Of a stretch of 41,503 nucleotides of DNA, positions 1-41,503 are shown piece by piece. The translations under genes were made by a program, and so were the position numbers. How positions within the stretch are numbered: the first letter of the stretch is position 1; each line of letters opens with the position of its first letter. This DNA comes from Microcaldota archaeon (GTDB lineage: Archaea > Micrarchaeota > Micrarchaeia > Anstonellales > Anstonellaceae): positions 1 to 41,503 of the forward strand of contig JAGVWK010000045.1 in NCBI GenBank assembly GCA_018304295.1, given 5' to 3'. The notes below the pieces were generated by a model. That model was given only the letters and a program-made list of their open reading frames with translations, searched no databases and had not been told where the DNA came from.

Positions 1-300
1 TTTGACAAGATGAGCACGGACCTGAAAAACTTGGATGTTGTCAGCGTGCTCTCGCAAATGGAGCTGATGCCAAAAAAAATGCTCGTTGGTGGCATCAGTG
101 GCGTGATTAATGCGGCATTGTCGCCGCTGTTCTTTGCGGTAACTTTGATTTATTTGGCTGCGCGCAGCGCCGTGTATTATTTCATTGTTGCGGTAGTGCT
201 GCCGATTTTCAATTTCATATTTCTGATAAGCATTGTGAAGCAGCTTTCAAAGGCGCTTGGGGACGAGGTTGACGTTACCAACCTTACGAGGATGATATGA
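1..300 (+). CDS. Polytopic membrane protein, C-terminal part (5' end outside window)
   Basis: The frame is open from base 1 (Phe-Asp-Lys before the first Met at base 10), so this is probably the tail of a longer gene, although an ATG start at 10 cannot be excluded. About 99 residues are visible, with hydrophobic segments at roughly residues 33-55 and 60-85, ending in a charged tail (KQLSKALGDEVDVTNLTRMI). The stop overlaps the ATG of the next gene by 4 bp (ATGA). Its tail resembles the tail of that next protein (pattern F-x-F-I-x-x-x-x-x-L-G-x-x followed by an aliphatic end), so the two look like tandem paralogs. I do not recognise a named family. A membrane component of a secretion or conjugation-like apparatus is only a guess. 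Confidence 0.6.
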   Translation, partial: FDKMSTDLKNLDVVSVLSQMELMPKKMLVGGISGVINAALSPLFFAVTLIYLAARSAVYYFIVAVVLPIFNFIFLISIVKQLSKALGDEVDVTNLTRMI

Positions 301-1340
301 TGCGCATTTTATTTGCATTGCTGCTGCTTTTGCCTCTTGTTGCAGCGCAGCCTGCGGGATTTGATGCAGGAAGCCTGCATACGGCAACGTGGATGCCCAT
401 TTTCATAACCACGATTGCTGCTTTGGTTGCGATTGCAACGCTTGTGTATATGCTTGGGATTGCGCTTGGAATGATGAATCTGAAAATGTGGGCAAAGGCT
501 GAGTTCATAAATGCGCTTGCAATGGTGATGCTTGTTGCGGTGCTCATAGTGAGCCTTAATGCGGCGCTTGGGTTTTCAAAAAGCATTGCAAGCAGCGTGT
601 ACAACCTGTCTTTGATGAATGATGGGGTGGAGGGGGAGGCGTCGGTTGACCATTTCTGGCTCGCAAGGACGTATCTTAAGCAGGGCCTGCAATGCGAAAG
701 ATGGGTCTATCGCGCTGCCTTCATGCTGAACATGTGGTATGAGCCATTTGAAAAAATAACAAGCGACGTTGCAGGCCCGGAAGGCACGGGCGGCGGCATA
801 TTCGGGATTATGAGCGGCTTTTTGCACTACGTTACCGGCAATCTAACCTATCTTATGATATTTCAATACATCCAATACCGCTTCCTTGACCTTATTGAGG
901 TCATGATGATGCCGCTCTTTTTGCCAATAGGCATTGTGCTGCGCACATTCCCGCCAACAAGGGGCGCCGGGGGGCTTATGATGGCGGTTGCGCTGGGATT
1001 TTATTTCGTATTCCCAATGAGCTACGTGTTCATATATGCGTCCGCGCCGGATTCTGGCGGGCTATGCCTTGACATAAAGGATGAAACAGTGCCAACAAGC
1101 GATGCGTGCTACACGAACCTTGCGGACATATACGTTCAAAGGGGCATAGTAAAGACAAACCAAGGGGCAATGGAGGGGCTGGCTGAAAAAATCAGTTCAG
1201 CCGCAGCCGGATTTCTCTTCCACGCGCTCTTTTACCCACTTGTGTGCCTGATAGTAACTTTCACGTTCATAAGGCAGGTGAGCGCAATTTTGGGCGCGGA
1301 CCTTGCGGAAATAGGCAGGGGATTGATAAAGCTTATATAG
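297..1340 (+). CDS. Exported polytopic membrane protein, VirB6-like in architecture (unknown function)
   Basis: 347 residues. A signal-like hydrophobic start (about residues 3-18, ending in VAAQPAG) is followed by membrane segments near 35-60, 70-95, 170-215, 225-250 and 300-335. A loop between about 100 and 165 contains cysteines and an aromatic WYEPFEK stretch, and a second extracytoplasmic loop near 255-290 has two Cys that could pair. The motif FPPTRGAGGLMMA before a membrane helix looks like a conserved signature, but I cannot name the family. The start ATG overlaps the stop of the upstream paralog. A basic protein follows 20 bp downstream and probably shares the transcript. The VirB6/TrbL comparison rests on topology only. 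Confidence 0.75.
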   Translation: MMRILFALLLLLPLVAAQPAGFDAGSLHTATWMPIFITTIAALVAIATLVYMLGIALGMMNLKMWAKAEFINALAMVMLVAVLIVSLNAALGFSKSIASSVYNLSLMNDGVEGEASVDHFWLARTYLKQGLQCERWVYRAAFMLNMWYEPFEKITSDVAGPEGTGGGIFGIMSGFLHYVTGNLTYLMIFQYIQYRFLDLIEVMMMPLFLPIGIVLRTFPPTRGAGGLMMAVALGFYFVFPMSYVFIYASAPDSGGLCLDIKDETVPTSDACYTNLADIYVQRGIVKTNQGAMEGLAEKISSAAAGFLFHALFYPLVCLIVTFTFIRQVSAILGADLAEIGRGLIKLI

Positions 1341-1360
1341 GGGAAAACAGAGGTTAATGC

Positions 1361-1696
1361 ATGCAATCTTTCTTTGAGAAAAAGAAAAAAGAGGACGAGC
1401 GGCAAAAGCTGCTGCAAATGCCAAAAACAGGCATGATTGCAGGCGGCAAAATGGTGCTGCTTGGAGGGGAAAAAAAGCCCCAGGCGCAGCTTGCGGCAAA
1501 AAAACCCTCACTTTCGCTTCTTGAGGACAACAAGCCGCTTATGCTTAGCGGGGACATTGAAAAAGATGCAAGGGCGACCTATGAGCAGGCGGTAAGCCGG
1601 GAAAAAACAAGGCTTGCGCGCAAAGAAGCAGGGAAAAAGAAAAGGGGAAAGAGGAGGCTTAGGAGGATAAAGGATGGAAAGGGGAAAGAAAGCTGA
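1361..1696 (+). CDS. Small highly basic protein of unknown function
   Basis: 111 residues, very rich in Lys and Arg, with a charged N-terminus (FFEKKKKEDERQK) and an Arg/Lys-rich end (KKKRGKRRLRR). It lies 20 bp after the membrane protein gene on the same strand and ends just before the convergent PLD-family gene. There is no membrane segment and no recognised domain. The composition suggests a cytoplasmic, possibly nucleic-acid- or membrane-surface-binding partner of the upstream proteins; this is inference. Low sequence complexity makes it possible that the frame is not translated. Confidence 0.55.
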   Translation: MQSFFEKKKKEDERQKLLQMPKTGMIAGGKMVLLGGEKKPQAQLAAKKPSLSLLEDNKPLMLSGDIEKDARATYEQAVSREKTRLARKEAGKKKRGKRRLRRIKDGKGKES

Positions 1697-1730
1697 AAAG
1701 GAAATTTTCAGGAAAAATGAAATCTGCGCC

Positions 1731-2297
1731 CTATGCGCCGGCCTTTTGCCAGTCCTGCTCAAACATGGCGGCATAATCGTTGTTTTCGTTGCAGCTTAGC
1801 AGCGCCGCAGCCTCCCTGTTTTTGCTTACCGCGGAATTGCTGAAGTTTATGCTCCCCACAAGAACGTATTTGCCGTCCGCTATTGCAAGCTTGCTGTGCG
1901 TGAGCTTGTAGGAAAAGCTCGCCCATTTCGCATATGCGCCGTTTTCCGTCAGGTAATCAAGGGTGTCGCGGTTCTGCTGCACCCCCTCTATCCTGCCTTC
2001 AAGCAGCACGCGCACAACAACGCCGCGCTTGGCGGCATTTGCAAGGGAACGGGCAAGGTTTTCATTTGAGAAAACATACATCTGCACGTCTATTGTTTTT
2101 GAGGCGGAATTAAAAAGCGAAATTATTTCGGATTCTGAATCGGGTGAGAAAATTGCCTTTTGCAAATAGCAGCCGCCGGAAGCAAATTGGGGCAGGGGAT
2201 GCTGCAAAAGCACAAATGCAAAAAAAGAAAGCGCAATAAGGCTGGCAAGCGCAAAGCCGCTAATGGCGCATTTGAGTTCATTGCCAGTTGGTTTCAA
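1731..2297 (-). CDS. Phospholipase D-like (single HKD) membrane-anchored protein, Nuc-type
   Basis: 188 residues. A hydrophobic segment at about 14-32 acts as signal or anchor, so the catalytic domain would be extracytoplasmic. The PLD motif H-x-K-x4-D is present (THSKLAIAD, then GSINFS and a downstream Asn/Glu), and the upstream strand-helix 'IDVQMYVFSN' is typical of the Nuc/PLDc_2 group. Proteins with a single HKD motif of this length normally act as dimers on phosphodiester bonds (nuclease or phospholipase). The start lies within the end of carB (20 bp overlap), so it is probably translated from the carAB message. A functional link with carbamoyl phosphate synthesis is not evident. Substrate unknown. 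Confidence 0.85.
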   Translation of the reverse strand: MKPTGNELKCAISGFALASLIALSFFAFVLLQHPLPQFASGGCYLQKAIFSPDSESEIISLFNSASKTIDVQMYVFSNENLARSLANAAKRGVVVRVLLEGRIEGVQQNRDTLDYLTENGAYAKWASFSYKLTHSKLAIADGKYVLVGSINFSNSAVSKNREAAALLSCNENNDYAAMFEQDWQKAGA

Positions 2298-5200
2298 TTC
2301 TGCTCACCGATATGGAGCGCTTTTGCGCTTTTTCTATTGCGCCTGCAAGCTCTTGCGCGGCTTCAAAGTTTGTGATGCACGGTATGTTTTTTTCTATTGA
2401 GAGGCGGCGTATCCGAAAGCCGTCGGTGCTTGCAACCTTGCCGTGCTTGGGGGTATTTATTACAAGCTGCACCCTGCCCTCGCCTATTGCGGTTGCTATA
2501 TTGGGGGTGCCGGAATCTATCTTTTGGAGCGTGTGCACTTTTATGCCGGCATCTTCTATCACTTGGGCGGTTCCGGGAGTTGCATAAACCTCAAAGCCCA
2601 TTTTTGAGAAGAGCGCCGCCACTGGCGCAACGCGCTCCTTGTCCCCGTCTTTCAGGGAGAAAACAACGCCACCCTTGAGGGGTATTTTCTGGTTTGCGCC
2701 CAAAAGCGCTTTGTAGAATGCAATTGAAAATTCCGAATCCGCGCCCATGCTCTCGCCCGTGCTTTTCATTTCAGGGCCCAGCACAAAATCAACGCCGCGC
2801 AACTTGAGGAAGGGGAAAACAACGCTTTTCACCGCGTATTTTGCAGGCAGCTTTTGCCCGCTTAAGCCAAGCTGGGGCAGGGACTTGCCAAGCATTGCCA
2901 TGGTTGCCATTTTTGCAAGGGGTATTCCGATTGCCTTGCTAAGGTAAGGGATTGTGCGGCTTGCGCGCGGGTTTGCCTCCAATACGTATATCACGTCGTT
3001 GCGCACAACGTATTGGATGTTTATGGCTCCTATTGTGCCAAGCGCGAGCGCAAGCTCCTGTGAGAGGCGCACTATTTCCTGCTGCACGCTTTTTTTCAGC
3101 CGCACCGGGGGGGTAACGCAGCTTGCATCCCCAGAATGCACGCCTGCGCGCTCTATGTGCTCCATTATGCCGCCTATGAAAAGGCTTTTTCCGTCGCATA
3201 TTCCATCTATTTCGCATTCTATTGCGCTTTCAATGTATTTGTCTATTAGCACCGGGCGGCTCTCGCTTACTTGCACCGCCTCTGCAATATATTGCCTTAG
3301 CTGCTCGTCATCGTAAACTATTTGCATCCCCCTGCCCGCAATCACATAGCTTGGGCGCACCACTATGGGGTAGGTTATTTTGTTTGCAACAAGCAGCGCC
3401 TGCTGCAAATTTGTTGCGGTGCCGTTGTCCGGCTGCGCGATTTTAAGCTTGTGCAGCAAATCGCGGAAGCGCTCCCTGTCCTCGGCAACGTCTATTCCAT
3501 CAAGCTGCGTTCCAAGCAGCCTCACCCCTGCGTGCGTGAGCTTGGCTGCAAGGTTTATGCTTGTCTGCCCCCCGAATTGCACTATTGCGCCATAAGGCTT
3601 TTCGCGCTCCGCCACGTTCATTACGTCCTCAAACGTGAGGGGCTCAAAGTAAAGCCTGTCGGAGGTGTCAAAGTCCGTGCTTATTGTTTCGGGGTTGTTG
3701 TTCACCATTATGCTCTCGTATCCTGCTGCGCGAAGCGCATAGGAGGCATGGCAGCAGCAGTAGTCAAATTCTATTCCCTGCCCGATGCGTATTGGGCCTG
3801 AGCCTATCACAAGCACGCGCTTTTTATTGGAGGGGGCTGCGTTGCCTTGCCCGGCTTGAAAATCCCGCTCGTCCTCTTTTTCATAGGTGGAATAGTAGTA
3901 GGGCGTGCGCGCGTCAAACTCGCCGGCGCACGTGTCCACCATCTTGTAGGTCGGAAGTATTTTGTGCAGGATGCGCGCTGCGCGTATTTCATCCTCTGTT
4001 TTTTTGCAAAGCAGGGCGATTTGGGAATCCGAAAAGCCCATGCGCTTTGCAGCAAGAAGTAGCCCTTTTGAAGGCAGCCCGCTTCCAGAATGCTCATTTT
4101 GCGCTTTTGCACCAGTGTTTTGCGCATCGTCTGGGTTCAGTGCCGCTATTTGGCTTTCCATTTCAGTTATGTTTTGGAGCTTTTGCAAAAACCACATGTT
4201 TATGCCCGTGAGCGCGTGCAGCTTTTCCATGCCCCACCCGATGCGAAGCGCCTGCAGCATTGAATCAAAGCGCAGGTCTGTCGGGCCTTTTATGTGCTTC
4301 TCAAGCTCTTCGTCTTTTATCTTTGCCGCGCGCACCTCGCGGCTGCGCATTGCCTTGTTGAATGCTTCTTCAAACGTCCTTCCTATTGCCATTGCCTCCC
4401 CGGTGCTTTTCATTTGGGTGCCAAGCGTGCGCTCCCCTTCCGCCATCTTGTCAAACGGCCAGCGGGGAATTTTAACAACAACGTAGTCAAGGGAGGGCTC
4501 AAATGAGGCGGGAGTTGTTTTTGTAACCGCGTTCTTTATTTCATGAATTTTTTTCCCAAGCGCAAGCTTGGCTGCAACGCGCGCTATCGGGTATCCTGTT
4601 GCCTTTGAGGCAAGCGCGCTTGAGCGCGAGAGGCGCGGGTTCACTTCCACCACCGCGTATTGCCCGCTTTTCTGGTCAAGCGCAAACTGCATGTTGCAGC
4701 CCCCCACTATCCCGATTGCGCGTATTATGCAAAACGCGGCATCGCGCAGCATCTGGTGCTCCTTGTCCGACAAGGTTTGCGAAGGGGCTGCCACCACGCT
4801 CTCGCCAGTGTGCACGCCCATAGGGTCAACGTTCTCCATGTTGCAGATTGTTATGCAGTTGCCGCCGGAATCCCGCAGAAGCTCGTATTCAAATTCCGCC
4901 CAGCCTATCACGCTTTCCTCTATAAGTATTTGGCGCGTAGGGGAGAGCGTAAAGCCAAGCTCAAGAAGATCCTCAAATTCCTCCTGGTTTCGCGCAATTC
5001 CACCGCCGGTTCCGCCAAGGGTGTAGGCAGGGCGCAGTATCAAGGGAAAGGGGTGGGCTTTTGCAAATTCGCGCGCCTGCTCTTTTGTGCCTGCCGCAAT
5101 GCTTGCAAGTATGGGCTGGCCGAGCTTTTCCATAAGGTGCGCAAAGTTCCCCCTGTCCTCCGCAAGCTCTATTGCGCTTATGGGCGTGCCAAGCACCTGC

Positions 5201-5556
5201 ACATTGTGCTTTTGCAGCACGCCTTTTTTGTGCAGTTCCATGCACAAATTCAGCGCGGTCTGCCCGCCCATTGTTGCGATAATTCCGTCGGGCTTTTCCT
5301 TTTCTATTATTTTTTCAAGGTATTCTGCAAGCAGCGGCTCAATGTAAACTATGTCCGCAATGTCAGTGTCGGTCTGTATTGTTGCCGGATTGGAATTCAC
5401 AAGCACCACTTTTATGCCCTCCTCGCGCAAGGACTGGCATGCCTGCGAGCCCGAATAGTCAAATTCCGCGGATTGGCCTATCACGATTGGGCCGCTCCCT
5501 ATCACGAGCACCTTGCTTATTTTTCCGCTGTTAATTGTTTTTTTCACTTCAGGCAT
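2278..5556 (-). CDS. carB: Carbamoyl-phosphate synthase large subunit
   Basis: 1092 residues, full length. It makes carbamoyl phosphate from bicarbonate, ammonia (from CarA) and two ATP for pyrimidine and arginine synthesis. Both halves show the expected ATP-grasp architecture: N-terminal 'VLVIGSGPIVIGQSAEFDYS', a first ATP-grasp domain about 130-390 (with RPAYTLGGTGGG), an oligomerisation region about 410-570, a second 'VLVIGSGPIRIGQGIEFDY' near 590, a second ATP-grasp about 690-900 (RPSYVIAGRGM), and a C-terminal MGS-like allosteric domain from about 950 (FSKMGFEVYATPGTAQ). The start overlaps the end of carA by 13 bp, so the pair is translationally coupled. Nothing in the sequence looks broken. 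Confidence 0.98.
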   Translation of the reverse strand: MPEVKKTINSGKISKVLVIGSGPIVIGQSAEFDYSGSQACQSLREEGIKVVLVNSNPATIQTDTDIADIVYIEPLLAEYLEKIIEKEKPDGIIATMGGQTALNLCMELHKKGVLQKHNVQVLGTPISAIELAEDRGNFAHLMEKLGQPILASIAAGTKEQAREFAKAHPFPLILRPAYTLGGTGGGIARNQEEFEDLLELGFTLSPTRQILIEESVIGWAEFEYELLRDSGGNCITICNMENVDPMGVHTGESVVAAPSQTLSDKEHQMLRDAAFCIIRAIGIVGGCNMQFALDQKSGQYAVVEVNPRLSRSSALASKATGYPIARVAAKLALGKKIHEIKNAVTKTTPASFEPSLDYVVVKIPRWPFDKMAEGERTLGTQMKSTGEAMAIGRTFEEAFNKAMRSREVRAAKIKDEELEKHIKGPTDLRFDSMLQALRIGWGMEKLHALTGINMWFLQKLQNITEMESQIAALNPDDAQNTGAKAQNEHSGSGLPSKGLLLAAKRMGFSDSQIALLCKKTEDEIRAARILHKILPTYKMVDTCAGEFDARTPYYYSTYEKEDERDFQAGQGNAAPSNKKRVLVIGSGPIRIGQGIEFDYCCCHASYALRAAGYESIMVNNNPETISTDFDTSDRLYFEPLTFEDVMNVAEREKPYGAIVQFGGQTSINLAAKLTHAGVRLLGTQLDGIDVAEDRERFRDLLHKLKIAQPDNGTATNLQQALLVANKITYPIVVRPSYVIAGRGMQIVYDDEQLRQYIAEAVQVSESRPVLIDKYIESAIECEIDGICDGKSLFIGGIMEHIERAGVHSGDASCVTPPVRLKKSVQQEIVRLSQELALALGTIGAINIQYVVRNDVIYVLEANPRASRTIPYLSKAIGIPLAKMATMAMLGKSLPQLGLSGQKLPAKYAVKSVVFPFLKLRGVDFVLGPEMKSTGESMGADSEFSIAFYKALLGANQKIPLKGGVVFSLKDGDKERVAPVAALFSKMGFEVYATPGTAQVIEDAGIKVHTLQKIDSGTPNIATAIGEGRVQLVINTPKHGKVASTDGFRIRRLSIEKNIPCITNFEAAQELAGAIEKAQKRSISVSRIETNWQ

Positions 5557-6647
5557 TTTACAAACCTCTCAAAGAAATATTTGCTGTCGTTTGGCCCCGG
5601 GCAGGCTTCCGGATGGTACTGTATTGAGAAAATGGGCAGGGTTTTGTGCGCCATTCCCTCAACAGTATTGTCGTTAAGGTTCACGTGCGTTATCTCAAAT
5701 TCTTCAGGGATGCTTTTTCCATCCACAGCATAGCCATGGTTTTGGGACGTTATCGCGACCCTGCCTGTTTTCTTCTCAAGCACGGGGTGGTTTGCGCCGC
5801 GGTGGCCGAACTTGAGCTTGTAAGTTGTGCCCCCTATTGCGTGCGCGAGTATCTGGTGCCCAAGGCAGATTCCAAAAATCGGCAAATCAAAAAGCGAGCG
5901 CACAGTGTGCGCTATTTCGCCAAGAAGCGCCGGGTCGCCGGGGCCGTTTGAAACCACTATGCCATCAGGGGAGTATGAGCGGATTTGCTTCTCGGTTGCA
6001 AACGCGGGCACGCGCACCACCTTGAGCCCTCGCAAAACAAGCTCGCGCACTATGTTTTCCTTTGAGCCGCAGTCCATGAGCACAACCGTCTTTTTGCCGC
6101 TTCCGTATTCTTTTGTTTCCTGCGGCGAAACTTTTGCCACAAAATCCGTTTTGGAATAGTCAAGGGCTTTTGCGGCTGATATGAGTTTTTGCGCGTCAAT
6201 TTCGCCCTTTTCCTGCGCAACCTGCAGGCATGAGGGCATTACGCCAAAGTCCCGTATTTTGCGCACTATTGAGCGCGTGTCAATGCTGCAAATCCCCGGC
6301 ACGCTGTTTTCCTTGAGGTATTTGTCCAGTGTTTTTATACTTTGGGAGTGCGAGGGGGTTTCGCAAAGTTCGCGCACCGCATATCCGCAAACGTGCACTT
6401 TCTCGCTTTCCGGCGCATCCTTGCTTATGCCGTAATTGCCGATGAGTGGGTAAGTTGCAACAAGGATTTGCCCGGCATAGCTTGGGTCTGTGAGGGACTC
6501 CTGATAGCCGAACATTGAAGTGTTGAAAACAAGCTCGCCTTCGCGCATCCCGTCTGCCCCAAAGCCGATGCCCTCAAAAATAGTGCCGTCTGAAAGCGCA
6601 AGCATTGCATGCTTTTTTTCCGCCTGTGCAAGTTTTGCCAAATTCAA
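5544..6647 (-). CDS. carA: Carbamoyl-phosphate synthase small subunit (glutaminase)
   Basis: 367 residues from a TTG codon; an ATG at 6605 (MLALSDGT) is an alternative start and would remove 14 residues. The TATA box about 26 bp upstream of the TTG favours the longer form as a near-leaderless message, but the choice is open. The N-terminal CPS small domain (DGTIFEG, then NTSMFGYQESLTDPSY) is followed by a class I glutamine amidotransferase domain with the nucleophile Cys in FGICLGHQ (about 260) and the catalytic His in YHPE (about 345). It supplies ammonia to CarB and overlaps carB by 13 bp. Only one glutaminase is present, as usual for an arginine/pyrimidine-shared enzyme. Confidence 0.96.
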   Translation of the reverse strand: MNLAKLAQAEKKHAMLALSDGTIFEGIGFGADGMREGELVFNTSMFGYQESLTDPSYAGQILVATYPLIGNYGISKDAPESEKVHVCGYAVRELCETPSHSQSIKTLDKYLKENSVPGICSIDTRSIVRKIRDFGVMPSCLQVAQEKGEIDAQKLISAAKALDYSKTDFVAKVSPQETKEYGSGKKTVVLMDCGSKENIVRELVLRGLKVVRVPAFATEKQIRSYSPDGIVVSNGPGDPALLGEIAHTVRSLFDLPIFGICLGHQILAHAIGGTTYKLKFGHRGANHPVLEKKTGRVAITSQNHGYAVDGKSIPEEFEITHVNLNDNTVEGMAHKTLPIFSIQYHPEACPGPNDSKYFFERFVKCLK

Positions 6648-6668
6648 CCCACATCTGCATTGGAGCGA

Positions 6669-6682
6669 AAGTTAATTTAAAG
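6669..6682 (-). promoter_or_regulatory. TATA box for carAB
   Basis: On the minus strand TTTAAATTAA is centred near 6677, which would place transcription start near 6650, a few bases before the TTG codon at 6647. Position and composition fit an archaeal TBP site. Seen by eye only; no BRE consensus was scored. Confidence 0.45.
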
Positions 6683-6726
6683 CATGCAGCTGCAAAAATG
6701 CCCGTGCGTGGCAGCAGCCGGCGACA

Positions 6727-7149
6727 CTATCGCACAAACGGGTTTTTAACTGACAAAAACGGGATTTTTGAAAAATCTTTCACATTCTCGGTGTAAATCA
6801 GCCCTATGCCGTTCTCTTCCATGGTGGCTGCGACAAGCGCGTCAAAAAATGCGATTTTGTATTCCTTTGAAAATGAAAGCGCACGCATCATCGTATTGGC
6901 GTTGTATGGAAAAATTTGGGCAAATGCCATGAACCCGGCAATCAGCTTTTTTATGTCTTCGGCTGGAACCTTGGGGGATGCCTTTTCTGCCAGCACCCTT
7001 GAAAACTCGGCAAGGTTTTGCGCCCCAAGCGCAAATTCGCCTTCTTCCATAAGGGAGGCGATTAGTGCCACCGCCACTTCGTGCTTTTTCTTTTCTCTTT
7101 CGTCAACGGAGTAGATAAGCACGTTTGTGTCCACCAGCGACTTAGTCAT
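6727..7149 (-). CDS. vapC: VapC-type PIN-domain ribonuclease toxin
   Basis: 140 residues from the ATG at 7147-7149; a longer frame exists but would run through the antitoxin gene. PIN-domain acidic residues are visible: D8 in LVDTNVLIY, the Glu in LAEFSRV (about 63), FFDALVAA (Asp about 112) and a final acidic position near YTENVKDF. PIN toxins of this family cleave RNA, often initiator tRNA or rRNA. The ATG overlaps the stop of the upstream antitoxin by 8 bp, the standard antitoxin-first arrangement, so expression is coupled. The pair sits between the potassium channel gene and carA. Confidence 0.9.
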   Translation of the reverse strand: MTKSLVDTNVLIYSVDEREKKKHEVAVALIASLMEEGEFALGAQNLAEFSRVLAEKASPKVPAEDIKKLIAGFMAFAQIFPYNANTMMRALSFSKEYKIAFFDALVAATMEENGIGLIYTENVKDFSKIPFLSVKNPFVR

Positions 7150-7375
7150 ATATTTCACTTCGCTGCGAGTACATGCGATAACTGAAAGAAAAGCCGCGCC
7201 CGAGGCTGCGTAGGAATTCCGCCTTAGAGTGGCTGTTTGAGCGCTTGGAAAGCAGGGAAACCGCATCATTCACTGCTGCGCTAAGCGAGCCCTTTTTGCC
7301 TCCGTAGAGCTGGTGGGCAAGGCTGCGCAGCCTTGCCTCTTGTTTTTCGTCAAGGGATATTATCACTGTGCCCAC
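7142..7375 (-). CDS. vapB: VapB-type antitoxin
   Basis: 77 residues from a GTG preceded by the ribosome site GGTGAG. The N-terminus (VIISLDEKQEARLRSLA) resembles a ribbon-helix-helix or similar DNA-binding segment; the C-terminal half (AEFLRSLGRGFSFSYRMYS) is the likely toxin-neutralising tail. It immediately precedes and overlaps the PIN toxin. By analogy it should bind its own promoter, and the A/T-only tract at 7383-7415 would be the natural target. Family assignment rests on position and size more than on motif. Confidence 0.8.
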   Translation of the reverse strand: MGTVIISLDEKQEARLRSLAHQLYGGKKGSLSAAVNDAVSLLSKRSNSHSKAEFLRSLGRGFSFSYRMYSQRSEIYD

Positions 7376-7382
7376 GTTCTCA

Positions 7383-7415
7383 CCAAATATATATTTATAT
7401 AAACATATATATAAT
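7383..7415 (-). promoter_or_regulatory. AT-only promoter tract upstream of vapBC
   Basis: About 33 bases composed almost entirely of A and T, with alternating ATATAT runs and several overlapping TATA-like octamers (TTTATATA) on either strand. It ends about 8 bases from the vapB GTG, so it probably holds the TBP site and autoregulatory site of the module. Exact start not determinable. Confidence 0.5.
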
Positions 7416-7441
7416 GTTCGTCTTGCAGGTGGTTGCGCATT

Positions 7442-7801
7442 TTATTTTTTGCGCTGCAGCCGCGCAAGGATTTTGTTGAAGCGCTCCTCCGCGCGCGTGC
7501 TTGCATACCTTGAGATTGAGTAGAGCGCGTAGAAGCCTATTGCAACGCCGAACCAGATGAAAAAGACAGTGAAAACCCTGCCAGCCTCGGTTTTTGGGGT
7601 TACGTCGCCATAGCCCACGGTTGTGATGGTGCTTGTTGCAAAATATACGGAAGTGAACCAGTCCCATCCCTCAAAGGAGTGGTATGCGAACACCGCCAGC
7701 AGCACAACTGACGCCACAAGCACTATTGCAAGCGCAAGGTTGCGCTTTGCTTTTTCCTTGCTTGCCTGCGCCTCCTGCATCATAAGGTCGTTAAGTTCCA
7801 T
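7442..7801 (-). CDS. Two-transmembrane potassium channel subunit without RCK domain
   Basis: 119 residues from the ATG at 7799-7801; a longer frame reads back into the glycogen synthase gene but lacks support. Two membrane helices (about 22-42 and 75-98) flank a pore helix and the selectivity filter TTVGYGD (about 59-65), diagnostic of tetrameric K+ channels. The C-terminal tail is short and basic (EERFNKILARLQRKK) with no room for an RCK/TrkA-N regulatory domain, so gating is either intrinsic or provided by another protein. The start overlaps the end of the glycogen synthase gene by 11 bp, so the two are co-transcribed. Confidence 0.92.
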   Translation of the reverse strand: MELNDLMMQEAQASKEKAKRNLALAIVLVASVVLLAVFAYHSFEGWDWFTSVYFATSTITTVGYGDVTPKTEAGRVFTVFFIWFGVAIGFYALYSISRYASTRAEERFNKILARLQRKK

Positions 7802-9710
7802 GGGTTTTGCCCCCGGATTTTTCCATGCCTTGCCTGCGAATTTGCGCAGTTTGATTGCGCGCATTGCCAAGCCCGTGCTTTTTGCCTGCGAATTTGCGCG
7901 CGAGCGCGAGCCTGTGCGCATTGAAATAGTGCGCGCCCAGTATTTTCCAGTCGCAAAGCCTCACAAGCGCCAATGAGTCCTTTTTAAGGGAGGCAAGCTT
8001 TTTTTCATCTGCAAAATAAAGCGCCTCAAGCTCGCCCGCAAGCTCCCTTGATGCGTCAGAAGAGCTTTTGCCTGCCATTGAAATCACCTTGAGCCCGCGC
8101 TTTTTCAGGCTGGGCACCTTGCTTTTTATGAACCTGCCAAAGCCCGTTGTGTCCGAAGTTATCGCAACGTTCATTTTCAGGCCCGCCTCAACCGGAGTGT
8201 AGCCAAAGGGCTCGTAGCGGGAGGGGAATACCCCCACATCCATTCCGGCTATTATGTCGTAGTAGCTCAGGTTCATAAGCCCGTCGTTGGGCTTAAGGTA
8301 TGTCGGGTAAAAGAGCACTTTTACCGCGTCTTCTTTTTTGTTTGTGAGCCCCGCGCTTATGCAGGCCTTTATTATTATGTCGTCAGCATAGTTAAGGTCA
8401 AAGCAGTTTATGTGTGGAGAGGGGCCATCGCGCACAAAGCCGCCCATCATGTTTGCAACGTCGCTTTTTTCCCTGCCTTTCAATTCCTGCAGCAGGGACT
8501 GCGCGTTGTGATACGTTTTCCCCTTTGCCTGTGGAAGCGCTGCTGCGAACTCGTTTATCTTGTCAAGGAGAAGGTAGTTTTTTATTATGGAGATTTTCGG
8601 GCCCCGTACTGCGGAAGGCGCAAAAATGAACGCAAAAATGCGCCGCTGGTTGCGCGCTGCCTTTGATGCCAGGCACCTATTCAGCTGCGAGAGCGCGTTT
8701 ATGTATATGTCAAATCCCTTGTTAAGGAACTCGTACCTGCCTGAAATGAAAACAAGGAGCGCGTTGTCATAGTGCTGCACGTAATAGGGTATGAAGCAGC
8801 TTTCAACAAACTGCAAAAGCTCGCTGCGCACGTAGGATGCGACCCTTTGCATTGTTTTTGGGCTTTGCCCGCTGCCGGAAAAGTCAAGCCCGTTAAGAGT
8901 TATTATGTCGGGCTTTTTGCCCAGTATGTATTGCACTTCCGCTGCAACGGTTTCGCTAACTGTTGTGAAAACGTCAGCATTAAGCGCGGCTTGAAGCTCA
9001 AGCTGGTGCTTTCCCTCTATTTTGAGCCTGTATGCCTCGCTTATTGCGATTGGGGAGGCTGCCTTTGAGGCTTCTGCAAGCACGTCCCTGCCGGTAGAGG
9101 AAAGCGACCTGCCAAGCACTGTTGCGTGCGTTGTGAAGACTGTTGCGGCCTGCACGTTGTTCATCTTTAGGTAAAGAAGGGCTGCGGCGCAAATCCATTC
9201 GTGGAAATGGCACACTGTTTTTTTGCCCCTGAAGCCTTTGCCCTTTAGAAGCTCCTCAAGGAGCATACCCACTGCAAAGCCCCATACCACGTTTTCCGTA
9301 AAGTCGTACGAGTTTTCCATAAGGGAGTCTATTGAGAAGTTCTTCCACAGCAGGAACTTGAGGTAGTTTGCCTTTTTGTCAAGCTTTTTGTAGCCGTCAA
9401 AATATTCAACCCGGCGCTCGCCCATTTCCTTTGCGCCCACAAGAATTACCGGCACGCTTGCCCCGTATGCCCAAAGCCCGTATTTGAATTTGATGCCAAG
9501 GGGGGAGAGCGCTGCAAAGGCGCGCGCCATTTGCGCAGGGGGCTTTTTTTCAACAAGGTCGGACTTGCTTTTTTCGTCCAAAAACCCAACAAGGCAATAG
9601 TTTGCGCCGTATTTTTTCTTCATGTAGGGTGCCTTGCTTTGCAGCACTGTGTATATGCCCCCGATTTGGCGCGCGGCTTCGGAGGAAACCTCAAAAAGGA
9701 ATTCTGCCAC
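7791..9710 (-). CDS. Glycogen synthase, GT3 (eukaryote-type) family
   Basis: 639 residues from GTG. It transfers glucose from a nucleotide sugar to the non-reducing end of an alpha-1,4-glucan. It belongs to the fungal/animal GT3 type rather than bacterial GlgA: the N-terminus LFEVSSEAARQIGGIYTVLQ matches the UDP-glucose-loop region of yeast Gsy-like enzymes, there is a long central region with TTHATVLGRSLS and TVSETVAAE, and the catalytic C-terminal motif PSRYEPFGYTPVEAG (about 505-520) carries the two conserved Glu. The GTG lies about 25 bp from a TATA box shared with secF, which suggests a leaderless mRNA. No other glycogen gene is in the window. Confidence 0.93.
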   Translation of the reverse strand: MAEFLFEVSSEAARQIGGIYTVLQSKAPYMKKKYGANYCLVGFLDEKSKSDLVEKKPPAQMARAFAALSPLGIKFKYGLWAYGASVPVILVGAKEMGERRVEYFDGYKKLDKKANYLKFLLWKNFSIDSLMENSYDFTENVVWGFAVGMLLEELLKGKGFRGKKTVCHFHEWICAAALLYLKMNNVQAATVFTTHATVLGRSLSSTGRDVLAEASKAASPIAISEAYRLKIEGKHQLELQAALNADVFTTVSETVAAEVQYILGKKPDIITLNGLDFSGSGQSPKTMQRVASYVRSELLQFVESCFIPYYVQHYDNALLVFISGRYEFLNKGFDIYINALSQLNRCLASKAARNQRRIFAFIFAPSAVRGPKISIIKNYLLLDKINEFAAALPQAKGKTYHNAQSLLQELKGREKSDVANMMGGFVRDGPSPHINCFDLNYADDIIIKACISAGLTNKKEDAVKVLFYPTYLKPNDGLMNLSYYDIIAGMDVGVFPSRYEPFGYTPVEAGLKMNVAITSDTTGFGRFIKSKVPSLKKRGLKVISMAGKSSSDASRELAGELEALYFADEKKLASLKKDSLALVRLCDWKILGAHYFNAHRLALARKFAGKKHGLGNARNQTAQIRRQGMEKSGGKTHGT

Positions 9711-9727
9711 AATAAGAAAACAGAGGT

Positions 9728-9738
9728 GCGGTTTATAA
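9728..9738. promoter_or_regulatory. Shared (bidirectional) TATA box between glycogen synthase and secF
   Basis: The only good TBP site in the 74 bp divergent gap is TTTATAAA. On the minus strand its centre is about 25 bases from the GTG at 9710, giving a leaderless start; on the plus strand it predicts initiation near 9757-9760, leaving a 25-30 nt leader with the ribosome site GGTGCG before the secF ATG. Confidence 0.6.
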
Positions 9739-9784
9739 AGATATGGAGCGAAAACAATGCCAAAGATGAATTTCCGGTGCGCTT

Positions 9785-10945
9785 ATGCTTTCCATTCCAA
9801 ACCCATACAACGGAAACTACAGGCTGCTTGCGATAGCGCCCATAATGCTCATACTTGTGTCGCTCTTCTTTATACCTTCCATACGCCTTGGGGTGGAGTT
9901 CAAGGGCGGCACGCTCGTAACAGTTGCGACCGCGCAAGAATACGTGGATGAGGCGGCTTCCCTTTCCGCGCTGCGCAATGCGGGCATAGAGGTTTCCACT
10001 TTCAAAGTGTACAAGAGCCCGTCAGCTGCTTATAGCAACATCGTTGAAATAGAGATTGCGCGTAGCCCGCAGCAGCTTCGCATGGACGGGCTAAAGGGCA
10101 GCTTCTTTGCGGATGCGGAGGAGGTTTCGCGCCTTGAAGGCGCATATCAGGCAAACCAAAGCGGCTCTGAAAATTATTTGCAAAAGCGCAACGAGCTTGA
10201 GAAAGAGGCGGACGAGATTTTTGCAATTGCCGCAACCGGGCAAAAAGCTTCTGATTTTGACAACATAAACGTGCTGCAAAGGGAGGTGTCTGCGGCTTTT
10301 GCAAAAATAAGCGAAGACCAAAAAGATGCGCTGCTTTCCTCCATATCCTCCGTAATAACGCATGACGCGATTTCCATAGAGGAGATAAGCGCAACGCTTT
10401 CAACAAAATTCATTGAAAAGGCGGTAGGAGTGGTATTTATCTCTACTTTCCTTGTGATAATTGCGGTATTCCTTATCTACAGGACAATTGTCCCCAGCGT
10501 TGCGGTGCTTGCGGGCGCGGCTGCGGACATATTGATTGCGCTTGGGGCAATGGGGCTTTTTGGGATACCGTTTACGCTTGCATCCTTTGCAGCCTTGCTT
10601 ATGCTTGTAGGATTTTCCCTTGACACGGACATACTGCTTACAATGCGGGTGATAAAGAGAAAAGAGGGGCATGCTTCGGAGAGGGCGTATGATGCGATGA
10701 AAACAGGGATGACCATGAGCCTTGCGGCAATCGTTGCTTTCGGCTCGCTTTTTGCGCTATCATACATTACGCACATAAGCGTGTATTATGAGATTTCCGC
10801 TGTTGCGCTGTGCGGGCTTATTGGGGATTTGTTTGCAACGTGGGGCATAAACGCAGTAATCATACTTGATTATGCCAAGAGGCGGGAAAAGGAAGGGCAC
10901 ACTGGCGAGGAGAAGCCCATTTTCACTGGGATATTCTCAAAATAG
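9785..10945 (+). CDS. secF: Protein-export membrane protein SecF (archaeal)
   Basis: 386 residues. SecF with SecD forms an accessory complex of the Sec translocon that assists export. Six membrane segments are expected and visible: one near 14-34, then after a large external domain (35-210) with the characteristic GVEFKGGTLV, a block of helices at about 215-235, 240-262, 268-290, 315-335 and 340-360. The loop contains MLVGFSLDTDILL, the SecF/SecD signature. The archaeal order secF then secD is seen, with secD starting within 10 bases of the secF stop. The ATG is preceded by GGTGCG. Confidence 0.95.
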   Translation: MLSIPNPYNGNYRLLAIAPIMLILVSLFFIPSIRLGVEFKGGTLVTVATAQEYVDEAASLSALRNAGIEVSTFKVYKSPSAAYSNIVEIEIARSPQQLRMDGLKGSFFADAEEVSRLEGAYQANQSGSENYLQKRNELEKEADEIFAIAATGQKASDFDNINVLQREVSAAFAKISEDQKDALLSSISSVITHDAISIEEISATLSTKFIEKAVGVVFISTFLVIIAVFLIYRTIVPSVAVLAGAAADILIALGAMGLFGIPFTLASFAALLMLVGFSLDTDILLTMRVIKRKEGHASERAYDAMKTGMTMSLAAIVAFGSLFALSYITHISVYYEISAVALCGLIGDLFATWGINAVIILDYAKRREKEGHTGEEKPIFTGIFSK

Positions 10946-10954
10946 TTGGTTGAA

Positions 10955-12676
10955 ATGATTACAAAAAACGAGCTTTTAAGCGGTGTTAAGGACAGGCGAG
11001 TTGTTGCGCTTTTTGCCTTCACCGCCCTGTGCATTGCGTGGATGCTGGTGCAAAAGGAAATGGGAGTGCCGACGTTCATGGGAGGCATAATCGTGGTTGC
11101 GGCTGCGACGATTTTCTGGAAAAACGACAACGTGAAGATAGCGGGGCTGCTGTGCATTGTTTTCCTTTCCCTTTTTTCTGCATACCACAACGGGCTGCGC
11201 TTTGGCATTGACTTTTCCGGCGGCGTGAGGATTCCGATTCTGCTTGAAAAGCCCGTTGACCAGATTGCGATGGACGAGATGGTGCAGATAATAAAAACGC
11301 GCTCTGCCGCATTTGGGCTTGCGGAAGTAAGGGTGCGCCCCGTAGGGGACAGCGAAATTTACGTTGAAGTCCCCCAAAGCAACCCGCAGCTTGTAAACGA
11401 CGTTGAAAGGATACTTTCCTCCCAAGGGGTTTATCAGGGGATTGTGGACGGGAAAACCGCGGTGAGCGGGGATGACATACTTTCAGGCACTATTTCAAGG
11501 CTTCCGACTTCTTCCTTGGGCGGCGCCGACTGGGGGGTGTCCTTCACCATTACCGCAAGCGCAAACGAGAATTTCGCGCGCGTTGTAAAGGGCAAGGCGA
11601 ACTACCCCCTTTACATGTTCCTTGACAGGCCAAGCAATGCGATAGTGGTGATAAAAAGTTCCGACCTTTTGGCAACGCTCAATGGCAGCGTGGTAAGGGT
11701 AACGCAGGCAGAGGCGCTTGCGATTGCCTCAAAGGCGCTCAAGCTTGAAGGCGATGACATCCGCATATTTGTTGAGGATAATCTCAATGCCCAAAACCTG
11801 TCTTTTTGGAATGTTACGATAGAGAGGAACAAGACAAAGGCGGTTGTTTCAAATGAAACAGCGCCCGCGCTCAAAGATGCGCTGCGCGAAGCGGGCTTTG
11901 TGCTTGTGGAAAAGCCGCCTGAAGAGATGCAGCCGGTTTATTCCTTGGCAGCACTTGGCTCATCCCAAAATACGCTTAACATGTGGAAGGCTGTCGGGCT
12001 GCTTAGCTCCCCGCGGCTTTCCCCCGACGTTACGGTGGGAGTGCAGAGCCCTTCCTATTCCATTACCGGCTCGGTTCTTGAAACCGGAAATGCAGGGCTG
12101 CTTGAGGCTGACAGGAATGCGCGCGAAGTGGAGTCAATATTAAAAGGCGGTGCGCTTCCGGTAAGGATAACGCTTGGCTCTGCAACAACAGTGCCTGCGC
12201 CCCTTGGCGCTGAGTTTTTGCGCGCAAGCGTGATAGGCGCGGCAATGGCGCTTGGGGCGATTGCGCTCATGCTTGCATTGCGCTACCGGACGCTCAAGCT
12301 GCTTCTTCCAGTTGTGCTAATCAGCCTTGCGGAAATAATAATACTGGTTGCAGTGCTTGGGTCGTTCACAATTGACCTTGCGGGCATGGCTGGAATTATA
12401 GCAGCAATCGGGGTATCGGTGGATGCGCAGATAGTGGTAACGGACGAGATGCTGAAAAAAAGCGCTGACGGTGCGCACAAAAAGCTTGAAAAGGCGTTCT
12501 CCATAATAATGACAAACGTTACTGTTGCGATAATCGCAATGGTGCCGCTGCTTCTCTTCTCAGGCCTTGTTGAGATAATAGGCTTTGCGACTTCTTCCAT
12601 ACTTGGCTCGTTGCTAGGAGTGTTCATCTCCCGCCCTGCGTACGGAGCCATTGTTGGGCGGCTATTTGACAAGTAG
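10955..12676 (+). CDS. secD: Protein-export membrane protein SecD (archaeal)
   Basis: 573 residues from the ATG at 10955; an in-frame TTG three codons earlier lies directly after the secF stop and is less likely. Helices at about 17-35 and 40-75 precede the external P1 region, which begins with FGIDFSGGVRIPI. The C-terminal membrane block starts near 415 with GAEFLRASVIGAAMALGAI and contains AAIGVSVDAQIVVTDEM, the SecD/SecF family signature with an intramembrane Asp. It partners SecF; the gene pair is an operon. No proton-relay claim is made, since archaea are thought to work differently from bacteria. Confidence 0.95.
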   Translation: MITKNELLSGVKDRRVVALFAFTALCIAWMLVQKEMGVPTFMGGIIVVAAATIFWKNDNVKIAGLLCIVFLSLFSAYHNGLRFGIDFSGGVRIPILLEKPVDQIAMDEMVQIIKTRSAAFGLAEVRVRPVGDSEIYVEVPQSNPQLVNDVERILSSQGVYQGIVDGKTAVSGDDILSGTISRLPTSSLGGADWGVSFTITASANENFARVVKGKANYPLYMFLDRPSNAIVVIKSSDLLATLNGSVVRVTQAEALAIASKALKLEGDDIRIFVEDNLNAQNLSFWNVTIERNKTKAVVSNETAPALKDALREAGFVLVEKPPEEMQPVYSLAALGSSQNTLNMWKAVGLLSSPRLSPDVTVGVQSPSYSITGSVLETGNAGLLEADRNAREVESILKGGALPVRITLGSATTVPAPLGAEFLRASVIGAAMALGAIALMLALRYRTLKLLLPVVLISLAEIIILVAVLGSFTIDLAGMAGIIAAIGVSVDAQIVVTDEMLKKSADGAHKKLEKAFSIIMTNVTVAIIAMVPLLLFSGLVEIIGFATSSILGSLLGVFISRPAYGAIVGRLFDK

Positions 12677-12708
12677 GCTGAAGGGCAACGTTGTAATAAA
12701 AAGGCAAG

Positions 12709-12716
12709 GAATATAA
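12709..12716 (+). promoter_or_regulatory. TATA box for the RelE-type module
   Basis: AATATAAA centred near 12712 predicts initiation around 12738, just before the GTGAT ribosome site and the ATG at 12750. The module therefore has its own promoter separate from secFD. Confidence 0.5.
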
Positions 12717-12749
12717 AGAGCGGCAGGCATAGCCAAGACAGTGATAAAA

Positions 12750-12938
12750 ATGGCGGATGTTACGATAAATCTTGTTTATGATGAGCTTAAGAAATTGCGC
12801 AGGGAAGTTCACGAGATAAGAAGTGCGATTATTCCGGAAGAGGAAATTGGTGCTGAGGAAAGAAAAGAACTGCACTCCGTAGTTGAAGAGATGAAAAGCG
12901 GGAAAGAAAGCGAATGGAAGCCGCCTGCTAGGAAGTGA
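12750..12938 (+). CDS. Putative antitoxin of a RelE/ParE-type pair
   Basis: 62 residues. I place the start at the ATG 12750 because GTGAT, complementary to the 16S rRNA 3' end, lies 4 bases upstream; that GTG itself could be an alternative start. The protein is short, charged and probably helical: a hydrophobic-patterned start (VTINLVYDELKKLRREV) followed by an acidic/basic tail ending in EWKPPARK. It shares a 4-bp GTGA overlap with the toxin gene behind it, which is the main reason for the call. No clear DNA-binding motif is visible. Confidence 0.75.
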   Translation: MADVTINLVYDELKKLRREVHEIRSAIIPEEEIGAEERKELHSVVEEMKSGKESEWKPPARK

Positions 12939-13210
12939 TTGCCTTGTTTTCCGTCCGGCTTGGCAATAAGGCTGAAAAACAACTTGAAGGACTGGACGGG
13001 AAGATGCGCATTAGGGCAGAGGGGCTTTTTGTAATTCTGATGGACAACCCGGTACCTGCAAAAGAATATGACCTTAGGAAAATAAAAGGAGAGATTGGCA
13101 GCTACAGGATAAGGCTGTCGGGTTTTCGGGTTACCTATGAAGTATTTTGGATGGAGAAGATAGTCAGGATTGCAAAGATAGAGCTGCGCTCTGAAACTAC
13201 TTATGATTGA
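12935..13210 (+). CDS. RelE/ParE-superfamily toxin
   Basis: 91 residues from a GTG overlapping the antitoxin stop. The fold signature is visible: helical start (VRLGNKAEKQLEGL), the segment YDLRKIKGEIGSYRIRLSGFRVTYEV, and the last strand IVRIAKIELRSETTY, with the Arg and Tyr residues that in RelE-type enzymes lie at the mRNA-cutting site on the ribosome. RelE toxins inhibit translation; ParE toxins act on gyrase, and the two cannot be separated by eye. The 3' end overlaps the convergent lysK by 10 bp. Confidence 0.88.
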   Translation: MIALFSVRLGNKAEKQLEGLDGKMRIRAEGLFVILMDNPVPAKEYDLRKIKGEIGSYRIRLSGFRVTYEVFWMEKIVRIAKIELRSETTYD

Positions 13211-14289
13211 GGCTTAAGGTTTTGCAGGAGATTCTTCAGCACCCCTATTGAGAATTCATAGTCCTTCCAGTGCAAAAACTCCTTGTTTGTATGGTCAAGC
13301 TTTGAATCCCCGGGCCCGTATGCGATTGTGGGAATTCCAAGCGCCATGGAAATGTTCATGTCCGCACCGCCGGATTTTTTCAAATACTTAGGGGCGCCTC
13401 CTTGGGAGCGCACCGCAGCCACCATTGCGCGCACAAGCGGGTGGCTTATCTGCATTTCGCAGCCGGGGAAGTGCTCGGTTATCTTGACATTCACGCCATT
13501 TGGCGCCGAGGACTTGAAAAACTGGATTATTTTCTGCATGTCGGCAGAGGGCGGCACGCGCGCGTCTATGAAAAAGTCAAGGTGCGCGGGTATCACGTTA
13601 AGGGATTCGCGCTTTCCGTAATCTATGTGCGTTACATTGAATATCACCGAATCAAAAGTGTGGTGGCGGGGAAAATGCGAGCGCAGCTTCTCGTAGTATT
13701 CTATTGTGCGCTCTATGGGGTTTTCCGCGTTCATGCCTGCGTGCGCCGCCTCCCCTTGTGTGCGGCATTCCGCAAGTATGCGCCCCTTGTATGCGATTGT
13801 AACGCCTTCGCAGTTTGAAGGCTCGCCGTTTATTGCCATTTTTGGCTTGAGCCATTTGAAAAGCGAATGCGCGCCCTTGGAGGTGGGTGCTTCTTCTTCC
13901 GTAACTCCTGCAACGACAACCTTGAGGTATGATGGCGCATGTGCGCCCGCCTCTATGTAGGAGGCAAGGCAGCCCTTTGCATCCACTGCGCCCCTGCCTG
14001 AAATCCCCTGCGCATCCTCATGTACTTCCCAGAAGCCCTCAACCGTGTCAAGGTGGGAAAAGAGAAGAATGTCCGGGTGCACGTCGCGCACGTAATCGTA
14101 ATTTGCGCCAAGCACGTTTCCAGCCTCGTCCATGCGCACGTGCAAATATCCAAGCTCGCGCATCCTTTGCGCGCATAATTTTGCTGCATCTGCCTCGGAG
14201 CCTGAAAAGCTTTTTGTCCGCACTAGGGCAGAGAGGAACTTGCGTGCGGGAGTGCTGTTTGGCATTTTATCAACTACGTGGTTTTTCAT
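13201..14289 (-). CDS. lysK: [LysW]-lysine/[LysW]-ornithine hydrolase, M20 peptidase family
   Basis: 362 residues. It is the final step: hydrolysis of the bond joining lysine (or ornithine) to the C-terminal Glu of LysW. Metal-dependent M20 features are visible: SHLDTV (His and Asp, about 80), GRGAVDAKG (bridging Asp), the catalytic Glu pair in GVTEEEAPTSKG, and a late His in KLDHTNKEF. The substrate-binding insert (about 175-290) includes THIDYGKRESLNVIPA. It is the last gene of the lysW operon, one base after the lysJ stop. Whether it also releases ornithine cannot be told from sequence. Confidence 0.92.
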   Translation of the reverse strand: MKNHVVDKMPNSTPARKFLSALVRTKSFSGSEADAAKLCAQRMRELGYLHVRMDEAGNVLGANYDYVRDVHPDILLFSHLDTVEGFWEVHEDAQGISGRGAVDAKGCLASYIEAGAHAPSYLKVVVAGVTEEEAPTSKGAHSLFKWLKPKMAINGEPSNCEGVTIAYKGRILAECRTQGEAAHAGMNAENPIERTIEYYEKLRSHFPRHHTFDSVIFNVTHIDYGKRESLNVIPAHLDFFIDARVPPSADMQKIIQFFKSSAPNGVNVKITEHFPGCEMQISHPLVRAMVAAVRSQGGAPKYLKKSGGADMNISMALGIPTIAYGPGDSKLDHTNKEFLHWKDYEFSIGVLKNLLQNLKPQS

Positions 14290-15471
14290 TTACTCAAGAA
14301 CCTTGTCAAGTGCGCTTATTAGCCCGTCTGCCTGTTCTTTTGTGAGCATAAGCGGCGGCAAAAAGCGCAGCACCATGTCCCCTGCAGGAAGCGCAAGCAC
14401 CCCGTTTGAAATGAGCCGCAGAAGATACTCCTTGCTTGGCTGCTTAAGCTCAAGGGCAAGCATGAGCCCCTTTCCGCGCGCTTCGCGCACGAGCTTTTTT
14501 GAGGTTTCAAATTCTTTTAGGCGCGAAAGCAGGTATGCGCCCACTTCTGCCGCGTTCTCGCACATTTTTTCATCCTTTATTGCGCTTATTGCCGCAATGC
14601 CTGCTGCGCACACCATTGGGTTGCCGCCAAAGGTTGAGCCGTGCTGCATCGGTGAGAAGTCCAGCCCCTCGCGCGCAATCATTGCGCCGCATGGAAGCCC
14701 GCCTGCAATGCTCTTTGCAACGCAAATGATGTCCGGAGAAACGCCCCAGTGCTCGCACGCAAACATTTTGCCGGTGCGCCCAAAGCCCGTCTGTATCTCG
14801 TCCATTATGAGAAGCACATTGTGCCTGTCGCAAAGTTCGCGCACCTGTTGCAAATACCCATCAGGTGCCGGGCGCACGCCGCCCTCCCCTTGCACTGGTT
14901 CTAAAAATACCGCCGCTATGCTGTCGTCAATCGCGTTTTCCATTGCCTGCGCATCCCCGTAGCGCACGCGCTTTATGGGACCGATAAGCGGCTCAAAAGG
15001 CTCGCGGTATTTTGGGTTGAACGTGAGCGAAACGGCACCGGTGCTTCTTCCATGGAACGCATTCATTGCAACAACAAAACCAGTGCGCTTGGCGGCCACT
15101 CTTGCAAGCTTTATTGCGGCTTCCACTGCCTCAGTGCCTGAGTTGCACAGGAACACTTTTCCCTTGCGCAACCTTTCTCCGGGCGCAATTGAAAGCAGAA
15201 GCTCCTCAAATTGTGCGCGCACAACAAGAGGGAAAACCTCAGGGCAGGAAATAAGCTTTTTGGACTGTTCTTGTATTGCTTCCACTACCTTTGGGTGGCA
15301 GTGCCCCAGATTTCCAACCCCGTGCCCCATAACGCAGTCAAGGTATTTTTTCCCCTCCTTGTCGTACAGGTATGCGCCCTCGCCTCTTTCTGCCACAAAT
15401 GGGCGCTTTGCATAGCAGGAAAGCTCTGCTTTTTTTTCCCGCTCTATTATTTCCTGCGTTGATTGTTCCAT
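14290..15471 (-). CDS. lysJ: [LysW]-aminoadipate semialdehyde / glutamate semialdehyde transaminase
   Basis: 393 residues, class III PLP-dependent aminotransferase of the ArgD/LysJ group. It converts LysW-bound aminoadipate semialdehyde to LysW-lysine using glutamate. Conserved features: GTEAVEAAIKLAR (about 110), FHGRSTGAVSLT, the Asp of LIMDEIQTGFGRTG (about 225) and the PLP lysine in ICVAKSIAGGLPCGAMIA (about 250). The start has a clear GTGAT site and lies 4 bp after the lysZ stop. In other archaea LysJ-type enzymes can serve both lysine and arginine. Confidence 0.93.
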   Translation of the reverse strand: MEQSTQEIIEREKKAELSCYAKRPFVAERGEGAYLYDKEGKKYLDCVMGHGVGNLGHCHPKVVEAIQEQSKKLISCPEVFPLVVRAQFEELLLSIAPGERLRKGKVFLCNSGTEAVEAAIKLARVAAKRTGFVVAMNAFHGRSTGAVSLTFNPKYREPFEPLIGPIKRVRYGDAQAMENAIDDSIAAVFLEPVQGEGGVRPAPDGYLQQVRELCDRHNVLLIMDEIQTGFGRTGKMFACEHWGVSPDIICVAKSIAGGLPCGAMIAREGLDFSPMQHGSTFGGNPMVCAAGIAAISAIKDEKMCENAAEVGAYLLSRLKEFETSKKLVREARGKGLMLALELKQPSKEYLLRLISNGVLALPAGDMVLRFLPPLMLTKEQADGLISALDKVLE

Positions 15472-15475
15472 AATA

Positions 15476-16285
15476 TCACTCTATTGTCGTTCCATTTCCA
15501 TTAAGCGCGCCGGTTAGCGGATTTTCTTTTGTGCCATTTGCTATGAGAACCTTTTTCACGCCCCCGCCAAGAGCCTCCTGCGCTGCAACAAGCTTTCTTT
15601 TCATCCCGCCGCTTGCATTTTGCACTGTGGAAGGCAGTGAGGCGGCATCAATGCGCTTCACAAGATTTGTTGGGAATGGGTCAAAATACCCATCAACGTC
15701 CGTGAGTATTGCAAGCGCATTTGCTCGCATTGCAGAAGCTATTTGTGCTGCCGCCCTGTCCCCGTGCGTATTGAGCGGCTCAAAGTTTTCAGAAAGCGCA
15801 AGAGGAGCTATTACTGGGGTGTAGCCGTTGCTTATGAGCAGGGAGAGCAAATCAGAGTTCACTGCGTCTATTTTGCCCGTGAAATCGTCGCGCACCACTT
15901 TCAGCTTGCCTGCAGTGCCGTCCGCGCCTATTTCGGAAGCATTCACTATTTTCTGCCTTGCGCAAAGAAGCGCGCCGTCAAGCCCGCTTAAGCCTATTGC
16001 GTTCACTCCCAACTTTTGAAGCTCTGCTACAAGAGTTTTGTTTATCTTCCCAGCCAAGGTCATCTGCATGAGCTCAAGCTGCTGCGCAGTGGAATAGCGC
16101 CATTTCATGCCGCTTTCGTTTGTGAGGTATTTTGTCTCCACCCCCGTCTTTTTTGCAAGCTCGGTGCTTTCTGCAGCGCCTCCGTGGCAGAGTATCGCCT
16201 TGTTTTGCTTTGCATATGCGGCAAAGTCGGCAATTAAATTCGCCCTGTTTGCAAAAATGCTGCCCCCTATTTTTACAACTAGCAT
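15476..16285 (-). CDS. lysZ: [LysW]-aminoadipate / [LysW]-glutamate kinase
   Basis: 269 residues, amino-acid kinase family. It phosphorylates the side-chain carboxylate of LysW-bound aminoadipate. Motifs: LVVKIGGSIF (phosphate loop, residue 2 onward), CHGGAAES, where most relatives have HGGG, KYLTNESGMKWRYS (carrier/substrate contact), GKINKTLVAELQKLGVNAIGL, and the ATP-site Asp in ILTDVDGYFD (about 195). It is 9 bp from lysY. The HGGA in place of HGGG is a mild departure from the family but lies in a glycine loop where Ala is tolerable. Confidence 0.92.
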   Translation of the reverse strand: MLVVKIGGSIFANRANLIADFAAYAKQNKAILCHGGAAESTELAKKTGVETKYLTNESGMKWRYSTAQQLELMQMTLAGKINKTLVAELQKLGVNAIGLSGLDGALLCARQKIVNASEIGADGTAGKLKVVRDDFTGKIDAVNSDLLSLLISNGYTPVIAPLALSENFEPLNTHGDRAAAQIASAMRANALAILTDVDGYFDPFPTNLVKRIDAASLPSTVQNASGGMKRKLVAAQEALGGGVKKVLIANGTKENPLTGALNGNGTTIE

Positions 16286-16294
16286 TTGACCGCC

Positions 16295-17359
16295 TTAGTA
16301 GGGATGCAGGCCCGGCTGCCACAGCCCTGTTTTCTCATCCAAGCCGAACATGAGGTTCATGCACTGGGTTGCCTGCCCCCCGGAGCCCTTTATGAGGTTG
16401 TCTATTGCGCCCATGAGCACTATGCGGTTTGCGTGCTCGTCTATTTCCCATCCTATGTCCGCAAAATTCGTGCCGGCAACCATTTTTGGCTCAGGGTATC
16501 GGTAAAGGGTTTCCTTGTCCTTTATTATGCGGACAAAGGGAGAATTGCCGTATGCGCCGCGGTATAGCTTCCACATGTCAACGTCTTTTACCGGGCGATT
16601 AAGAAATGCGTGCACTGTGGTGAATATTCCCCTTACCATTTCCACGCCGTGGGGGGAAAAGGAAACCTTTACTTGGGTGCCTGCCGCCTCGGAAAGCTCC
16701 TGCTCCATTTCAGCAATGTGGCGGTGCCCGCTTGGCTTGTATGCGCGCACAACCCCTTGGCGCTCCGGGTGGTGCGTTGAAATGTCAAAGCTTGCGCCTG
16801 CTGCCGCAGAGCCTATTTTGCTGTCTATTACAATGTGCGAGAGGTCTATCAGCCCTGCCTTTACTATTGGGTAGAGGGGCAAAATTGTGCTTGTGGGCAG
16901 GCAGCCGGGGCATGCGACAAGGCGCGCGCTGCGTATTTGCTCGCGGTGTATTTCAGGCAAGCCATACACTGCCTCCTTGAGAAGCTGTGGGTGGCGGTGC
17001 GCACAGTAGTAATGCTCATACGTTTTCTGGTCGTGTATGCGAAAGTCCGCCGAGAGGTCTATTATTTTCAGGTGCGGGTAGTTCTTCATGTAGTCCGCAA
17101 CATAATCCTGCGCTTTCTCGTGCGGCACGCACAGGAAAACAACGTCGTTTTCCTGCGGCTTTATTTCCGTTACGGATACGAATGTTGCCTGCGTGAAGCC
17201 GCGCAGGTTGGGATTGAGCTTTGTAACTGGCACTCCTGCGAAACGCTCGGATGTGAGGCATTTTAGCTCAACGCCTTCGTGCATGAGAAGTATCCTCATG
17301 AGGTCCCCGCCCGTATAGCCTGATGCGCCGATTATTGATGCGCGTATTTTTTGAGCCAT
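16295..17359 (-). CDS. lysY: [LysW]-aminoadipyl phosphate / glutamyl phosphate reductase
   Basis: 354 residues from the ATG at 17357-17359, chosen because the ribosome site GGTGGAT directly precedes it; a GTG three codons upstream is possible. The ArgC/LysY-type NAD(P)H-dependent reductase shows the nucleotide loop IGASGYTGGDLMR at the N-terminus and the catalytic Cys in LVACPGCLPTST (about 145). The His of the C-terminal catalytic region is in FSPHGVEMVRG. It reduces the acyl phosphate made by LysZ to the semialdehyde while the substrate stays on LysW. Confidence 0.92.
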   Translation of the reverse strand: MAQKIRASIIGASGYTGGDLMRILLMHEGVELKCLTSERFAGVPVTKLNPNLRGFTQATFVSVTEIKPQENDVVFLCVPHEKAQDYVADYMKNYPHLKIIDLSADFRIHDQKTYEHYYCAHRHPQLLKEAVYGLPEIHREQIRSARLVACPGCLPTSTILPLYPIVKAGLIDLSHIVIDSKIGSAAAGASFDISTHHPERQGVVRAYKPSGHRHIAEMEQELSEAAGTQVKVSFSPHGVEMVRGIFTTVHAFLNRPVKDVDMWKLYRGAYGNSPFVRIIKDKETLYRYPEPKMVAGTNFADIGWEIDEHANRIVLMGAIDNLIKGSGGQATQCMNLMFGLDEKTGLWQPGLHPY

Positions 17360-17368
17360 GCAATCCAC

Positions 17369-18220
17369 CTATATTTTTGCCTGCTGCTTCAGGTATGCTA
17401 TCATTTTTGCAGGTATGTTAACGCCGGTTGGCGCAATGGAATTGCGGAATTCGGTCGTATGGTTTATCTCGTGCACCACAAGCCCGTTCTTTGATTCCAT
17501 CACATCCACGCCGTATATGCCCTTGTCGGTTATTGAGGCTGCCTTGAGCACTATTTCGCGCAGTTCGGAGGTGATTGGGCAATTTTCCGCCTTGCCTCCC
17601 CTTCCGGTGTTTGTGAGCCAGCCGGATTTTTCCGTTGAGATGCGGTAGATTGCGCAAATAACCTCGTCCCCAACAACGAATGCGCGGATGTCGCGCCCGG
17701 GCTTTTCAATGTGCTCCTGAAGGTAGTATATCTGCTGCCATGCCGAGCCCATTACCTCGCGGGATTCTATCACTGCCTCTGCTGCATCGCGGTCGTTGAG
17801 CTTGTTCACCATGCGCGCCCATGAGCCAACAGTTGGCTTTATCACGCAGGGGTAGCCGAGCTTTTCAACCGCCTTCATTGCGCTTTCAGGGGTGAACGCA
17901 ACGTACGTGCGAGGGGTTGGAACGCCCGCCTTTGCAAGAAGCGCGGAGGCGTATGCCTTGTCCCCGCAGGAATGCTGCGCTGCAAGGGAGTTTACAACGC
18001 GCGAGCCTGCATTCTCATAGTACATTGTGGTGTAGAGCGTGCGCGTAAAGGAGCTTGAGCGCTGCAAAATTGCGTCGGGCGCATCTTTTTGCGCCTGCGT
18101 AATTGGCAAAAGAGCTTCGCTGTCGCTGATGCGCTCAAGCTTCATCCCCTGTTTTGCAGCTTCCTCCAAAAGGAGCTTGTTCTCGGGGGTTATTATTGTG
18201 TATATTAAGCCAAAGGACAA
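17369..18220 (-). CDS. lysX: LysW:alpha-aminoadipate (or glutamate) ligase
   Basis: 283 residues, ATP-grasp ligase of the LysX/ArgX/RimK type. It joins the amino group of alpha-aminoadipate to the C-terminal Glu of LysW, the committed step. The start is an unusual TTG lying one base after the lysW stop; no ATG is available and the sequence MSFGLIYTIITPEN aligns with the usual LysX beginning. ATP-grasp motifs are clear: IKPTVGSWARMV (about 128), LQEHIEKPGRDIRAFVV, and the metal site HEINHTTEFRNSI (about 250). By eye I cannot decide strictly between LysX and ArgX specificity; homocitrate-route genes next door favour lysine. Confidence 0.93.
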   Translation of the reverse strand: MSFGLIYTIITPENKLLLEEAAKQGMKLERISDSEALLPITQAQKDAPDAILQRSSSFTRTLYTTMYYENAGSRVVNSLAAQHSCGDKAYASALLAKAGVPTPRTYVAFTPESAMKAVEKLGYPCVIKPTVGSWARMVNKLNDRDAAEAVIESREVMGSAWQQIYYLQEHIEKPGRDIRAFVVGDEVICAIYRISTEKSGWLTNTGRGGKAENCPITSELREIVLKAASITDKGIYGVDVMESKNGLVVHEINHTTEFRNSIAPTGVNIPAKMIAYLKQQAKI

Positions 18221-18221
18221 G

Positions 18222-18386
18222 TTATTCGCCCCAGTCCTCCTGCACTTGCGGGGCTTTTTGAAGCTGCGGCTGGCTCAATGAGCGCACCTCAAGCTTGCTT
18301 CCGCAGTCAGGGCAGGAGATTATTTCGCCTACTTCCGTGCCGTCTTTTATTGCAATGTTTCCCGCGCATTCTGGGCATTCTGCCAT
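18222..18386 (-). CDS. lysW: LysW amino-group carrier protein
   Basis: 54 residues, easily missed because of its size. The start ATG has the site GGAGTTGAT upstream. It has two zinc-binding pairs, C4/C7 (CPEC) and C25/C28 (CPDC), then an acidic globular middle and the diagnostic C-terminus EDWGE, whose last Glu is the attachment point for aminoadipate. LysW protects the amino group and hands intermediates to LysX, Y, Z, J and K by charge. It is the first gene of its operon and is tightly packed against lysX. Identification is from the complete translation and is firm. Confidence 0.96.
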   Translation of the reverse strand: MAECPECAGNIAIKDGTEVGEIISCPDCGSKLEVRSLSQPQLQKAPQVQEDWGE

Positions 18387-18419
18387 TGTATCAACTCCAC
18401 TAGCGTGTTGGCATAAATG

Positions 18420-18437
18420 CGGCGCATATATTAAATA
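18420..18437 (-). promoter_or_regulatory. TATA region of the lysWXYZJK operon
   Basis: On the minus strand TATTATTTAATATATG gives at least one good TBP site centred near 18428, predicting initiation near 18400 and a 15-20 nt leader for lysW. The same divergent gap must also hold the promoter of the small ORF at 18511. Three ATGTTAA copies (18444, 18452, 18474) lie alongside. Confidence 0.45.
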
Positions 18438-18510
18438 ATACTAATGTTAATATGTTAACAAAAAATAGTGTGGATGTTAAGAATACATTTATCAAGGGGA
18501 AAGGAAAAAG

Positions 18511-18633
18511 ATGCACATGGGAAAAAGGGTCAAAAAAAAGAAGGCTGTCGGCATGGAAAACGAGCTTGCAAAGATTACCGAGAGGCTTATCAAAAACAAC
18601 AAGGAACTGATAAAGTACCTTGCAAACCGCTAG
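18511..18633 (+). CDS. 40-residue basic protein upstream of the Fic/Doc-like gene (possible antitoxin)
   Basis: A short frame begins at ATG 18511 after a purine-rich AGGGGAAAGG stretch and ends 7 bp before the Fic/Doc ATG. The product is 40 residues: a Lys-rich start (GKRVKKKKAVG), then a single predicted helix (NELAKITERLIKNNKELI) of the length seen in coiled-coil or inhibitory helices. Antitoxins of Fic/Doc toxins are often tiny helical proteins encoded just before the toxin, so this is a plausible one, but it lacks the S/T-x-x-x-E/D-G-N Fic inhibitory motif and a Phd DNA-binding domain. Function is inference. Confidence 0.6.
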   Translation: MHMGKRVKKKKAVGMENELAKITERLIKNNKELIKYLANR

Positions 18634-18640
18634 TGGGGTT

Positions 18641-19261
18641 ATGGAAAGCGCAGCGGTTTCAAAAGAGGCGCTGGAGCTTGCAAACGAGCTTGCGGCAAGC
18701 ATTGCAAGGAGCAAGGAAGGGCTGTTTCTCCCCACCCAGAAAAGCATTGTGCTTTTGCACAGGCGCATGATGAATTATTCAAGCACGCTTACGGATATTG
18801 GAATAGATTATGGGATGCGCTACGACGGCGTGCTCTCAATGCTTGAAAGCAGGCTGCGCGACAAAAGTTACATTAAAGCACCCCTTGAAAACGCGCTTTT
18901 CGTGTCGGTTGAGCTGTTTTTCAAGATACTTTCAGAACACCCCTTTAACAACGGCAACAAGCGCGCAGCGTGGTTCACCGCGTTTACTTTCCTTACGCTC
19001 AACATTGAAAATTACGTTAACAGGGCGGGGAAAAAGGGATATTTGTGCATTGCAATGGGAGAGGAGTATCCAAAGGAAAAGCAGCTGCAGGAGGCGGCGC
19101 GCCTTGAAATGCTTGCGGAGTGGCACGGAGGGAAGCGGGAAAAGGAAAGAAAGGAGTTTTTGGAGGCAAGCGGCATAAAAGTGAGAAGCGGGATAAAAGA
19201 GGAGCACATACGCCAGTATTTGAGAAGGCTGCTTTTGTCAATGGTGAGGGAGGAAAGTTAG
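18641..19261 (+). CDS. Fic/Doc-family protein
   Basis: 206 residues from the ATG 18641 (a TTG 7 codons earlier is less likely). The Fic-fold motif reads HPFNNGNKRAAW (about 106-117). The form HxF-x-x-x-N-K-R is closer to Doc kinases, which phosphorylate EF-Tu in bacteria, than to HPFxxGNGR AMP-transferases. Upstream helix residues (LLHRRMMNYSSTL, then YDGVLSMLESRL) fit the Doc lobe. The C-terminal 60 residues (EWHGGKREKERKEFLEAS onward) are an extra charged helical part. It is the only plus-strand unit between two minus-strand lysine operons, overlapping the end of the dehydrogenase gene by 4 bp. Target unknown. Confidence 0.85.
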   Translation: MESAAVSKEALELANELAASIARSKEGLFLPTQKSIVLLHRRMMNYSSTLTDIGIDYGMRYDGVLSMLESRLRDKSYIKAPLENALFVSVELFFKILSEHPFNNGNKRAAWFTAFTFLTLNIENYVNRAGKKGYLCIAMGEEYPKEKQLQEAARLEMLAEWHGGKREKERKEFLEASGIKVRSGIKEEHIRQYLRRLLLSMVREES

Positions 19262-20268
19262 CATATTGCGCGCGTCAGGTTCTTTTTTATCTCCTGCACC
19301 ATTTCAGACGTGCTTGCAGAGCCGCCAATGTCCCGTGTTTTTACGTTGCTTTTGCAAGCCTGCACTATTGCATCCTCAAGGTGCGCTGCCTCTGCCTCAA
19401 ATCCCAAGTGCGCAAGCATCATTGCGCTTGCGCGAAGCATTCCGGTTGGGTTTGCAATGTTTTTGCCCGCATATTTTGGGGCAGAGCCGTGTACCGGCTC
19501 AAAAAGCGAATATTTTTCGCCTATGTTTGCGGAAGGCGCGACACCAAGCCCGCCAATGAGAGCGGAAGCCTCATCCGAGAGTATGTCCCCGAAGAGGTTT
19601 GTGGTTGCTAACACTTGGAAGTCTTGGGGAGATTTTACAAACCTCATTGCAACTGAATCAACAAGCGCATCGTCGCAGGAGATTGCGGGGGAATATGCGC
19701 TTGCAACCTCTTTTCCAGCCTCAAGAAAAAGCCCGTCTGTTTTCCTTAAGACATTTGCCTTGTGCACGAGCGTTACATTGGAGAATTTTTCCTTTTTTGC
19801 GTATTCAAACGCAAAGCGCACGATGCGCGCGCTGCCCTTCCTTGTTATTATGCGCGTTGCGGTGGCGCGGTTTTCATCCGCTTCCTCTATTCCACAATAC
19901 ATGCCTTCGGTATTTTCGCGCACTATTGCGAAGCGAAGCGGCGGGTAGTTGGATGGGACGTTGGGAAGGGAAACAAATGGGCGCAGGTTCGCGTATAAGT
20001 CCAGTTCTTTCCTCAGCGTTACTATCGCGCTCTTGTAGTTGGGGATATTTGGAGGGGTCGTAACCGCGCAAAATAGGGTTGCATCGCACTCTTTTGCGCG
20101 CTGCACTGTTTCTTCCGGAAGCGAAGTGCCGCATTTTTGGAATGTTGCATATCCTGCCTCGCCCTCTACCCATTGCACGTCTGTGAGCACATCCACTATG
20201 CTTTTCGCATGCGCCATAAGCTCCGGGCCTATTCCATCACCGTTTATGAATAATATTTTCTTTGCCAT
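19258..20268 (-). CDS. Homoisocitrate dehydrogenase (isopropylmalate/isocitrate dehydrogenase family)
   Basis: 336 residues from the ATG at 20266-20268, which has GGGATTGAT just upstream. Beta-decarboxylating dehydrogenase with INGDGIGPELM at the start, the substrate region RENTEGMYCGIEE (about 115), the metal-binding signature NLFGDILSDEASALIGGLG (about 225) and the cofactor loop EPVHGSAPKYAGKNIANP. It oxidises homoisocitrate to 2-oxoadipate. LeuB-type isopropylmalate dehydrogenase is the alternative; neighbouring homoaconitase-like genes and lysWXYZJK make the lysine role more likely. It is the last gene of the homocitrate operon. Confidence 0.88.
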   Translation of the reverse strand: MAKKILFINGDGIGPELMAHAKSIVDVLTDVQWVEGEAGYATFQKCGTSLPEETVQRAKECDATLFCAVTTPPNIPNYKSAIVTLRKELDLYANLRPFVSLPNVPSNYPPLRFAIVRENTEGMYCGIEEADENRATATRIITRKGSARIVRFAFEYAKKEKFSNVTLVHKANVLRKTDGLFLEAGKEVASAYSPAISCDDALVDSVAMRFVKSPQDFQVLATTNLFGDILSDEASALIGGLGVAPSANIGEKYSLFEPVHGSAPKYAGKNIANPTGMLRASAMMLAHLGFEAEAAHLEDAIVQACKSNVKTRDIGGSASTSEMVQEIKKNLTRAIC

Positions 20269-20318
20269 AATCAATCCCGTTCTCCGTCCCGCTCATGCGC
20301 ATATTTTCTTTTTCATAA

Positions 20319-20813
20319 TTACGGTTTTTCCAGTTCCTCTATTTTGTGCGTTTGCAAAAACGAGAGTATGCCGCCGGCATCGCGCAGCTTTTTCATCATG
20401 GGCGGCACCGATATTTCCGTTGAGATTTTTTTTGTTGCGTTTCGTATTCGCGCATTTGCAAGCTCAATGGAGTCCCCGTCTTCGGTTTGGTCAATGAAGC
20501 CCGAAGGCGCGACAAGCAGGAGCAACCCGTTGTTTATTGCATTTCGGTAAAATATGCGCGCATAGGACTTTGCTATCACCGCGCTTATGCCATTTGCAAG
20601 AAGCGCATAAATGGCGGTTTCGCGCGAGGAGCCGCACCCGAAGTTGCGTCCTGCAACTATGAAATCCCCTTTTTTCACTTCCTGCGCGTATTGCGGCCGG
20701 TGCTCTATGAAGGCTATCCTGCCAAGCTCTGCGCGGTCAATTGTCATGTTGTGCCTGCCCGGCGTGATAAGGTCGGTGTTTATTGCGTCTGCAAATTTCC
20801 AAACTCTTCCCAT
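20319..20813 (-). CDS. lysU: Homoaconitase small subunit (swivel domain)
   Basis: 164 residues, aconitase-family small subunit. FADAINTDLITPGRHN is followed by the active-site loop FGCGSSRETA (about 57-66). The specificity loop after the PG is RHNMTID, unlike the YLRT reported for isopropylmalate isomerases, which is consistent with a longer-chain substrate but not proof. It works with the large subunit 4 bp upstream, which bears the iron-sulfur cluster. The start has AGTGAT in good position. Isopropylmalate dehydratase small subunit (LeuD) is the alternative. Confidence 0.88.
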   Translation of the reverse strand: MGRVWKFADAINTDLITPGRHNMTIDRAELGRIAFIEHRPQYAQEVKKGDFIVAGRNFGCGSSRETAIYALLANGISAVIAKSYARIFYRNAINNGLLLLVAPSGFIDQTEDGDSIELANARIRNATKKISTEISVPPMMKKLRDAGGILSFLQTHKIEELEKP

Positions 20814-20817
20814 AAAA

Positions 20818-22077
20818 TCACTTCTGCTTGTTCAGGTATTTCCTTGGGTCTGCTATTTTCCCCTCAAGTGCGCTTGCTGCCGCGGTTGCAGGGGAGGCAA
20901 GGTATATTTTTGCCTTTGGGGAGCCCATCCTGCCCGTGAAATTTCTGTTGCTCGTGCTCACGCACACATCGTTGTCGTCAAGCACGCCCATGTGCCGCCC
21001 TAAGCAGGCGCCGCACCCGGGAGGTGCGATTACTGCCCCCATGCGCGAAAATTCCATCAGGTAGCCGCGCTCAAGGGCAAGCTCATACACCTGCCTGCTT
21101 GCGGGCGTTATTATGAATTTGAGCCCGGGGGAAATTTTCCTGCCCTTCATTATCCCATATGCGACCTCAAGGTCCTCTATGCGGCAATTCGTGCATGAGC
21201 CAAGGAATACCTGCGTAATCGGGGTGCCCTCTATTTCACCCACGGAAACGTCCTTGTCTATGTCAGGGGGGCAGGCGAGGGTGGGCTCTATTTTTGAAAT
21301 GTCAAATTCGTGCGTGGCTGCAAGGGGCGCGTCCCTGTCAGAGGAAATTGTCTTGAAGGGCCTGTGGCGGTTTTGCATCTTAAGGTATTCTGCCGTGCGC
21401 GCATCCGCTGGCACAATGCCGGTTTTTGCGCCTATTTCCGCGCACATGTTGCAAAGCGTGAGGCGCGAGGGCACGTCAAAATCTTTTATTGCGCTTCCCC
21501 CAAACTCAACTACCTTGTAGTTTGCGCCCTCTGAGGAAAGCTTTTTTGCGATTGTGAGTATTACGTCCTTGGGATATGTCCCTGCCGGAAGTTTTCCCTC
21601 AAGGTTTATTTTTATTGTTTCGGGAACGCGCACCCATGCCTTTCCCGTTGCCATTGCAACCGCCGCGTCCGTTGAGCCAAAGCCTACGCACAGCGCGCCC
21701 ATGCCCCCGCCCGTTGGGGTGTGGCTGTCAGCGCCAAGAAGAAAGGTGTTGGGATAGGTGAAGCGCTCAGCCATCACCTGATGGCACACGCCATCCGTGT
21801 AAATATTTATGCCCTGCTCCTGCGCAAACTCCCGTATTTTTGTGTGCAAAAGGGATGCCTGCACATTTGGGGAGGGGTATGCGTGGTCAAAGAAGAGGAA
21901 TATTTTTTTGGGGTCAAAAATCTTTTCTGCAATGCTGTAAAAGGGATTTATCGCCCATGCGCATGTGGTGTCGTGCGCAAGCACATAGTCCACGTTAACG
22001 ACCGCAAGCTCGCCTATTGAAAGGCTTCTGCCCGCCTTATGGGAAAATATTTTCTGCACTAATGTTTCTCCTGCCAT
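20818..22077 (-). CDS. lysT: Homoaconitase large subunit ([4Fe-4S])
   Basis: 419 residues from the ATG at 22075-22077 (preceded by GGTGCA); a longer frame would run toward the upstream gene and is not supported. Aconitase superfamily: HDTTCAWAI, DSHTPTGGGMGALCVGFGSTD (the family core), and the three cluster cysteines in GSCTNCR (about 300) and PGCGACLG (about 360). Relatives usually have GSCTNGR; here the Gly is replaced by Cys. It interconverts homocitrate and homoisocitrate with LysU. LeuC is the alternative by sequence; context favours lysine. Confidence 0.9.
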   Translation of the reverse strand: MAGETLVQKIFSHKAGRSLSIGELAVVNVDYVLAHDTTCAWAINPFYSIAEKIFDPKKIFLFFDHAYPSPNVQASLLHTKIREFAQEQGINIYTDGVCHQVMAERFTYPNTFLLGADSHTPTGGGMGALCVGFGSTDAAVAMATGKAWVRVPETIKINLEGKLPAGTYPKDVILTIAKKLSSEGANYKVVEFGGSAIKDFDVPSRLTLCNMCAEIGAKTGIVPADARTAEYLKMQNRHRPFKTISSDRDAPLAATHEFDISKIEPTLACPPDIDKDVSVGEIEGTPITQVFLGSCTNCRIEDLEVAYGIMKGRKISPGLKFIITPASRQVYELALERGYLMEFSRMGAVIAPPGCGACLGRHMGVLDDNDVCVSTSNRNFTGRMGSPKAKIYLASPATAAASALEGKIADPRKYLNKQK

Positions 22078-22135
22078 TGTTGCACCTATTTTGCGCAAGG
22101 CTTCTGCGCACTTGTTCCTGCTGCGCTTCTTGCAT

Positions 22136-22387
22136 TTATTTTGAATGGGATTCCAGCACAAGGTAAGTTGTTTCGCTGCGCACGCCCCTGCACGCGCGCA
22201 CTGCCTCCACTACGGAGTTCAGCTGCGCAACAGAAGGGGAGCTTGCAAGCACGAGCAAATCAAGTGAGCCGGTAAGCTCCCATACTTTTTGCACGCCCCC
22301 TATTTTGAGAAGCTGCTGCACGGTTTCTATTGTCTTTACCTTTTCATCGCTTGTTGCGCCTATAAAGACGCTTATTGCATTTTCCAT
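22136..22387 (-). CDS. Stand-alone RAM (Lrp/AsnC effector-binding) domain protein
   Basis: 83 residues from the ATG at 22385-22387, with GGGTGG five bases upstream. The sequence is only the regulator-of-amino-acid-metabolism fold: AISVFIGATSDEKVKTIETV, then VQKVWELTGSLDLLVLASSP (the Gly-x-x-D effector loop), and VRACRGVRSETTYLVLES. The helix-turn-helix of normal Lrp/AsnC regulators is absent. It sits inside the homocitrate operon, 33 bp after the synthase gene, so an amino-acid-sensing role in lysine synthesis is likely. Such domains can hetero-oligomerise with full Lrp regulators encoded elsewhere; no direct evidence here. Confidence 0.88.
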   Translation of the reverse strand: MENAISVFIGATSDEKVKTIETVQQLLKIGGVQKVWELTGSLDLLVLASSPSVAQLNSVVEAVRACRGVRSETTYLVLESHSK

Positions 22388-22420
22388 TTTGCCACCCGCT
22401 TGCATGCGCCCGCTTGCATG

Positions 22421-23503
22421 CTATAGTTCAAACTCAAATATGTCGCCTTCCTTTTCCTTCAGGCGCGCAACTGCGCGTGCTATCTGCTGCTCGCTTAGCC
22501 CCAAGTGAAGCTCGTTTGAAAGGTAATGCAGCACGTTTTTGCCTGAGTATTCGCCTATCACAAGGCGGCGCTTCCTTCCTACTGATTCCGGGGAAAATGC
22601 CTCATATGCCTTGCCCCCTGAGCGCAGCACTGCGCCCAAATGCGTGCCTCCCTTGTGGCGGAAGACGTTTTCGCCAACCACAGGGGAAAAGGCATCGTTG
22701 TGCAGGCCCGTGAAATCAGAAAACATCTTTGAAAGCGCGGGAAGCGTTTCTATTTTAAGCTCGCTGCGCTGCCCGTAGAGCGCCTGCAATGCAAGGGCGA
22801 CTTCCGCGAGCTTTGGCCCCCCTGCGCGCTCCCCGGCGCCGTTTATGCATGCGTGGATGCACGTTGCGCCCGCCTCAACCCCGGCAAGGGCGTTTGCAAG
22901 CGCAAGCCCGAGGTCGTTGTGGCAGTGCACATCAAGCTGCGCATTTGGAACTGCATCATGCACAAGCTGCACAAGGGAAAACATGCTGGAAGGCGTCATT
23001 GCGCCCACGGTGTCGGTGATGCTTATGCGGTCCGCGCCTGCCTCGTGCGCAATTTTCACCATTTCAACAAGGTATGCTGCGTTGCTGCGCGAGGCGTCTT
23101 CGCACGTGAAGCGCAGCTTAAGCCCGTGCGCCTTTGCGTATTCTATTGCCTCCACGGCGCGCCCTTTTGCGGCATCGCGGCTCATGTGCAGCTTGTGCTC
23201 CAAATGCACGTCGGAAGTGGAAAGGTAGAGCGCAACCCATTCTGGTGAAAAAGACAGCAGCGAATCTATGTCTGCTTTTGTTGCGCGCCCGTGCAATATG
23301 GGATTGGCTTTTGCGCCCATTTGCATTATGCCTTTTGTTACCTGCATTGAGCGCTCGCTCACTATAGGAGAGACCTCTATGAAATCCACGCCGAAAGCAT
23401 CAAGCCCGTGCGCGATTTCCATTGCCTGCTGTACTGAAAAGCGCACGTTCGGGGCCTGCTCGCCCTCGCGCAAAGTGGAATCAAGTACAAGTATGCGCTC
23501 CAT
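22421..23503 (-). CDS. Homocitrate synthase (isopropylmalate/homocitrate synthase family)
   Basis: 360 residues from the ATG at 23501-23503, which follows GAGGATG; longer frames start with unconserved sequence. A DRE-TIM metallolyase: LDSTLREGEQAPNV (metal and substrate Asp/Arg), FIEVSPIVSE, CHNDLGLALANAL (metal His pair region) and GERAGGPKLAEVALAL. It condenses acetyl-CoA with 2-oxoglutarate, the entry to the aminoadipate pathway. There is no C-terminal LeuA-type regulatory domain; the downstream RAM or the divergent ACT protein could stand in. The alternative is 2-isopropylmalate synthase; the TIM barrel alone does not exclude it. Confidence 0.87.
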   Translation of the reverse strand: MERILVLDSTLREGEQAPNVRFSVQQAMEIAHGLDAFGVDFIEVSPIVSERSMQVTKGIMQMGAKANPILHGRATKADIDSLLSFSPEWVALYLSTSDVHLEHKLHMSRDAAKGRAVEAIEYAKAHGLKLRFTCEDASRSNAAYLVEMVKIAHEAGADRISITDTVGAMTPSSMFSLVQLVHDAVPNAQLDVHCHNDLGLALANALAGVEAGATCIHACINGAGERAGGPKLAEVALALQALYGQRSELKIETLPALSKMFSDFTGLHNDAFSPVVGENVFRHKGGTHLGAVLRSGGKAYEAFSPESVGRKRRLVIGEYSGKNVLHYLSNELHLGLSEQQIARAVARLKEKEGDIFEFEL

Positions 23504-23621
23504 GTGCCATCCTCTTTTTTCAATCATCCCAGAGTTCCTCAAGCGAGGAAATAAGAGGGAATTTTTTTGCCATCCAAACCACCAGCATGCACAGTAAGTT
23601 GTGCAGGGTTTTGTTGCATTG

Positions 23622-23634
23622 TTTGCGGATATAT
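23622..23634 (-). promoter_or_regulatory. TATA box of the homocitrate synthase operon
   Basis: Minus-strand AGTTATATATCC is a good TBP site centred near 23628, which predicts initiation near 23600 and a leader of about 95 nt before the ATG at 23503. That is long for this genome, so either a further start exists or the leader is regulatory. Confidence 0.45.
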
Positions 23635-23671
23635 AACTAGTGTGTAAGTAAAAACACAAAAGAGGAAGTTA

Positions 23672-23684
23672 AGTTTATATATTA
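23672..23684 (+). promoter_or_regulatory. TATA box for the ACT-domain gene (leaderless)
   Basis: GTTTATATATTAA centred near 23677 is 26 bases from the ATG at 23703, so transcription should begin at or next to the start codon. This decides between the ATG at 23688 (inside the predicted promoter footprint) and 23703. Confidence 0.55.
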
Positions 23685-23702
23685 ACAATGTGTTATTTGT
23701 GC

Positions 23703-24356
23703 ATGGCTTCAATCGCAAGCATTGTGGAAAGATTGGTGAGGGAAAAGCCCTCCCTTGAGTATTCGCTCAAAATTGGAGTGATAAGCTACATGCGCCTTGC
23801 GCGCTATTTGCATCCGGAGGTTGAGCGCGAGATTGGCAGGGAGGCTGCTGTGCCTGCGATACTTATGGCTCTGCAGAGGATGGGAAGCGCGCATGTGAAG
23901 CACGAAGGGGAGCACGCATACCGAATAAAGAACATTTCAACGCGCGGGGGAATGGCGGACATAAGCATTGCAAAAAGCGCGCGCGTAAAGGAGATAGTTG
24001 GCAAGGTGCAGGAAGTAATGGAAGCCGAGAGAGGGGAAAGCGCGAATTTTGTGCATGGGAACAACGAGCTTACCATGATATTCAGCTCTTCCAAATTCAG
24101 GGAGGTTAAAGGAATCCTTAAGGGGGAAAAAATACGCGAGGAAATAGATGGGCTGTCCCAGCTTTCAATATTATTTGACGAGAAAATGGCTGACACGCCC
24201 GGGCTCATTGCGCTTATTTTAAAAGAGCTTGCGTGGCGAGAAATAAACGTTGTGGAGGTTGTTTCCACATATACTGAGCTTGGCATAATTGTGCGCGAGG
24301 ACGACATAGTGGATGCGTATAAGGCGGTGCGCGAGCTTTTCAGGGAAAAGAAATAG
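23703..24356 (+). CDS. ACT-domain protein with N-terminal helical/winged-helix-like region
   Basis: 217 residues. The N-terminal 70 residues (IVERLVREKPSLEYSLKIG onward) look like a helical or winged-helix domain; the C-terminal 60 are an ACT domain (LSILFDEKMADTPGLIALILKELAWREINVVEVV, with ADTPG at the usual ligand loop), and a middle segment (about 95-145) may be a second degenerate ACT-like unit. Proteins of this form are usually amino-acid sensors, and it is divergent from homocitrate synthase with overlapping promoter space. A feedback regulator of the lysine cluster is the natural guess. Two catalytic residues needed for an aspartokinase are absent. Confidence 0.7.
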   Translation: MASIASIVERLVREKPSLEYSLKIGVISYMRLARYLHPEVEREIGREAAVPAILMALQRMGSAHVKHEGEHAYRIKNISTRGGMADISIAKSARVKEIVGKVQEVMEAERGESANFVHGNNELTMIFSSSKFREVKGILKGEKIREEIDGLSQLSILFDEKMADTPGLIALILKELAWREINVVEVVSTYTELGIIVREDDIVDAYKAVRELFREKK

Positions 24357-24412
24357 GAAAATGCAAACTTTTCATGGGAAGGGAATAACGCCAAACGCCG
24401 AAGTTTTTTACT

Positions 24413-24428
24413 CAGTATTAAAATATTT
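24413..24428 (+). promoter_or_regulatory. TATA box upstream of the class IV aminotransferase
   Basis: AGTATTAAAATATTT lies 30-45 bases before the ATG at 24458 and predicts initiation near 24447, giving a leader of about 10 nt that consists mostly of the ribosome site GGGTGGG. This gives the gene its own promoter. Confidence 0.45.
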
Positions 24429-24457
24429 GCCACTCAATTGCGTTATGGGTGGGTGGA

Positions 24458-25957
24458 ATGGGCAATAGCGCAGCTAGCATTAGTGAACCATTTGTTGAAG
24501 GGCCTATTTTGAGAACGCACGCAAATACTGCGAGCATGGGGAGGCGCATGCTGGAACTTTACCAAGAGGCGGGCGCTCCCGAAGCTGAGGTGCTTGCTGC
24601 TGATTTGAAAGCGCAGGAAGCCAGAAACAGGCTCATTTACTCAACTGAATTGGGGCCGGAAAACATTATGCCGTATGGAACTTTCCTCTCCACCTTGGGA
24701 AGCAATGTTGGGCCGCACATGCTTTCGCAGACTGTGAACTATGGTGCGGGCTTTTTTGAGGGAATGAAAATAATACGGGGAGAAAACGGGAAATTTTATT
24801 TTGTGCATCCGGACGACAATTTTGACAGGATTGCGATGGGAGCGCGTAAGCTTGGGTATAATTTCAATTATTCAAATGAAAAGCTTGTTTATGTTAGCGC
24901 AATGCTCGCGCTCATGAACGGGTTTGAAAAAAGCTGGCCTCTTGTGAATGGAAAGGAGGCTACAATATTGTATGTGCGCCCGCTCATCACAAAGCCATGG
25001 GGCACTGGAATAGGGGTTGGAGGTTCGCACGCTGCGCAGCTTAGCATCATAGTGGACCCGATGGGGCTGTATTTTGACAATGCGGAGCTTGGGGTGGATG
25101 TTTTCTTTTACTCAACAGGGGTGAAACAGTCTTTTGCAAGCAGCGAGCATTTCTCATTTAAGGCAAATTCAAATTATGAGTGGGCAGGCCAGCTTAGGAT
25201 AATGGCGCAGAGCCTGCCAATTAAAACGTCCGAAACAGTTGCAATGAACGATGGGCGCCTTAAGGAAGGCTCAAGCGACACGGTTGCCATCATAAAAGGC
25301 AATTGCGTGATATGCCCGCCGCTTTCAACCGGAAGGCTGAACGGAATTACAATGAGGTTCGTGGAAAGCATAGCCGGTGAGCTTGGGTTTTCCGTAATAT
25401 ATGCGGACTTGGGCGCAAAAGAAGTGCTTGAAGCGGACGGGATAATGCTGCTTGGCAATGCGGTTAATTTGCTAGGGGTGAACAGGGCAATTTTTAGAGC
25501 GCAGGATTTGAAAGGAATACAGGGGTTGCCTGAGCCTGAGAAAGAGGATACAATACCGATGAAAGATATAGGAGATGAAGTGCAAAAGGATACGCAGGTG
25601 TTGACATACAGGTTCAAGACAACCGAAAATCCCGTATTCAAGAAAATACAACGGGCTTTTGCAGATGCATGGGAAAAAGATGCATTTGGAAAACTGTCAG
25701 TGTGCATACAAGACGATATTTTTGTGCCAGATGCTGGCAGAATACTTGAAGAACTGGGGCATCAGGTAAGGGAGACTGCTTCCAGAAGCGAAAGCCCCAT
25801 AGTGGAGGTGTCAATTCCCAATCTTTTAAGAGAGGATGCGCGCCTCACATTGGAAAATGCGCTTTTCCCAGTTCCACGGATAAGGAGGGTTGACACTTTT
25901 TGGTCAAGGGTGCTTAGTGGGCTACGGCCTAGGCACCAGCCGCTTTTAACAAGGTAA
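24458..25957 (+). CDS. Class IV (branched-chain-type) PLP aminotransferase with N- and C-terminal extensions
   Basis: 499 residues, far longer than the usual 290-360. The catalytic part (about 60-345) is IlvE-like: VNYGAGFFEGMKIIRGENGKF, YVRPLITKPWGTGIGVG, the PLP-lysine region HFSFKANSNYEWAGQLR (about 235), MNDGRLKEGSSDTVAIIKGN (Glu-Gly-Ser loop) and CPPLSTGRLNGITM. A 50-residue lead and a C-terminal 150-residue extension (from GLPEPEKEDT) match no domain I know. Branched-chain aminotransferases use glutamate and branched or related 2-oxo acids. The nearest needed reaction is 2-oxoadipate to aminoadipate, for which no LysN is in the window. Start set by GGGTGGG. Confidence 0.85.
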   Translation: MGNSAASISEPFVEGPILRTHANTASMGRRMLELYQEAGAPEAEVLAADLKAQEARNRLIYSTELGPENIMPYGTFLSTLGSNVGPHMLSQTVNYGAGFFEGMKIIRGENGKFYFVHPDDNFDRIAMGARKLGYNFNYSNEKLVYVSAMLALMNGFEKSWPLVNGKEATILYVRPLITKPWGTGIGVGGSHAAQLSIIVDPMGLYFDNAELGVDVFFYSTGVKQSFASSEHFSFKANSNYEWAGQLRIMAQSLPIKTSETVAMNDGRLKEGSSDTVAIIKGNCVICPPLSTGRLNGITMRFVESIAGELGFSVIYADLGAKEVLEADGIMLLGNAVNLLGVNRAIFRAQDLKGIQGLPEPEKEDTIPMKDIGDEVQKDTQVLTYRFKTTENPVFKKIQRAFADAWEKDAFGKLSVCIQDDIFVPDAGRILEELGHQVRETASRSESPIVEVSIPNLLREDARLTLENALFPVPRIRRVDTFWSRVLSGLRPRHQPLLTR

Positions 25958-25962
25958 AAAGA

Positions 25963-26010
25963 AAAGCCCCACGAGAGTTGAACTCGCGATCGGCAAGTGC
26001 GCAACTTCGG
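25963..26010 (-). tRNA. tRNA-like 3' remnant (T-arm and acceptor strand only)
   Basis: On the minus strand GCGAG-TTCAACT-CTCGT is a proper T-arm (5-bp stem with one G-U pair, 7-base loop) followed by GGGGCTT and a base that could be the discriminator. It fills the 53-bp gap between the convergent aminotransferase and AbiEii genes. No partner acceptor strand (AAGCCCC) occurs upstream, so it is not a complete tRNA. It looks like the 3' portion of a tRNA left at the edge of an integrated segment, or a stand-alone 3' half. The preceding bases contain an AAGTTGC/GCAACTT hairpin that straddles the AbiEii stop. Confidence 0.4.
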
Positions 26011-26805
26011 CTAGTCCAAAACAAGTTGCCCGACGGCCTCTTTTAGTTCCTCGCTTATTTTCTGGAAGGTTGGGGGATGGCGCAGCTGGTTGCCCACCTG
26101 CGCTTGGTAGTAGGCTTGCGCCTGCGCGAGCTTTTCAATGTCAAAGAACTGCTCCTTCCCTTCAAATTTTATTTTCTTGTATGCAATTTTCTTTGCAAAG
26201 ATTGTCGCCACTTTGTTTCGGTCAAGTTTCTTTGTTTGTGTAAGGAGATGCCAAAGGTCATAATAGTCCCTCACACGGGTTCTTTGCAACAGGCTGCGCA
26301 GCTTCTCTGCTGTTATCTCTTCGAGAGTATAAGCAAGAACTGAAAAGGATTTTTGGTAGTATGCATTGAAGATTTTGCTTTCTGCTGGTGCATCCACGAT
26401 TATCTCGCTTGGGCTCAGGTCAAGGGCAATTGTGTTTTTGTTGCCCTTAAGGCCAACGAACTGCACTTTTATATCTGTGAAATGGCTCTTGCTGTTGAAC
26501 TCCTTTATCCGAAGATTCGCATTGTATTCCTTTTTCAGGTATGCGAGCGCATCCTCAAAGAGCGATTTTATCTCATCAGACCCAAACTCGCGCTTGAGCG
26601 TGAAATCCAAGTCCTCGGAGTATCGGTAAGTGGAAAAATACACCTTGCGGAGTGCGGTGCCGCCCTTGAAAACAAGGCTGTCGTGGAGTATTTGCGTGCT
26701 TGAGATGGAATCAAGCAGCAGAGTAAGGAAATAATCCTTCTCAACTATTGTCCAGCCTATCCCATCTGTTTTGGATATTACGGCAAGGATGTTTGGGGAT
26801 ATCAT
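26011..26805 (-). CDS. abiEii: AbiEii-type nucleotidyltransferase toxin
   Basis: 264 residues from the ATG at 26803-26805 (a longer frame reads back through the antitoxin). Nucleotidyltransferase AbiEii/AbiGii family: LVFKGGTALRKVYFSTYRYSEDLDFTL contains the GGTxLxK and the SxDxD catalytic Asp pair (about 53-78), then the basic helix YTLEEITAEKLRSLLQRTRVRDYYDLWHLL (about 165-195, with the conserved RxxDxxD pattern). AbiE toxins are phage-defence bacteriostatic enzymes. It shares an ATGA overlap with the antitoxin gene. Codon use is visibly richer in A/T than neighbours, suggesting recent arrival. Confidence 0.93.
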   Translation of the reverse strand: MISPNILAVISKTDGIGWTIVEKDYFLTLLLDSISSTQILHDSLVFKGGTALRKVYFSTYRYSEDLDFTLKREFGSDEIKSLFEDALAYLKKEYNANLRIKEFNSKSHFTDIKVQFVGLKGNKNTIALDLSPSEIIVDAPAESKIFNAYYQKSFSVLAYTLEEITAEKLRSLLQRTRVRDYYDLWHLLTQTKKLDRNKVATIFAKKIAYKKIKFEGKEQFFDIEKLAQAQAYYQAQVGNQLRHPPTFQKISEELKEAVGQLVLD

Positions 26806-27614
26806 AGTTCCATCCTGAGTTCCTCTTTTGGGATATTTTCTATCACGCGCCATTTCCTGTTTTGCCTGCCTGTTTTTGGGCCTGATGGGTCAAGCAGGCA
26901 GTAGCCGCCTCCAACCAATCTCAGAAGACGCTCAATTATGCTTGTTTTTATCATAAGGTCTTCAAGCAGGCAGCCAAGGCGCTTTATGACAGCCATGTCG
27001 TCCATATCGCAGGCGTATTTATACAGTTTTTCATAGTCAAGTTCTTTCCGAAATGCCTTTGCAACTTCTGTCAATCCGCCGCTGTATTGCGGCATATACA
27101 GGCAGTCTATCACTGTCTTTTCCCTGTCTGAAATGTTGAATTTTAAATCTCCTATCCATTCCTCGGTAAATCCGAAAAAACGCGCTTTTGGAAGCCTCAC
27201 AAAGCGGTAAACCTCTGAGGCAAAAGCAAGCTTGCGCTTGGCTTTGGTGGTTGAGATATATGTAGTTCTGCCGACCTGCTCTGTTATCCCATAATAGTTC
27301 AGTGCAGATGCGAAGCCCACATAGTAGGGGCTGATTAGTTTTCTTGCTATAATGTATGGGTGTGTCCCGTAGTTTGCGCTTGAACCTGACTCCAGAGGAA
27401 GCATGAGATATTTGCCGCGCTCAACCTGCCCTATCCATTTGTTTTTCCTTAGGTCAAACAACAGCTTTCTTAATTTGGGGCCTTTTGCGCCAAGGGCTTC
27501 TTCCGCATCTTTTATTGTGAATATCTCGGAGCGTTTCTCCGCGCTTATTGTGGAAAGCAGCCTTGCTCCAAGAGCGCCCAATCCCTTTCTTGTGCGTGAT
27601 AGTTTCAAGCTCAT
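26802..27614 (-). CDS. abiEi: AbiEi-type antitoxin/autorepressor
   Basis: 270 residues. An N-terminal winged-helix domain (about 20-75: EIFTIKDAEEALGAKGPKLR, then NKWIGQVERGKYLMLP) is followed by the AbiEi C-terminal domain (SPYYVGFASALNYYGI, and VIDCLYMPQYSGGLTEVAKAF). The helix-turn-helix binds inverted repeats in its own promoter in studied systems, and two such repeats lie upstream here. It is the first gene of the operon. The AbiEi/AbiEii assignment from domain order and motif is firm; which phages, if any, it acts on is unknown. Confidence 0.93.
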   Translation of the reverse strand: MSLKLSRTRKGLGALGARLLSTISAEKRSEIFTIKDAEEALGAKGPKLRKLLFDLRKNKWIGQVERGKYLMLPLESGSSANYGTHPYIIARKLISPYYVGFASALNYYGITEQVGRTTYISTTKAKRKLAFASEVYRFVRLPKARFFGFTEEWIGDLKFNISDREKTVIDCLYMPQYSGGLTEVAKAFRKELDYEKLYKYACDMDDMAVIKRLGCLLEDLMIKTSIIERLLRLVGGGYCLLDPSGPKTGRQNRKWRVIENIPKEELRMEL

Positions 27615-27619
27615 ATGAT

Positions 27620-27634
27620 TACCTTTAAAGTAAT
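27620..27634. promoter_or_regulatory. AbiEi operator candidate 2 (TTAC-N7-GTAA)
   Basis: Inverted repeat TTAC-CTTTAAA-GTAA ending five bases upstream of the abiEi ATG. Spacing and half-sites match the second repeat at 27666. Placement next to the start codon would block initiation if bound. Confidence 0.6.
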
Positions 27635-27642
27635 TATAAGCA

Positions 27643-27663
27643 ATTAAATATATAAATCTTTAT
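27643..27663 (-). promoter_or_regulatory. AT-rich core promoter of abiEi-abiEii
   Basis: The stretch between the two inverted repeats holds several TATA-like octamers in the minus direction (TTTATATATTTAATT). Its placement between the operators is what an autoregulated promoter would show. Confidence 0.5.
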
Positions 27664-27665
27664 AG

Positions 27666-27680
27666 TTACTTAACAGGTAA
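27666..27680. promoter_or_regulatory. AbiEi operator candidate 1 (TTAC-N7-GTAA)
   Basis: Inverted repeat TTAC-TTAACAG-GTAA, the upstream member of the pair, centred 46 bp from the other. Identical half-sites and spacing in two places beside the same promoter is unlikely by chance. Confidence 0.6.
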
Positions 27681-27724
27681 TTTTCTCAATTCTCAAAAAT
27701 TAGGACATCTTGAAGAGAACAAGA

Positions 27725-27796
27725 AGCCCCCGATGGGAATTGAACCCACGGCCTCCTGTTTACGAGACAGGCGCTCTACCTCTGAGCTACAGGGGC
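27725..27796 (-). tRNA. tRNA-Thr (anticodon CGT)
   Basis: 72 bases, no intron, no encoded CCA. Acceptor GCCCCTG pairs with CGGGGGC (one G-U), D-arm GCTC/GAGC, anticodon stem CCTGT/ACAGG with loop CTCGTAA giving anticodon CGT, variable loop AGGCC and T-arm GTGGG-TTCAATT-CCCAT. The discriminator is T. All arms pair. It reads ACG codons. The gene sits immediately upstream (on the minus strand) of the AbiE promoter region. Confidence 0.97.
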
Positions 27797-27855
27797 GTAA
27801 ATAGGCACTTATTTAGGCTGCGCCATTTTAAAAAATATGGGGAGCAGATGTTATC

Positions 27856-28152
27856 ATGGGAGTGAAATCCATTTCAGCTGCAGAGTATGTGCGCAGGAAA
27901 GAAGAGTTTGTGCTAATTGACGTGAGAACGGGCGAGGAATGGAAAGAGGGGCATGAAGAGCAAGCAATGCACATTGAGCTTGCAAGCATTGGGGAGAGGA
28001 TGGGAAAGATTCCAAAAAAGCCCCTTGCGCTGATATGCCATAGCGGCGCAAGAAGCGCGTATGCGTGCATGCTTCTTTCTGGGGCAGGCTTTGATGCGTG
28101 CAACATAGAGGGCGGCATGAACGCGCTTTTGAGGGAAAAAAACAGGAGATGA
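27856..28152 (+). CDS. Single-domain rhodanese-like sulfurtransferase
   Basis: 98 residues, one rhodanese domain. The active loop is CHSGARSA (Cys about 64), the six-residue loop type typical of sulfurtransferases rather than Cdc25 phosphatases. The N-terminal ISAAEYVRRKEEFVLIDVRTGEEWKEGH is the CH2A-like motif (DVRT-x-EE). Such proteins carry persulfide sulfur for tRNA thiolation or cyanide/sulfur handling; here location between tRNA genes is suggestive only. It overlaps or abuts the small protein behind it. Confidence 0.9.
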   Translation: MGVKSISAAEYVRRKEEFVLIDVRTGEEWKEGHEEQAMHIELASIGERMGKIPKKPLALICHSGARSAYACMLLSGAGFDACNIEGGMNALLREKNRR

Positions 28153-28156
28153 GCAA

Positions 28157-28312
28157 ATGGGAATGAGCAAAAAGGATTTGACACGAAAAAGGGCGAACAT
28201 AAAGGCAAGGATAGATGAGCTTGAGCCCCTTGTAAGAAGGGACCCGCTGAAAAAGCACGCGCAGCTGCACGTGGAGCTTGAAAAGCTGAAAAAAGAGCTT
28301 CTTGAGAATTGA
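28157..28312 (+). CDS. 51-residue coiled-coil protein of unknown function
   Basis: Begins at ATG 28157 after GGAGATGA, four bases beyond the rhodanese stop. The product is 51 residues: a basic start (SKKDLTRKRANIKARI), then a leucine/charged helix (ELEKLKKELLEN) with heptad spacing. It is absent from any family I recall. Position and a clean ribosome site support translation, coupled to the rhodanese gene. It is too short to be recognised by many gene finders. Confidence 0.6.
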   Translation: MGMSKKDLTRKRANIKARIDELEPLVRRDPLKKHAQLHVELEKLKKELLEN

Positions 28313-28321
28313 GTTTTTAGG

Positions 28322-28338
28322 AAAATTAAAGAAAAAAG
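28322..28338 (-). terminator. T-tract after tRNA-Ser
   Basis: Right after the discriminator base the minus strand reads GCTTTTTTCTTTAATTTTC, a T-rich run characteristic of archaeal transcription ends. It marks the 3' end of the tRNA-Ser transcript. Confidence 0.55.
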
Positions 28339-28353
28339 CGCCGAGGAGGAGAT

Positions 28354-28441
28354 TTGTTCGCTGGTTTCTGCCCTCTCTCCAGCATTGAAAAGGGGGTGAA
28401 ACCTTGGGGGGATTTTGGAACTGCTTGTGTTCCCCCTAGGT
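28354..28441 (-). other. T-loop intron of tRNA-Ser (88 nt)
   Basis: Interrupts the T-loop between TTCAA and AT. The 5' junction is GTTC-AAA-CCTAGG and the 3' junction GAAC-AAA-TCTCC: GTTC pairs with GAAC as a 4-bp central helix flanked by AAA bulges, as in a bulge-helix-bulge. Internally it has a strong hairpin CCTAGGGGG/CCCCCCAAGG and a second one GCTGG/CCAGC. Cutting after the second A of each bulge leaves a normal seven-base T-loop TTCAAAT. Exact cut sites are inferred. Confidence 0.75.
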
Positions 28442-28474
28442 TTGAACTCCTACTCCACGGAAGTGGAACCAGAT

Positions 28475-28504
28475 ATCTTGGTTGCCCGCCGCAGCGGGTG
28501 GGAT
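28475..28504 (-). other. Anticodon-loop intron of tRNA-Ser (30 nt)
   Basis: Lies after position 37, the canonical archaeal site. CTCG and CAAG form a central helix (with one C-A mismatch) between AAA and ATA bulges, and the intron core is the hairpin CCCGC-TGCG-GCGGG. Removal restores the loop CTCGAAA and the stem CCAGA/TCTGG. Confidence 0.75.
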
Positions 28505-28544
28505 TTCGAGTCTGGCGCGTTAGCCGGATTCCGCCACCTCGGCA
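28503..28544 (-). repeat. 42-bp direct repeat, copy A (tRNA-Ser exon 1)
   Basis: Identical over 42 bp to 28695-28736, offset 192 bp. It covers the complete 5' exon of tRNA-Ser plus the first two intron bases and one upstream base, then diverges sharply. Confidence 0.97.
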
Positions 28545-28564
28545 TTGGAGTTTATATTTGACAA

Positions 28565-28735
28565 GAAATAAAAAGCAGGGGGGAGGGTCAGGATTAAACC
28601 TAAAACTGGGGACGCGGGTGTTCGCCGAAGCGAACACTGCGCGCCTTTTTCCGAAGGAAAAAGTGCGGGGGGGGTCCCCCTCCGCGGTTTAGGTATTTCG
28701 AGTCTGGCGCGTTAGCCGGATTCCGCCACCTCGGC
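28565..28735 (-). ncRNA. Candidate structured RNA starting with a duplicated tRNA-Ser 5' half
   Basis: Starts with an exact copy of the tRNA-Ser 5' exon (from 28735) beneath its own TATA box, but no 3' half follows. Instead the stem ACCTAAA/TTTAGGT (28688-28694 with 28598-28604) encloses a G/C hairpin near 28664-28686 and two stems capped by C(UUCG)G loops, CTTTTTCC-TTC-GGAAAAAG at 28645-28663 and GTGTTCG/CGAACAC at 28618-28637. A T-tract (CTTTTTATTTCTT) at 28562-28575 would end it. The stable tetraloops and the closing stem suggest a real folded RNA. Function unknown: tRNA half, decoy, or degraded tRNA. Confidence 0.5.
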
Positions 28736-28736
28736 A
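28695..28736 (-). repeat. 42-bp direct repeat, copy B (isolated tRNA-Ser 5' half)
   Basis: Exact copy of the tRNA-Ser exon 1 region. Downstream sequence (ACCTAAACCGCGG) differs from the intron of copy A. Perfect identity implies recent duplication or selection on this half. Confidence 0.97.
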
Positions 28737-28750
28737 GGGGGATATGAGAG

Positions 28751-28761
28751 TTATTATTTAA
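28751..28761. promoter_or_regulatory. TATA box between tpiA and the tRNA-Ser half copy
   Basis: TTATTTAA is about 22-23 bases from the first base of the tRNA-half copy on the minus strand and about 26-28 from the tpiA ATG on the plus strand, so it could serve either direction; tpiA would be nearly leaderless. Confidence 0.5.
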
Positions 28762-28785
28762 GAATGTTAATGCACAAAGTATGTT

Positions 28786-29445
28786 ATGAAGCCAGTTATA
28801 GTGCTCAATTTGAAGGCTTACAGGGAATCAACCGGGGATGCTGCCTTGAGGCTGTGCGAAATAGCAAGCGAGGTGTCCCTTGTGAGCGGCGTAAGGATAA
28901 TAGTTGCGCCGCAGGCGGTGGATTTACGCGCATGCGCAAGGGTGTGCGAAGTGTTTGCACAGCACTCTGATGCCATGGATGCCGGCGCGTTCACAGGCTC
29001 AATTACCCCAAACGCGCTCAAGGATGCAAACGCGCTCGGAAGCCTTCTTAACCATTCTGAAAAGAGGATGCCTCACGAAACAATAGGAAAAACAGTTGCG
29101 GCTCTGCGCGAGGCGGGCCTGCAATCCCTTGTGTGCAGCAAGGATGACGAGGAGAGCGCACAGGTGGCTGCATTTGCACCTGATTTTATTGCTGTTGAGC
29201 CGCCGGAGCTTATCGGAAGCGGCATTTCTGTTTCAAATGCAAAGCCGCAAGTTGTGATAAAGAGCGTGGAGGCTGTGCAAAGGGTTGCAAAAGTGCCTGT
29301 TCTTTGCGGCGCTGGAATTTCAAATGCAGAGGATGTGAAAAAGGCAATAGGTCTTGGGGCTAATGGGGTGCTGCTTGCGTCTGCATACGTTAAATCAGAA
29401 GACCCGAAAAAACTGCTTGCCGAAATGGCAGGCGCAATGGGATGA
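28786..29445 (+). CDS. tpiA: Triosephosphate isomerase (archaeal type)
   Basis: 219 residues, the short archaeal form (bacterial and eukaryotic enzymes have about 250). It interconverts dihydroxyacetone phosphate and glyceraldehyde 3-phosphate. Asn/Lys pair in VLNLKAY (catalytic Lys about 10), HSD-x-GAFTG (catalytic His about 66), the catalytic Glu in FIAVEPPELIG (about 144), and the phosphate loop VLCGAGISNAEDV and GANGVLLASAYV. It starts an apparent two-gene unit with the unknown gene 4 bp downstream. Confidence 0.96.
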   Translation: MKPVIVLNLKAYRESTGDAALRLCEIASEVSLVSGVRIIVAPQAVDLRACARVCEVFAQHSDAMDAGAFTGSITPNALKDANALGSLLNHSEKRMPHETIGKTVAALREAGLQSLVCSKDDEESAQVAAFAPDFIAVEPPELIGSGISVSNAKPQVVIKSVEAVQRVAKVPVLCGAGISNAEDVKKAIGLGANGVLLASAYVKSEDPKKLLAEMAGAMG

Positions 29446-29449
29446 GAAT

Positions 29450-30130
29450 ATGGGATTTTTTAACAGGACTGATCTAATGGTTGAGAAGACCGGAGCAGGC
29501 ATGGTGAGGGGTGGGATCGTGGAAGCCATGCTCAATAGCGACATGGAAGCGGCAAAAAAGCGGGTTGAAGAGGCAACTACGGAGCAGTTAGTTGAGCTTA
29601 GGAGCGACCCTAACATAATGAAAACTGTCAGGGAACAACTTTTGATGCGCATAGAAGGAAAAGACTTAAGTGATAAGGCGCAGATGGTAACTGATAGCCA
29701 GCTGGCCGAGCTTATGGGAGATAAGCCTGACCTGCGCACGCCTGCCATAACGGAAATGCTAAAAAGGGCTGAGGCTGGGAATGAAGATACAATTGAGATG
29801 TTTAAAACAGCGGTTGATGGGATGGTGCGCAACAAAAGCACAGTAGTTTATGAAATACTGGAAATGGCGGTTGATGCCAACGCCCAAATATGCGGGAGAA
29901 TCGTTGTGAGGCGGCTTGGAGGAAAAACTGAAATGGATAAGTTAGGGGATGCGTTGCGCACGAAGGGACATGAACACTGGGGGGATGTTGTCAAAAGTGC
30001 CGCGGAAAGATTTGGAAAGGGAAAAACCAGTACCGGTACCTTGCGACACTTTTTTAGAGAGCCGCCAAACACAGCCGGGGTAAATGTGGCTTCGGGCGCA
30101 CAGTTGAACGACAAAGTGCAGTGCGTTTAG
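29450..30130 (+). CDS. Protein of unknown function, all-helical
   Basis: 226 residues from the ATG at 29450 (GGGATGAG upstream, 4 bp after the tpiA stop). It is soluble, Met- and Glu-rich, and predicted mostly helical: repeats of 25-30 residues with similar rhythm (MLNSDMEAAKKRVEEATTEQLVELRS; MVTDSQLAELMGDKPDLRT; MLKRAEAGNEDTIEMFKTAVDGM) suggest a helical-repeat fold like HEAT or ARM. There is no catalytic motif. Base use is more A-rich than tpiA. It overlaps thrS by 4 bp at the convergent end. I recognise no family. Confidence 0.7.
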   Translation: MGFFNRTDLMVEKTGAGMVRGGIVEAMLNSDMEAAKKRVEEATTEQLVELRSDPNIMKTVREQLLMRIEGKDLSDKAQMVTDSQLAELMGDKPDLRTPAITEMLKRAEAGNEDTIEMFKTAVDGMVRNKSTVVYEILEMAVDANAQICGRIVVRRLGGKTEMDKLGDALRTKGHEHWGDVVKSAAERFGKGKTSTGTLRHFFREPPNTAGVNVASGAQLNDKVQCV

Positions 30131-32034
30131 CTATCCTTATTTTCTATTTCTTTTTTAAGAAGCGAAATGAAATCCTGCACTAAAACGCCTTCCTTTATTG
30201 TATTGTCGCGCTTGCGCACTGCGAGCTTTCCGCTTTCTTTTTCCTTTTGCCCGATAACAAGCATGTAGGGGGTTTTTGCAAGCTGCGCATTGCGTATTTT
30301 TGCGCCTATTGTGTCCTGCTTTGCGTTCACCTCAACGCGCAGGCCCGCATCGCGGAATTGTTGTGCAAGCGAGTGTGCAAAATCGTTGTGGGAATCTGCG
30401 ATTGGAAGCACTGCGACTTGCATTGGCGAAAGCCACAGCGGGAAAGCGCCGCCATAGTGCTCAGTGAGGACACCTATGAAGCGCTCAAGCGAGCCGAATA
30501 TTGCGCGGTGTATCATTACGCAGTTGTGCTGCTTTCCGTCAGCGCCTTCATAAGTAACGTCAAAGCGCTGGGGCAGCTGGTAGTCAAGCTGTATTGTTGC
30601 AAGCTGCCAGTCCCGCCCTATCGCGTCTTTCACGTCAAAGTCTATTTTGGGGCCGTAGAAGGCGCCCTCCCCTTCCTTTATTATGTAGGGCATGCCGTGT
30701 TTTTTCAGCGAGCCTTCAAGGGAGGCTTCTGCATTGTCCCACATCTCTTTTTCCCCAAGGAACTTCTCAGGGCGGGTGGAGAGCTTTGCCTTGAACTCAA
30801 AGTGGAAAGTATCCTTGAAAACAAAGCGCACAAAATCAAGCAGCGCCGCAACCTCGCTTTCTATCTGCTCGTGCGTGCAGAAAATGTGCGCGTCGTCCTG
30901 CTCAAACTTGCGCACGCGCGTGAGGCCCCCAAGCACGCCTTTTAGCTCATTGCGGTGCAACGGGCAGAAGTCCGCAATGCGTATTGGAAGGTCGCGGTAG
31001 CTGTGCGCGCTGCCCTTGTATATGAGGATGTGGGAGGGGCAGTTCATGGGCTTAAATGAAAACTCCTCCTTATCCACCTCAAGCAGGAACATGTTCTCTC
31101 GGTAGTGCGACCAGTGGCCTGACTGTTCCCAGAGCGCCTTGTTGAAAAGCTGCGGGGTTATCACTTCGCTGTAGCCGCGCTTTACGTATTGTGCGCGCAT
31201 GTATGCAAGAAGCTCGTTGTATATTATTGTGCCGTTGGGCAGGAAAAAAGCGCTGCCGGGGGACCACTCGTGGAACATGAAAAGTGAAAGCTGCGTGCCG
31301 AGCTTGCGGTGGTCCCGCATTTGCGCCTGCGCAAGAACGTGCATGTGCGCATCAAGCTCCTTTTTGGAGGGGAAGGAAATTCCGTATATCCTCTGCAATG
31401 ACTCTTTGGAAGAATCCGCCCGCCAATAGGAGCTGGAAACCTTTGTGAGCGCAAAGCCCTTTATCATGCCGGTTGAGGGAACGTGCGGCCCGCGGCAGAG
31501 GTCAAAGAATTTGCCGCCGTTGTAGTAAACAGTTGCGCTTTCCCCGGGCAGTTCTTCTATGAGCTCCTGCTTGAATTTGTTGTGATGATAAAGTGCAAGC
31601 GCATCCTTTTTGGGAAGCTCTTTTCTTTCAAAGGGCTGGTTTTCGGAAATTATACTGTGCGCCTGCTCCTCTATTTTTTTGAGGTCTTCGGGCGTAAAGG
31701 GGGGGCAGTTGCCAAAATCGTAGTAAAAGCCCTCCTCCACCACGGGCCCTATTGTGGGAAGCGCGCTTGGAAAGAGCGCAAGCACCGCCTGCGCAAGCAC
31801 GTGCGCGCTTGAGTGGCGGAATATTTCAAGCCCATCTTTTGAAGAAAATTTCAGGCCGGAAAAAGTGCAGTCTTTTGTGAGCTTTGTTGAGAGGTCGCAC
31901 TGAGAGCCGTCTATAAGAACGCCCACGCACTCGCGCGCAAGGGATGAGGAGATTTTGGAGAGCACCTCAAACGCGCTGCTGCCTTTTTCAACCAAAAGCT
32001 TTTTTCCATCAGGCAGCGTAAGGGATATTTCCAT
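30127..32034 (-). CDS. thrS: Threonyl-tRNA synthetase, bacterial-type
   Basis: 635 residues, the bacterial arrangement: TGS domain (1-60, LTLPDGKKLLVEKGSSAFEV), the N2 editing domain with HSSAH (about 75) and CRGPH (about 175), both editing His/Cys pairs intact, catalytic class II domain (about 235-530) with zinc ligands in KPMNCPSH and later His residues (motif 2 HRNE), and anticodon-binding domain (about 535-635, VAVLPIADSHNDFA). Most archaea have a different D-Tyr-deacylase-like editing domain. The tRNA-Thr(CGT) gene is 2.3 kb away. A TATA box near 32060 predicts a leaderless message. Confidence 0.97.
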   Translation of the reverse strand: MEISLTLPDGKKLLVEKGSSAFEVLSKISSSLARECVGVLIDGSQCDLSTKLTKDCTFSGLKFSSKDGLEIFRHSSAHVLAQAVLALFPSALPTIGPVVEEGFYYDFGNCPPFTPEDLKKIEEQAHSIISENQPFERKELPKKDALALYHHNKFKQELIEELPGESATVYYNGGKFFDLCRGPHVPSTGMIKGFALTKVSSSYWRADSSKESLQRIYGISFPSKKELDAHMHVLAQAQMRDHRKLGTQLSLFMFHEWSPGSAFFLPNGTIIYNELLAYMRAQYVKRGYSEVITPQLFNKALWEQSGHWSHYRENMFLLEVDKEEFSFKPMNCPSHILIYKGSAHSYRDLPIRIADFCPLHRNELKGVLGGLTRVRKFEQDDAHIFCTHEQIESEVAALLDFVRFVFKDTFHFEFKAKLSTRPEKFLGEKEMWDNAEASLEGSLKKHGMPYIIKEGEGAFYGPKIDFDVKDAIGRDWQLATIQLDYQLPQRFDVTYEGADGKQHNCVMIHRAIFGSLERFIGVLTEHYGGAFPLWLSPMQVAVLPIADSHNDFAHSLAQQFRDAGLRVEVNAKQDTIGAKIRNAQLAKTPYMLVIGQKEKESGKLAVRKRDNTIKEGVLVQDFISLLKKEIENKDS

Positions 32035-32054
32035 ATGGGTAAATCTCTTGGAAA

Positions 32055-32066
32055 ATTAATAAAACC
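32055..32066 (-). promoter_or_regulatory. TATA box for thrS (leaderless)
   Basis: Minus-strand GGTTTTATTAATTT is centred near 32061, 26-27 bases from the thrS ATG at 32034, so initiation falls on the start codon. Confidence 0.5.
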
Positions 32067-32071
32067 TGCCT

Positions 32072-33112
32072 TTAAACAAGCTGCCCTATGAAGCCGCCTA
32101 TGAGTGCCTTAAAGACTACGAACATTGCGCCCGAAGCAAGGGAAAGGGGTATTGCGTATTTGAGCCCGAAAAGCATTTTTCCCTCGCTTATCACCCCTAT
32201 TAGCACGGAAACAAGCACGGATGTTCCTATTATTATCACTATTGACATCTGGGTGATGAAGCCCACGTCTATGCTCAGTTTGGGGACTATGAAGCTGGTT
32301 ACATTCTTCAGGTCGTCGGTGGAGAGGTTTGCCTGTATCTTTGCAAAGGTGCCAAGGAACTCAGTTGAAATCGCAAGAAGCAGCGGCAGCCCCATCACAA
32401 GTATGAACACAAGAAAAATGGAATAGGTTTTCGTTGTGAGCACTATTTCGCGGCGCAGCTCCTCTATTTCGCGTATTTCCCCTGCGCTTGTCTCAAGCAG
32501 CTGCGCAAGCTTGCCGCCGCTTCGCAGCCCGTTCTCAAAAAAGGATATTGTGCGCTGCAAAACAGGGCTGTCTATGCGCCGTGAAAGCTGCCCGAGCGCG
32601 TCCACAAAGGACTCGCTGCCCATTGCACGCGCGGAGATGATGCGTATTTCCTTTTCAAGGGGCCCAAATTCCGGGCGGGCGGATGCCTGAAAAGCGGAAA
32701 AGGGCGTAAGCCCTGCGCGAAGGTTTGCCGCAACCATGAGCAAAAAGTCAGGAAGCACGTCCTCCACCCTTTTTGCGCGGTCGTGTATTATGTAATAGAG
32801 ATGCAGGTACATTATGAATGCGCTTGCAAAAAACATGGTTACGGCAAGCCCTATTGAAAGCGAGAACATCAGTATGAGCGAGGAGGAGGCCATTGCCTGG
32901 TCAAAGGAGCCGAAAACGCCCGCAAAGCGCAGCACGCTTAAGGGAACCAAAAAGCCGATGCCTGCCATGAGGAGCGCAATAAGCACCCTTGAGCCCACCC
33001 ATATTTCACTCGATGTATCAATGCCCGCGTAAAAAAGCAGCTTTGAGATGCGGTCCGCCTGCTGGCGCACTATTGCAAACGAGAATTTCCTCTGCACTAT
33101 TATGCTTGCCAT
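32072..33112 (-). CDS. Type II secretion F-family membrane protein (TadC/FlaJ-like), second of pair
   Basis: 346 residues, T2SSF domain membrane component of an archaeal type IV pilus or Tad-like machine. There are two N-terminal helices near 45-65 and 75-105, a cytoplasmic helical platform (about 110-225: RAKRVEDVLPDFLLMVAANLRAGLTPF is the family signature) and two C-terminal helices near 230-255 and 280-340. It binds the ATPase to drive pilin assembly. The start has GTGAT upstream. It is the last gene of the cluster, 44 bp after the sister gene. Confidence 0.9.
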   Translation of the reverse strand: MASIIVQRKFSFAIVRQQADRISKLLFYAGIDTSSEIWVGSRVLIALLMAGIGFLVPLSVLRFAGVFGSFDQAMASSSLILMFSLSIGLAVTMFFASAFIMYLHLYYIIHDRAKRVEDVLPDFLLMVAANLRAGLTPFSAFQASARPEFGPLEKEIRIISARAMGSESFVDALGQLSRRIDSPVLQRTISFFENGLRSGGKLAQLLETSAGEIREIEELRREIVLTTKTYSIFLVFILVMGLPLLLAISTEFLGTFAKIQANLSTDDLKNVTSFIVPKLSIDVGFITQMSIVIIIGTSVLVSVLIGVISEGKMLFGLKYAIPLSLASGAMFVVFKALIGGFIGQLV

Positions 33113-33156
33113 TTTACATCACGTTTTCATCATGCATTTGTTCATCATGGGTTCCA

Positions 33157-34035
33157 TCACATGTTGGGCCGCTTTGCCTTTACGTATCCGATTATTATTG
33201 ACTGTAGCACAAAGGATGCAAGCACTATTGTGGCAAAAAGCTCGGGAGTTATCCCAAGTATGCCAAAAAGGGAAAAAATCACAAGCACTGTTACGCCTAT
33301 TGTGGGCAGAACTGCGGATATCAGAAGGTATATGAGCACTATGAAATTAAGCTCCGCGTTGTAGCTCTTTATTACGGAAAACTGGTAGTCAACAAGCAAT
33401 GCGACTATCCCGTGCAGCGTTGTTGTGAGGTTTGCGCCCGAGCGCAGCGCGGTTATGAGCTGCCAGCAGGTTTTTTTCAGGAACTTGGACTGCGTGCGAA
33501 GGGAGAGCGCCTCAAGCGCCTTTATCACGGGCATCCCGCCGCGTATGTCATCGCGCACTATGCGAAACTGCGCGCTCACCGGCCCATAATCGGATTCTGC
33601 GATATTTTTGAAGACGTTGTAAAGGGGAATGCCCGAGCTTACCTGCACGAGCATGTCGCGCGCTGCATATGTGAGGTCGCGGTCTATCCTGTCAGACACG
33701 TTTTTTGCAATAAGCTTTGGGTAGCTCAGGTGGAAAAAGAAAAAGAAAAAGAAAACCGGCAGAAAAGATGCAACCGGAAGCAAAAGCTGCAGAGAGGGTT
33801 CCATGTCGCGCATGGAAGTTGCAAAGCGCACAAAAAGCGAAAAGCCCACTGCCCATATAAGCGCGGAGAAAAACGAGGCGGTCGCAAAAGTTTCGTCAGG
33901 TATCTCAATGCTTGCATTGCGCAGGTCGTATTTTAGGTTAGGGTAGATGCCCACGAGCTTTTTCCCAAGCCCGCGAAACTGCAGCAGCAGCGGATTGTGC
34001 GGCGAGGGGGGCACAAGCACCAGTGGGACACCCAC
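33157..34035 (-). CDS. Type II secretion F-family membrane protein (TadB/FlaJ-like), first of pair
   Basis: 292 residues from a GTG at 34033-34035 that has a perfect GGTGAT site and overlaps the ATPase stop by one base. Membrane pairs lie near 55-75/80-100 and 225-250/260-285, with the T2SSF core (DLTYAARDMLVQVSSGIPLYNVFKNIA, and GGMPVIKALEALSLRTQSKF). Two separate half-size F proteins rather than one fused FlaJ recall the TadB/TadC pair of Tad pili. Context with ATPase and pilin-like genes supports an assembly platform. Confidence 0.9.
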   Translation of the reverse strand: MGVPLVLVPPSPHNPLLLQFRGLGKKLVGIYPNLKYDLRNASIEIPDETFATASFFSALIWAVGFSLFVRFATSMRDMEPSLQLLLPVASFLPVFFFFFFFHLSYPKLIAKNVSDRIDRDLTYAARDMLVQVSSGIPLYNVFKNIAESDYGPVSAQFRIVRDDIRGGMPVIKALEALSLRTQSKFLKKTCWQLITALRSGANLTTTLHGIVALLVDYQFSVIKSYNAELNFIVLIYLLISAVLPTIGVTVLVIFSLFGILGITPELFATIVLASFVLQSIIIGYVKAKRPNM

Positions 34036-35664
34036 TAAATCACCTTGGAAGCAGCAAGGCTGCTTTTTGCGATTTCAAGTATTTCATCCGGCTGGCTGTA
34101 ATACATGGACATTATCTTGCCAACGCTGTTTATGTCGTTTAGCTTGTTCTTTACCATCCATTTCAGTATTGCGGCGCGGTTTTTCTGGTCCGCTAGTATT
34201 TCGTCCTTTGTCATTCCCGTGTGAAGGTTAAGCTCCTTTAGGAACTTTGTGGGCTCGCCCACCTTGTCAAATGTATCGTCGCGGGGGCGCCAGCGGTATA
34301 TCACATTCACGCTGAGAGCCTCGTCCTGCGCGCCGGGAAGTATTTCGCATATTTCAAGGGTGCGGCGCAGGTTCTTTCTCCTGTCCCTGTATTGCACAAC
34401 AGCTAGGTGCACAGACTCTATGTCGGTGGGGGGCATGTTCATGGGCGGGGCGGTAAGCCTTCGTATCATCTGCATTGCGGTATCCGCGTGTATTGTGGAA
34501 TATACGGAATGCCCGGTGTGCATTGCCTCAAAAAGCACCTCTGCTTCGCGCTGGGTCCTCATTTCCCCAAGCAGTATGCGGTCGGGCCTCATGCGCAGCG
34601 ACGTAACCATCAAATCAAGCATTGTAACCTCCCCAAGCCCTTCCGCGTTTGCGTTGCGCGTGAGAAGCGGCACCCAGTTCCACTGAAATGAGGGAAGCAT
34701 AAGCTCGCGGGTGTCTTCTATAGTAACAAGGCGCTGGTTGGGCGGTATGAATTGCGATAAAGCTCACTATTGTCCATGGGTTGCGCGCAAAGCGCCTTAT
34801 TGTCATTGTGTTGCCGTGGGAAGAGATTGGGGCAAGCGTCGCGTTTACGCGGTCGCCGGTCTCAAGGCGGGCATCAAGTATGGGCGCAAGAACGGATATC
34901 TGCCTGCCAACCCTGCGCGCAACCTGCGAGGCGTAGTTGAAAATTGCCTCCTCGCCCGGCATGTAAATATTTGTTTTGAGCCAGCCGTATTTGCGGTGGT
35001 ACACGCCTATGGGCTGCGAGCTGTTTATTATTGCGATTTCCTCAAGCTCGTTGTCCATGTTGAGCACGTCAAGTTCGCCAAGCCCGAACATTGAATGCAA
35101 CATGTAGCCGGTGAGCAGCGACGTTGTTTCCACGCCCAAATTGTACTTTTCAAAATAGCCGCGTATGCTCTTTGTGAAATCGGTTTTTATTTTTGCAAGC
35201 TTCTCAACGTCCGACACGTCGCTTTGCTCCGCAGGCACAAGCCGCAGCAGGTCGTCTTTTATCTGGTCAAGGTAGATGCGCGTGGGAAGGGAAAGCTCAA
35301 CCAGTGCAAGCTCGTAGTGCTTTTCCTTTTGCGTGTCGGTTATCTCAACGGTTGCCGGAACGCCGTCCGCATGAAAAGAGTAGGATGCGAGCAGCCTTCC
35401 CTTTTCGCCCCTGCCCTTTTCTTCCCTGCCTTTTTGCACATCATCCAAAGCAACCTCTTGCGGCATTGTCTTGAAGGTAAGGTAGGCTTTTTGCAGCACG
35501 TTCACTGGATAATTTATTACGAGTATCCCGCCTTTTTCAAGGTGCGTTGCAAGCAGCTCAATTGAGGATGCAGGCATGCCAAGCTCCTGCGCCAGCCGTT
35601 CCATTGTAACGGACTTGTACTTTCGCACAAGCGCTACCAGCTTGTCTATTTTTGTTTCAAGCAT
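34035..35664 (-). pseudogene. Type II/IV secretion system ATPase (TadA/PilT/FlaI-like), broken by loss of Walker A
   Basis: Two overlapping frames together make one ATPase. The 5' part (from ATG 35664) has a winged-helix-like start, then PGEEAIFNYASQVARRVGRQ and APILDARLETGDRVN, ending at TIRRFARNPWTIV. The 3' part resumes in another frame with ALSQFIPPNQRLVTIEDTREL (Asp box), RPDRILLGEMR (Walker B) and HTGHSVYSTIHADT (His box). The roughly 40 residues that should lie between, including the GxxGxGKT Walker A, are missing at about 34760-34767, and the frame shifts there. The rest is intact. It may be a true deletion or an assembly error. Neighbouring genes show no damage. Confidence 0.8.
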
Positions 35665-35698
35665 GTATAAGCATCCCCTCTTCCTCATATCCCCTTTT

Positions 35699-35746
35699 CA
35701 AGCATCTTCCCTTCCAAGCATCTTCTCTTTCAAACATCTCCCTTTT
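35699..35746. repeat. Three 16-bp degenerate tandem repeats between ATPase and pilin-like genes
   Basis: Units begin at 35699, 35715 and 35731 with the consensus CAAGCATCTTCTCTTT and one to four differences. It fills half of the 92-bp gap. No ORF or site is apparent. Confidence 0.75.
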
Positions 35747-35756
35747 CATTTATAAA

Positions 35757-36707
35757 TTATGTCTTGCCAGCCGTGAAATTTAGGGCTTTTTTCGTATAGT
35801 TGCCAAGCCCTTGGGAATAGTTTGCCTGCAAGTTCGGGTATGTTGCAACAAATTCGCCGCTTGAGGAATCCTGTTGCAGCGTATAATTCACCCCCCACGT
35901 GCAGGAAAATTGCTGCGAGAGCAAAAGCGAGGAAACAATGCTGTCCTCATCCGAGGTGTCTATTAGGAACTCAAAGGTTTCGTTCAGGAGGGTGTAATCA
36001 ACCGCAAAGGAACGGTAAGTGCCGCTTGAAATTGTGGTGTTTTGCCGCAGGGTGCCTGTCAGGTCGGTATATTCTATTGAAACGTTTATGGTGCCGGCAG
36101 GGTCATAAGGCATCTGGGAGAAGCCTGTGCGGGTGGAGTTGCAGTAATATACGCTCAGGCGCACCGCAGAGAGGCTTGCACCTTGAGCGCGCGAGATTGT
36201 GAGATTTGCAACGTCGTGGGTTTTGTTGGAGGTTGCATCCGTATTGCTTGAGTGCGCGTAAGTTCCGGAAGGGTTGGAAAAAACATACACAGTCCCGTTC
36301 TGCTCAAAAATGCTGCTGCTTATGTTCACGATGGAGTTTGTTTTTTCATAGTATGCGCCTTGCAGGTAATCCCCGTATTGGCCCATTTGCAAAAGGTAGG
36401 AGGGGCTTTGGGGGAATTGTGAGGTGTCGTTTATCAGAATGGAGAGGTGCGTGGAATTGCGCGATGCAAAAATGCGCGTGCCGATTATTGAGGCTATGTC
36501 CTCCTCTATGTCGTCTGCCGCGTAGGAGAGGGACTCTGCGCTTTCAAGGGAAACGTAATCCGTGCGCGACTGGCGCAGGTTTTGGGAAGAGTAGGAGGCA
36601 AGGGATATTATGACGATTGACATTAGCATTACGGAAATCGTGTATGCGTACGCTTTCGTGTGTGCATGCGCTTTCGTGCATGTGCGCGCCTTTTTTGAAT
36701 TTTTCAT
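35757..36707 (-). CDS. Secreted pilin-like protein with N-terminal membrane helix
   Basis: 316 residues from the ATG at 36705-36707, which has GGTGGC in good position; an ATG at 36725 that forms an ATGA with the previous stop is possible. A single hydrophobic helix (TISVMLMSIVIISLASY, about 22-40) is followed by a 270-residue external domain rich in Ser/Thr and sequons (NST, NDT, NGT, NKT, NVS), so N-glycosylation is likely. No prepilin peptidase GQ or GF site is clear before the helix. Two Cys in the external part may pair. It resembles minor pilins or adhesins of archaeal Tad clusters. Confidence 0.75.
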   Translation of the reverse strand: MKNSKKARTCTKAHAHTKAYAYTISVMLMSIVIISLASYSSQNLRQSRTDYVSLESAESLSYAADDIEEDIASIIGTRIFASRNSTHLSILINDTSQFPQSPSYLLQMGQYGDYLQGAYYEKTNSIVNISSSIFEQNGTVYVFSNPSGTYAHSSNTDATSNKTHDVANLTISRAQGASLSAVRLSVYYCNSTRTGFSQMPYDPAGTINVSIEYTDLTGTLRQNTTISSGTYRSFAVDYTLLNETFEFLIDTSDEDSIVSSLLLSQQFSCTWGVNYTLQQDSSSGEFVATYPNLQANYSQGLGNYTKKALNFTAGKT

Positions 36708-36721
36708 AATGCCACCGTTTT

Positions 36722-37204
36722 TCATGCGGGCTGGCCGTACCAGCTTGAAAGCCTTACAAGGTAAAAATCATAGGAGGTGGAGTTGTGCCGCACTATAAAG
36801 GAGCGCCATGCGACCTGATATTCCTCACCCCCAAGCTCGCAGCCTGTTTTATCAACGGAATATATTTCGTTTAGCGAGGAATTCAGAAGCTGCACCTGCA
36901 TGCATATCTGCGGCGGGGTTTGCATTATGAAGTTGCGCAGCGAGGTTGAGGCAATCGGTTCATCCGGGCCCCGCGCCGCGTCTGAGAGGTAGCCGCTCTT
37001 TTCCATGAGCGCAAGCGCGTCAAGGGAAAAAGTGCGCAGCTGCACGAATTGCAGCCCCTCTACGGTGTAGCTTGTCAGCATCTTAAAAACGATAACAAAG
37101 GTGAAGAAAGTAATCATAAGGGCAAGCAGCACGTCTATTGTGAATGCAAAGCCCTTTTTTTCTTTCTTTTTGTTTTTTTCCCTGTTTTTTATTGTGCCAA
37201 ACAT
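36722..37204 (-). CDS. Pilin-like protein with class III signal-type N-terminus
   Basis: 160 residues. A basic leader (REKNKKKEKKG) precedes FAFTIDVLLALMITFFTFVIV, the layout of archaeal type IV prepilins, where cleavage falls after KKG. The external part has a conserved-looking Cys pair (QICMQVQ and DKTGCEL) and sequons. The gene overlaps the next by ATGA. Upstream, the ATG region and its AGTGAAAAA leader are present twice (see 37192 and 37224). Minor pilin is likely. Confidence 0.8.
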   Translation of the reverse strand: MFGTIKNREKNKKKEKKGFAFTIDVLLALMITFFTFVIVFKMLTSYTVEGLQFVQLRTFSLDALALMEKSGYLSDAARGPDEPIASTSLRNFIMQTPPQICMQVQLLNSSLNEIYSVDKTGCELGGEEYQVAWRSFIVRHNSTSYDFYLVRLSSWYGQPA

Positions 37205-37247
37205 TTTTTCACTTTCCCTGTGGTTGTGCCAAACATTTTTTCACTTT
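37192..37247. repeat. Two 24-bp copies, duplicating the start-codon region of the gene at 36722
   Basis: Identical 24-mers at 37192-37215 and 37224-37247 (offset 32 bp). On the minus strand each carries AAAGTGAAAAAATGTTTGGC, that is a GTGA-type ribosome site and the ATGTTTGG start. The upstream copy opens a 15-codon frame (ATG at 37234-37236) that runs through the real start. Confidence 0.85.
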
Positions 37248-37249
37248 AT

Positions 37250-37308
37250 CCTTGCATTCTCAGCTTCCTTGCATTCTCAGCTTCCTTGCATTCTCAGCTT
37301 CCTTGCAT
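37250..37308. repeat. 3.5 copies of a 17-bp tandem repeat
   Basis: Exact units CCTTGCATTCTCAGCTT start at 37250, 37267 and 37284, with a partial fourth ending at the stop of the next gene (TGA 37308-37310). It adjoins the 24-bp duplication in the 103-bp gap between two pilin-like genes. Confidence 0.93.
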
Positions 37309-37862
37309 CAGGAGTATATGTTGCTCCACACTTCTGCCTGCACTATTATTGGCTCGTTATTTAATATTGCAAAGCGCTGCGCAACCTGTATGGGGTGGAT
37401 GCGCGAAGAGTCCGGAGGCTTTATGCCAAACTCGTAAATGTTCGCGCCTGCAAGGTCCTGCACAAAAATGTAAAGCTCGTACCTTCCTGCGCCAAGCCTT
37501 TCCTTTGTGGAGGTGTAGTTGGTTGCGTTGAGCGCAATAAAAGCGTCCACTTTTTCCTGCTGCAGCACGTTGCTTCTCCATGCAAGGCCAAAAGAGGAGG
37601 CATCCGCTGGGTTTGCCATAGCATGCCAGTTTGAGGGCTGCCCCTGCGCAAAAACAAGGGAGTGTGCGACGCTTACCGCAAGTTTTGACATTTCAAGCTC
37701 ATGGGTGTTCAGCACTGAAACTTTCTGCGCCATCTGCCATAGGTAAAATAATATGAAGAAGGCTGCAAGGAAAACCGTAAGGGAGAGCACAAGGTCTATT
37801 GTGAGCACCTGCCCCCTGCTTTTTTTGCCTTTGCTTTTTTTGCTATTGAGAATCGTTGACAT
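37308..37862 (-). CDS. Pilin-like protein with class III signal-type N-terminus
   Basis: 184 residues. KKSKGKKSRG then QVLTIDLVLSLTVFLAAFFILF is a prepilin-type leader with a likely cut after Gly (RG|QVLTID). The rest is external, with sequons (NAT, NYT) and no Cys. The start lies inside the tail of the major-pilin-like gene (20 bp overlap), so they are translated from one mRNA. It resembles minor pilins of Tad/type IV pili. Confidence 0.8.
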   Translation of the reverse strand: MSTILNSKKSKGKKSRGQVLTIDLVLSLTVFLAAFFILFYLWQMAQKVSVLNTHELEMSKLAVSVAHSLVFAQGQPSNWHAMANPADASSFGLAWRSNVLQQEKVDAFIALNATNYTSTKERLGAGRYELYIFVQDLAGANIYEFGIKPPDSSRIHPIQVAQRFAILNNEPIIVQAEVWSNIYS

Positions 37863-38268
37863 AAATCCAGCCGTCCCTGTTGGTTATATTTATCCATTTG
37901 TTTATGGATACCGTGCCTGCAATTGTGCGGTTTGTTATTGCGCCTGTTGACCAGTAGCTTGTGTTGTAGGAAACCGCAATAGTCCTGCCGGAAATGTTTA
38001 TGGAGAAGGAAGGCTGCCCGTAGTTGTATATGAGCAGCTGCGTGCCCTCGCCAGCCGCGTATGCGTATCCTATTGCAAGCGCAAGCTTGGAGGAAACGCG
38101 CGACGCATCCGACTGCAGCTTGAGCCTGCCTGCGGCAGAGTCCATTTCAGAGTGCACCACAAGCATTATGAGCACAATTGTGAGCACGCCTGCTATCAAA
38201 AGCAGGTATTCCACCACTGCCTGCCCCTTGGAGGATTTTGTAATTTGCAAATGAGTGTTGGGATGCAT
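37843..38268 (-). CDS. Archaeal type IV pilin (class III signal peptide)
   Basis: 141 residues from the ATG at 38266-38268; ATG codons at 38277 and 38292 and a TTG at 38307 are also in frame and the leader length is uncertain. The prepilin motif SSKG|QAVVEYLLLIAGVLTIVL is textbook: basic leader, Gly cleavage, Glu at +5 and a hydrophobic helix. The external part has about six sequons (NIS, NTS, NRT, NIT, NDS). It is the most pilin-like of four candidate pilins and the first gene of the operon. Confidence 0.88.
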   Translation of the reverse strand: MHPNTHLQITKSSKGQAVVEYLLLIAGVLTIVLIMLVVHSEMDSAAGRLKLQSDASRVSSKLALAIGYAYAAGEGTQLLIYNYGQPSFSINISGRTIAVSYNTSYWSTGAITNRTIAGTVSINKWINITNRDGWIYVNDSQ

Positions 38269-38391
38269 GGGGACCATCTGCCAAGGGCGCATTGGCGGTT
38301 GCGCCAATCACATTCTTAAGCCACGAATTTTAAGCTATCGGAAGCGCAAGCCGGAAGCGCAAGCCGCACCTGAAGTGCAAATGATGCAAAC

Positions 38392-38527
38392 CGTCGGCTG
38401 CGTTCAGGCATCGGTTGCGGTCAAACGTCGGCTGCGTTCAGGCATCGGCTTTGGTCAGGCATCGGTTGCGGTCAAACGTCGGCTGCGTTCAGGCATCGGC
38501 TGGAGCCAAGCATCAGCTGCTGCGCGT
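38392..38527. repeat. 17-bp degenerate tandem repeat (about 8 units)
   Basis: Units alternate between CGTCGGCTGCGTTCAGG and CATCGGTTGCGGTCAAA-type forms at 38392, 38409, 38426, 38443, 38460, 38477, 38494 and 38511. Units 1, 3 and 6 are identical. The last overlaps the stop of the giant surface protein gene, the others lie in the gap to the pilin. A shorter 13-bp GGAAGCGCAAGCC pair lies at about 38340-38365. Confidence 0.9.
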
Positions 38528-41503
38528 TATTGTGCGCACTTCGGTCTGGTTGTAACGGCCTTCTATGTCTTTTGCATAGCCGAAGTAATCGTATGGTTTA
38601 ACAACCATCGGCTGCTGCGTGTAGAATTGCCATTGGGAGAGCGCAGGGCGGTATAAGTTGGAATAATATTGCTGCAATATTTGCGGGTACGTGAGTGCGC
38701 GGCCGTATATGCGCACCTCGTCTATGTCGCCTTCAAAACTGTCTGCCTTGCCATCTGCGCCAAGGTCGCCTATGTGCAGGGCATTGTCTGAAATGCTATA
38801 GTTTATTGTCCCGTCCTTGTTTGTTGTGTCCTCGTTCACGCCATTGAGATACAGCCTTAGGTTAAGCCCGTCATAAGTGCACATTATGTGACTCCATGGC
38901 CCGTCTGGCGTGGCTGTTGTTGAACTGGCGGTGTAGTTGGAATCTTTTATTGATGCGATGCAGGAAAACAGGCCGGTTAGCGGCGAGTACTTTATGCCGT
39001 ATGAGGTTTCCTGTGCACCTGCCTGCCTTCCATAGGAAAGCACATAGTTGCCGCTTGCGTTGGAGCCGCCACCAGAGGACCGGACCCATGCCCCAAAGGA
39101 TATTTGTGATGGTTCAAGCGAGCCGCTTGTGCTCACATTAATGTAATCGTTAGTGCCGTCAAACAGTATTGTGCTGGCGTATTTGCCATCTGGTTTCCAT
39201 GAGCAGGACGCTCCCATCCCGATGCACGTGCCATGGTTTGCGCCAAGCGAAACATCATGCGCATGCGTGCTGGCTCCGCTTTCGTTCAGCACGCCAACTA
39301 AGTCAAGGTTGAGCATGAGAACAAGCCCGCTGTCGTAAATTGAATAGTTGCTGCTGTTCCAGCCCCACGTGAAGTTTGCAATGTCCGTGCTGTTTAGCGT
39401 AATGTTAACAAATGCGGTCGTGTTTGTGGTTGTGGCGTTGTCGCCTGCGGTGGGTGGCACAAAGTATATGGGCATTTCAGCTGGCGTGGGCGCATACCAG
39501 TATGCTAGAAGCTCGCTTATGCTCCAGTCATAGTTCCTGCCGTTTGTGCGGTTGTACCATGAGGTGTTTATCTGGCCGGTTGCGCTTATGCCGTTTGCAC
39601 CTTGCAGCGGCCACCAGCCAATGTTGAGGTCAGAGCTTATGTTTTGCGCCGAGTCGGAATAGAATTTTTGCACGCTGCTGCTGTTGTATGTGTATGCATT
39701 GGACACGTTGTAGAAATAGTTGTTTGCAGAGCCTGCAAGGTAAATTCCTTTTTGCGCGCTCACAGGCTCAATTGCCATGTGGAAGAAGCTGTTGGAAGTT
39801 GAGTTCAGCAGGTAAACCGTAGTGTTGTCTGTCGCATAGGCGCTAATGCCAGTGAAAGTATTGTTAGTTGAGTTTGCGAGGTGCAATGCTGCGCTGCGGT
39901 TGGAGTTTGCAATATCGCTGGAGAGGGTATTGTTGCTGCTTCCGAGTACGAATATGCCGTATGAAGAATCGGAAGAGCCGTTGTTCTGGCTTAGTGTGCT
40001 GGAGTTGGACGATATCAGGTAGATGCCGTCCGATGTCCTTGAGCTTCCGGTATTGTTGAAAAGCGAAGAGTACGTTGCGCCTGCAAGGCGGATGCCAAAG
40101 CCGCCGGAAGTTGAGATTCCCGTGTTGTTTGTCAGGGTGTTGTTTGTATTTGTGAAAAGGGAAATGCCCGAGCCGGAGGTTGCGCTGGTGCCGCGGTTGT
40201 TTTGAAGGATGTTGCTGTCAGATGATGTGTATATGTATATGCCGTATCCTGCGCCAAGGGAGGTGCCAACGTTGTTTGTAAGCACGTTGTAGTCAGAGGA
40301 TAATGCATATATTGCGCCCATGCCGACTGATATTGTGGCGTTGTTATTTGCAATGTAATTGGAATCCGAGGAGGCCAGGTATAGGGCACCCGTATCGCTT
40401 GCGGTGGAGCCTGACGTTATTGCATTTCCTGTTATGTTGTTGAGGTGCGAGGAGGAAATCACAAGGGAGTGGGACTGGGCAGAGTAGGCGATGTTGCTTG
40501 TGAGGTTATTGCTGTTTGCGCCTGAGGACAGGTATATGCCGTATCCGGAAGATGCGTATGAGGAGTCGGCGCCGTTGTAAAGGTATATTGCGTAGGCGCT
40601 TGCATAGGTGGTGCTTACTGTATTGTTTTCTATAATGCCGTTGTGCGCGCTGTTGAAGTAGATGCCGTATGTGAAGTTGGATATTATGCAGTTCTTTATT
40701 GTTGCGTTTGATATTGAGCTGTTGGCATAGAAGCCATAGGAGCCCGAGGCATTGACACCCCTTATTGCGTGCCCGTTGCAGTTGAGGGTGATGTTGCTTG
40801 CGGCTGCAATAAAGCAAGTGCCGCTTGTTGAAATGGCATCGTGCGTAAGGTTGTACACAGTGCCTGCAACAGACAGGTTCTGGCAGCCGATGTTTTCAGG
40901 CGCATATGGACCGTAGTCCGCACCCTTTGAAGAAGGCCAGAGCGTGGCGCCAAGTGTTGCTAGGCTGAAGGGTATGTGCGGGCCGCTTTCCGCAAAGCCG
41001 TCGCCATCAACGTCAACTATGTTGTATGCTGAGGCATTGGGGTAGATGTTGCCCTGCGCAAAGCCGTTCACGCTTGTGTTGAACCAGTTGTTGTCCCCAA
41101 GGTTGCTCACCCACGTTGTTGTTGCTGACATGTTGTTCCAGTAGAACAGATTGAACCTGCTTAATGCTGTGAGTGAGACAGCTATCGGTGCAATAATTGT
41201 GTTGTTGCGGAAGAGGGAAAGATTGGAGTTTGCAAGGTATATGCCGCTGGCTGCGGTTTTGGTGTTTGTGAGCTTGCTTAGGATTAAGGTGTTATTCTTG
41301 GAAGCGGATGCGGTAAACGCCCCATAGACATTCTCCGCGGTTACATTTATTCCGCTGAAGGTGTTGTTGTCGCAAAGCTGCTCAAGGTTTATCGGGCTTG
41401 CCACTGAAAGCCCGCTGAAAACGTTGTTGGAGCTTCCGTTGCACCCAATGCCGCCGTTTAGGACCGTGGAATTTGCAATGAGATTGCTGCGTGCGGTATT
41501 TGC
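38513..41503 (-). CDS. Giant surface protein: right-handed beta-helix (NosD-type) repeats plus LamG-like domain (5' end outside window)
   Basis: 996 residues are visible and the frame is open to the window edge. From the edge to about residue 600 are short repeats of the NosD/PbH1 kind (units such as NNTLTNNTG-x-S and SSNSNxLxxN of 20-24 residues), then a linker, and about 700-930 a laminin-G/concanavalin-like domain (ILFDGTNDYINVS, ISFGAWVRSS, WSHIMCTYDGLNLRLYLNGV, GDIDEVRIYGRALT). The tail YFGYAKDIEGRYNQTEVRTIT follows. Dozens of N-x-S/T sequons imply a glycosylated extracellular protein, probably an adhesin or sugar binder. The stop lies next to a 17-bp repeat array before the pilin operon. 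Confidence 0.93.
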   Translation of the reverse strand, partial: ANTARSNLIANSTVLNGGIGCNGSSNNVFSGLSVASPINLEQLCDNNTFSGINVTAENVYGAFTASASKNNTLILSKLTNTKTAASGIYLANSNLSLFRNNTIIAPIAVSLTALSRFNLFYWNNMSATTTWVSNLGDNNWFNTSVNGFAQGNIYPNASAYNIVDVDGDGFAESGPHIPFSLATLGATLWPSSKGADYGPYAPENIGCQNLSVAGTVYNLTHDAISTSGTCFIAAASNITLNCNGHAIRGVNASGSYGFYANSSISNATIKNCIISNFTYGIYFNSAHNGIIENNTVSTTYASAYAIYLYNGADSSYASSGYGIYLSSGANSNNLTSNIAYSAQSHSLVISSSHLNNITGNAITSGSTASDTGALYLASSDSNYIANNNATISVGMGAIYALSSDYNVLTNNVGTSLGAGYGIYIYTSSDSNILQNNRGTSATSGSGISLFTNTNNTLTNNTGISTSGGFGIRLAGATYSSLFNNTGSSRTSDGIYLISSNSSTLSQNNGSSDSSYGIFVLGSSNNTLSSDIANSNRSAALHLANSTNNTFTGISAYATDNTTVYLLNSTSNSFFHMAIEPVSAQKGIYLAGSANNYFYNVSNAYTYNSSSVQKFYSDSAQNISSDLNIGWWPLQGANGISATGQINTSWYNRTNGRNYDWSISELLAYWYAPTPAEMPIYFVPPTAGDNATTTNTTAFVNITLNSTDIANFTWGWNSSNYSIYDSGLVLMLNLDLVGVLNESGASTHAHDVSLGANHGTCIGMGASCSWKPDGKYASTILFDGTNDYINVSTSGSLEPSQISFGAWVRSSGGGSNASGNYVLSYGRQAGAQETSYGIKYSPLTGLFSCIASIKDSNYTASSTTATPDGPWSHIMCTYDGLNLRLYLNGVNEDTTNKDGTINYSISDNALHIGDLGADGKADSFEGDIDEVRIYGRALTYPQILQQYYSNLYRPALSQWQFYTQQPMVVKPYDYFGYAKDIEGRYNQTEVRTITRSS

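Follow-up and report, generated by a model that had tools for sequence, protein, structure and literature searches.

How do introns enter archaeal tRNA genes? The question is raised by a tRNA-Ser(CGA) gene in the window analysed here, which is the whole 41,503-nucleotide stretch of DNA examined from a Micrarchaeota genome (G000). This gene is interrupted in its anticodon loop and, by a much longer insert, in its T-loop. Can such a gene be functional, and where did the second insert come from?

The tRNA-Ser(CGA) locus and its empty site

The architecture proposed for this gene in the first-pass annotation, a tRNA-Ser(CGA) with an anticodon intron and a T-loop insert, proved exact in sequence, coordinates and lengths, and the strand, which had been left unstated, is the minus strand (Table 1). 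In the precursor, an exon of 39 nt is followed by the intron of 30 nt, an exon of 33 nt, the insert of 88 nt and an exon of 15 nt. At the mature T-loop exon junction GAGTTCAA would be joined to ATCTCCT, the exact T-loop cut being ambiguous between 58/59 and 59/60 owing to run-on A's. The gene was seen neither by ARAGORN nor by Rfam in the raw window, for which both reported a tRNA-Thr only, and was called by ARAGORN as tRNA-Ser(cga) with a 30 nt intron once the 88 nt had been taken out. When the whole window was scanned on both strands for the succession T-stem, insert, T-stem and acceptor, with acceptance by ARAGORN, this locus was the sole match, and the same scan for interrupted tRNAs gave no match in 20 Markov copies of the window. 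Rfam detected no group I intron at the locus at the gathering threshold.

Table 1. Features of the tRNA-Ser(CGA) locus (window positions; G001, sister genome of the same genus).
Feature	Position	Strand	Remarks
tRNA-Ser(CGA) gene	28339..28543	minus	205 nt precursor, mature 87 nt; matches G001:C4:30734-30849 at 87/87
Anticodon CGA	28506..28508	minus	
Anticodon-loop intron, 30 nt (37/38)	28475..28504	minus	also in G001, 2 differences
T-loop intron, 88 nt (58/59 or 59/60)	28354..28441	minus	missing in G001; excision restores tRNA; family member
GTTC|AA, 5' exon side: G53-C56 of central helix and two exon nt of 5' bulge	28442..28447	minus	
GAAC|AA, 3' intron end: complement of GTTC and two intron nt of 3' bulge	28354..28359	minus	4/4 pairing
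Dispersed repeat module (ACCTAGGGGG...CCCCC), 5' ~55 nt of T-loop intron	28387..28441	minus	copies in other T-loops and outside tRNA genes
Copy of tRNA-Ser 5' half, 45 nt, upstream	28692..28736	minus	1 difference relative to the 5' half within the gene
Spacer with second dispersed element (ACCTAAACCGCGG...TTTTAGGTTTAATCCTGACCCTCCCCCC)	28545..28691	minus	

Comparison with one sister genome of the same genus (G001) revealed a tRNA-Ser(CGA) gene in which all of the mature bases are identical and the T-loop is uninterrupted, that is, a precise empty site: the T-loop reads GGAGTTCAAATCTCC in G001, whereas in G000 the insert lies between GGAGTTCAAA and ACAAATCTCC. The anticodon intron, by contrast, is shared by the two species. 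As the one coding region compared is only ~73% identical between the genomes, the complete identity of the exons speaks for an interrupted gene that is maintained by selection and works. We regard the locus as probably functional, encoding a tRNA-Ser(CGA) precursor that contains two archaeal tRNA introns, of which the one in the T-loop belongs to a family that would have spread across T-loops in the genus.

A second intact Ser(CGA) gene, which the first-pass annotation had named, together with a lack of spliced product, as a ground for doubting this one, was not found in the G000 assembly, which is 84% complete, so that such a gene could be missing from it. The Ser(CGA) tRNA may not be essential, since tRNA-Ser(UGA), for which a normal gene is present in G000, may read UCG.

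Exon-intron pairing and the splicing endonuclease

The first-pass annotation had described a GTTC/GAAC helix with AAA on both sides as matching the bulge-helix-bulge rule. These elements are literally present, but the 3' bulge measures 5 nt when the full T-stem is paired. The Ser intron uses the GAAC register, with a 4/4 helix and, as long as the T-stem is not slipped, bulges of 3 and 5 nt, and thus represents a relaxed motif, which has no continuous inner helix; a strict 3-4-3 arrangement would require a slipped T-stem (A52-U60, G51-C61, G50.U62). When the Ser precursor was folded for minimum energy, neither the cloverleaf nor the bulge-helix-bulge appeared. In the UGAA register a strict 3-4-3 bulge-helix-bulge is formed on an intact T-stem, and the intron of tRNA-Gly, a member of the same family, folds unaided into such a structure. 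In the consensus fold of the family, two hairpins accompany the T-stem and the central helix.

Pairing between exon and intron end at all four positions (GUUC or UUCA/UUCG, two registers) was found in 37 of 38 T-loop introns, about a third of which had been retrieved through the GAACAAATC pattern that already contains GAAC and therefore pair partly by selection. With shuffled intron ends, a mean of 3 and a maximum of 9 introns showed 4/4 pairing in 2000 trials. All but one of the introns found by homology alone pair 4/4, and in two related tRNAs an exon GTCC is matched by an intron end GGAC.

G000 encodes a full-length ε2-type EndA (E 8.5e-130 against ARMAN-2 4FZ2, 198 of 386 residues identical) in which the catalytic Y235, H250 and K281 and the specificity-loop lysine (K160/K161) are kept. 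As the first-pass annotation had anticipated of a Micrarchaeota genome, a putative broad-specificity endonuclease, of the three-unit ε2 type, is thus encoded; broad specificity is attributed to the loop lysine of ε2 enzymes (PMC6379350, PMC12397907). G000 also encodes a second, shorter EndA-like protein (L090, G000:C18:10332-10583), which, like its relatives, apparently lacks the catalytic histidine, and in many genomes of the order further short EndA-like frames occur besides the ε2 enzyme. The short protein is possibly a structural subunit.

On our reading of the locus, both introns of the Ser precursor would be cut by the ε2-type endonuclease. In the T-loop this enzyme would recognize the relaxed bulge-helix-bulge in which exon GUUC is paired with GAAC at the intron end, and the exons would then be joined by a tRNA ligase, presumably of the RtcB type.

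The T-loop intron family and copies outside tRNA genes

When the 88 nt insert was used as a BLAST query, its first ~50 nt recurred at about ten further places in G000 and at as many in G001, most of these copies, judged by their surroundings, being T-loop introns of other tRNAs. The family is carried by at least nine tRNAs in G000 (Ser, Gly(GCC), Tyr, Pro, Leu(TAG), Lys(CTT), Lys(TTT) and two unnamed by ARAGORN) and by eight in G001 (Leu, Gly, two Pro, Lys, Met and two more). Similar intron sequences thus recur in different tRNAs within one genome, a feature of transposing introns of the Thermoproteales type, and the two species differ reciprocally in which tRNAs carry the intron, the T-loop of Ser being interrupted only in G000 and that of elongator tRNA-Met only in G001. 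Searches with R1, a covariance model of the family, recovered the T-loop copies, and related copies were found chiefly among genomes of the same family. In one further genome (G002) T-loop introns of ~175-225 nt consist of tandem copies of the module (L223-L228), and elsewhere a single tRNA (L185, G027:C3:60247-60321) apparently contains D-arm, anticodon-loop and T-loop introns together.

Other Micrarchaeota carry T-loop introns of differing sequence at the same site and with the same ends. A search of 84,980 species genomes with the Ser-specific 3'-end pattern gave six true matches, all in genomes named Micrarchaeota, the remaining six matches not being tRNA genes. The pattern ending in GAACAAATC had matches in 62 of 301 Micrarchaeota genomes, compared with ~30 for its reversed control, and the pattern ending in KTGAAAATC in 115 of the 301, compared with ~34; a perfect 5-bp T-stem flanked the insert in 13 of 14 pattern matches picked for reading. 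The supposed rarity of T-arm introns, put forward in the first-pass annotation, is therefore contradicted by the related T-loop introns in the G000 tRNA genes and by the others in many Micrarchaeota; that the Ser insert is part of a dispersed repeat family had escaped that annotation. Removal of the insert allowed ARAGORN to see 33 loci (Ser and 32 others), 30 of which were invisible in the unspliced state. As ARAGORN and Rfam miss most tRNAs interrupted in this way, Micrarchaeota will appear tRNA-poor.

The module is not confined to T-loops. One copy (L148, G000:C48:8863-8937) directly follows a glutaredoxin stop codon and has at its border a 12-nt repeat of sequence from close by; it was not seen at the orthologous place in G001, and related copies occupy several further non-tRNA places. 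To judge from these sequences, a dispersed repeat may turn into an intron at sites whose exon sequence is able to pair with the end of the repeat. Related modules also directly follow tRNA 3' ends in several genomes (L229, L230, L231, L235, L152 and L164). In G015 a tandem module (L232, G015:C23:10602-10749) constitutes the anticodon-loop intron of a tRNA-Arg, and one repeat family thus serves two intron positions.

In this Micrarchaeota genus the homologous family would have entered many tRNA genes, always at the one T-loop site, and at the Ser gene the intron would have been gained, or kept, after the split of the two species. The direction of this spread, whether from repeat to intron or from intron to repeat, and its mechanism are what we infer rather than observe. 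As a tentative and somewhat doubtful extension, a short mobile repeat, a hairpin running from ACCTAGGGGG to TTTCACCCCC of ~55 nt and often ~95 nt, might actively create Micrarchaeota tRNA introns. It would land at the T-loop, sometimes at the anticodon loop, at tRNA 3' ends and after stop codons, would be spliceable where its end pairs with exon GUUC(A), and would be an archaeal counterpart of introner elements. An IS200/IS605-type Y1 transposase, an idea derived from the hairpins, was rejected as the mobilizer, only a fragment being present in G000 and none in G001, G002 or G015.

Alternative readings, known systems and the upstream half copy

If the locus were a pseudogene, the tRNA would have been broken by insertion of a repeat and by duplication of its 5' half, and UCG would be read by tRNA-Ser(UGA). 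Much of the insert is indeed a dispersed repeat module, a broken 5' half lies upstream and G000 has a normal Ser(UGA) gene. Yet the exons equal those of G001 at every base despite the divergence of the coding region compared, the end of the insert pairs with the exon, and the same kind of insert resides in Gly, Tyr, Lys and Leu tRNAs, which cannot all be dead, making this explanation improbable. That the insert is an artefact of metagenome assembly or binning is hardly credible: the assembly is apparently fragmented (49 contigs) and assemblers fail at repeats, but the same architecture was encountered in independent assemblies from different projects, with intron sequences that differ and ends that are the same. 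Carrying more weight, though still unlikely in our estimation, is an intron ancestral in the genus and cleanly lost in G001, so that nothing was transposed at the Ser gene. T-loop introns of tRNA-Ser do exist in other genera, but they differ in sequence, the G000 Ser intron being closest to the introns of other tRNAs in G000 and G001, and a precise loss at the DNA level requires a cDNA route.

The near-perfect copy of the 5' half located upstream of the gene, which was overlooked in the first-pass annotation, ends just past the anticodon and is absent from the retrieved flank upstream of the G001 gene, might be taken for a working half gene whose product is attached in trans to the 3' half, as in split tRNAs, the downstream 5' half being bypassed. 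From inspection of the sequence this reading is judged very improbable, because the copy runs into the second dispersed element, with no leader matching the 3' half noticed, and the full gene has its 3' half joined to its own 5' half. The second element has ACCT/AGGT ends and also follows a 26-nt 5' fragment of tRNA-Leu (L166, G000:C41:354-431), besides occurring elsewhere. We read the upstream copy as an insertion scar and not as part of a split tRNA.

Archaea are already known to have T-arm introns, several introns in one tRNA and transposition of introns, and this phylum to have broad-specificity ε2 enzymes. For Thermoproteales, non-canonical tRNA introns and large-scale intron transposition have been described (Sugahara 2008; Fujishima 2010, as cited in PMC4090602 and PMC8450103). 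The present genus resembles them in having several introns per tRNA, non-anticodon positions and similar introns in different tRNAs, whereas it belongs to another phylum, strongly favours one T-loop site, has part of the sequence also outside tRNA genes and encodes an ε2 and not an (αβ)2 endonuclease. ARMAN-1 and ARMAN-2, which possess multiple-intron tRNAs and an ε2 splicing endonuclease, share with G000 the phylum, the enzyme type and the catalytic and loop lysine residues, but no account of a family of T-loop introns was encountered in the accessible portions of the reports on them (PMC6379350, PMC4033280, PMC12397907). In the tRNA-Ile(UAU) of Cyanidioschyzon merolae, T-arm and anticodon introns likewise occur in one tRNA, together with a D-arm intron; this is, however, a eukaryote, and no repeat family was found described in the accessible part of that report (PMC9602550). 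A T-loop intron family this large in Micrarchaeota, its presence and absence in both directions between congeners and the occurrence of the module outside tRNA genes were not encountered in the literature examined. The filled and empty sites of the two congeners, together with the number of tRNAs carrying the family and its extragenic copies, make intron gain by repeat spread directly testable.

The tRNA-Thr of Caldiarchaeum subterraneum (PMC3293823) is similar to the Ser locus in that a copy of the 5' part lies upstream, one intron more is present than in a relative and repeat DNA is inserted in between. There the inserted DNA is 1.9 kb long and includes a putative recombinase gene, and the additional intron lies at 24/25, whereas here the insert is ~150 nt without a gene and the additional intron lies in the T-loop. 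Short foldbacks whose arms copy the tRNA 5' end were observed just upstream of several tRNA-Ser genes (L037, L038, L026, L070 and L075), and copies of tRNA 3' ends lie downstream at two further loci (L062 and L049).
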